Positions 1 to 36,456 of a stretch of 36,456 bases of DNA are shown one piece after another. This stretch comes from a bacterium (GTDB lineage: Bacteria > 4484-113 > JAGGVC01). A program made the translations under genes and the position numbers. The stretch is from positions 1-36,456 of the forward strand of contig JABRWB010000038.1 of the NCBI GenBank assembly GCA_039961635.1, written 5' to 3'. Numbering within the stretch: position 1 is the stretch's first letter; each line of letters starts with the position of its first letter. The notes beneath the pieces are model-generated. The model was not told where the DNA came from, searched no databases, and worked only from the letters and a program-made list of their open reading frames with translations.

Positions 1-2
1 TG

Positions 3-236
3 CCCAAAGGCTCGCAGATGAGCATCCTGGCGATGAAGATGGACGCAAACGACGACGGGGTGATGGACTGGTTCTCGCCGGACAGGAGCGGCCAGCCCGT
101 CCCCGTCCCCGCGTTTCTCGACCCGGACGGCGATGGAATCGTGACGGAAAAGGACGCGGCGTATCTTGGATACTACTGGGGCGAAACGACGTTCGAGGAG
201 CTGTGGATACCGCTCCCCGCGCCCGATTGGGATTGA
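3..236 (+). CDS. C-terminal end of a dockerin-like protein (5' truncated by window edge)
   Basis: The frame is open from base 3 to the TGA at 234-236, so this is the last 77 codons of a gene that begins outside the window. It holds two acidic calcium-loop-like stretches, DANDDGVMDW and LDPDGDGIVTEKDAAYLGYYWG, spaced like the paired F-hand repeats of dockerin type I domains. Dockerins end secreted or cell-surface proteins and bind cohesins or anchor enzymes; in many uncultured bacteria similar ends occur on proteins with no known cohesin partner. The segment after the second loop ends in PLPAPDWD. The last 57 bases, including the stop, are duplicated 84 bases downstream (separate entry). The main body and so the actual function are unknown. 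Confidence 0.6.
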   Translation, partial: PKGSQMSILAMKMDANDDGVMDWFSPDRSGQPVPVPAFLDPDGDGIVTEKDAAYLGYYWGETTFEELWIPLPAPDWD

Positions 237-321
237 ACGCCGCGGCGTGAACGCCGCGCTCCAGGCGAAACGACGTTCGAGGAGCTGTGGATACCGCTCC
301 CCGCGCCCGATTGGGATTGAA
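180..321. repeat. 84-bp tandem duplication carrying a gene tail and a palindrome
   Basis: Bases 180-237 and 264-321 are identical over 58 bp, at an offset of 84. The repeated unit contains the last codons and stop of the dockerin-like gene followed by a 26-bp spacer that holds the palindrome at 241-258. The second copy is not in an open frame with the gene, so it is a non-coding copy. The absence of any mismatch suggests a recent event, probably slippage or recombination at the neighbouring palindromes. Confidence 0.9.
241..258. repeat. REP-like palindrome (CGCGGCGT-GA-ACGCCGCG)
   Basis: A perfect 8-bp inverted repeat with a 2-nt GA loop. It has the same design as the palindromes flanking the transposase gene at 29424-29888 but a different seventh base pair (G-C here, C-G there). 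It is followed by GCTCC, close to the GCTTCC that follows other copies. Confidence 0.85.
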
Positions 322-324
322 AGC

Positions 325-342
325 CGCGGCCTGAAGGCCGCG
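325..342. repeat. REP-like palindrome (CGCGGCCT-GA-AGGCCGCG)
   Basis: A perfect 8-bp stem with a GA loop, followed by CTTCC. The 18-bp core and the CTTCC that follows it are identical to the copy at 29911-29928, and match in reverse orientation the copies at 29320-29337 and 29370-29387. This copy lies about 29 kb from the transposase locus, showing that the element is dispersed. Confidence 0.9.
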
Positions 343-421
343 CTTCCCGGATCGCGATTGGGGTTGAAGGCGCGAAGCACCGGGGGGTACGGATCAATGG
401 CGGTTTGAAACAGGAAATCGG

Positions 422-552
422 GCGCCGGCAAGCCGGCGCACTCCCGAAGCGCGGCGTGAATGACGCGTTTCCCGGCGCACTCCCGAAGCCGCGGCCCGAA
501 CGACGCGTTTCCCGGCGCACTCCCGAAGCCGCGGCCTGAACGCCGCGCTTCC
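422..552. repeat. Tandem array of about 40-bp REP-containing units
   Basis: The array opens with a perfect palindrome at 422-439 (GCGCCGGC, AA loop, GCCGGCGC). Three units follow with starts near 433, 472 and 512 (spacing 39 and 40). Each unit begins with CGGCGCACTCCCGAAG and then carries a partly decayed palindrome of the CGCGGC...GCCGCG type and a TTCCC end. Bases 343-421 between the previous palindrome and this array hold nothing I recognise. A further partial unit with a TCCCGG/CCGGGA inverted repeat (561-578) lies just before the lemA promoter. Confidence 0.8.
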
Positions 553-590
553 CGGCGCAGTCCCGGATTATCCCGGGAGGGCGGGCATCG

Positions 591-599
591 TGTTATAAT
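591..599 (+). promoter_or_regulatory. Extended -10 promoter element before lemA
   Basis: TGT-TATAAT is a full -10 hexamer with the extended TGn motif. No convincing -35 is seen. Transcription would start near 606, about 36 bases before the GTG start codon. Confidence 0.6.
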
Positions 600-641
600 C
601 CGCGTACCGCCTCATTTCCGGCTTTCGCAAGGAGGAATCCC

Positions 642-1214
642 GTGGACGGTGTTGTAATCGCTGGAATCGTACTTGTCGTACTCGTTCTCATCGGCATCTT
701 CTGGTGGATCGGGACGTACAACGGCCTCGTGCGCAAGCGCCAGGACGTCAAGGCGTCGTGGGCGCAGATAGACGTGCAGCTCAAGAAGCGCTACGACCTC
801 GTCCCCAACCTGGTCGAGACCGTCAAGGGCTACGCCGCGCACGAGCGGGAAACTCTGGAAAACGTGACGAAGGCCCGCCAGCAGGCGATAGACGCGTCGA
901 ACGTGAAGGACCAGGTCGCTGCCGAAAACTTCCTTTCCTCCACGCTCAAGAGCCTTTTCGCGCTGAGCGAAGCTTATCCCGACCTAAAAGCCAACCAGAA
1001 TTTCCTGATGCTCCAGGAGGAGCTGTCCGGAATCGAATCCAAAATCGCGTACGCCCGCCAGCATTACAACGACGTGGTTATGGTGTACGAAACGGGAAGG
1101 ATGCAGTTCCCGGCAAGCATCGTCGCCGGCTCCGCGGGCTTCGGTCCGGAGGAGTACTTCGAAATCGAGCTGGCCGAGGAGCGCGAAGCGCCGAAGGTGA
1201 GCTTCGGCAAATAA
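642..1214 (+). CDS. lemA: LemA family membrane protein
   Basis: A 190-aa protein of the LemA family. It has an N-terminal membrane helix (about residues 5-25) followed by the family signature region around TYNGLVRKRQDVKASWAQID and the QLKKRYDLVPNLVETVKGYA stretch. The rest is a long helical domain that ends with FPASIVAG and a short tail. Family members are typically 180-200 aa, so it is full length. LemA proteins are cell-envelope helical-bundle proteins whose role is poorly defined; they often accompany TPM-domain proteins, but none is next door here. The GTG start at 642 is supported by GGAGG at 631-635. It heads a same-strand run with the genes to 3210, with 33 bases before the next gene. 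Confidence 0.93.
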   Translation: MDGVVIAGIVLVVLVLIGIFWWIGTYNGLVRKRQDVKASWAQIDVQLKKRYDLVPNLVETVKGYAAHERETLENVTKARQQAIDASNVKDQVAAENFLSSTLKSLFALSEAYPDLKANQNFLMLQEELSGIESKIAYARQHYNDVVMVYETGRMQFPASIVAGSAGFGPEEYFEIELAEEREAPKVSFGK

Positions 1215-1247
1215 GCAGGCGCCGCGCCTTCGCGGCGGAGGAATGAC

Positions 1248-1745
1248 TTGCCCGATACGCCCGAAACCGGAGGGGTGCACGCGATGCGCCGCCTGGACTG
1301 GAACCAGTTCGGCGAGCTGTGCGAGCGGTTCGCGGACGAGATCGCGGCCGGATACCGCCCGGACGTGGTGGTCGGGATCGCGATGGGCGGGGTGATTGTC
1401 GGCGCGGTAATCGCGGCGCGTTTGAAGGTGGATTTTTTTCCCATAAAGCTGTCCAGACGCGTGATGGCCGAGGTCGTGCAGGAGGAGCCCGTATTCCACA
1501 TCAAGCCCTACGCGTACTGCGAGGGAAAGCGCGTTTTGCTGGCGGACGACTTCGCGCACAGCGGGCAGACGCTCAGGATCGCGGGCCGCGCGATCGGGAT
1601 GTTCAATCCGATCGACGTGAAGACCGCGGCGCTGTACCGCGACGAGGCTGGATACAAGCCGGACTTCTGCGCCGTGTCGTCGGACGCGCGCCTGCTCTTG
1701 CCGTGGGATTACTCCGGCGGCGCCGCGCCGGAGGGGGGTGAGTAG
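1248..1745 (+). CDS. Phosphoribosyltransferase domain protein
   Basis: A 165-aa type I phosphoribosyltransferase. The PRPP-binding loop reads RVLLADDFAHSGQTL (about residues 95-110), and an earlier strand-loop VVVGIAMGGVIVGAVIAA fits the pyrophosphate-binding turn. The family transfers phosphoribosyl from PRPP to a purine base; the short length and overall pattern resemble xanthine/hypoxanthine-type (COG2236-like) enzymes, but the base is not determined. Two starts are plausible: TTG 1248 with GGAGGA just upstream, or ATG 1284 with GGAGGGG at 1269-1275. The ATG form would lose 12 residues that look dispensable. The stop at 1743-1745 lies two bases before the next start, so the genes are likely cotranscribed. 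Confidence 0.85.
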   Translation: MPDTPETGGVHAMRRLDWNQFGELCERFADEIAAGYRPDVVVGIAMGGVIVGAVIAARLKVDFFPIKLSRRVMAEVVQEEPVFHIKPYAYCEGKRVLLADDFAHSGQTLRIAGRAIGMFNPIDVKTAALYRDEAGYKPDFCAVSSDARLLLPWDYSGGAAPEGGE

Positions 1746-1747
1746 GC

Positions 1748-2350
1748 GTGCCGTCCGGAGCAGGACGGGGAGGACGCGGCATCGCGTACGCGGCCGGATG
1801 GACGGCGGCAACGCTTGTGCTTTCGGCGGCGCTCGTTTATTTCGGCCTAACCTCGAGGTCGGGTGTGCGCGAGGAGATTCCGCAGGCGGAGCTTAAGGCC
1901 GGCCTCGGCAAGCGCACGTTCGACCCCAACAACCCGCCCGCGTTCACCGTGGAGCGCGCGGAGCTTGTGTTGTCCGACAAGGACGGGAAGCCCAAGCTGC
2001 GGCTCGAAACCGACCGAATCGTAGGCGAAAACCAGGTGCTGTCGGTAAGGGAAGTGACCGCCCGGTTCGCGCTGGAAAAGGAAGACGAACTGGTGATCGA
2101 AGCGCGGGATTGCAAGTATTTCCTGGAAGGAAAGGAAGCGGTGATCGAAGGCGACGTGCGCGGCAGCGTCGCGGCGCGCGGGCAGGCGTTTTCGGCGCGC
2201 AAGCTTAGCTGGAGCGAGGAGAGCGCGGCGATCAAAGCGCACGACGTGGTGATGACAGACCCGCAGTTCACCACGCGCGGCGACTCGATGACTATTGATC
2301 TCGAATCGGGAAAGATCGACCTGACCGGGGGAGTGACCCTGGACATCTGA
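1748..2350 (+). CDS. LptC-like periplasmic LPS-export protein
   Basis: A 200-aa protein with one N-terminal membrane anchor (about residues 12-34, ending YFGLTSRSG) and a beta-strand-rich remainder. The pattern of short repeated strands such as VERAELVLSD, AVIEGDVRGS and MTIDLESGKIDLTGGVTL is that of the LptC/OstA fold, in which beta-jellyroll proteins form the bridge carrying lipopolysaccharide across the periplasm. Single-anchor architecture and length match LptC. The GTG start is two bases after the previous stop, and the stop overlaps the next ATG (TGATG), indicating translational coupling. No lptA or lptB lies nearby, so the assignment rests on fold pattern only. Confidence 0.7.
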   Translation: MPSGAGRGGRGIAYAAGWTAATLVLSAALVYFGLTSRSGVREEIPQAELKAGLGKRTFDPNNPPAFTVERAELVLSDKDGKPKLRLETDRIVGENQVLSVREVTARFALEKEDELVIEARDCKYFLEGKEAVIEGDVRGSVAARGQAFSARKLSWSEESAAIKAHDVVMTDPQFTTRGDSMTIDLESGKIDLTGGVTLDI

Positions 2351-3210
2351 TGCCGGAAGCGTTAGGCGCGGTATTCGGGACTGTCCCTGGTGTCGCTTTC
2401 GCTTTTGCGTTTTTTCTTTTGCTCGCGGCGAAACCCTTAAAACGGTGGGAACGCGGAAGCGCGCTGCCCGGATTCGGATTCGGCGCGCTGTCGTTCGCGG
2501 CGGGAATCGCCGCGGGGGCTGCGCTGGTTGTCGCGACGATCGCGATTGCGATTGCTGCGGGCGACGCGGGATTTTCCGCGCGGCCGGTAAACGACATTCC
2601 CGGCGGGCGGGGAATCGAAATGGAATGGGCGCGGTTCCTTTCGTTTTTGCTTTTCGCCGCCGTGCGCGAAGAGCTGATGATACGGGCTTACCTTTTGCTC
2701 GTTCCATTCTGGTGCGCGTGCGCGGCTATCGAGACCATGGCGGGCAAAGCAAGCGCGCGCGCACGCGGCGCATTGGCAGCCGCGGCGTTTTGCGCGCTGC
2801 TGGCCGGACAAGCGATAGTTTTCGCGCTGATGCATGCCGACAATCCGAACGCAACCTCTTTCGCGCTCGTCAACGTCGCGTTGGCGGGCGCGCTGTTTGG
2901 AATTGCTGCAGCGGGAAAGGGCGGGTTTTACGCGGCGGCCGGAATGCACTGGGCGATTAACTTGACTTACGAAGTTTTCAACTTGCCGATCAGTGGCATC
3001 GAATTTGACACAGGATTTCATTCGTTCGCGATTGTGCTTTCGGAAGGCGGGGCGGCGGGAGGAGGTGCTTTCGGCCTGGAAGGCGGATGGGCGATGACGG
3101 CCGCGCTTATTTTGGGGATCGCGGTCGCGGTTGGATGGCTGCGAAAGCAGACCAAATCTGTATTTTCCGCAGGCGCGGCGGGATCGGGAAGCGCCGCGCC
3201 GCGGGAATAG
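2350..3210 (+). CDS. CPBP-family intramembrane metalloprotease (CAAX protease-like)
   Basis: A 286-aa polytopic membrane protein with about seven hydrophobic segments. It carries the three CPBP/Abi motifs in order: the glutamate pair in AAVREELMIRAYL (about residue 105-117), a histidine in VFALMHADNPNATS (about 157-170), and a second histidine in AAAGMHWAINLTYE (about 196-209). These residues form the metal site of Rce1-like proteases; bacterial members act on unknown substrates or in bacteriocin immunity. The ATG overlaps the LptC-like stop by one base. The C-terminus is a charged, alanine/glycine-rich cytoplasmic tail. All catalytic residues appear present. Confidence 0.88.
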   Translation: MPEALGAVFGTVPGVAFAFAFFLLLAAKPLKRWERGSALPGFGFGALSFAAGIAAGAALVVATIAIAIAAGDAGFSARPVNDIPGGRGIEMEWARFLSFLLFAAVREELMIRAYLLLVPFWCACAAIETMAGKASARARGALAAAAFCALLAGQAIVFALMHADNPNATSFALVNVALAGALFGIAAAGKGGFYAAAGMHWAINLTYEVFNLPISGIEFDTGFHSFAIVLSEGGAAGGGAFGLEGGWAMTAALILGIAVAVGWLRKQTKSVFSAGAAGSGSAAPRE

Positions 3211-3251
3211 TGCGCAAGTGAAATCCGGATACCGGTGGGAGTATGTCCGAA

Positions 3252-3299
3252 AGTCCGCTCCGCCGGACTATTGACAAATCTTTAATCGCGCGTTATTTT
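3252..3299 (+). promoter_or_regulatory. Consensus promoter with adjacent inverted repeat (candidate operator)
   Basis: TTGACA (3271-3276), a 17-bp spacer and TATTTT (3294-3299) make a strong housekeeping promoter for the XRE-S24 gene. Immediately upstream is AGTCCG-N6-CGGACT (3252-3269), a perfect 6-bp inverted repeat that ends one base before the -35. Its position suits an operator, possibly for self-repression by the encoded repressor. The remaining intergenic sequence (3300-3397) holds no other clear signal. Confidence 0.65.
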
Positions 3300-3406
3300 G
3301 GTCGCGATTGCGGCGGCGACGGCGGCGGCAGCAGTTCGCCCCGGAGCCCGTCGCAGGTTTTGAAAGCAAATTGCGGTTCAGACCATAAATCCCGGAGGTG
3401 GGACTT

Positions 3407-4186
3407 TTGGATTACTCGGAAAGACCGTTTTTGAAGATCGGCCGGCTCATCCGAAACCTTCGGATCGCCGCCGGCCTGGCCCAGCACGAGCTGGCGCAGG
3501 AAATTGACATCAACAACAGCTACCTCTCCCGCATCGAGAACGGCGAGCGCCGTCCGTCTCCCAAGATAATGAAACGGATGGCAGCGGTGCTGCCGACGAC
3601 GTACGAAGACCTGGTCGCGGCCAGCGGGCTGATCAGCGAAGATTTCACGATCGTCCCGAAGTCGGACGGGGAAAAAAGGGACATATCCCGCTCCATCGAG
3701 GAGCTTCGCGAGATATTGGCTCAAATCGAGCGCAAGCCGCTTGGCGAAGTGCTTCACGGCAGGCTCGACCCGTCAAAGATAGTGCGCCGGGGCGCGCCGG
3801 TTTTCAGCAAAGTGCCCGCGGGATTTTTCGACGACATGAATGTGGTCCACGAGTACGACGATTACGAGCAGCTTGTTCTTGCCGAGGACGAGCTGGGATA
3901 CGACCCGAAGGCTTTCGCGTTGCGCGTCAAGGGCGACTCGATGGTGGAAGCCGGAATTTTCGAGGACGACATCGTAATAGTTTCGCCGAACACGAAGGTG
4001 GCGAACGGCGACATCGCCGCTGTCAAGTACGGCAGGGCGGAAATTACGCTCAAGCGCTTCTATATGGACGGGGAAACTATCATTCTCCAGCCGTGCAACA
4101 GCAAGTTCCGTCCGATTACGTTCTCGAATCCGGAGGACGTGACGGTGCTTGGAAAAGTCATTCTGGTGAGAAGGAAGCTGTATTAG
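3407..4186 (+). CDS. XRE-family regulator with S24 (LexA/CI-like) peptidase domain
   Basis: A 259-aa repressor-type protein. An XRE helix-turn-helix lies near the N-terminus (LRIAAGLAQHELAQEI ... NNSYLSRIENGERRPS). After a linker with KVPAGFF, where the Ala-Gly pair could be the self-cleavage site, comes an S24 domain with the catalytic serine in RVKGDSMVEAGIFEDD and the catalytic lysine in EITLKRF. Such proteins control damage or stress responses, or mobile elements, through self-cleavage. TTG at 3407 is preferred because GGAGG (3394-3398) is well spaced from it; the GTG at 3398 overlaps that ribosome-binding site. The gene stands alone behind a consensus promoter. No phage genes accompany it. 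Confidence 0.88.
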   Translation: MDYSERPFLKIGRLIRNLRIAAGLAQHELAQEIDINNSYLSRIENGERRPSPKIMKRMAAVLPTTYEDLVAASGLISEDFTIVPKSDGEKRDISRSIEELREILAQIERKPLGEVLHGRLDPSKIVRRGAPVFSKVPAGFFDDMNVVHEYDDYEQLVLAEDELGYDPKAFALRVKGDSMVEAGIFEDDIVIVSPNTKVANGDIAAVKYGRAEITLKRFYMDGETIILQPCNSKFRPITFSNPEDVTVLGKVILVRRKLY

Positions 4187-4238
4187 CCGAGTAATCGAGT
4201 TGCCGAGTGGCTTAGTTGCTTAGTGGCCGAGCCGAAAA

Positions 4239-4793
4239 GCGTTGACAGTTAAACAGTTGACAGTTGACAGTTGGACAGTTGACAGTTGACAGTTGCTTCG
4301 CATAACCGCTACGTCTTTGTCTTGGACTGCCGCTTCTTGAGGTAGGTTTGCAGTCCGCCAATCAGCATAATCACTTCTTCCGCCAGCGAGTAAAATGCCT
4401 TGAATTCCATTTCGTCGAGGTAATTCGCGTCGCTGCCGACGTATAAAAGGGACTGAACTTCCGCGGCCGACCCCCTGGAGATCAGAAGGAAGTGGTGAAA
4501 GTCCTTTGCACCCGTTCTGCCGAAGCCCTCCGCGATGTTGCTCATTATCGAAATGGCCGACCTCCAAATCTGGTCCCGGTAGGCGAAATCCGTTCTGAGC
4601 GAATCTTTTAGAGTCAGCTTGGGAACCAAACCGCAAAGCTGACGCGCTTTCCGCCAGGCCATCAATTCCTCGACCTTGTTAAGAGTCGCCACCTCGATTC
4701 TCCTTTAAAAAATCAACGCTTGCGCCGAATCCGGTTTTAACTGTCAACTGTCCAACTGTCAACTGTTAACTTTTAGCTGTTAACTATCTAACT
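4239..4793. repeat. Inverted arrays of a 7-bp repeat (CAGTTGA) flanking a single gene
   Basis: The left array (4241-4295) is built of CAGTTGA units with one GGA variant. The right array (about 4737-4793) is the same pattern on the other strand, decaying into related TTAACT motifs. Bases 4260-4287 and 4739-4766 form a perfect 28-bp inverted repeat. The only gene between them is the four-helix-bundle protein. A second low-complexity stretch with GAGTTGC/TTAGTTGC-type units lies at 4187-4230. No target-site duplication or transposase was recognised. Confidence 0.8.
4309..4692 (-). CDS. Four-helix-bundle protein (23S rRNA intervening-sequence protein / S23 family)
   Basis: A 127-aa protein of the family first described from intervening sequences of bacterial 23S rRNA genes and related to the Avd proteins of diversity-generating retroelements. 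The diagnostic core is present: YRDQIWRSAISIMSNIAEGFGR, then the helix around FHHFLLISRGSAAEVQSLL, and the last helix before YLKKRQ. It is not inside an rRNA gene here, and no reverse transcriptase or template repeat is visible. The GTG start has AAAGGAGA seven bases upstream. The gene sits inside inverted 7-bp repeat arrays. Its molecular role is not known. Confidence 0.9.
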   Translation of the reverse strand: MATLNKVEELMAWRKARQLCGLVPKLTLKDSLRTDFAYRDQIWRSAISIMSNIAEGFGRTGAKDFHHFLLISRGSAAEVQSLLYVGSDANYLDEMEFKAFYSLAEEVIMLIGGLQTYLKKRQSKTKT

Positions 4794-4859
4794 ATGCGCT
4801 GCAACAACCGCCTTCTCTGAGGCGCTCTGGGGCAAGTTCGAAAAAAGCTTTTCGGGAAA

Positions 4860-6062
4860 TTAATCGTTTATCCATTCCGCCACGAATATGTTCGTCTCGC
4901 CTTCGACCAGACCGTTCCTGTTGCTTGCGAACACCAGGTATTTCCCGTCCGGGCTGTACATCGGAAATCCGTCGAATCCGTCGTAAAAAGTCACTCGCTC
5001 GGCCGCGCCGCCCTGGGCGGACATCACGTACAGGTCGAAGTTGCGCCCCCCCCCGTTCATATTGCTGCAGAAAACGATCCGTTCGTTGCCCGGGCTCATG
5101 TTCGGGCCGAAATTCGCCGCGCCGTTGTCGGTGAGCTGGCGCTTGTTTCCGCCGTCGCGGTCCATCGCCCATATTTCGAGATGCCCTGGACGCACCAGTT
5201 CCGCCGCGAGAAGCTCGCGGAAGTCCGCGATTTCCTCGGCGGTTTTCGCGGGCTGCCTGCGCCATACGATCGTCGAGCCGTCGTAGGATGGAAAGCTTCC
5301 GCCGTCGTATCCGGGCAGATCGGTCAGGCGCTCCACCGTTTTTTTCGCTGGATCGAGCGCGTATAGGTCGAGGTCGCCGTCGCGCGCCGACGTGAAGACA
5401 ATCCTGTCGCCGTGCGTCCAGTCCACGCCTTCGCACTCCGCGTCGTATCCGGCGACGTCGGTCAGCCGTTCGAGTATTTCGCCCGTCTCGCTGTCCGCGA
5501 TGTAAAGCTCGTAAGCCCTGTACACCGGCCAGACGTAGCCCTTGGAGTAATCCGGCGGCGGGGGCGCGCCCGGCATTTCCGCAAACGTGCTTGCGTACAC
5601 GATGCGCTTGTTGTCGCCGAGGAAGAACGAACATGTGCAGACGCCCTGCCCGTTCGAAACGCGGCGGGAGGCTCCGGTTATCACATCGAGGATGTATATT
5701 TGATCCGCCCGGCCGCCGTCCCGCTTGGACTGAAATGACAATTTCTTTCCGTCGGGCGACCAGTATGCCTCCGCGTTCTCCCCGCCGAAGGTAAGCTGGC
5801 GAAGGTTGCGCAGAAACCTCTCTTCGCCCGGAAAAAGCTGCGGCGGCGGATAAAGATGCGGCTGCTGGAAGCCTGCCTGCGCCCTTTCGATTTCCTCCGG
5901 AGTGCAGTTTTTTCCTATTTCGGTCGGATTTTTGCCTCCGCCGTGGCTGGTGTTCGACGCGGCCTCCCCGCTTGCGGCGGACGCGGCGATATTCGAAATG
6001 GGCGCGGCGGACAGCGCCGCTGCGGCTGCGACGGCAATCGCGATGAAGACTGATTTGTGCAT
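4860..6062 (-). CDS. TolB-like PD40 beta-propeller protein, exported
   Basis: A 400-aa protein with a signal peptide (about residues 1-30, hydrophobic core FIAIAVAAAAALSAA). The rest is a chain of PD40/WD40-like blades, each with the form YWSPDGKKLSFQSKRDG, THGDRIVFTSARDGDLDLY, NMSPGNERIVFCSN or MYSPDGKYLVFASNRNG. This is the propeller type of TolB and related periplasmic proteins. TolB proper also has an N-terminal D1 domain, which I do not see, so this is a TolB-related propeller rather than the Tol-Pal component. Cysteines in GQGVCTCSFF are unusual for a blade. It lies 36 bases after purN on the same strand. The start has no clear ribosome-binding site. Confidence 0.8.
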   Translation of the reverse strand: MHKSVFIAIAVAAAAALSAAPISNIAASAASGEAASNTSHGGGKNPTEIGKNCTPEEIERAQAGFQQPHLYPPPQLFPGEERFLRNLRQLTFGGENAEAYWSPDGKKLSFQSKRDGGRADQIYILDVITGASRRVSNGQGVCTCSFFLGDNKRIVYASTFAEMPGAPPPPDYSKGYVWPVYRAYELYIADSETGEILERLTDVAGYDAECEGVDWTHGDRIVFTSARDGDLDLYALDPAKKTVERLTDLPGYDGGSFPSYDGSTIVWRRQPAKTAEEIADFRELLAAELVRPGHLEIWAMDRDGGNKRQLTDNGAANFGPNMSPGNERIVFCSNMNGGGRNFDLYVMSAQGGAAERVTFYDGFDGFPMYSPDGKYLVFASNRNGLVEGETNIFVAEWIND

Positions 6063-6098
6063 GGCGGGGAATATTACCGCCCGCGCCGGAGAATCTTG

Positions 6099-6776
6099 CT
6101 ATTCCGATGCGCCGTCCGCACGGAAGAACTCCGTCCGGTCGCGGCCTTTCACAATCGCGCGGCCGTGCTCCAGCGTCACGCGGCCTTCCGCGAACCACTG
6201 GATCACCTGCGGGTACAGCTTTCGCTCTTCGGCTTGGACGCGCGCGGCCAGAGTGTCCGGCGTGTCGTCGTCGCGCACGGGCACCGCGCGCTGCGCGATT
6301 ATCGGCCCGTGGTCATATTCATCGTCCACGAAATGGACGGTGCAGCCGGTCACTTTCACGCCGCGGGAAAGCACGGCCTCGTGCACATGGTGGCCGTAGT
6401 AACCCCGCCCGCAGAACATCGGAATAAGCGCCGGATGGATGTTGATTATCTTCCCGAAATACTTGGGCGCGGCGAAATACTTGCTCATAAATCCGGCGAA
6501 GACCACCAGATCCACCGGAAATTCATCCAGCGCCGCATCGACAATTTTGGAAAACTCCCGCTCGTCGGGGTGCTTCTTGCGGCTGACGACGCGCGTCGGG
6601 ATGCCCGCGGCTTCCGCGATTTCGAGACCGCGCACGCCCGGCCTGCTTGAAACGACGACGGAGATCCGCGCGTCGAGCTTTCCCGCCGCGATGCATTCGA
6701 GAAAATTCGCGAGCGTCGAGCCCGCTCCGGAAAGGAGCACGGCGAGGTTTATAGGCTTGATTGAATCTGCCGCCAT
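6099..6776 (-). CDS. purN: Phosphoribosylglycinamide formyltransferase
   Basis: A 225-aa PurN, which transfers a formyl group from 10-formyl-THF to glycinamide ribonucleotide, the third step of purine synthesis. The N-terminus has the GAR-binding loop NLAVLLSGAGSTL. The catalytic region includes FAGFMSKYFAAP, the NIHPALIPMF segment with the catalytic Asn-His pair, and VTGCTVHFVDDEYDHGPII with the catalytic aspartate in the usual place. The length is close to other PurN proteins. The ATG at 6776 is chosen because the upstream extension has no homology-like features. GAGGA lies directly before the ATG, unusually close, and an AATAAT hexamer lies nine bases upstream of the start. Confidence 0.95.
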   Translation of the reverse strand: MAADSIKPINLAVLLSGAGSTLANFLECIAAGKLDARISVVVSSRPGVRGLEIAEAAGIPTRVVSRKKHPDEREFSKIVDAALDEFPVDLVVFAGFMSKYFAAPKYFGKIINIHPALIPMFCGRGYYGHHVHEAVLSRGVKVTGCTVHFVDDEYDHGPIIAQRAVPVRDDDTPDTLAARVQAEERKLYPQVIQWFAEGRVTLEHGRAIVKGRDRTEFFRADGASE

Positions 6777-6829
6777 TCCTCGTTGATTATTGCACAGCAT
6801 GGCTGGTTTGCGGTTCGACCAAGCTCCTG

Positions 6830-6838
6830 TGGTAAAAT
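6830..6838 (+). promoter_or_regulatory. Extended -10 element before the PAS sensor gene
   Basis: TGG-TAAAAT gives an extended -10 with transcription expected near 6845. That would exclude the TTG at 6783 and favour the TTG at 6879 as start of the sensor. It lies in the divergent gap with purN. Confidence 0.5.
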
Positions 6839-6878
6839 TTTCAGGGGCATAATCAATTCCACTCCGGGGTTCGCCGCA

Positions 6879-8768
6879 TTGCTTGCCGAATTCTTTCGTC
6901 CCGAATATATAGACTATCACCAGTATCTATACAGTCTTGCGCTTTTCATTTTCGGCGCGGCTGCGTTTTCCGTCGCGAGCGCCACTGGAAGGTATTTCCC
7001 TTGGATTTGGCTCACCGCATTCGGCACGGTTCGCGGCTTGGCCGAGTGGCTCGGCCTGCTTGCTATAGCGCTTGAAAAAGGAATTGTGGTTGGAAATGCA
7101 TTTGCAATTATCCGGGCCGCTTCATACGCATTACTCGCATGTTTTTGGGTGTCAACGCTAATAAACCGCAAACATCGCTTTGGTGCTTACTTTGCCGCGT
7201 TTCTGCTTTTCGCCGGAATTATTGCGGCATGGTTGCTTTGGCCGGACAAGGCGGATCTGCTTGCGCGTTACGTTCTGGCGATTCCCGGAGGAACGCTTGC
7301 CGCAATTGCGCTTTTTGGGCATGCGAAATCCGCGGCGGCAGGCAGACGCACGCTTTTGTCTGCTGCGATTTGTCTGATTGGATACACGTTTTTGTTCTGG
7401 TTTGCAACAATAACGGACTCCGGCCCGGTTTTGTTGGCAATCAAAACGCTGCTGTGCCTGTCGCTGGCGGCTTTGCTGATGAGTTTTTCCCGTGTTTTAC
7501 GTCAGGCGGCGGCATTGGAGTGGCGGCTCGATGCGAATTGCGTCTCGTGCCGCTGGGCGATGGGCGCCGTAGTCGCGCTCGCCGTCGCCGCATATTTCGT
7601 ATCCGGTGCGGCCGGCAAGGAGGAAGACGCGCAATTGCGAGAGGAGCTGCTCAATTCGGCAAAAAGCGTGGCGGGTCTTCTTGAACCGGAAAGGATCGAT
7701 ACGCTAAAAGGCGACGAAACCGACTACTCTAATCCCGACTGGCAGGCGCTTCGCGGCGACATGATGAAAATCAAGGCAGGCAATTCAAAAATCAGGTTCG
7801 CTTATCTGATGGCGCTTGAAAACGGGAAAGCGATTTTTCTCGTAGACAGCGAGCCGGCGGATTCGCAGGATTATTCTCCGCCGGGTCAAGTTTACTTCGA
7901 AGCCGAGGCCGATCTGTACCGCGTATTTGACACGGGAATTCCGGCGGTAAGCGGCCCTTACAGGGACAGATGGGGCGACTGGGTCACCGCGTTTGTACCA
8001 ATCGGAGGCGGAAATGGAAAGCCGCCTGCGGTGATGGGGTTGGACATGGCGTCCGAAAGATTTTTGCAGAGCATTGCATCAAGACGGGCGCTTGCGATAA
8101 CAATGATGGGGATTTTAACCGGGCTTTTCATCTCCTTTACGATCGTGATGATTCTTTCCCGGGACCGGGAGCTGCAAATCGCAATCTCCGAAGCCAAACA
8201 TCGGATCGTTTCCGATTTCACATACAACTGGGAATATTGGATGTCGCCGGAGGGCGGATTCGTTTACGTTTCGCCCGCGGCCGAACGAATCGCGGGCGTC
8301 CCGGCCTCGGAAATAGCGTCGGGCGCCGCGCGATTTGAAGAGCTGTTCCGCGCCTCGGAGAGGGATGCAATAAAAAAACAGCTGGAAGAATGCAAGCGTT
8401 CCGGTGAGGCGGTATCGGCGAATTACCAGATGGAAACAGGAGGCCAGGTAAAGTTCGTCAGCCACATCTGCACGCCGATCCTGTCGGAGGACGGCCGATT
8501 CCGCGGGATCCGCGGTTCCATTGTGGATATAACCGCGCGCAGACTTGCCGAAGCCGAGAAGGACAGGTTGATCGCGGAACTTGAAAAATCGCTGTCGGAG
8601 ATAAAAACCCTCAAAGGGCTCGTCCCGATCTGCGCGTGGTGCAAGAAAATTCGCAACGACGAAGGATACTGGCAGCAAATGGAAGCGTTCATTTCGGAGC
8701 ATTCCGAGGCCGAATTCAGCCATGGAATCTGTCCCGATTGCGCCAAAAAAGTGTTGGAGGAATCATGA
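6879..8768 (+). CDS. Membrane PAS sensor protein lacking a kinase domain, with C-terminal Cys4 motif
   Basis: About 629 aa from TTG 6879 (the frame stays open back to 6783). The N-terminal 220 residues hold about seven membrane helices. Another helix, an extracytoplasmic domain of about 160 residues with an IRFAYLMALENGKAIFLVDS core typical of Cache-like ligand sensors, and a last helix (ALAITMMGILTGLFISF) follow. A PAS domain comes next (FTYNWEYWMSPEGGFVYVSPAAERIAG ... GSIVDITARR) and then a coiled coil. The end has ICAWCKK and GICPDCAKK around a WQQMEAFI helix, a conserved Cys4 tail seen on many PAS proteins. No HisKA, ATPase or GGDEF domain is present, so output is unknown. Its stop overlaps the porin start (ATGA). 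Confidence 0.8.
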   Translation: MLAEFFRPEYIDYHQYLYSLALFIFGAAAFSVASATGRYFPWIWLTAFGTVRGLAEWLGLLAIALEKGIVVGNAFAIIRAASYALLACFWVSTLINRKHRFGAYFAAFLLFAGIIAAWLLWPDKADLLARYVLAIPGGTLAAIALFGHAKSAAAGRRTLLSAAICLIGYTFLFWFATITDSGPVLLAIKTLLCLSLAALLMSFSRVLRQAAALEWRLDANCVSCRWAMGAVVALAVAAYFVSGAAGKEEDAQLREELLNSAKSVAGLLEPERIDTLKGDETDYSNPDWQALRGDMMKIKAGNSKIRFAYLMALENGKAIFLVDSEPADSQDYSPPGQVYFEAEADLYRVFDTGIPAVSGPYRDRWGDWVTAFVPIGGGNGKPPAVMGLDMASERFLQSIASRRALAITMMGILTGLFISFTIVMILSRDRELQIAISEAKHRIVSDFTYNWEYWMSPEGGFVYVSPAAERIAGVPASEIASGAARFEELFRASERDAIKKQLEECKRSGEAVSANYQMETGGQVKFVSHICTPILSEDGRFRGIRGSIVDITARRLAEAEKDRLIAELEKSLSEIKTLKGLVPICAWCKKIRNDEGYWQQMEAFISEHSEAEFSHGICPDCAKKVLEES

Positions 8769-9514
8769 TAAAACGATCGACCTCGATAATCGCCGCGTGT
8801 GTTTTGATTTCGGCCGCCGCGCTTGCTGCCGCACCGGCATCCGCGCAGAGCGAATGGAGCTGGGGCGCGGACGCCGCGTTTCTTTCCAAGTACGTCTGGC
8901 GCGGCCAAACGTTCACCGACGGATGGGTGCTCCAGCCCGACATCTGGTTCTCGAACGGCGGATTCACGTTCGACATCTGGGCGAACATCGACATGTCGGA
9001 TGCGAACGAACTGGCGTGGCAGGTAAGCGAGGTGGATTACACCGCGGAGTACGTTATTTCGCTGCCGCGCGCCGACCTGACGCTGGGTGCGGGAATCTAC
9101 GAATTCCCCCACACCGGCTCGCCCGGCACGACCGAAATTTACGCGGGATTTTCTCCTTCGGACGTGCCGCTCAATCCGCAGATTTTTATCTATTTCGACG
9201 TCGACCAGGCCGAGGGCGCGTACGTGGAGGCGCGGCTGTCCTCCACGCTGCACGGAGGGAACAAGGCCGCGATCGCGGACTGGATGGTGCACTTGGGCTG
9301 GGGCAGCGGCTCGTACAACGCGTACTATTTCGGCGAGGCGGGCGCGGGGTTCCGCGACCTGACTATAGAGCTTTCGCGCTCGTTCGATATCGGCGGCGGA
9401 TTCACGCTTACTCCCTCCGCGACTTGGTACACGCTCCTTTCGGACGACCTTCGCGACGCGTCGCCCGACGACAGCGACTGGGCCATCGGAATAATCGCAA
9501 GCTATGCGCCCTAG
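8765..9514 (+). CDS. TorF-like putative outer-membrane porin
   Basis: A 249-aa exported protein. The signal peptide is MIKRSTSI followed by an alanine-rich core and APASAQS, a good signal peptidase I site. The mature start SEWSWGADAAFLSKYVWRGQT matches the TorF-type putative porin family, whose members begin with a strand ending in YVWRG. The remainder alternates aromatic-rich amphipathic strands, as in an outer-membrane beta-barrel, and ends IGIIASYAP; a terminal aromatic residue is absent. The ATG has GGAGGA just upstream and overlaps the sensor stop by four bases, so the sensor and porin genes are translationally coupled, suggesting a common stimulus or substrate. Confidence 0.72.
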   Translation: MIKRSTSIIAACVLISAAALAAAPASAQSEWSWGADAAFLSKYVWRGQTFTDGWVLQPDIWFSNGGFTFDIWANIDMSDANELAWQVSEVDYTAEYVISLPRADLTLGAGIYEFPHTGSPGTTEIYAGFSPSDVPLNPQIFIYFDVDQAEGAYVEARLSSTLHGGNKAAIADWMVHLGWGSGSYNAYYFGEAGAGFRDLTIELSRSFDIGGGFTLTPSATWYTLLSDDLRDASPDDSDWAIGIIASYAP

Positions 9515-9528
9515 TCCGCCGGCGGCGA

Positions 9529-9595
9529 ATCCGCGCAGAGCGAATGGAGCTGGGGCGCGGATGCCACGCTTTTTTCCAAATACGTCTGGAGCGGC
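9529..9595 (+). pseudogene. Relic of a second TorF-like porin gene (N-terminal fragment)
   Basis: These 67 bases match 8839-8905 of the intact porin gene with six differences, at an offset of 690. The first 33 bases are identical. Read in the matching frame they give ESAQSEWSWGADATLFSKY, the signal-peptide end and first strand, and then the homology stops. There is no signal-peptide coding sequence before it and no barrel after it. Confidence 0.8.
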
Positions 9596-9599
9596 ATGG

Positions 9600-9725
9600 C
9601 AGAAGGAACTGATCGACGACGAGATGTACCTTGGCTCTGCGATTGCGCTGGACGCCGCGGACGTGCCGCATGCGCTTTTGTACGATCCCGCGTTTATGAG
9701 ATTGATGTATTTGAAGCATCGGTAG
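9600..9725 (+). pseudogene. 3' fragment of an unidentified gene fused behind the porin relic
   Basis: A coding-like segment of 41 codons ending at TAG 9725 (QKELIDDEMYLGS ... FMRLMYLKHR). It is in a different frame from the porin relic that precedes it. Composition and codon use look genuine, but I cannot name the family. Bases 9726-9852 hold two palindromes and nothing else recognisable. Confidence 0.45.
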
Positions 9726-9765
9726 CAGGGTGGCATATTAATGTTTGAAATAGTCGCCTTCAATC

Positions 9766-9811
9766 CGGCGATTCATCGCCGCGCTCACGAATCCGGCGGC
9801 TGCCAGCCGCC
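9766..9811. repeat. Two REP-like palindromes
   Basis: 9766-9781 is CGGCGAT, TC loop, ATCGCCG (perfect 7-bp stem). 9795-9811 is GGCGGCT, GCC loop, AGCCGCC (perfect 7-bp stem). The first keeps the TC loop of the copies flanking the transposase gene while the stem bases differ on both sides. Confidence 0.75.
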
Positions 9812-9852
9812 CACACAATAGTCTTCTCGTCCTCGCGACTTTGTAGTTGCTT

Positions 9853-12327
9853 TTATCCCGCTCCAGCCGCCTCCATCCCCCTCCGCCACGCTTCCTCCGC
9901 GTCTGCGAGCCTGACCGAGTACAGCCGCAGCGTGTCCACTGTCATCGTCAGTTTGTCGCCGCCGGTCGAACCTACGCGGGATAAGGATAGCGTTCCGGAT
10001 TCACTTCCCCGCTTGCCATCTCCTCCCCCCCGCACATGCGAGGCAAGCTGCTCGAAGTCCGGGATGCGATCAGCGTCAACTTCTACCAGCCACCGGTTGC
10101 CGCTTTCGCTGAACGCGCCGGAAAGATGCTCGGATTTGATCTCCGCGCCGCTGTCGCTCGGCTCGCCCTTTATGAATCCGGATACCGATATCTCGCAGCC
10201 GATGCCAGTGCCGAACGCCATCTCGGCCGCGCACACCGCCAGCCCGCCGTCCGAAACATCGTGGCAGCTCGCGACAAGCCCCGCGTCCATCGCCGCGAGC
10301 AGAAAATCGCGGCTCGCCGCGAATTCGGCGTAATCGGGCGACGCCAGCTTTCCGTGCGTCAGACCCAGAATGTAATACGCAAGCGAGCTCGCGTCCAGCG
10401 TCCCGTCCGTCGCGCCGACGAGATACAGCGCGCTGCCCGCTTTCGCGAAGCTCTGCGGGATGCGCCGGGCCGCGTCTTCGAGGACGCCGACCATTCCGAT
10501 TACGGGCGTCGGATTGACCGCGAACCTCTCGGTTTCGTTGTAGAAGCTGACGTTGCCGCCGGTCACGGGCGTTCCAAGCGCCGACAGCGACTCGCGCATC
10601 CCCTCGATCGTTTCGGTGAACTGCCACATCACCTCCGGGTCCTCCGGGTTGCCGAAGTTGAGGCAGTTCGTAATCGCAAGCGGCCGCGCGCCGACCGCGA
10701 TCAGATTCCGCGCCGCCTCGCACACCGCGCGCGCCGCGCCCGCGCGCGGATCGAGAAAGCAAGCATGCGCAGGGCAGTCGGTCGAAATCGCGACCGCGCG
10801 CGGCCCCTGCTTGACGCGCACGACCGCGGCGTCTCCGTCGTACGGCGGCACCGTCCCCGTGCGCACCATGTAGTCGTACTGCTCCCACACCGTGCGCTTG
10901 GACGCGATGTTCGGATGCGCGAGCAGGTGAAAAAGGAACTCGGCGTAAGGCTGGTTTAGCGGCGGGTGCGGAAGCGCCTCCGGCCACTCGTGATTTGCAA
11001 GGAACTCGATAGCGATGCGCGCGACTTCGTCCGGATAAAGCACCGGCATCTGAGAATAGTACGCGGGAACCGCGGCCGGCCGGTCGTACTCCGGCACGTC
11101 TTTCGTAATCAAATTATTCGGAATTTCGGCGACTATTTCGCCGCGGTGCTTGACACGGTACACCGGCTCGGAAAGCACGACGCCGATTTCGACCGCGTCC
11201 AGCTCCCACTTTTTGAATGCGGCGATGAATTCCTGCTCCCGCCCGCGCTCGACGCAAAGCACCATCCGCTCCTGGCTTTCGGAAAGCATCATTTCGTACG
11301 CGGTCATGTCCTCCGCGCGCTGGGGCACTTTGTCGAGGTCGAGTTCGACGCCCACGCCGCCGCGCCCCGCCATCTCGCAGGTCGAGCTTGTCAGCCCGGC
11401 CGCGCCCATGTCCTGCATCCCGATGAGGCCGGGCATCCGCGCGACTTCCAGGCACGCTTCGAGCAGCAGCTTCTCGTAAAACGGATCTCCCACCTGCACC
11501 GCGGGACGGTCCTGCGACGCGTCCTCGGCCAAGTTCACGCTCGCGAACGTGGCGCCCTGGATGCCGTCGCGTCCGGTCTTGGCGCCGACGTAGAGGATGG
11601 GATTACCCTCCCCCCCCGCAGTTCCCTTGACGATATGCTCCGGCTCGACGACGCCGAGGCAAAGCACGTTGACCAAAGGATTAGTCGAATAGCTTTCGTC
11701 GAAAACGACTTCGCCGCCGACGGTGGGGATTCCCAGGCAGTTCCCGTAGTGCGCGATTCCGGAAACGACGCCGCCGAAAAGGTACTTCGTGCGCGCGCGT
11801 GTGGCCTCCTCGCGCGCGATTGCTTCCTCGGCGTTTCCGTTCGCGGAATTCGCAATCTTCGCTTTTTCCGCCGCGGTTAATTTCGATATCGGGCCGAACC
11901 GCAGCGGGTCGAGCAGCGCGACCGGCCGCGCTCCCATCGCGAAAACATCGCGGACGATTCCGCCGATTCCCGTGGCCGCGCCCTGGAAAGGCTCGACCGC
12001 GGAGGGGTGGTTGTGCGATTCGATCTTGAACGCGACGGCCAGCCCGCCGCCGATATCCACCACGCCCGCGTTTTCGCCCGGCCCCTGCAAAACCGCGCCG
12101 CCGCCGGAGGGCAACTTTCGCAGATGCTTCTTCGAGCTCTTGTAGTTGCAGTGCTCGCTCCACATCGCGCCGAAGATGCCCAGCTCGACGACGGTTAAAT
12201 CCCTGCCCATCAGTTCGCGGGCGCGCAAATACTCGTCGCGCGTCAGCCCGACACGCGCGAGAAGCGCGGGGGTGATTTCCCCGCCGGGAATGTGTTTGCC
12301 TTCAGATTGCATTCGAATAGATGACAC
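9853..12327 (-). CDS. purL: Phosphoribosylformylglycinamidine synthase subunit PurL
   Basis: About 824 aa from GTG 12327. This is the small-type PurL, the synthetase subunit that converts FGAR to FGAM using ATP and ammonia supplied by PurQ. Landmarks include [18 protein letters not shown], the ATP/FGAR site [19 protein letters not shown], the repeat-half [19 protein letters not shown], and the C-terminal [17 protein letters not shown] and [20 protein letters not shown]. It is longer than the common 720-750 aa. GTG 12327 is preferred because AAGGTGAT lies seven bases upstream; ATG 12312 is the alternative. The small form needs PurQ (present at 12952-13689) and normally PurS, which is not seen between or beside them. 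Confidence 0.96.
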
Positions 12328-12383
12328 CGGATCACCTTTCCCTTGAACTGCGAAGGGGAAATAAGTTACCACAATTTCCCGCC

Positions 12384-12389
12384 TATAAT
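12384..12389 (+). promoter_or_regulatory. -10 element for mscL
   Basis: A full TATAAT in the divergent gap between purL and mscL, without a clear -35 or TGn. It predicts a start near 12396 and a leader of about 90 bases. Confidence 0.45.
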
Positions 12390-12485
12390 CAGCAGTCCGC
12401 CACGCGGCTGGCCGGTGAAGCTCCTTTTGTCGCGAAACCTGTACGATGCGAAGGCGGCCAATCACTTGTGGCTTGGAGTGCAGGA

Positions 12486-12941
12486 ATGCTGAAGGAATTT
12501 CGAGAGTTCGCAATGAAGGGAAACGTCCTGGACATGGCTGTCGGAATAATCATCGGCGGCGTGTTCACACCCATCGTCAAGGCGCTCGTTGACGAGCTTC
12601 TGATGCCGCTGATCGGACTGGTAATCGGCAAGGTGGATTTTTCCGGGCTTTACCTGCTGCTCAAGCCCGGAGCCGCGAATCCTGGCCCTTACGAGACGCT
12701 CGCCGCGGCGAAGGCCGCAGGGGCTGTGGTGCTTGGGTACGGGGCATTTGTCAACACGATCGTCACCTTCTTGATTGTTTCATTCGCTTTGTTTCTTCTG
12801 GTCAAGGGAATGAACAAGCTGAAAAGGGAAGAAGCGGCAGCGCCCAAAGCGCCATCCACGAAACCATGTCCGAAATGCTGCACGGACATTCCGATCAAGG
12901 CGGTGCGATGCCCGGCCTGTACATCGGAATTGGCAGCATAA
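12486..12941 (+). CDS. mscL: Large-conductance mechanosensitive channel with C-terminal zinc-ribbon-like tail
   Basis: A 151-aa MscL. The N-terminal amphipathic helix and pore-lining TM1 read [26 protein letters not shown], the classical signature. TM2 ([25 protein letters not shown]) follows a periplasmic loop. MscL pentamers open under membrane tension to release solutes during hypo-osmotic shock. After TM2 the usual cytoplasmic helix is replaced by a basic/proline stretch and two CxxC-type pairs, CPKC and CPAC around IPIKAVR, which look like a zinc ribbon. ATG 12486 fits the family start; a ribosome-binding site is weak (AGGA adjacent). The gene lies on the + strand between purL and purQ. 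Confidence 0.93.
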
Positions 12942-12951
12942 TCATGCAAAC

Positions 12952-13689
12952 CTAAGTCGCGGCGGCCGCCGCGGCCGCGGCCATCGCGCTTTCGAACACG
13001 CGCCTGCCGTCGGTGCCGCCGATCACGCTTTCGACAGCGCGCTCCGGGTGCGGCATCATGCCGAGCACGTTTCCGCGCTCGTTGCGGATGCCCGCTATGT
13101 TGTGAAGGCTGCCGTTCGGATTGTACGCGGGCGGCGCGGCTCCGTTCCAACCGAACTTCTCCCACTCGCTCGTACCGTCGGGAGCGCAATACCGCCACAC
13201 GACTTCGCCCTGGTCTTCGAGCATCGCGAGAGTTTCGCGGTCTGCGACATAGCATCCTTCGCCGTGCGCGATCGGCACCGATATCACTTCGCCGGGAAAA
13301 TAGCGCGACGTGAAAACGCTTTCCTTGGATTCGCAGCGCAGGTTGACCCACTTGCACGAGAACCGCAGGCTGGAATTGCGGATCAGCGCTCCGGGCAGCA
13401 GCCCCGCCTCGCAAAGCGTCTGGAATCCGTTGCAAATCCCGATGACGGGGCCGCCGCGGTTCGCGAACTCCACGACCGACTCCATCACCGGCGAGAACCG
13501 CGCGATCGCGCCGCATCTCAGGTAGTCGCCGTAGCTGAACCCGCCGGGAAGGATTATTGCGTCGACGCCTTGCAGATCCCGTTCGCCGTGCCAGAGCCAG
13601 ACGGTATCAATCCCCATCACGTGCTTGGCGGCGCGGTACGCGTCGTAGTCGCAGTTGCTTCCGGGAAATACGACGATGCCTATTTTCAC
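12952..13689 (-). CDS. purQ: Phosphoribosylformylglycinamidine synthase subunit PurQ (glutaminase)
   Basis: A 245-aa class I glutamine amidotransferase that feeds ammonia to PurL. The start region [15 protein letters not shown], the oxyanion segment [17 protein letters not shown], the nucleophile cysteine in [10 protein letters not shown] and the His/Glu of [11 protein letters not shown] are all present. The protein ends in an alanine run, which is unusual but short. The GTG at 13689 has GAGAGGAGG just upstream. That site lies inside the last codons of the HepT-like gene, whose TGA overlaps this GTG (GTGA), so purQ translation is coupled to it. Confidence 0.96.
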
Positions 13690-13925
13690 GATTCCTCCTC
13701 TCTGACACCGGCGATTTTTTTCCAAGCGATAAAGGGAAATTTATTTTTGACATCCGGAATAACATATTTGGATGCTTCTCCCGCTACCACATTCTTCATT
13801 ATTGCTGCGGACTGGAGCTTGTTGTCTTTGCAAAAGCTTTCGAATTCTGCATTCTTGGCAAACGCAACCCCATCCTTGGCCGCATCAATCATATTCAAAA
13901 TTCTCTCAAGTTTAAGGCTTTTCAT
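13686..13925 (-). CDS. HepT-like HEPN protein, truncated at its catalytic end
   Basis: A 79-aa protein resembling the first part of HepT (DUF86) toxins: [15 protein letters not shown], a middle helix [15 protein letters not shown], and [13 protein letters not shown]. Full-length HepT is about 110-140 aa and continues after this point with the R-X4-6-H catalytic motif and a C-terminal helix. Here the frame ends in REEES within three codons, so the catalytic motif is missing. It overlaps the upstream nucleotidyltransferase gene by 14 bases, as in intact MNT-HepT modules. It is probably an inactive remnant whose end has become the purQ ribosome-binding site. The homology call is by pattern only. 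Confidence 0.65.
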
Positions 13926-14223
13926 ACACCAACCTTGCCGATTCCAATACCAGATCGCGAAAGTATCTGGAAATGAATCCTTCTGTATTCAAATCCTCTT
14001 TCCTTCCCGGCATATCGATAAACTCGTCCGCCATCCCGAAAAAATCGAACCCCGGCACATGCTCCGGATCGAACTCGACAAGGATGTCCAAATCGCTGTC
14101 GGGGCGGAATTCGTCGGTGAGCGCGCTGCCGAACACCGGGAGCTTGCGGATGTAATTCCGCATGCAGAATTCGGCGATTTTCTCAAGCGGCAATTCGATT
14201 CCTGCAACAATCATCTCGAACAT
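13912..14223 (-). CDS. MNT-type minimal nucleotidyltransferase (MntA-like antitoxin)
   Basis: A 103-aa minimal nucleotidyltransferase. The hallmark is RKLPVFGSALTDEFRPDSDLDILVEF: Gly-Ser, then the two aspartates of DxD, with a further acidic strand expected downstream. In MNT-HepT modules this protein neutralises HepT, in studied cases by adding AMP to a tyrosine of the toxin. It is followed, with a 14-base overlap, by the HepT-like gene. The first ATG (14223) overlaps a TATAAT hexamer (14227-14222); the ATG at 14214 lies seven bases after that hexamer and may be the real start of a leaderless message. Confidence 0.85.
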   Translation of the reverse strand: MFEMIVAGIELPLEKIAEFCMRNYIRKLPVFGSALTDEFRPDSDLDILVEFDPEHVPGFDFFGMADEFIDMPGRKEDLNTEGFISRYFRDLVLESARLVYEKP

Positions 14224-14236
14224 TATACCCAGCGCT

Positions 14237-14947
14237 CTACGCGCCGACTATCAGCACCTCGCCGCCTTCGGCGCGGAAGTCCAGCCTGCCCTGCGCGATA
14301 AGCTCCAGCACGGCGAGGAACATCGTGACCAAATCCATCACGGTCGGCTGCGCGTATAGCATCTCGTGCAGCTTTCGTCCGGACGATAAAAGCACCTGGT
14401 CTTCCAGAAGCTCTTCAATCACTTCCTCGATCGGCCGCGATTCGTGTTCGAGCGTCACGCCTTCCGCCCTGCGCTCCGAAAGCACGCGCTGGAACGTGGT
14501 CATCAAGTCGTAAAGCGAAAGCTCGTCGAAGCTGACGATCAGTCTGTCCTCGATTTCCTTGTGGAATCCGCCGGGGACGAACCTGCTCATTTCCTTAAGC
14601 CGCTTTTCGAATTCCGCAGCGATCAGCCTGAAGCTTGCGAACACCTGCCCGCCGTCCGCCCGCTCCACTTCGTCCAGGAACTCATCCCCTTCGCCTTCGG
14701 CGTCTTTCGGCGGCGCGGGGAGAAGCGCCCGGCTTTTGATTTCCAGCAATGTACCCGCGAGCACCAGAAACGCGTAGCCTTCCTCGAGCTCCGCCAGTTT
14801 GTTTTCGTTTACGTATGCAATGAACTGGTCGCAAATCAGGCTGAGGTTAATGCGCGCCGGGTCCATCTCGTTGCGGCGGACGAGGCCGAGCAATAACTCA
14901 AGCGGCCCGGCGAACTCGATGGCGTCCAATCTGAATTCCGGCGCCAT
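14237..14947 (-). CDS. scpA: Segregation and condensation protein A
   Basis: A 236-aa ScpA, the kleisin that links SMC heads in the bacterial condensin complex. The N-terminus has FAGPLELLLGLVRRNEMDPARINLSLICDQF, the family signature. The middle reads YAFLVLAGTLLEIKSRALLP, and the C-terminal winged-helix region is around TVMDLVTMFLAVLELIAQGRL. The start ATG overlaps the stop of the upstream M50 protease gene (TGATG), indicating coupling, an arrangement often seen because these two genes frequently neighbour each other. scpB is not present here. Confidence 0.95.
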   Translation of the reverse strand: MAPEFRLDAIEFAGPLELLLGLVRRNEMDPARINLSLICDQFIAYVNENKLAELEEGYAFLVLAGTLLEIKSRALLPAPPKDAEGEGDEFLDEVERADGGQVFASFRLIAAEFEKRLKEMSRFVPGGFHKEIEDRLIVSFDELSLYDLMTTFQRVLSERRAEGVTLEHESRPIEEVIEELLEDQVLLSSGRKLHEMLYAQPTVMDLVTMFLAVLELIAQGRLDFRAEGGEVLIVGA

Positions 14948-15627
14948 CACGACACCGCCTTGACGAACGCGTCGAACCATCCGACGTATTCGCCTACCAG
15001 TTTTCCCAGAAGAAACCTTAGCGGCGCGGCATGAAGCCAAGGAACGGGCAGGAATAAAAGCGCGAGGATTATCATAATTCCGTAAGGCTCGACTGAAAGG
15101 TAGCCGCGCATCGCCTGCGCCGGAAGCGCGCTCGAAACGATCCGGCTTCCGTCCAGCGGGGGCACCGGCACCAGGTTGAAACTCGCAAGAAGCAGATTGA
15201 TGATGAACATCTCAATGACGAGCGTGTCCGCACCCGGAAACGAGATCGCGCCGCGAATTATCGGAATCGCGATCAAAAGGCTTAGCCCGGCGAGCAGCAC
15301 GTTCGTCAGCGGCCCCGCGAGCGCGACGGTGAACAGGCCGAGCCTGAAATTCCCGAATTTGCGCGGGTCGATCGGCACCGGCTTCGCCCAGCCGATGCCG
15401 AATCCGGTCAGCAGAACGAAAACGAGAAAGATCGTGCCGAGAACGTCCATGTGCGGAAGCGGATTGAGCGTGAGCCGCCCCGCGCGCTTGGCGGTGTCGT
15501 CGCCGTTCCACAGCGCGACCAGGCCGTGCGCGACCTCGTGCAGAATTATCGCCGAAAGAAAAACGACGCCTATCCAGACGTAGTCCCAGGCGCCGTAATT
15601 GGTTCCCACGGAAGCGGATTGTATCAC
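14947..15627 (-). CDS. Site-2 protease family (M50) membrane metalloprotease
   Basis: A 226-aa protein with about six membrane helices. The zinc motif is IILHEVAHGLVALW, and the second metal ligand lies in NLVPVPPLDGSRIV. The conserved GWAKPVPI and NPLPHMD segments are typical of the YwhC/Rv-type S2P group without a PDZ domain. Substrate unknown. The annotated start is GTG 15627; a second GTG seven codons in (15609) lies eight bases after TACAAT and is also possible. It is cotranscribed with scpA. Confidence 0.9.
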   Translation of the reverse strand: MIQSASVGTNYGAWDYVWIGVVFLSAIILHEVAHGLVALWNGDDTAKRAGRLTLNPLPHMDVLGTIFLVFVLLTGFGIGWAKPVPIDPRKFGNFRLGLFTVALAGPLTNVLLAGLSLLIAIPIIRGAISFPGADTLVIEMFIINLLLASFNLVPVPPLDGSRIVSSALPAQAMRGYLSVEPYGIMIILALLFLPVPWLHAAPLRFLLGKLVGEYVGWFDAFVKAVS

Positions 15628-15647
15628 CGAGTTAGGCGCTATCCCGC

Positions 15648-18600
15648 CTACCCGTTGCCCTGCTGGCTCTGCAGGTTGGCGATGGCCTGCTGCAGGAATT
15701 GCGACTGCCCCTGGAATTCGGTCAGCGCGCGCTCCATCGCGGCGAATTGGCGGCGCAGCCTGAGTTCGTACTGCACAAGCGCGGCCTCGCCGCGCTCAAT
15801 CGCGCCCGACAGGTTTTCAATCTGCCGGTCGAAGCTCCCCCCCGTGCGCGTGCGCTCGAACAATATCCCGCCGACGCGCGTCGAAAGGTCGATGAAATTG
15901 CGCGTCCGCGTCGACACGCCGCCGGATACCAGCGGATCGCCTCCCAGGAACGTTCCCGAAGCGAGTCCGAGCGCGTCCAGAATTCCCTGCGGGCCTTCCG
16001 AAAAATCGTTGATTTGAATTTGCGCGCGGCTGCCGTCGGTTTTGGAGCTTTCAAGAATCAGGTTGTAGCCGAAACCGAATTTGGAGGTAATTCCCGAAAG
16101 CCCCGCCGCAGCAAGCGCGGAGCCGATGTAGCCGCCCACCTGATTCATCGTGCTGTAGCCCGCGGGTATCGTGACCGACGCGGTGCTCACGCCGTCGCCG
16201 ATCGTGAATTGCAGCGGATTTGAAAGCGAAACTCCGGCCACAAGATTTTTCGTGCCGGAAACTTCGGCCTTGCTGGACAGCGAGTTCGAGAATAACGTGA
16301 AAAGATCGTCCGAATTATTTTCAATCGCGTCCTGGAGAAGCGAATTCGCCTGTACCAGCGAGCGGATCGTTTCCTCGTCCGTCGTGTTCGCAAGCAGCCT
16401 GCCGCGGCTGTCCACCGCGCTTTCCGGCCCCGTGCCGACAAGCCCGGTGGTCAATCCGATTTCCGAAAGCGAGCGGAATTTGCCGGAGTTCGCGACCGGC
16501 CCCATTAACAGCTCGCGCAGCCTGCGCGCCATAAGCGCAACCGTGCCGTCGCCGGCTATCGCCTGCTGCTTCAACAGCCTCTGGCGCTCGTTGTTGTACA
16601 GGTCTATGTCCGCGAGCGACATCTGATCCATCTTTTCGCGCGTGAGCGGCTCTATTCGCCTGCGTTCGTCTTCGGTCAACGGTTTCGGATTGATGAACTC
16701 CATCGTCTTGTTCCACTCGACGATGAATTCCACGATCGCATCCTCCGCCGCGGTTGTATCGGCCTCGATCGTAATCGTCACAGGTGAAGATGTTGTTCCG
16801 AGCAGATTGAACGAAACCCCGTCCACTATGTCGGAGGGATTGTTCGTGGGGCGCGTGTACGAAATTCCGTTTATCGAGAAGGCCGCCGATTCGCGCTTGG
16901 TTCCCACCTCGGTCTGGACGCCCGGAGAATTAGTAAGCCTCATAGCCGAGAGAAAATTCGAAGTGTCGTTCGTGCTCCCCAGGACGATATAGTCCGCCGT
17001 CGTGTTTTCGTCCAGATTCTGGACGAGCGTGAGCGCATCGGTGGCGGAAGAATAAGATGCCGTCACGCCCGCGCCGCTGCGGTTTATCTTGTTAATAATG
17101 GTTGAAAGTGAATCGGTCGAACTGTCCACGAAAATGTTGACGCCGTTTATCGTGAAACTGCCGGTTGTGGGAATCGTATCGAATCCCGCGGTTGCGAGCG
17201 GCTCCGAAAGCGAGATCGCGCCCTTGTTGCGCCCGGCCATGAAGGCTGCCCCGGTTGACGCGGTAAGCCGGGCGGCCGCGAGGAAGTTCGATGTATCCCC
17301 CCCCGCTCCGACCGTTATCGCCTGCGGGCCGGAGTTTGCGTTTCTCAATATGAACCTGTCGCTCGCGCCGTCGTATTCCATCACGACGCCCGCGCCAGAC
17401 GAGTTGACCTGGCCTATCACGTCCTGAACCGTGGTCGCCGCAAGACCGCCTATCGTGAATTGCACTCCGTTTATCGTGAAAGTGCCGGCCGTGACCGGTG
17501 TCGCGAAATTCGCGGAAGAAAGCGTCTCGGTCACGTCCATCGGAGGAACCGTCGCGGCGGATGGCGAAGAAACGTTGCGCGCGCCGACCACGCGCCCGGC
17601 CAGCGCCGGCGCGCTTGAAAGCTCGGCGGACTCGGTCGTACGGATTATCGCGAGGCCGTCGCCAAAGGTGTGCACTCCCCCCCCGTTTATGTTCACTCCC
17701 GCCACCAGCGATGAAATCGCGCTTCCTTCGCTGCCGTAGGACGCCTTGCGAAGGGATGCCGCCGCGACGTCGCCCGCAAAACGGTCCACCGCTGTGTAGT
17801 CCGTCGCGGTTGTGTTTGAAGCAAAACTGTTTACGTTGTCCGGCGCGCTGGTGTCCTGGGTCGTAACGCCGCCGAAGAACACGTCCACGACTCCCCCCGC
17901 GGCGGACGCCGCGACGATGTCGCGTCCGCCTTCGTTCGCTTGGATTACCAGCTTGCCCGTTCCATCCAAGTACGCGGTCACGTCCGGAACTTGAAAATTG
18001 ATAAGATCGATCAGGCCTTGTATCGTCGTTTTGCCTGTAAGGCCGGTGACGGATTTGGCGATCTGACTTCCGCCGGAATCAGGATCTATCGAAAGCGAAA
18101 ACGCGGTTACGCCGAGATTTTCGAGAGTATCAACCGCCGACATTGCGGACGTGGAAATCAGCCGCCCCGGAAGACCTTGGGTAAGCGACACTTCATGCAA
18201 TCCGGTGGATTCCAATGTGAACGCGCCGGTCGCGCCGTAGCCTTGTGAGCTTCCGTCGGTATAGGATACTCCGGCGCCAAAACTAAGCGTTGAGCCGGAA
18301 AAGTCTGCATCGACAAAAGTCAGATTCGAGGATGGATCAAAAGACAGCGTACCGGAACCGGAAATCTGGCGAACGATAATCTCGCCGGAATACCCTATGG
18401 ACACCTGCGCTGTTCCGTTGAACGCTCCGACGAGAAACTGCGCGAACTTTTGAAGCGTATCGGTGTCGTCGCCCGCGAACGTGAAGGTTTCGCTCACCGC
18501 GTAGCCGTCGCCGTCCGTGCCGGTAACCTGAATTTGGTCGCCAGCCGTGATCGAGTTTGCCTGTGAAAGCGCATTGAAATGCGTTGTCGGCAGCGCCCTC

Positions 18601-19040
18601 ACTTCGTCGAAAGCGCCCGTTACGGACAGCCCCGTCACCCCCGCGGTGTTGCCCGCGCCAAGATACGCGCTTTTGGCGGTGATCGCGCCGTTCAGCCCGC
18701 TTGTCGCCGAGCCCGCTCGCGCAAGCCGCGATATCTCGACCTGATAGCTTCCCCGCTGCGCCCCTGCGGAAGCCGTCGCCGTCACCTTCGCCGGGTCAGA
18801 GGAATTCGCGGTGCGGGAAAGAAACGTGGATTCGAGCTTGAGCTTGCCGAGCGCCGTCGTAAGGCTTGCCAGCCGCTGGTTAACCTCCAGCGATACCGAG
18901 CGGCGGAAAAACAATTCCTCGCGCCTTGCGATCAGATTGTCAACCGGCCTGCGCTGGACCGAAACGAGCTGGTCGATTATCTGATCCCACTGGATCCCGC
19001 TGTTCAAACCCGAAAAGAAAATGCCTGATGTGCTGCTCAT
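15648..19040 (-). CDS. fliD: Flagellar filament cap protein FliD (large form)
   Basis: An 1130-aa FliD, more than twice the common 450-550 aa. The N-terminal domain (about residues 8-110) starts with FFSGLNSGIQWDQIIDQLVSVQRRP. Residues about 515-585 and 625-700 are two copies of a module starting TFTINGVQFTI / SFTINGVNIFV and ending DTSNFL, i.e. flagellin-hook IN motifs; a third start, FSINGISY, lies near 717. The C-terminal FliD_C domain runs from about 760 and ends in a coiled coil (LRRQFAAMERALTEFQGQSQFLQQAIANL). FliD caps the filament and directs flagellin folding. ATG 19040 has AAGGA upstream. No fliS follows. Confidence 0.95.
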   Translation of the reverse strand: MSSTSGIFFSGLNSGIQWDQIIDQLVSVQRRPVDNLIARREELFFRRSVSLEVNQRLASLTTALGKLKLESTFLSRTANSSDPAKVTATASAGAQRGSYQVEISRLARAGSATSGLNGAITAKSAYLGAGNTAGVTGLSVTGAFDEVRALPTTHFNALSQANSITAGDQIQVTGTDGDGYAVSETFTFAGDDTDTLQKFAQFLVGAFNGTAQVSIGYSGEIIVRQISGSGTLSFDPSSNLTFVDADFSGSTLSFGAGVSYTDGSSQGYGATGAFTLESTGLHEVSLTQGLPGRLISTSAMSAVDTLENLGVTAFSLSIDPDSGGSQIAKSVTGLTGKTTIQGLIDLINFQVPDVTAYLDGTGKLVIQANEGGRDIVAASAAGGVVDVFFGGVTTQDTSAPDNVNSFASNTTATDYTAVDRFAGDVAAASLRKASYGSEGSAISSLVAGVNINGGGVHTFGDGLAIIRTTESAELSSAPALAGRVVGARNVSSPSAATVPPMDVTETLSSANFATPVTAGTFTINGVQFTIGGLAATTVQDVIGQVNSSGAGVVMEYDGASDRFILRNANSGPQAITVGAGGDTSNFLAAARLTASTGAAFMAGRNKGAISLSEPLATAGFDTIPTTGSFTINGVNIFVDSSTDSLSTIINKINRSGAGVTASYSSATDALTLVQNLDENTTADYIVLGSTNDTSNFLSAMRLTNSPGVQTEVGTKRESAAFSINGISYTRPTNNPSDIVDGVSFNLLGTTSSPVTITIEADTTAAEDAIVEFIVEWNKTMEFINPKPLTEDERRRIEPLTREKMDQMSLADIDLYNNERQRLLKQQAIAGDGTVALMARRLRELLMGPVANSGKFRSLSEIGLTTGLVGTGPESAVDSRGRLLANTTDEETIRSLVQANSLLQDAIENNSDDLFTLFSNSLSSKAEVSGTKNLVAGVSLSNPLQFTIGDGVSTASVTIPAGYSTMNQVGGYIGSALAAAGLSGITSKFGFGYNLILESSKTDGSRAQIQINDFSEGPQGILDALGLASGTFLGGDPLVSGGVSTRTRNFIDLSTRVGGILFERTRTGGSFDRQIENLSGAIERGEAALVQYELRLRRQFAAMERALTEFQGQSQFLQQAIANLQSQQGNG

Positions 19041-19066
19041 CCGCGCGCGTCCTTTCCCCTGTCAAG

Positions 19067-19074
19067 TTATCGGC
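19067..19074 (-). promoter_or_regulatory. Possible sigma-28 (FliA) -10 box before fliD
   Basis: GCCGATAA on the - strand is the exact FliA -10 octamer and lies between the flaG terminator and fliD, 27 bases before the ATG. The four bases 15 nt upstream are TTCA rather than TAAA, so the -35 is poor. Confidence 0.4.
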
Positions 19075-19091
19075 AGCTCGGCCGCAGCCTG

Positions 19092-19130
19092 AAAAAAACG
19101 GGGCCCGCAACCTGGGTCGCGGGCCCGTTT
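19092..19130 (-). terminator. Rho-independent terminator after flaG
   Basis: On the - strand a GC-rich stem (CGGGCCCGC ... GCGGGCCCCG) with about a ten-base loop is followed by seven Ts. It lies 28 bases after the flaG stop and before fliD, so it separates flaG from fliD transcription. Confidence 0.9.
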
Positions 19131-19157
19131 CATTCCGTTTAGGTGGAAAACTGCCGC

Positions 19158-19601
19158 TTATACGGAAATGTCGAGAAGCTTCCCCACCTGCTGCTCAATA
19201 TACTCGACGATCTCTCCTATGTCCCACGGCGGGATCTCCCGAATGACCTGGCCGGTCTCGGTGTTTCGTACCACTACCCTGAACCAGTTGGTCCGCTCAT
19301 CAAAACTGATGTCGGTTTTTATCGCGAACAGGTTTGTGGACATATTGAGCTTTCGCAAGAACTTGCTCATCTCCTCCGCGGAGATGGGCTTGACGATCTC
19401 ATCAAAACTCTTGAGGTTCGGCTTCCTGATCGGCTCGGCGTTCGGGGTATGTGATCCCAACGGCGGTGCCGGCGCGGGAGGTGTGGAGCTTGTCGCCGGG
19501 GTTGGCGAGACAGGCTGGCGGGGAAGCGGCGCGGGCGGCGGGGCGGTTGTGACCGCCGGCGCCGGAACGCGGCCGACTCCTATACCAGTTATCTCAGCCA
19601 T
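19158..19601 (-). CDS. flaG: FlaG family flagellar protein
   Basis: A 147-aa protein. The first 60 residues are a proline/alanine/threonine-rich linker; the C-terminal half is the FlaG domain (AEEMSKFLRKLNMSTNLFAI, SFDERTNWFRVVVRNTETGQVIREIPPWD, then a terminal amphipathic helix). FlaG is a small accessory protein linked to filament length, usually encoded beside flagellin and fliD, as here. The proline-rich extension is longer than in most members. GGAGGT lies upstream of ATG 19601. The gene is 70 bases after the flagellin stop on the same strand; the gap has a weak AGCCG/CGGCT inverted repeat but no clear terminator, so read-through from flagellin is likely. Confidence 0.93.
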   Translation of the reverse strand: MAEITGIGVGRVPAPAVTTAPPPAPLPRQPVSPTPATSSTPPAPAPPLGSHTPNAEPIRKPNLKSFDEIVKPISAEEMSKFLRKLNMSTNLFAIKTDISFDERTNWFRVVVRNTETGQVIREIPPWDIGEIVEYIEQQVGKLLDISV

Positions 19602-19671
19602 CCTTTAGCTACCTCCATTACCATTGGCCGGACCAGCCGATCCAAAGCGGATTACGGCTGACCAGGAGAAC

Positions 19672-22600
19672 TTATCTCAGGAGCTGGAGAACAGCCTGCG
19701 GAAGCTGATTCGCCTGGGCCAAAGCGGCTATGCCGGCCTGCAACAGGATTTGATTCCTGGTGCTGGTCAGCGTTTCCGCCGCCACGTCCACGTCGCGGAT
19801 GCGGCTCTCGGACGAGTTCAGGTTCTCGACAGCGACATCGAGGTTCCTGATCGTGCTTTCCAGACGGTTCTGGATAGCACCGAGACGGCCGCGCTCCGAG
19901 TTCACGCGCGAAATGGCCTGGTCGACGATCGTGATCGATTCCTGAGCAAGATCCTCGGTCACTATCAGCAAACCTTTCACGCCCAGCGCCTCGCTGCCGA
20001 GATCGCCGATGAAAGTGCTGATCAGTTGGCCCTGGTTCGCGCCGATCTGCAGCACGAAATCGCGGGGTGCGACGTGCAGGAACAGCTGCTTCGCGGTGCC
20101 GCTGATTGACAGCAACGGACGCTCGTTCGCCAGGAAGTACGGGCTGTTGCTCGAAGTGGCGTTTGTGTTGGCCGTCGGAGGATCCGGATCCAGTTTCACG
20201 CCGCCCGAAGTGTTGAAGAACAGGTCGAGGCCGGGAAGCAGGCCGCTGATCTTGCCCGAGTTGACCTTCTGCGACGCGACCAATGCGCCGGTCTCTACGT
20301 TGTACGCCGAAACGGAGTAAACGGGTGACGAGGCCGCCTGGATTTCGATCAGCGAAAGCGCGTTGAGCAGATCCTCGTCGCCCCCGAATACGAGCTCGAG
20401 GCCCGGAATCGGGGTGGTTATCGAGAGCGTGCCCTTTGCAAGGCCGATCGTGTTCACGTGAACCAGATCGGGCGGCTGGAAGAAGTCGATTCCAGCCTCC
20501 GCGTTGAGGTCCATCGTGGATGCCGGATTGGCGATCGCCAAGCTGATCTTGCCCGCGAGGTCTTCGAGTGTGTCGTTGGAGCTGATGTTGACCGTCGCGG
20601 CGCCTTGTCCCTTGATGTAAATCGTGAACTGGACGTTCGACCTTCCCTGGAATACGCCGAAATCGATGAAGCGGTTAAGGGAAGCGAGCGTAGTCTGCTG
20701 ATCCGCCGTAAGCACGTTGTTCGTGCTCACGTTGAACGTCGCGGTCTCGCCCGCGGTGAGGAACCGGTTGAACGCGATTTCCACTCCCTGCAGCTCCGCG
20801 ATGCTCGATCCGCCGTAGTTGACGGTAGCGCCGATTGAAAACACATTGTTTCCGAACGCGTCGGAAATCCTGCTGCTCGACGTCTTGGCCGCGTACAGCG
20901 CGTCCTCGCGGGTGCCGCCGCCCGAGATCACGCTCGAATATATTTGGTTGCTGAAGGTGAACAGGGCGAATGTGCGGTTGGTGATCGCGGACATGTAAAT
21001 CGTTCCGTTGTAGCTTGGAGTAGAAACCTGCCGGACGAGCTGGCCTTCCTGGAATTGGTTACCATCCGAATTGTAGGCAACTCGTACGGTATCCTGGCCG
21101 CCCACCACACCCGTGCGGGTGAAGGTGAGTGTATCGATTCCTCCAACGTCGCCCGTGTAAGTTTGAACGTCCAGCTTGCCGTAGAAACCGCCGACCGTCG
21201 TGTTGCCGATGGAGTAAAGCGTGCCGCCTCCCGCGAATGACGACGTAACCGTACCGGTCCCGTCGGTCAAGCTGTAAAGCGCGGCGCTGAAGAACAGATT
21301 CGTAACGGCAATACTTCCCGATCCGGAGCCGCCGAAGCTGGCAAGGGTCACCCAGAACTCGCTGCCGGTGGCGTCGGCATCGAGGAATCCGATGGCAGTG
21401 TAGTTCGCGCCCGCGGTTGCGAAGTACGCGCCGGCCATGCTGATTTCGCCGTCAGTGGATACCGCGATCGAAACTCCGCTGTGGCCAACCGCGCTGACGA
21501 CGAGGCTCTGGAGTCCCGCCGCGACCTGGTTGAGCGTCATTGTGGTGTTGAGCGCCATCTGGACGGTCTGGCTTGCGCCGGTTGAATCGGTGAACGAGAG
21601 AACCAAAAGGTCGCCGTTTGTGAGACCGTTCGCATTGATCAGCGTGGAAATTCCCGCAGTGCCGCTTGCGCTGAACAGGGAAACGAGCGCGAAGTCGAGC
21701 GAACCCGCGGCCGCCGCGACGCTGCCCTTTGCGTCGGCATAGGCCTGAACCGCGTCGAGGCCGCTGTTGCCGTAGGAGCCGCCCGAAGGAAGCGGGAAGG
21801 TAACGCCGATCAGGTCGCGCGTGCCGATCGTATCGAAACGCACGTCGAAGGTTCCCGTCGCAGCGGTGCCTATGGTTTTGACGCCGCCTCCGGTAATCGA
21901 AAACGCAACGGTCCCTCCGAGATTCTGCAGGCGGCCTTCGATTCTGCGGAAGAACTGATTGGTGCGCCCGCCGGAAATGCTGATCAGAAATTCGCTGCCG
22001 CTGCCATCCACGTCGTTGAACGTGAGTTTCTGGGCCGCGCTCTTGACGATGTTGCCGCTGAAGCTGATGAAACCGCTCGTCACGGTTGCGGTGACCGCGC
22101 CACCCGAAGCGGTGGATGCAGCCGCCGCTACCTGCGCGGCGAAAGTTGCAAGCGTCCAACTGGTGTCGAGCGTGACGGTGGCGGTGCGGTTTGCGCCGCC
22201 CGCATCAACGAAACTGAAGGTTACGGTGTCGACTCCGTTGGTGATTTCGTACGACTGAACCAGGGTGCCGATCGTGATTCCTGCGCCGCCCGTGCCGGCG
22301 TCCACCAGATCGGTAATTGTGATTGTGGCTTGCCCGTTGGCAACCGCGAGCGCGCCCGCCGCATCGGGAGTGGGGCTTATCTGGAAAATACCGGTGTTGC
22401 CGTAGCTTTGGCCGGTGACCGGGGTGAACACCGCGTCCAGCGTGATCGTGTCGAGCGCATTGACCTTGCCGACCGCGTCGAGTTGCTGCAAGGTGGCGAA
22501 AACGTCCGACTTTTGAACTTGAAGTGAGCCTGGGTTGACGGTGTTGAGCTGGATCGTGAAGTTGCCGCCCTTGCCGACCGTCCCGATGACCGCTGCGCGA

Positions 22601-23064
22601 AGCTGCGTGGGATCGTCGGTGGAAATGAGGGCGCCAAGAGTGCCGTCCAGCAGCTTCTTGGTGTTGAACTCGGTCGACTGCGCGATGCGGTCGATTTCGT
22701 TGATGAGCTGGTCTACTTCGGCCTGGATGCCTACGCGGTCGTTCGCCGTCAGGGTGCTGTTGGCGCTTTGAACGGCCAGCTCGCGGATTCGCTGAAGGAT
22801 CGCGGAAGTTTCGTTCAGCGCTCCCTCGGCGGTCTGGATGAGCGAGATACCGTCGAGAGCGTTGGCAGAAGCGCGGTTCAATCCGCGGATCTGGGCGCGC
22901 AGGTTCTCGCTTAGGGACAACCCGGCGGCGTCGTCGGCCGCCCGGTTGATGCGAAGCCCGCTTGAGAGTCTTTCCAAGGACTTCGCGATGGCGCTGCCGG
23001 TGACCCGCAAGTTGCGGTTGGCGTTCAGCGCCACGATGTTTTGGTTGATTCGAAGAATCGACAT
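19672..23064 (-). CDS. Giant flagellin
   Basis: An 1130-aa flagellin; most are 270-550 aa. The N-terminal D0/D1 region (about residues 1-140) is textbook: LRINQNIVALNANRNL, SLERLSSGLRINRAADDAAGLSLSE, ALDGISLIQTAEGALNET and STEFNTKKLLDG. The C-terminal D1/D0 end (about 1040-1130) has AISRVNSERGRLGAIQNRLES and ILLQAGIAALAQANQLPQAVLQLL. Between them lie about 900 residues of Gly/Thr/Ser-rich beta-structure, which would form enlarged surface D2/D3-type domains. The TSS, secretion and polymerisation regions appear intact. The ATG is preceded by AAGGAGG in the loop of a perfect hairpin (separate entry). This is the only flagellin gene in the window. Confidence 0.96.
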   Translation of the reverse strand: MSILRINQNIVALNANRNLRVTGSAIAKSLERLSSGLRINRAADDAAGLSLSENLRAQIRGLNRASANALDGISLIQTAEGALNETSAILQRIRELAVQSANSTLTANDRVGIQAEVDQLINEIDRIAQSTEFNTKKLLDGTLGALISTDDPTQLRAAVIGTVGKGGNFTIQLNTVNPGSLQVQKSDVFATLQQLDAVGKVNALDTITLDAVFTPVTGQSYGNTGIFQISPTPDAAGALAVANGQATITITDLVDAGTGGAGITIGTLVQSYEITNGVDTVTFSFVDAGGANRTATVTLDTSWTLATFAAQVAAAASTASGGAVTATVTSGFISFSGNIVKSAAQKLTFNDVDGSGSEFLISISGGRTNQFFRRIEGRLQNLGGTVAFSITGGGVKTIGTAATGTFDVRFDTIGTRDLIGVTFPLPSGGSYGNSGLDAVQAYADAKGSVAAAAGSLDFALVSLFSASGTAGISTLINANGLTNGDLLVLSFTDSTGASQTVQMALNTTMTLNQVAAGLQSLVVSAVGHSGVSIAVSTDGEISMAGAYFATAGANYTAIGFLDADATGSEFWVTLASFGGSGSGSIAVTNLFFSAALYSLTDGTGTVTSSFAGGGTLYSIGNTTVGGFYGKLDVQTYTGDVGGIDTLTFTRTGVVGGQDTVRVAYNSDGNQFQEGQLVRQVSTPSYNGTIYMSAITNRTFALFTFSNQIYSSVISGGGTREDALYAAKTSSSRISDAFGNNVFSIGATVNYGGSSIAELQGVEIAFNRFLTAGETATFNVSTNNVLTADQQTTLASLNRFIDFGVFQGRSNVQFTIYIKGQGAATVNISSNDTLEDLAGKISLAIANPASTMDLNAEAGIDFFQPPDLVHVNTIGLAKGTLSITTPIPGLELVFGGDEDLLNALSLIEIQAASSPVYSVSAYNVETGALVASQKVNSGKISGLLPGLDLFFNTSGGVKLDPDPPTANTNATSSNSPYFLANERPLLSISGTAKQLFLHVAPRDFVLQIGANQGQLISTFIGDLGSEALGVKGLLIVTEDLAQESITIVDQAISRVNSERGRLGAIQNRLESTIRNLDVAVENLNSSESRIRDVDVAAETLTSTRNQILLQAGIAALAQANQLPQAVLQLLR

Positions 23065-23067
23065 CTG

Positions 23068-23087
23068 GATTATCCTCCTTGATAATC
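23068..23087 (-). promoter_or_regulatory. Hairpin presenting the flagellin ribosome-binding site in its loop (candidate CsrA site)
   Basis: On the - strand GATTATC and GATAATC pair perfectly (7 bp) around the loop AAGGAG, the Shine-Dalgarno sequence, three bases before the flagellin ATG. A GGA in a hexaloop is the preferred target of CsrA-type proteins. Confidence 0.7.
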
Positions 23088-23116
23088 AGATTCAGATTTC
23101 TCTGCCGGATGCCGCA

Positions 23117-23209
23117 TTAATGTTGGATTTTCGGCACCGGCGCGGCTTTAAATGTGCGCGTGCGAGCGCGGTCGACGTCGGGGGCTAATAGAAAGCACAG
23201 CCAGCGCAT
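23117..23209 (-). CDS. Possible 30-codon leader ORF in the flagellin 5' region
   Basis: On the - strand ATG at 23209 opens 30 codons (MRWLCFLLAPDV ... VPKIQH) ending in TAA at 23117. The ATG overlaps an 11-base perfect match to the 16S 3' end, AAGGAGGTGAT (23218-23208), so the spacing is too short for optimal initiation; the next candidate, a GTG in another frame, is about 14 bases away. It would be translated only from the distal promoter. Whether it is a real peptide or only a ribosome or regulator binding site is open. Confidence 0.3.
   Translation of the reverse strand: MRWLCFLLAPDVDRARTRTFKAAPVPKIQH
23128..23135 (-). promoter_or_regulatory. Weak sigma-28-like -10 box before flagellin
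   Basis: GCCGAAAA (- strand) differs by one base from the FliA -10. A TAAA lies upstream at 23150-23147, but with 11 instead of about 15 bases between them. A promoter here would make a 56-base leader that keeps only the ribosome-binding-site hairpin. Confidence 0.3.
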
Positions 23210-23222
23210 CACCTCCTTGTGA
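23209..23222 (-). promoter_or_regulatory. Upstream AAGGAG-loop hairpin in the flagellin leader
   Basis: On the - strand TCAC and GTGA (4 bp) enclose the loop AAGGAG, the same six-base loop as the ribosome-binding-site hairpin about 135 bases downstream. It overlaps the perfect AAGGAGGTGAT sequence. Confidence 0.55.
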
Positions 23223-23250
23223 ATCACTGACAAAAGAAAAACACTGATTT

Positions 23251-23274
23251 ACGCTCGCCCGAAAGGGCTTGCGT
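23251..23274 (-). promoter_or_regulatory. 5'-terminal stem-loop of the flagellin mRNA
   Basis: ACGC-AA-GCCC-TTTC-GGGC-GA-GCGT on the - strand forms two 4-bp helices split by an AA/GA internal loop. The predicted transcription start (about 23273) falls at its first base, so it would cap the 5' end and could stabilise the message. A pyrimidine-rich stretch follows. Confidence 0.55.
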
Positions 23275-23279
23275 TCGAG

Positions 23280-23308
23280 ATTATACCGCCGGATTTTGGA
23301 TTTGTCAA
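23280..23308 (-). promoter_or_regulatory. Perfect-consensus housekeeping promoter for flagellin
   Basis: On the - strand TTGACA (23308-23303), 17 bp, and TATAAT (23285-23280) match the sigma-70 consensus at all twelve positions. It predicts a start near 23273 and a leader of about 209 bases before the flagellin ATG. Confidence 0.85.
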
Positions 23309-23393
23309 GTTCCGCGAAAGTTTTTTTTTCCGCGGCCCAGGCGGGCTTCGCGGGCAGACGGAAGTGAAAAATATCCCTTAAGAGCCGGTTCGC

Positions 23394-23420
23394 TTGACAA
23401 ACGAGTTGGGATGGTAAAAT
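23394..23420 (+). promoter_or_regulatory. Promoter before the acidic lipoprotein gene
   Basis: TTGACA (23394-23399) and TGG-TAAAAT (23412-23420). The spacer of 15 is short, but the extended TG motif may compensate. It lies divergent from the flagellin promoter, about 85 bases away. Confidence 0.55.
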
Positions 23421-23461
23421 CCCGCTTTCGCATCGGGCGCCGCCGCGCCCGGGAGGTAACC

Positions 23462-24052
23462 ATGGTAAAGATAATCGGTGCTTTTTTGTTCGTTTACACG
23501 GTTGCGACGGTCGCGTTCCTTTTGACGGCCTGCCCCGCGCAGCAACCGGAAGATACCGAAATGACGCCTCCGCCCGCGTCCGACTCGATGGGCGGCGGCG
23601 ACTCCGCCGCCCCTCCTGACGACACCGCAAAAGCAGGCGCCGAAACCGCGGATGACGGCGAGGATGCCGATAACGGCGAAGGCGGAAACGAAGCCGGCGA
23701 AGGCACCGCTGACGACGAGGATGAGGGCGAAGGCGCGAAGAACGAAAAGATAATTGACGGCGAAGTGATCGCCTTCGATGCGGCCGCGAAAACCATCCAG
23801 GTCAAATATGCCGAAGGCGGAGTGGAGAAAATATCAACGCTTGCGCTCGCGGAAAATTACGACAAGTGCCCCAAGTGCGGGATGACCAAAACCTTCGCAG
23901 CGGGCGACAGGGCAAGCTACATCCTGCACACACTTCCGGACGGCAAACTGGAATTTGCCGGAATCAATTGCACCGGCGAGGGTTGCGGGGACGAGGAATC
24001 CTGCGCGAACTGCCCGCATCACAAGAAGGAAGGCTCCGCCAAGGGCGCGTAA
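23462..24052 (+). CDS. Acidic lipoprotein with a cysteine-rich C-terminus
   Basis: A 196-aa protein of no family I recognise. Residues 1-24 form a lipoprotein signal ending LLTAC, with Cys24 as the lipidation site. Residues about 30-95 are a low-complexity linker very rich in Asp, Glu, Gly and Ala. A small folded domain follows (about 96-150, KIIDGEVIAFDAAAKTIQVKY), with CPKCGM after it. The tail has CTGEGC, then CANCPHH. The Cys and His pairs look like a metal-binding site. ATG 23462 has GGGAGG upstream. The gene is monocistronic behind its own promoter and converges with the PorV-like gene with six bases between stops. Confidence 0.75.
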   Translation: MVKIIGAFLFVYTVATVAFLLTACPAQQPEDTEMTPPPASDSMGGGDSAAPPDDTAKAGAETADDGEDADNGEGGNEAGEGTADDEDEGEGAKNEKIIDGEVIAFDAAAKTIQVKYAEGGVEKISTLALAENYDKCPKCGMTKTFAAGDRASYILHTLPDGKLEFAGINCTGEGCGDEESCANCPHHKKEGSAKGA

Positions 24053-24058
24053 CCGCGT

Positions 24059-25072
24059 CTAAGGCAACGTCAGCACGAATCCGTACAGGTGTACGTCGCG
24101 CATCTCGGACAGCGACGCGCCGATTACGCGGTCGAGGTAATTCTCGGCTTCCGTATACCACAGGCGAAGGTTCGGCAGCGTCCATTCGAATCCGAACGTT
24201 TTTTGTCCGGCCAGCAAGCCGCAGCGCAGCCGCGCAATGCCCGCCAGATTGATTTCCGCGCCGAAGCGGTTCGTTTCAACCGTTTTGTCCGCCGGAAGCG
24301 GATCGAACCGATCGCCCTCTTCACGCCAGACGTTCGCCTGCGAGCCTTTGTCCCATGCCAGCAACAGCCATCCCGCTGGACGCACAGCCCAGCCCGAATC
24401 ACTGCGCTTGATTCGGCCGCTCGATTTGTCGTCCGAGTCGAAATCGGCGCGCGATTCCGCGTACCCGTAAGTTACGCCGGGCGCGACCCACTGGCGGATT
24501 CCCCACGAATAGCCGTCCCCCACCCGGCTCCAACCGGATTCCCCGGAATTTTCAAACCGGTGATGAAAACTTCGCCTTGCCGCGCCCACCTGCGTCCACG
24601 GGGAAAACGACAATCCAAGCCCTTCGAACCGCTCGACCGCGGCGAACCGTTCATCCGGTAAACCGCTTTCGGGCTCTACCCGCCGATAATCGTAACCCAT
24701 TTCGCCTTGAAAGTTGAATCCGGCGGCCGCCGTCAGACACGGCGCGATTGGAAAGACCACGGCCTGCGTATCGCCGTCCAGCTGATCCACCTCTCCCTTC
24801 GCGATGTGTCTCGGCATGTGCCGCGCGCTGTGATTGTGCATCAGTGAAAGTTTATGCTGGGTTGCCAATCCCGCGGGATTCCAGAAAACGGCGGACGCGT
24901 CGTCCGAAATTGCGGTGAAGGCCTGCCCCATCGAAAGAGGCCGGCAGGACAGCCTTGTATAGTCGTCGTAGTACGGATTGTACGCCCTCGCCGGGGATGG
25001 CTGCGAAAGGACGAGCCCCGCGGCCGCGAAAATTGAAACAAGAACCAGCCCCGCAATACGCCCGCGCCTCAT
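24059..25072 (-). CDS. PorV/PorQ-like (UPF0164-type) outer-membrane protein
   Basis: A 337-aa exported protein. The signal peptide covers about residues 1-31 (MRRGRIAGLVLVSIFAA, cleavage after PARA). The mature start CRPLSMGQAFTAISDDASAVFWNPAGLA is the conserved N-terminus of the FadL-related family to which PorV and UPF0164 proteins belong. The rest is consistent with a beta-barrel of alternating aromatic strands. PorV proteins assist surface protein attachment in type IX secretion, but no other such component is here, so only a barrel role is supported. ATG 25072 is preferred; it lies two bases after the PspC stop with AAGG upstream, so the two are cotranscribed. Confidence 0.75.
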   Translation of the reverse strand: MRRGRIAGLVLVSIFAAAGLVLSQPSPARAYNPYYDDYTRLSCRPLSMGQAFTAISDDASAVFWNPAGLATQHKLSLMHNHSARHMPRHIAKGEVDQLDGDTQAVVFPIAPCLTAAAGFNFQGEMGYDYRRVEPESGLPDERFAAVERFEGLGLSFSPWTQVGAARRSFHHRFENSGESGWSRVGDGYSWGIRQWVAPGVTYGYAESRADFDSDDKSSGRIKRSDSGWAVRPAGWLLLAWDKGSQANVWREEGDRFDPLPADKTVETNRFGAEINLAGIARLRCGLLAGQKTFGFEWTLPNLRLWYTEAENYLDRVIGASLSEMRDVHLYGFVLTLP

Positions 25073-25074
25073 CG

Positions 25075-25284
25075 TCAATCCTTCGGCTCGTACGGCACGA
25101 GCAGCGAAAAAACGATGTACAAAACAGGAACTGCAAGACCGGCCGCGGACAAAAACAAGAGAAGCACCGCGCCGAAGCGCAGGATCACCGGATCGATGCC
25201 GAAGTACTTGCCCAGCCCCGCCATCAGGCCGAGCCACACCCTGCCTTTCCTCGCTCTGAAAAGCCGCTTCGGTTCGGAATTCAT
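25075..25284 (-). CDS. PspC domain protein
   Basis: A 69-aa PspC-domain protein. The family pattern is clear: KRLFRARKGRVWLGLMAGLGKYFGIDPVILRFGAVLLL, then one hydrophobic helix and YIVFSLLVPYEP. PspC is a small inner-membrane protein of phage-shock envelope-stress responses; stand-alone PspC proteins like this have undefined roles. ATG 25284 has GGAGGC upstream; longer forms upstream run into the divergent promoter. It lies divergent from the methyltransferase gene and is the first gene of a pair with the PorV-like gene. Confidence 0.92.
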   Translation of the reverse strand: MNSEPKRLFRARKGRVWLGLMAGLGKYFGIDPVILRFGAVLLLFLSAAGLAVPVLYIVFSLLVPYEPKD

Positions 25285-25331
25285 CGCCGCCTCCGTAAAA
25301 GACAATTTTATCACCGCCACGTTGCAGGCCG

Positions 25332-25340
25332 TGTTATAAT
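25332..25340 (+). promoter_or_regulatory. Extended -10 promoter element before the methyltransferase gene
   Basis: TGT-TATAAT predicts a start near 25347 and a 26-base leader containing a run of eight Gs. No good -35 is present. Confidence 0.55.
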
Positions 25341-25372
25341 CGAATCTCGCATTCGGGGGGGGCGTTCGTACG

Positions 25373-26110
25373 ATGGAAGCAACCGAAAAAATCAAGCAGC
25401 TTGACGCCATCGCGACCCAGTCCGATCCCTCCCAGGGGCTGGACGGGTTGCTGATGGTTTACATTTTCAACACGATCGTCGAGCACCTGCGCGGGCGCGA
25501 AATCCTCGAAATGGGATGCCGAGGCGGGAGGATGACCGGGCTTCTTGCCTCCGTATGCGAGCATTTGGACGTAGTGGACGGCAGCCGCGTTTACCTTGAG
25601 CGGGCCAAGGAAAACGTTTGGGCGAACAATGTGGATTACCACTGGTCGCTTTTCGAGGAATTCAACAGCAACCGGCATTACACGGACATCGTTATGGTCG
25701 GCGGACTGGATCACGTGGACGGCCCGGTAGCGTTTTTGCGCCGGTACGCCGATATGCTGGCGCCGGGCGGCGCGATGCACATAATAGAGCTCAACGCGCT
25801 TTCGATGCACCGCAGGCTGGGCGTCAAGATGAACATACTGAAGTCACACGGAGAGCTGACCGACCGCGACCGGTGGCTTGGGCATCTGCGCGTGTATGGT
25901 CCGTCCACGCTGCGCAGAGACATCGAGGCGGCAGGATTCGTAGTAACCTATTTCACGGGGATATTTTTGAAGCCGCTTGCCACCGGGCAGCTAACGGGAC
26001 TCGGGCAGCCCGTTCTCGATGCGCTGTTCGAACTGGGCAAGGACATCCCCGAATGGTGCAACTACATTTATTACAGAGCCGAAAAGCTGATGTACGATCC
26101 CGGACACTGA
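25373..26110 (+). CDS. Class I SAM-dependent methyltransferase
   Basis: A 245-aa methyltransferase of the UbiG/Methyltransf_11-like type. Motif I is ILEMGCRGGRMTGLLAS (about residues 43-60), with Gly-x-Gly in the CRGG turn; the acidic residue of motif II is in LDVVDGSRVYLERAKEN; motif III-like strand is DIVMVGGLDHVDGP, and post-motif is APGGAMHIIELNA. The C-terminal part (GELTDRDRWLGHLRVYG) resembles sugar- or lipid-modifying methyltransferases, but the substrate is not known. ATG 25373 lacks a good Shine-Dalgarno. Its stop is one base from the convergent stop of the TPR lipoprotein gene. Confidence 0.88.
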   Translation: MEATEKIKQLDAIATQSDPSQGLDGLLMVYIFNTIVEHLRGREILEMGCRGGRMTGLLASVCEHLDVVDGSRVYLERAKENVWANNVDYHWSLFEEFNSNRHYTDIVMVGGLDHVDGPVAFLRRYADMLAPGGAMHIIELNALSMHRRLGVKMNILKSHGELTDRDRWLGHLRVYGPSTLRRDIEAAGFVVTYFTGIFLKPLATGQLTGLGQPVLDALFELGKDIPEWCNYIYYRAEKLMYDPGH

Positions 26111-26111
26111 C

Positions 26112-27647
26112 TTAGAGCGAAGTGACGACAAGATCGTCTATATCCGCGATCCCGCCGGAAGCCATTATCGCTATTCCCGCCCCTTTTAAAGGCTTTTTGT
26201 CCTTGCCGATCGCGGCGGTTTTGCCGTTTACGGTGGCCTCCACCAGCCCTTTGCGCGCGGTCACCGCGAGCGTTACCCATTCGCCTACCGGTTTTACGTC
26301 CAGCTTGCCTTCCCCAAGCAGCGCCGCGGACAGTTTGTCTTGGCGCGCGGGCCGAGCGCGATAAATCCAAACTTTGCTGGACGTAAGCACAACGCGGTAG
26401 GCTTCGCCTTCCGACCAGCGGGGGGAAACTTCCACGGTCGAGCCGTTTTCCCGAAGCCTGATTCGAAGCGAAATCCGCATATCGGAGGTAAACCCGAAAT
26501 CCCCCGCGGGCACAATTTCGCAAATCCCTTTTTCGTTCGGATTTGCCGTATAAAAACTTTCGCCTTTTGCCTTGGTCACCTTCCACACGCCGGATGATTT
26601 GTCGAATCCCGCTTCTGGCGCATCTTCAAAACGATTTTCGTAAAGCTGCGCGGGCTTCCCGGACAACGCATCGCCGATTCTTTTCAGCATCTCGTCCGCC
26701 CGTTCGCGTGCTATGGGCAGGCTCGAATCCGGAATCTCCTCCTCCGACGCCAGCGCCGCGTACCGCTGCAAGTTCGCACGCACGTCCTGCAACGAGCCTG
26801 ACGCGGCCAGACGCCGGTGATAGACGCCGCCCCTAATCTCCAGCTCCAGCGAAGCATCGAAAACTCCTTTCGAAAGCAGCGCATGCATTTCCTTGAGCGC
26901 CGCTGCCCCCCCGGACGATTTTTCAATCGAATCCATCCAGATTTCGTATCCGTATGCAGTAAGCCGGCCCGTCGGCGCGTTGTGCGCAACCAGCGCGAAG
27001 GCATCCTTTACGTTTCCCTGGGCGATCAGGGCGCGCGCAAGCGCCGTATTCGCCGCCGCGTTGTCCGGCGAGGCTTCGAGAGCCTTGCGCGCGTGCGATA
27101 CCGCCGCATCCCAATCCCCCGCGTCAAGCGCGGCTTGGGCACGCGCGACGAGCGCCATCGACCGGTAGTGCAAGGTTACGTTTTCCATCCGCGAAATTTC
27201 GGCCTTGTCGGCCAGCTTTTCGCCCAGAACGACGGACAAAGCGACCGGAATAGATTCACCTCCGGAATCGAGAAAAATCCGTATTCTGCCGGCGTTTCCT
27301 TGCGCGGGATACTCGACGACGCCCGCGGTGCCTGCAAAGTCGCCACCCACCGCGACGGTTCGCGCATCCGTCGGCGCATCCGCAAAATACTCGACAGCCG
27401 CGCCTTCAAGCTTTCCCTTGGCTATCGGCTCGAATTTTTGCGTTTTACCGTCGAGCGTTACAACGCCGCTGCCCGAAAGCTTGCCCGTAAGAATCGCGTA
27501 TGCCGCGGTGCCGCCGTCAAATGCATTTTTACGCGCGATTCCGCCGTCCTCGCCGCTTCCGCCCTTTTTCCCCGGACATGAAGCGGCAATAAAAAGCAAA
27601 ACGATTGAAGAAAAGGCCTGAAGCGCGCGGATAAAAGCCCTTCGCAT
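26112..27647 (-). CDS. Lipoprotein with TPR repeats and a LamG-like C-terminal domain
   Basis: A 511-aa lipoprotein. The signal ends LLFIAASC, with Cys24 the lipidation site. Residues about 40-140 are beta-rich. The middle (about 155-230) has TPR-like helices, AQAALDAGDWDAAVSHARKALEASPDNAAANTALARALIAQGN. A further helical region follows. The end (about 340-510) is a beta-sandwich with LYENRFEDAPEAGF and WVTLAVTARKGLVEATVNG, like LamG/DUF1080-type modules. ATG 27647 fits the signal peptide. No Shine-Dalgarno is seen; TATACT lies eight bases before the ATG. Function unknown. Confidence 0.75.
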   Translation of the reverse strand: MRRAFIRALQAFSSIVLLFIAASCPGKKGGSGEDGGIARKNAFDGGTAAYAILTGKLSGSGVVTLDGKTQKFEPIAKGKLEGAAVEYFADAPTDARTVAVGGDFAGTAGVVEYPAQGNAGRIRIFLDSGGESIPVALSVVLGEKLADKAEISRMENVTLHYRSMALVARAQAALDAGDWDAAVSHARKALEASPDNAAANTALARALIAQGNVKDAFALVAHNAPTGRLTAYGYEIWMDSIEKSSGGAAALKEMHALLSKGVFDASLELEIRGGVYHRRLAASGSLQDVRANLQRYAALASEEEIPDSSLPIARERADEMLKRIGDALSGKPAQLYENRFEDAPEAGFDKSSGVWKVTKAKGESFYTANPNEKGICEIVPAGDFGFTSDMRISLRIRLRENGSTVEVSPRWSEGEAYRVVLTSSKVWIYRARPARQDKLSAALLGEGKLDVKPVGEWVTLAVTARKGLVEATVNGKTAAIGKDKKPLKGAGIAIMASGGIADIDDLVVTSL

Positions 27648-27718
27648 GAGCGGGAAGTATAACAAACGGGCACGCACGGCCGCCCCGAACGGAATCCCAG
27701 CTCGGCGCGGCTCAAGCT

Positions 27719-28273
27719 TCACTCTATCGAAAACTCCCACCTGCAGAATGCGTTATCCGGCGTCGCGTCGGGCGGACAGAAATCGCACCGCGTTTTTATG
27801 CGCGGGTCTATCGCCTTCGCGAACTCCGCGTATTCGACTTTGCCGACGCTCTTGCATGGAAAATCCGGCAGCCCTTTGCGGCGGCGCGCCTCCTGGACGC
27901 GGCAGGCGGTCATCGTGAGCCGGATCTTTAGCCCGTCTTCAGAGCGCTCGATCTTCTGCTCGTTGATGTTCGAGTAAAGCCGGTGTGCAAGGCATTGCGC
28001 CAGCGCGTCCATCCCGCCGCCCGGCGCGATGCCGAGACGCGCCATAATCCGCCTCGCTTCGAGGACGGTGAACGTGCGCCAGGCCTCGGTGTCGGCCTCG
28101 ATGGCCTCCTCCATCCCGTGCCGCTTCTCGAACTCCTGGAACCACAGCCCGTCATGCGCCAGCCACAGCTTGCTCGCGTCGATAAGCGCGGTACGCAGCC
28201 CGGCCTTGGAAAGCGAGCTTGCGCCGGGCTTTTTGGAGACGAGCTTCCATTTTTGCTTGCCCTTCTCTGCCAT
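27719..28273 (-). CDS. DUF6125-like protein
   Basis: A 184-aa soluble protein that I recognise as the conserved DUF6125-type family. Segments retained in it include LIDASKLWLAHDGLWFQEFEKRHGMEEAIE, AWRTFTVLEARRIMARLG, CRVQEARRRKGLPDFPCKS and RIKTRCDFCPPDATPD. The conserved Cys residues (CRVQ, FPCKS, TRCDFC) could bind a metal or form an active centre, but no function is established. ATG 28273 has GGAGGAAGG upstream. It is encoded upstream of the TPR lipoprotein gene on the same strand with a 71-base gap (27648-27718). Confidence 0.75.
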   Translation of the reverse strand: MAEKGKQKWKLVSKKPGASSLSKAGLRTALIDASKLWLAHDGLWFQEFEKRHGMEEAIEADTEAWRTFTVLEARRIMARLGIAPGGGMDALAQCLAHRLYSNINEQKIERSEDGLKIRLTMTACRVQEARRRKGLPDFPCKSVGKVEYAEFAKAIDPRIKTRCDFCPPDATPDNAFCRWEFSIE

Positions 28274-28316
28274 ATCCTTCCTCCGCGTCTAGTCTAGCAC
28301 GGCGGGCCGCGCCGAC

Positions 28317-28325
28317 TGCTATAAT
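28317..28325 (+). promoter_or_regulatory. Extended -10 promoter element before lgt
   Basis: TGC-TATAAT with a predicted start near 28332, only 14 bases before the TTG start codon and just before the GGAGG at 28335-28339. Confidence 0.55.
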
Positions 28326-28345
28326 CCGGCCTTCGGAGGCATGAA

Positions 28346-29260
28346 TTGCACCCTTGGATTTTCACCGCGTTCGGACGCGAAATTCGCTGGTACGGGCTTG
28401 GATACGCCCTCACGCTCCTTATAGGGGCGAACCTCTCCGCATGGCTTTTGCGCAAGCGCGGCCACAACGGCGACAAGGTGTGGGACGCTATCATCTGGTT
28501 TATCCCGATCAGCTTCCTCGGCGCGCGGCTGGTATACGTCCTCACGAACCTGGACGAATACGTCGGCCAGGGCTGGGAGTGGATACGGATAGACCACGGC
28601 GGAATTTCGTTCCACGGCGGGATAGTCGCGGGCGTCCTCGTCTGCTATTTCTACTTCAAAAACAAGTCGCCCAATTTCTGGCAGGTGATGGACAGCTTCG
28701 CGGTACCGACGGCGATGGGCATCTGCTTTGTGCGCATCGGCAACTTCATGAACGGCGACATCACCGGCCACAAATGGAACGGCCCGTGGGCGATGAACTT
28801 TCCGTACGACGAGCTGCACGACAACGTGTACTTGGGGCCGGGGAACTACATCCTCGATCCGCAGATAATCCCGCGGCATCCGACCGAGATTTACGGATTC
28901 CTCGTCGGCGTGATCGTGCTTCTTGTCGTAATCGCATCCTGGAGGATGCGCAAATACGACGGATTCGTTTACTACCAGTTCATCCTCTGGTACAGCATCG
29001 TGCGCAGCGTAATCGAAGAGCCTTTCCGCGACGTCCCGCACCTGTTTTACAAATGGAGCTACGAGCCTTGGGGGATGGGCGGGATAACGACTACGCAGTG
29101 GGTTTCCATAGGCTTCGCGGCGTACGCGCTGATCGGGATGTACTGGACTCCGAGGCTGCAGGCCAGGGCCGCTTTGGGCAAAGAAGCGCGCGAGGCCGAA
29201 ATCGCCGCGATGAAGGAGCGCCGCAAGGAAGGCCGCTCGCGCAAGAAGCCGCGGGGGTAG
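28346..29260 (+). CDS. lgt: Prolipoprotein diacylglyceryl transferase
   Basis: A 304-aa Lgt, the inner-membrane enzyme that transfers diacylglycerol from phosphatidylglycerol to the lipobox cysteine of prolipoproteins. It has about seven membrane helices. Landmarks include the N-terminal IRWYGLGYALTLLIG, GGISFHGGIVAG (with the conserved His), VRIGNFMNGDITG (the Lgt signature with the essential Arg and Asn) and IIPRHPTEIYGFL. The C-terminus has an extra basic helical tail of about 40 residues (KEAREAEIAAMKERRKEGRSRKK). TTG 28346 has GGAGG six bases upstream. The lipoproteins at 23462 and 26112 would be substrates. Confidence 0.96.
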   Translation: MHPWIFTAFGREIRWYGLGYALTLLIGANLSAWLLRKRGHNGDKVWDAIIWFIPISFLGARLVYVLTNLDEYVGQGWEWIRIDHGGISFHGGIVAGVLVCYFYFKNKSPNFWQVMDSFAVPTAMGICFVRIGNFMNGDITGHKWNGPWAMNFPYDELHDNVYLGPGNYILDPQIIPRHPTEIYGFLVGVIVLLVVIASWRMRKYDGFVYYQFILWYSIVRSVIEEPFRDVPHLFYKWSYEPWGMGGITTTQWVSIGFAAYALIGMYWTPRLQARAALGKEAREAEIAAMKERRKEGRSRKKPRG

Positions 29261-29319
29261 TTATCATTCCGAGTTGGATCTTTCCTTCGCACCGAAACAA
29301 ATCCAAACGCACCGGGAAG

Positions 29320-29387
29320 CGCGGCCTTCAGGCCGCGTAAACGAAAGTCCCAGCATCCAAACCAGGAAGCGCGGCCTTCAGGCCGCG
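29320..29387. repeat. Two identical REP palindromes upstream of the RAYT gene
   Basis: 29320-29337 and 29370-29387 are both CGCGGCCT-TC-AGGCCGCG, 50 bp apart, each preceded by GGAAG and followed by TA. They are the left-hand inverted partners of the copy at 29911-29928. The rest of the gap (29261-29423) holds no gene. Confidence 0.92.
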
Positions 29388-29423
29388 TATCTAAAACGAA
29401 GTTGCCCCTGATACAATCCCGTC

Positions 29424-29888
29424 GTGGAAAAATCGTTTCATCCCCATCTTACGCACATCTTCGAGGACGGGGCCGTTTATTTCGTGACATCCTCCACGGT
29501 TAACCGCCTGCCGCTGCCGCCTCCGGCGCGAAAGAAAATCCTGGAAGTAATAATCCACCCCGCCGATGGTCTTTACGAAATCTTCGCGGTTTGCGTTATG
29601 CCCGATCATTTTCACGCGATTCTGCAACCTTGCAGAATGGAAAACCGCGAATGGGCCAAGCTCGACAAAGTGATGTTCAGAATCAAGGGAGCGTCCGCCA
29701 GGTACGCGAATGGGATAATGGAAAGGACAGGCGCGCTTTGGGAGCGCGGATATTTCAACAGGATAATCAAAAAGGAAAACGATTACTCGACATCGATGAA
29801 CTATCTGGTGATGAATCCGGTGAAGGCGGGATTGGCTCCCAGGCCGGAGGATTACGAGTTCACGTGGATCGTGGGGATGGAGAAATGA
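29424..29888 (+). CDS. REP-associated tyrosine transposase (RAYT, Y1 family)
   Basis: A 154-aa single-strand transposase of the IS200/IS605-like Y1 group. The HUH metal motif is VMPDHFHAIL (about residues 57-66), and the conserved LWERGYFNRIIK and the Y-containing ENDYSTSMNYLVMNPVKAGL segment carry the catalytic tyrosine region. RAYTs are the domesticated enzymes linked to REP palindromes; this gene is flanked by inverted REP-type palindromes on both sides. There are no IS ends. GTG 29424 is exactly six bases after TACAAT of an extended -10 (TGA-TACAAT, 29409-29417), so the message is predicted leaderless. Length is near the family norm, suggesting it is intact. Confidence 0.92.
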   Translation: MEKSFHPHLTHIFEDGAVYFVTSSTVNRLPLPPPARKKILEVIIHPADGLYEIFAVCVMPDHFHAILQPCRMENREWAKLDKVMFRIKGASARYANGIMERTGALWERGYFNRIIKKENDYSTSMNYLVMNPVKAGLAPRPEDYEFTWIVGMEK

Positions 29889-29910
29889 GGAGTTGGTGCA
29901 TGTTTTTTTA

Positions 29911-29975
29911 CGCGGCCTGAAGGCCGCGCTTCCTGGTGGGGGGGCATTGCGTGCGAACGCGGCATAAATGCCGCG
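29911..29975. repeat. Two REP palindromes downstream of the RAYT gene
   Basis: 29911-29928 is CGCGGCCT-GA-AGGCCGCG followed by CTTCC, the mirror image of the upstream copies. 29958-29975 is CGCGGCAT-AA-ATGCCGCG, the same design with an A-T seventh pair. Between them lies a G7 run. Confidence 0.9.
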
Positions 29976-30015
29976 GTTCATGGGTTTAAATTACTTTTCA
30001 CGCGATTGCGGACAG

Positions 30016-31317
30016 TTAATCCGCGATGCTCGGATTGCGGTTCGTTCTCGTCCTCGCGAACAGCCCCACCATCAGCCACGGTAGCAGCGCGGAGAGGAAG
30101 AAGCCAAAGAGGATCAATCCCAAATCGAAATTAAGTCCGCTCGTAAACGCGTTGTCGAAGCATGGCGTCGGATTCGCGATGAGTATCCGCGACGGCTCTG
30201 CGAATAAGATATTCGACCCCATAACGAACGGCCCGATTGTTCCGAAAAGCGCAAGCGAGGACATAAGCGTATACAACATCGCTTCGAGCGGACGGCCGCG
30301 GCCGAGCAACCATGTCATTGCGAGAAGCGACAGAACCCCCATCAGAGGAATCGGAAACGCAAGCCAGCCGAGACCGGAACCGGATTCGACATACGGCCCA
30401 GTCCACCAGCTATCCTCTTTTTCGAAAAAAACCCGGCTGCGGCTCTTCGAATTGAAAGGCTCGATAACGTATTCGCTAAAAGGCGTCATCGGCATTGTCG
30501 AAACCGTGGAGGTTTCGCGCGTCCAAGATTTCCCGCTTTTCCTGACGATGGTCATATTTCCCCCATACGCCTTTACCGGAGCACCCTGTATCAGGAATAT
30601 CGAGAGCAGAAGCGCGAACGCCGCGGCGATTCTCAATCTACGAGCAGATGGAAGAACTAGGAGCACAAGCGCAACCGCGCCGAGCGCGGCGACGGTCCAC
30701 TGATTTACAAACATTCCCGGCTTCCATTCCCATAAAATCGGAAGCCAAAACTCGTCCAGGGTTCTTCCCGTAAGCGCGACGAATCCCGCCGCCACAAGAA
30801 TCGTATGTATCAGTTTAAGTTGAATCAGCCTTGCCACAAGCACGCCCGCACCGCGCCGGAACGCGTGAACTAGCGTCAACCCGAATTGGATGAAAAACCC
30901 GGCCCGCCCAATAGCTGAAAGCAGCCACGCTGCGACATACAAATCAATCACGTAGCCGGAATCAAACGGAATCCGGCGTGAGTGATAGCGCCAGCCCATT
31001 GGATCGTAATCTATGCAAGAGGAAAGCCAGTCTGCCAAAAAAACAACCGCGTACCAAAACACCAGCCACGCGAACTCCCGCCACTCGGCACGCGAGGGCC
31101 AGCGAGTCAGCGTAGAAATTACCTGATCCGTGACATGCGGCGCGGCCAGCGCGCGGCGGGATTTGGGCGACGCGAGCCGGGACGCGATCTCCTTCCCTCC
31201 ACCGAGAGCACGAGATTCCGCACACGCCGCGTGGTCGGCGATTTCCGCTTCAATCTCCCGCCTTAGCGCGGGCGAAAGCGGCAAATCCAGCCGGATCGCG
31301 TTTTCCTCTACTTCCAT
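30016..31317 (-). CDS. Polytopic membrane protein with HAAS-like N-terminal helices, paired with PadR regulator
   Basis: A 433-aa protein with about eight to ten membrane helices. Residues about 10-60 (PLSPALRREIEAEIADHAACAESRALGGGKEIASRLAS) form a short helical module like the HAAS/DUF1700-type domains that sit at the start of membrane proteins encoded after PadR regulators. A soluble loop of about 80 residues (MTIVRKSGKSWTRET ... WWTGPYVESG) lies between membrane blocks. No enzymatic motif is seen. ATG 31317 has GGAGGGA upstream, three bases after the PadR stop, so the two form an operon. Function is unknown, likely an envelope component under PadR control. Confidence 0.7.
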   Translation of the reverse strand: MEVEENAIRLDLPLSPALRREIEAEIADHAACAESRALGGGKEIASRLASPKSRRALAAPHVTDQVISTLTRWPSRAEWREFAWLVFWYAVVFLADWLSSCIDYDPMGWRYHSRRIPFDSGYVIDLYVAAWLLSAIGRAGFFIQFGLTLVHAFRRGAGVLVARLIQLKLIHTILVAAGFVALTGRTLDEFWLPILWEWKPGMFVNQWTVAALGAVALVLLVLPSARRLRIAAAFALLLSIFLIQGAPVKAYGGNMTIVRKSGKSWTRETSTVSTMPMTPFSEYVIEPFNSKSRSRVFFEKEDSWWTGPYVESGSGLGWLAFPIPLMGVLSLLAMTWLLGRGRPLEAMLYTLMSSLALFGTIGPFVMGSNILFAEPSRILIANPTPCFDNAFTSGLNFDLGLILFGFFLSALLPWLMVGLFARTRTNRNPSIAD

Positions 31318-31319
31318 CG

Positions 31320-31673
31320 CTATCCCTCCCCGGCGAGCGAACTGCCGATGACCCGCAGCGTCGCTTCCGCGGTCTTCAGGTAGTCACCGACCAGCCTGTC
31401 TTTCAGCCTGCGCCCTTTCGCCGTGAGCGAGTACAGCTTGCGCGGCCGGCCGTTGTCGGCCTCCACCCAACGGCTTTCGAGCGCGCCGTCGATCTCCAGC
31501 GCGTGCAGGACGGGGTAAAGGCTTTCGACGCGCAGCGTGAAGTCGCCGCCGCCGGAGGCCTTTATCGCCTCGGCGATGCCCCAGCCGTAGTTCTCGCCCT
31601 TGGCCAGCTCGGCCAGGACGAGCACCTTCAGCGCACCGCTCTTGAACTCGTTCTTCTCAGCTATATCAATCAC
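31320..31673 (-). CDS. PadR-family transcriptional regulator
   Basis: A 117-aa winged-helix protein of the PadR-s2 type. The diagnostic segments are LKVLVLAELAKGENYGWGIAEAIKA, then SLYPVLHALEIDGALESRWV and RKLYSLTAKGRRLKDRL. Such small PadR proteins repress adjacent membrane or transporter genes, often including their own operon. GTG 31673 is close to the AT-rich palindrome at 31681-31699 and has no Shine-Dalgarno, so the leader is at most short. The downstream partner is the HAAS-like membrane protein. Confidence 0.93.
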   Translation of the reverse strand: MIDIAEKNEFKSGALKVLVLAELAKGENYGWGIAEAIKASGGGDFTLRVESLYPVLHALEIDGALESRWVEADNGRPRKLYSLTAKGRRLKDRLVGDYLKTAEATLRVIGSSLAGEG

Positions 31674-31680
31674 CGCCAGT

Positions 31681-31699
31681 TATATAGCAATGATATATA
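31681..31699. promoter_or_regulatory. Candidate PadR operator (TATATA-N7-TATATA)
   Basis: A perfect 6-bp inverted repeat with a seven-base centre, lying eight bases upstream of the padR GTG and in the divergent gap with hyuA. AT-rich dyads are typical PadR sites. The rest of the gap (31700-31793) shows nothing else I can support. Confidence 0.6.
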
Positions 31700-31793
31700 T
31701 AGTGGATTAAATTGCATTTGTCAATGGTTCAACTTTGAATTTTGCAAATGCGGCGGAAGCGGAATTTCCATTCGGATTACGGGAGTGCGGCCT

Positions 31794-31799
31794 TATAAT
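31794..31799 (+). promoter_or_regulatory. -10 hexamer placing transcription start at the hyuA start codon
   Basis: TATAAT ends six bases before the GTG at 31806. The -35 region at the ideal spacing is TTCGGA, a weak match. Transcription is predicted to begin on the start codon. Confidence 0.6.
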
Positions 31800-31805
31800 C
31801 GCCAT

Positions 31806-33776
31806 GTGCGCATCGGCGTGGATACGGGCGGCACGTTCACCGACTTCGTATGGACGGAAGGCGGACAGCGCCGCTCGCTCAAGCTGCATTCCACTGCGGA
31901 CGACCCCGCGCGCGCGGTGCTTGACGGCATCTCGCGGATCGCCGCAGTCGCGGGCGGGGCAATCGAAATCGTATACGGAACGACTGTCGCGACGAACGCG
32001 CTTTTGACCCGGTGCGGCGCGCGCGTGCTGCTTTTCACGACCGCTGGAATGGAAGACGTTCTCGAAATCGGGCGGCAGGATCGCCCCGAGCTTTATTCGC
32101 TTCGTCCGGTCATTCCGCCGCCGCTCGTTCCGAAGCAGTTGCGCGCGGGAATAGCAGAGCGGCTCGGCCCGGATGGGGGCGCGATAATGAAATTGTCCTC
32201 CGCCGAAATCGAACGGGTTGTAGCGAAAGCGAAATCGGAGAAGCCCGACGCGGTCGCGATTTGCCTGCTCTACAGCTACATCAATTCCGAGCACGAACTG
32301 GCGCTTGCGAACGCGCTCGCGAAAACGCTGAAGGTTCCCGTTTTCACATCCTGCGAACTCGATCCGTACCCGCGCGAGTACGAGCGCACGAGCACGACGG
32401 TCATTCATGCGTACCTGTCGCGCGCGGTCGAGTCCGCGATCGCGTCGCTGACGGATTCACGCGCCCGCAAACCCCTCAACGCGGAATTGCGGCTGTCGCT
32501 TCTCACATCTTCCGGCGGCACGGCGCACGCGGCGCAGGCGATCGCGCGGCCGGCGGATCTTGTTTTATCCGGCCCCGCGGGCGGCGCGGTGGGCGCGGCG
32601 GCCGTCGCCGCGCGCGCGGGCGCGCGCGATTTCATCGGCCTCGACATGGGCGGCACATCCACGGACGTGTGCCTGGGTTTGGACGGCCGCGTTCTGGAAG
32701 ACGCGGGCGGAGAAATCGCCGGATTCCCGCTGCGCGTTCCGCGCCTGGGCGTGCACACGATAGGCGCGGGAGGGGGGAGCATCGCGCGCGCGGGCGCGGG
32801 CGGCGCGCTCGTCGTCGGTCCCGAAAGCGCGGGCGCCGACCCCGGCCCGGCCGCGTACGGCAAAGGCGATTTCGTCACCGTCACCGATGCGAACCTCGCC
32901 CTTGGGCGGCTTCCGGATGACATACTGCTGGGCGGACACACCGCTCTCGACGCCGCGCGCTCGCGCAAATACATCGCGCGGCTCGCGAAGTCGCTTTCGC
33001 TTTCGCCGGAGGATTGCGCGCGCGGAATAATCCGCATCGCCGACGAGAAAATGGCGCAGGCGGTGCGCAAAATCAGCCAGGTGCGCGGCTACGACCCGCG
33101 CGGCTTCACACTCGTCCCGTTCGGCGGCGCGGGCGCGCTGCACGCATGCGGCGTCGCGGAATTGCTTGGAATGACCCGGATTCTCGTTCCCACCGATGCC
33201 GGATGCCTTTCGGCGCTCGGCGCGTGCGCGACGCGGCCGCGGCGCGACGCGGTTGAAACCGTCATGCTCATGTCCGACGACAGAAACGCGGCGGTGAAAA
33301 TCGGGCGCAGGTTCAACTCGCTCGCGAAAACGCTTTCGCACAATTTCGACGATTTCGACGCTGTGCCCGTTTTCCGCGACGAGGCGATGTGTCGCTACCC
33401 GGGGCAGAGCTACGAGCTGGCCGTCGTCCCGGCGCGCGGGAAAGGGGATTGGTGCAAAGCCATCTCCGATGCATTCCACGCGGAGCACGAGCGCAACTAC
33501 GGATACGCGCGCCCGGAAATGCCGGTCGAAATCGTCGCGTTGAAAGTAACCGCGGAAATCGCGCTTCCCGATGACCCGGGATTATGGAGCCGCGATGCGG
33601 CAGGTGCAATCCGAGTCGCGCTGCCCGGCGGAAAAGCCGCGGACGCGTCGATTTTGAAAAAAGGACTGCGCGGCCCGGCGTCCATTGTGGACGACACCGC
33701 GACATGCTTCGTCGCACACGGATGGACGGCGTGCCGCTATAAATCCGGACATGTGTGGATGGAGCGCGCGAAATGA
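31806..33776 (+). CDS. Hydantoinase/oxoprolinase family protein, HyuA-type subunit
   Basis: A 656-aa HyuA-type ATP-dependent subunit. The N-terminus RIGVDTGGTFTDFVW is the conserved hydantoinase_N phosphate-binding motif and sets the start at GTG 31806. Later landmarks include GPAGGAVGAAAVAARAGARD, FIGLDMGGTSTDV, GGGSIARAGAGGALVVGP and LVPFGGAGALHACGVAELLG. The family includes N-methylhydantoinase, 5-oxoprolinase and acetone carboxylase subunits; the substrate cannot be told from sequence. It is paired with the HyuB-type gene by an ATGA overlap. The frame is open upstream, but translation from there would ignore the promoter. Confidence 0.93.
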   Translation: MRIGVDTGGTFTDFVWTEGGQRRSLKLHSTADDPARAVLDGISRIAAVAGGAIEIVYGTTVATNALLTRCGARVLLFTTAGMEDVLEIGRQDRPELYSLRPVIPPPLVPKQLRAGIAERLGPDGGAIMKLSSAEIERVVAKAKSEKPDAVAICLLYSYINSEHELALANALAKTLKVPVFTSCELDPYPREYERTSTTVIHAYLSRAVESAIASLTDSRARKPLNAELRLSLLTSSGGTAHAAQAIARPADLVLSGPAGGAVGAAAVAARAGARDFIGLDMGGTSTDVCLGLDGRVLEDAGGEIAGFPLRVPRLGVHTIGAGGGSIARAGAGGALVVGPESAGADPGPAAYGKGDFVTVTDANLALGRLPDDILLGGHTALDAARSRKYIARLAKSLSLSPEDCARGIIRIADEKMAQAVRKISQVRGYDPRGFTLVPFGGAGALHACGVAELLGMTRILVPTDAGCLSALGACATRPRRDAVETVMLMSDDRNAAVKIGRRFNSLAKTLSHNFDDFDAVPVFRDEAMCRYPGQSYELAVVPARGKGDWCKAISDAFHAEHERNYGYARPEMPVEIVALKVTAEIALPDDPGLWSRDAAGAIRVALPGGKAADASILKKGLRGPASIVDDTATCFVAHGWTACRYKSGHVWMERAK

Positions 33777-35356
33777 CGGCAAAGAAAACGCGCTCCCTCG
33801 ACGCGGTCGAAATCACGCTTTATTCGCAGATGCTTTCCGCGGTCTGCGAGGAGATGAGCGTCGTCCTTCAGCGCTCGGCGTATTCGCCGAACATAAAAGA
33901 GCGCCGCGATTTTTCGACCGCGCTCTTCGACGCGGACGGCGGCTTGGCCGCGCAGGGGACGAACATCCCCGTGCATCTTGGCAGCATGCCGGCAAGCGTG
34001 CGCGCCGCGCTTGACAGGTTCGCGTTCGCGCCGGGCGACGTCGTGATACTTAACGATCCGTATTCCGGCGGGACGCACCTGCCGGACATCACCGTCGTCG
34101 CACCGTTTTATTTGGAAGGAAAAAAAGAAAAGCCGATCGCATATCTTGCAAACCGCGCGCACCATGCCGACGTCGGCGGAATGACCGGCGGCAGCCTGCC
34201 GCTCTCGCGCGAGCTCGTGCAGGAAGGGCTGATCATCCCGCCTGTGAAACTCGTACGCGCCGGCGAAACCGACGAAGCCGTTCTGGATTTAATCTGCGCC
34301 AACTCGCGAACGCCGGACGAGCGCCGCGGCGACATCGCGGCGCAGCTTGCATCGCTGCACCGCGGAGCGGAAAGGCTCGCCGCGATTATGGAAAGCTCGT
34401 CCGCGGACTGGCCCGCCGTCTTCGCGGCGCTTTCGGATTATTCGCATGCGGCCGTAAAACAGCTTGTCCGCGGATTCCCCGCCGATCCCGTTTCCGCCGA
34501 GGACGCGATCGAACTGCCGGAGGGGGGGCGCGCCGCGATCCGAGCGGAAATCTCGCGGCGGCGCGGTTCGCTCGTATTCGATTTCACGGAAACCGATCCG
34601 CAGCATCCCGGACCGCTGAACGCGGTGCGCGCGATTACCGAAAGCGCGGTGCTTTACTGCATCCGCTGCCTGCTCCCGCCCGAAATTCCGTCGAACGCGG
34701 GGCTGATGCGCGCCATATGCGTTTCCACTATGCCCGGAACGATCGTCGACGCCCGCCCGCCCGCGGCGGTAGCCGGAGGCAACGTCGAAACTTCGCAGCG
34801 CATCGTGGACGTTGTTTATCAGGCGATTGCGAAGGTCTTTCCAAGCCGTATCCCCGCGCCCTCCGCGGGAACGATGACGAACGTAACCGTATCCGGCATT
34901 GATCCGCGCACGGGCGCGCCGTTCGCATACTACGAAACAATCGGGGGCGGGCACGGCGCATCGCCTTTCGGAGACGGCGCGTCCGCGCGGCACTCGCATA
35001 TGACGAACTCGCTCAACACGCCTGTCGAGGCGCTGGAAGCCGCGTATCCGCTTCTCGTGAGAAGGTACGCGGTGCGCCGCGGCTCCGGAGGCGCGGGCAA
35101 GTTCCGCGGAGGCGACGGGATAATCCGCGAAATCGAATTTCTCTGCGACGCGGAATTGTCCATCCTCTCGCAGCGGCGGGAATCCGGCCCGCCGGGCGCA
35201 TTGGGCGGAGGAAGCGGCAAGCCGTCCGCGATTTATCTCATTCCCGCGGGCGGCGCACCGAAGCGCGCGCTCCCCGGCTGCGTTTCGGTGCGTGTCCGCG
35301 CGTGCGACAGGCTCGTCATCGAAACGCCGGGCGGCGGGGGAATGGAAACCGCGTGA
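33773..35356 (+). CDS. Hydantoinase/oxoprolinase family protein, HyuB-type subunit
   Basis: A 527-aa HyuB-type subunit. The conserved segments include SPNIKERRDFSTALFDADGGLAAQ, PVHLGSMPASV, VILNDPYSGGTHLPDITVVAPF, ANRAHHADVGGMTGGSLP and PFGDGASARHSHMTNS. These make up the hydantoinase_B domain that couples with HyuA. The length is normal. ATG 33773 overlaps the hyuA stop by four bases; GGAG lies nine bases upstream. The two would form an ATP-dependent amidohydrolase or carboxylase complex in the cytoplasm. No transporter or further pathway gene is adjacent. Confidence 0.93.
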   Translation: MTAKKTRSLDAVEITLYSQMLSAVCEEMSVVLQRSAYSPNIKERRDFSTALFDADGGLAAQGTNIPVHLGSMPASVRAALDRFAFAPGDVVILNDPYSGGTHLPDITVVAPFYLEGKKEKPIAYLANRAHHADVGGMTGGSLPLSRELVQEGLIIPPVKLVRAGETDEAVLDLICANSRTPDERRGDIAAQLASLHRGAERLAAIMESSSADWPAVFAALSDYSHAAVKQLVRGFPADPVSAEDAIELPEGGRAAIRAEISRRRGSLVFDFTETDPQHPGPLNAVRAITESAVLYCIRCLLPPEIPSNAGLMRAICVSTMPGTIVDARPPAAVAGGNVETSQRIVDVVYQAIAKVFPSRIPAPSAGTMTNVTVSGIDPRTGAPFAYYETIGGGHGASPFGDGASARHSHMTNSLNTPVEALEAAYPLLVRRYAVRRGSGGAGKFRGGDGIIREIEFLCDAELSILSQRRESGPPGALGGGSGKPSAIYLIPAGGAPKRALPGCVSVRVRACDRLVIETPGGGGMETA

Positions 35357-35633
35357 TATTATGGTTTCGATGAAATCCGCGGGGACGGAATTTCGACACC
35401 GCCGGGAACCGCATCCGGCGCAATCGGAAGCTAACCTTCCCGCCGAAGGAAGTACCGGGAGGAATGTGGGAAACTGATCTAAATATAGGAAGATCGGAGT
35501 TCCCGCGTTTTTTAAAGATATAGGTACTTGCAAAAGCAAGTCGTCGCGATGCTGAAAACGCCGGGCGGCCGAAATCTCCTTCTCATTGCAAACTTGCAGC
35601 CGCCGCATTGCGCGGCGTGGGTATAATTTTCCG
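35357..35633. other. Intergenic region with two hairpins, no gene
   Basis: It contains a perfect hairpin ACTTGC-AAAA-GCAAGT (35526-35541), which is not followed by a T run, and an inverted repeat CGCCGC...GCGGCG near 35601-35617 that resembles the REP-like palindromes. No convincing coding frame was found. Confidence 0.6.
35622..35627 (+). promoter_or_regulatory. -10 hexamer placing transcription start at the glycosyltransferase start codon
   Basis: TATAAT ends six bases before GTG 35634, the same spacing as at hyuA. No -35 is recognisable. Confidence 0.6.
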
Positions 35634-36456
35634 GTGAGAGTTTTCGTCAACGCGCTTTCGACCGCCAACTCCTTCGGGATTGGGCGATACACGCGGGCGA
35701 TGATCCAGGGGCTGGCGCTGGCCAAACCGAAGGACGCGCAGCTTTATGTGTACACGCGCGATCCCGATTCGGTGATGCTTCCCGACCCGAAAAAGGTCAT
35801 CTTCGTGCGGCCCGGCGCGCCGGGCGCGAACAGGCTGCTCTTGGAGCAGGGCGACCTTCCGCGCGCCATTTCGCGCGCCCGCGCGGACGTTTTCATCTCG
35901 CCCGATTTCACGCTGCCGCAAATATGCCCGGCAAAGAAACGCATCGTCACCGTCCACGATATGCTTGTGTACACGCATCCCGAGGGGATAAGCGCCAAGG
36001 CCAGGCTTCTGTACCGCACGTTCCTGCCCGGCTCGATACGTCGCGCGACGTCAATTCTCGCCGACAGCGAGTACACGCGGCGCTCGATGGCCGATCTCTT
36101 TCCGCTGGACGCTCACAAGGCGAAAGTCGTGTACCCGGCGCTTTCGCTTGAGTTCCTGGGCGCGGAGTGCTCCCCCCCCGGCGCGCCGCTTTTGATCACG
36201 CCGCCGGAGTGGACGGACATAGTCGCGGTCGAAGAGCCGTTTCTGTTGTCCGTCGGCTCCAGCAGCGCGCGCAAGAACACGGACAGGCTTGCCGCGGTTT
36301 TCTGCGAGTGGAGGCAGAAAACGGACTGGCCGGGACACCTCGTGCTGGTCGGCGGCGACGGCGCGTTCCACCGCCCGAAAAGCAGGATTTGGGACGTCGG
36401 ATTCCAGGACGACCGGACGCTCAGGACGTTTTACTATCGCGCGGCGGGGCTGATCA
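35634..36456 (+). CDS. Glycosyltransferase family 4-type protein (3' truncated by window edge)
   Basis: The frame is open from GTG 35634 to the end of the window (274 codons). The N-terminus MRVFVNALSTANSFGIGRYTRAMI has the Gly-rich donor loop of GT4 enzymes. TVHDMLVYTHPEGISAKARLLYR, then SIRRATSILADSEYTRRSM and LLSVGSSSARKNTDRLAAVF match the order of GT4 landmarks; HLVLVGGDGAF starts the C-terminal Rossmann half. The retaining GT4 glutamate motif would lie beyond the window. Substrate unknown; probably cell-envelope polysaccharide. GTG 35634 is chosen because it is preceded by TATAAT and because the RVFVNAL start is family-like. Confidence 0.88.
   Translation, partial: MRVFVNALSTANSFGIGRYTRAMIQGLALAKPKDAQLYVYTRDPDSVMLPDPKKVIFVRPGAPGANRLLLEQGDLPRAISRARADVFISPDFTLPQICPAKKRIVTVHDMLVYTHPEGISAKARLLYRTFLPGSIRRATSILADSEYTRRSMADLFPLDAHKAKVVYPALSLEFLGAECSPPGAPLLITPPEWTDIVAVEEPFLLSVGSSSARKNTDRLAAVFCEWRQKTDWPGHLVLVGGDGAFHRPKSRIWDVGFQDDRTLRTFYYRAAGLI

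Follow-up and report, generated by a model that had tools for sequence, protein, structure and literature searches.

A flagellin leader with two AAGGAG-loop hairpins as the likely target of a tandem CsrA with one predicted RNA site

Results

The flagellin locus and its promoter

The window analyzed here, the whole 36,456-nucleotide stretch of DNA, encodes a very large flagellin on its minus strand, followed by the genes for FlaG and the filament cap FliD and preceded by a structured leader. The features that concern us are these:

23280-23308, minus strand: putative sigma-70-type promoter, TTGACA-17-TATAAT, matching 12/12 consensus positions
23200-23231, minus strand: upstream hairpin, a candidate second CsrA site and possibly the tighter one; 7 bp, a 2x2 internal loop, and TCAC-[AAGGAG]-GTGA
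23068-23087, minus strand: Shine-Dalgarno (SD) hairpin, candidate repressive CsrA site; GATTATC-[AAGGAG]-GATAATC with a perfect 7-bp stem
19672-23064, minus strand: flagellin, the regulated gene, 1130 aa; Flagellin_N, E 9.1e-44, match at 22639-23049
19158-19601, minus strand: FlaG, the next gene downstream of flagellin; PF03646, E 1.8e-11
15648-19040, minus strand: FliD filament cap, 1130 aa, the next gene after flaG; PF07195 and PF02465

FliD has exactly the same length as flagellin, 1130 residues (15648-23064), and both proteins are far above the usual size. The shared length raised the idea that 15648-19040 is a second giant flagellin, which its two FliD domains rule out. For comparison across relatives, the class to which this genome belongs was sampled with 10 genomes from four families (f1-f4), this genome (G000) being in f1; six of the 10 encode flagellin, and flagellin reading frames in the class span about 900-1140 aa.

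Transcription is predicted to start near 23273, which would place both hairpins within the transcript. The sigma-70 match of the flagellin promoter falls to 10/12 in the sister genome, and in the other families the flagellin genes carry good sigma-28-type sites. FliA and FlgM are both encoded in this genome, so the sigma-70-type promoter cannot be put down to a loss of sigma-28. Flagellin transcription in family f1 may have left the sigma-28/FlgM checkpoint.

Two hairpins in the leader

The SD of the flagellin gene is AAGGAG, and this hexamer is itself the loop of a 7-bp stem. On the minus strand the stem strand GATTATC (23087-23081), the hexaloop (23080-23075) and the stem strand GATAATC (23074-23068) follow one another, with the flagellin ATG at 23064 just beyond. 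The original prediction had placed such a hairpin directly before the flagellin start, and its coordinates, stem and loop all proved exact. It had also described a repeat of the loop within TCAC-AAGGAG-GTGA some 135 bases upstream. This element is present at 23222-23209 on the minus strand (TCAC 23222-23219, AAGGAG 23218-23213, GTGA 23212-23209), at a GGA-to-GGA distance of 138 nt from the SD site, and it is the tip of a larger hairpin than had been described: a further 7 bp, GUCAGUG/CGCUGGC (23231-23225 with 23206-23200), stack on its 4 bp across a 2x2 internal loop.

In minimum-free-energy folds both hairpins form as drawn, singly and within the 251-nt leader, and the leader as a whole is more stable than its shuffles (z -2.23). 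The upstream hairpin folds at -16.3 kcal/mol (z -2.67). The folding energy of the SD hairpin is unremarkable against shuffles (z -1.34), so its significance lies in its conservation. No other AAGGAG hexaloop in the window has a stem of at least 5 bp. The sequence ATCAAGGAGGAT occurs a single time in the 2.78-Mb genome, and CACAAGGAGGTG has one further genomic copy, at C90:48833, near which we found no convincing gene start. A search of the leader against Rfam matched no known element. A possible leader ORF (ATG at 23208, 30 codons) was set aside, as reading by eye gave no conserved counterpart in G001 or G003 and the gap from AAGGAGG to this ATG is very short.

Conservation and covariation of the SD hairpin

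Comparison of leaders among relatives shows that both the GGA hexaloop and the stem pairing are kept, with compensatory changes. An AnGGAG hexaloop on a stem of at least 5 bp precedes 12 of the 14 flagellin genes in the six flagellated genomes of the class (for the C9 flagellin of G002, an earlier ATG was used as the start in scoring) and is missing from the other two. In the 12 genes that have it, GGA lies about 12-15 nt upstream of the start, and the loop is closed by C-G in every case. The stems themselves vary: GATTATC/GATAATC in this genome and its sister, GGTTATC/GGTAACC in G003, and ACGTTC/GAATGT in G005 and G007. Pair counts give 90.5% of cells paired, with both sides changed in six of the seven pairs, and a covariation score of 0.747, compared with 0.223 for shuffled alignments and at most 0.224 for slid partners. 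As a control, we scored 39 AnGGAG SDs in loci of the class; a stem of at least 5 bp was found at 12, all of them at flagellin genes. Some of the 14 genes are paralogs and do not represent 14 independent events, but because the stems differ between families, the conclusion of conservation draws on more than paralogs.

The upstream element is less widespread. It recurs in G001 and G003, at spacings of about 104 and 118 nt from the SD site, and it occurs as three copies before one gene of G005 and in a weak form before one gene of G002; in most f2 flagellin leaders the SD hairpin has no upstream partner. One G005 flagellin leader (L078, G005:C2:10900-13000) combines its SD hairpin with three upstream repeats, which brings its AnGGAG hexaloop hairpins to four. 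Pair counts lend only weak support to pairing outside CAC/GTG, and the element is not general in the class. Its core CACAnGGAGGTG is nonetheless invariant among seven upstream sites in five flagellin leaders. Of the CsrA SELEX consensus RUACARGGAUGU (PMC7652899), the core contains ACA, GGA and GU. The SD hairpin agrees with this consensus less well, and CsrA may therefore bind more tightly at the upstream site than at the SD site.

csrA and fliW in the genome and the class

The window contains neither of the regulators that the original prediction had invoked. Searching the genome recovered both as neighbors on contig C54, past a flgL-type gene. The fliW gene is intact (E 3.6e-35) and adjoins csrA in both f1 genomes. 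Across the class, the distribution of fliW coincides with that of flagellin: all six flagellated genomes have it, and searches of the four flagellin-free genomes did not detect it. Every genome with SD hairpins has both csrA and fliW. All genomes are draft assemblies, which makes the absences provisional. Three genomes without detected flagellin or fliW (G004, G006 and G008; L057, L058 and the L051-L052 region) keep csrA in the tandem form described below, which suggests that this protein probably has non-flagellar targets.

A tandem CsrA throughout the class

The CsrA of this genome is 135 residues long and consists of two CsrA domains fused in tandem (PF02599, 70 bits over two stretches). 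All nine csrA-bearing genomes of the class encode such a fusion. In a sample of 211 genomes, 71 that lie outside the class bear csrA; not one of these has two CsrA matches in one frame, and eight long or weakly matching outgroup frames that could have hidden a tandem were single when read by eye. The fusion departs from the family's usual form, a single-domain homodimer with two identical RNA sites.

The two copies have diverged in a patterned way. The Pfam profile match of copy A starts at position 2 and stops at 37-41, whereas that of copy B extends to 51-53. The beta1 strand of copy A is kept (LV[LV]TR[RK] in the class, LVLTRR in this genome), while its beta5 Arg44 is lost in all nine tandem proteins, as read by eye. 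Copy B retains beta5 with Arg44 (residue 105 in this genome) and the helix. By the same reading, Arg6 in the beta1 strand of copy B is also lost in G000, G003, G004 and G006 and still looks intact in G001 and the f2 genomes.

An RNA site of CsrA combines the beta1 strand of one monomer with the beta5 strand of its partner, and an R44A substitution abolishes function (PMC7652899; PMC7829508). The residues of one complete site are present in the tandem chain, namely L4 and R6 of copy A beta1 and R44 of copy B beta5. Given that sites combine strands of opposite halves and that copy A has lost Arg44, we expect the chain to adopt a pseudo-dimer fold in which beta1 of copy A joins beta5 of copy B in the sole intact RNA site and the other site is dead. 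AlphaFold2 on one class member (L098) gave a model (pLDDT 85, pTM 0.73) in which strands and helix follow one another as expected. A Foldseek search with this model returned no match below E 0.001, the CsrA-family matches being of low significance. On its sequence, the tandem protein is a variant within the CsrA family and is predicted to work like CsrA. We found no earlier report of a natural tandem CsrA in the open-licence literature.

Discussion

A probable CsrA-controlled leader with a predicted single-site repressor

We propose that this leader places flagellin translation under CsrA control relieved by FliW, and that the repressor is a single-site tandem CsrA pseudo-dimer, a reading to which we assign a probability of roughly 0.78. 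When flagellin accumulates in the cell, it would hold FliW and leave CsrA free; free CsrA would occupy the AAGGAG hexaloop over the SD and block ribosomes. Once flagellin is exported, FliW would be released and remove CsrA, and translation would resume. Since only one site is predicted to be intact, each tandem CsrA would fill one hairpin rather than bridge two, and the upstream CAC-AAGGAG-GTG hairpin would serve as an independent second binding site. A one-site repressor agrees with the 138-nt spacing and with the presence of the SD hairpin alone in most f2 leaders.

The same observations bear on three other readings. The hairpins could act on their own, as RNA structures that tune ribosome access or mRNA stability; covariation of the stem speaks for selection on structure rather than for a protein, and an SD exposed in a loop could still recruit ribosomes. 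We consider this very improbable, as all 12 hairpins present a CsrA-type AnGGAG loop closed by C-G and confined to flagellin genes among the SDs scored, the upstream core repeats the CsrA consensus, and csrA and fliW accompany the hairpins in every genome. Another reading is a two-site repressor, in which both sites of the tandem work or tandem chains pair, with bridging of the two hairpins as seen in glgC or hag. The intact-looking beta1 with Arg6 in copy B of G001 and the f2 genomes would allow it, tandem chains might associate and so restore a second site, and RNA folding could bring the hairpins closer than their 138 nt. Dimer bridging has been reported over 10-63 nt (PMC7652899), a range that the leader sites exceed, and the upstream hairpin is missing from most f2 flagellin leaders. 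With Arg44 of copy A gone from all nine proteins and Arg6 of copy B gone from four, we regard this reading as unlikely.

The third reading keeps CsrA as the repressor and questions its release: in f1, FliW may not act on CsrA, with relief by another partner or none at all. Asn55 is conserved in all FliW-type CsrAs compared in earlier work, and at position 51, where Val or Ile occurs, Ile is an accepted substitute (PMC7829508). Of these FliW-binding positions, the CsrA of this genome keeps Ile51 and has Met at 55 (Ile in the sister genome). Asn55 is kept in G002, G003, G005 and G007, the four f2/f3 genomes with FliW, and is lost in three csrA-bearing genomes of the class without FliW, which the f1 proteins thus resemble. 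Such a distribution favors a CsrA-FliW link across the class while leaving the link in f1 less certain. On the other side, the f1 genomes keep an intact fliW next to csrA, residue 51 is acceptable, and FliW could have co-evolved with the f1 CsrA. We therefore hold a FliW-independent leader in f1 to be quite improbable, and FliW antagonism of CsrA in this family to be likely.

Control of flagellin by a single-site tandem CsrA is thus the reading we prefer. The original prediction had assigned this flagellin the same kind of secretion-coupled translational control as B. subtilis hag. Its CsrA/FliW core is well supported by the genes, the hexaloop and the covariation, and it withstood both of the conditions that the prediction had named as refuting it; the claim of the same kind calls for qualification, given a tandem CsrA with a single predicted RNA site, sites 138 nt apart, and the missing Asn55 in f1. 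The leader belongs to a known kind of system, and its repressor is a novel variant.

Implications

The textbook picture of CsrA is a two-site RNA-binding homodimer, whose bridging of two sites is thought to aid repression. If the class has lost one site while the SD hairpin remains under strong selection, it offers a natural test of the extent to which CsrA control depends on dual-site binding, and its tandem protein would supply a ready single-site CsrA for biophysics. In B. subtilis, flagellin, FliW and the CsrA dimer stand at 1:1:1, and one FliW is enough to inhibit a dimer (PMC6529632). We speculate that a single-chain pseudo-dimer with one C-terminal helix fixes this ratio. It is about an even bet that the class has fixed a natural single-site CsrA to govern flagellin homeostasis, with one chain, one FliW and one SD hairpin in a hard-wired 1:1:1 arrangement, and that mobile elements made such fusions independently. 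A literature search found no flagellar study of candidate phylum UBP7, in or near which this genome tentatively falls, and the present work likely extends FliW-CsrA control of flagellin to an uncultured bacterial phylum.

Comparison with known systems

The closest relative of the whole arrangement is the B. subtilis Hag-FliW-CsrA module. Like that module, this genome has GGA sites in the flagellin leader, one of them over the SD and a second upstream, and encodes both csrA and fliW, which adjoin each other in family f1. The differences are that the B. subtilis CsrA is a homodimer whereas the protein here is a tandem fusion, that the hag sites lie at 51-55 and 75-82 (PMC8523840) whereas those here are 138 nt apart, and that the flagellin promoter here is of the sigma-70 type and Asn55 is absent in f1.

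Tandem CsrA ORFs also occur on four viral contigs in IMG/VR (L083:3001-3402, L085:3001-3399, L084:3001-3303 and L086:3001-3306). As in the class protein, the first copy has an intact beta1 and a degenerate or missing beta5, and the second copy has an intact beta5. The viral proteins share 27-33% identity with the query in the best segment, have different linkers (almost none in L084 and L086), and show no flagellar context. In L084 and L086 the tandem ORF comes after a gene that was judged by eye to encode a LexA/CI-like repressor. When the tandem proteins were searched against phage and plasmid records, there was either no match or, among the matches listed, only proteins the size of a single CsrA. 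The viral and class tandems are probably of separate origin, and the four viral fusions suggest that the design has arisen more than once.

Among characterized proteins, RsmN/RsmF of Pseudomonas aeruginosa is a rearranged member of the CsrA family and was the best CsrA-type Foldseek match, at low significance; its short chains form a rearranged homodimer (PMC3791407) rather than a two-domain fusion. A counterpart in layout is Re-CsrA (PDB 5Z38), an engineered single-chain CsrA with a native-dimer-like fold and one ligand site, to which the first copy contributes beta1 and the second beta4/beta5 (PMC5864733). It has the same order as the class tandem: a first copy without working beta5 and helix, a linker, and a full second copy. 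Re-CsrA was made from E. coli CsrA for crystallography, whereas the class tandem, known from sequence, is natural, diverged and class-wide.
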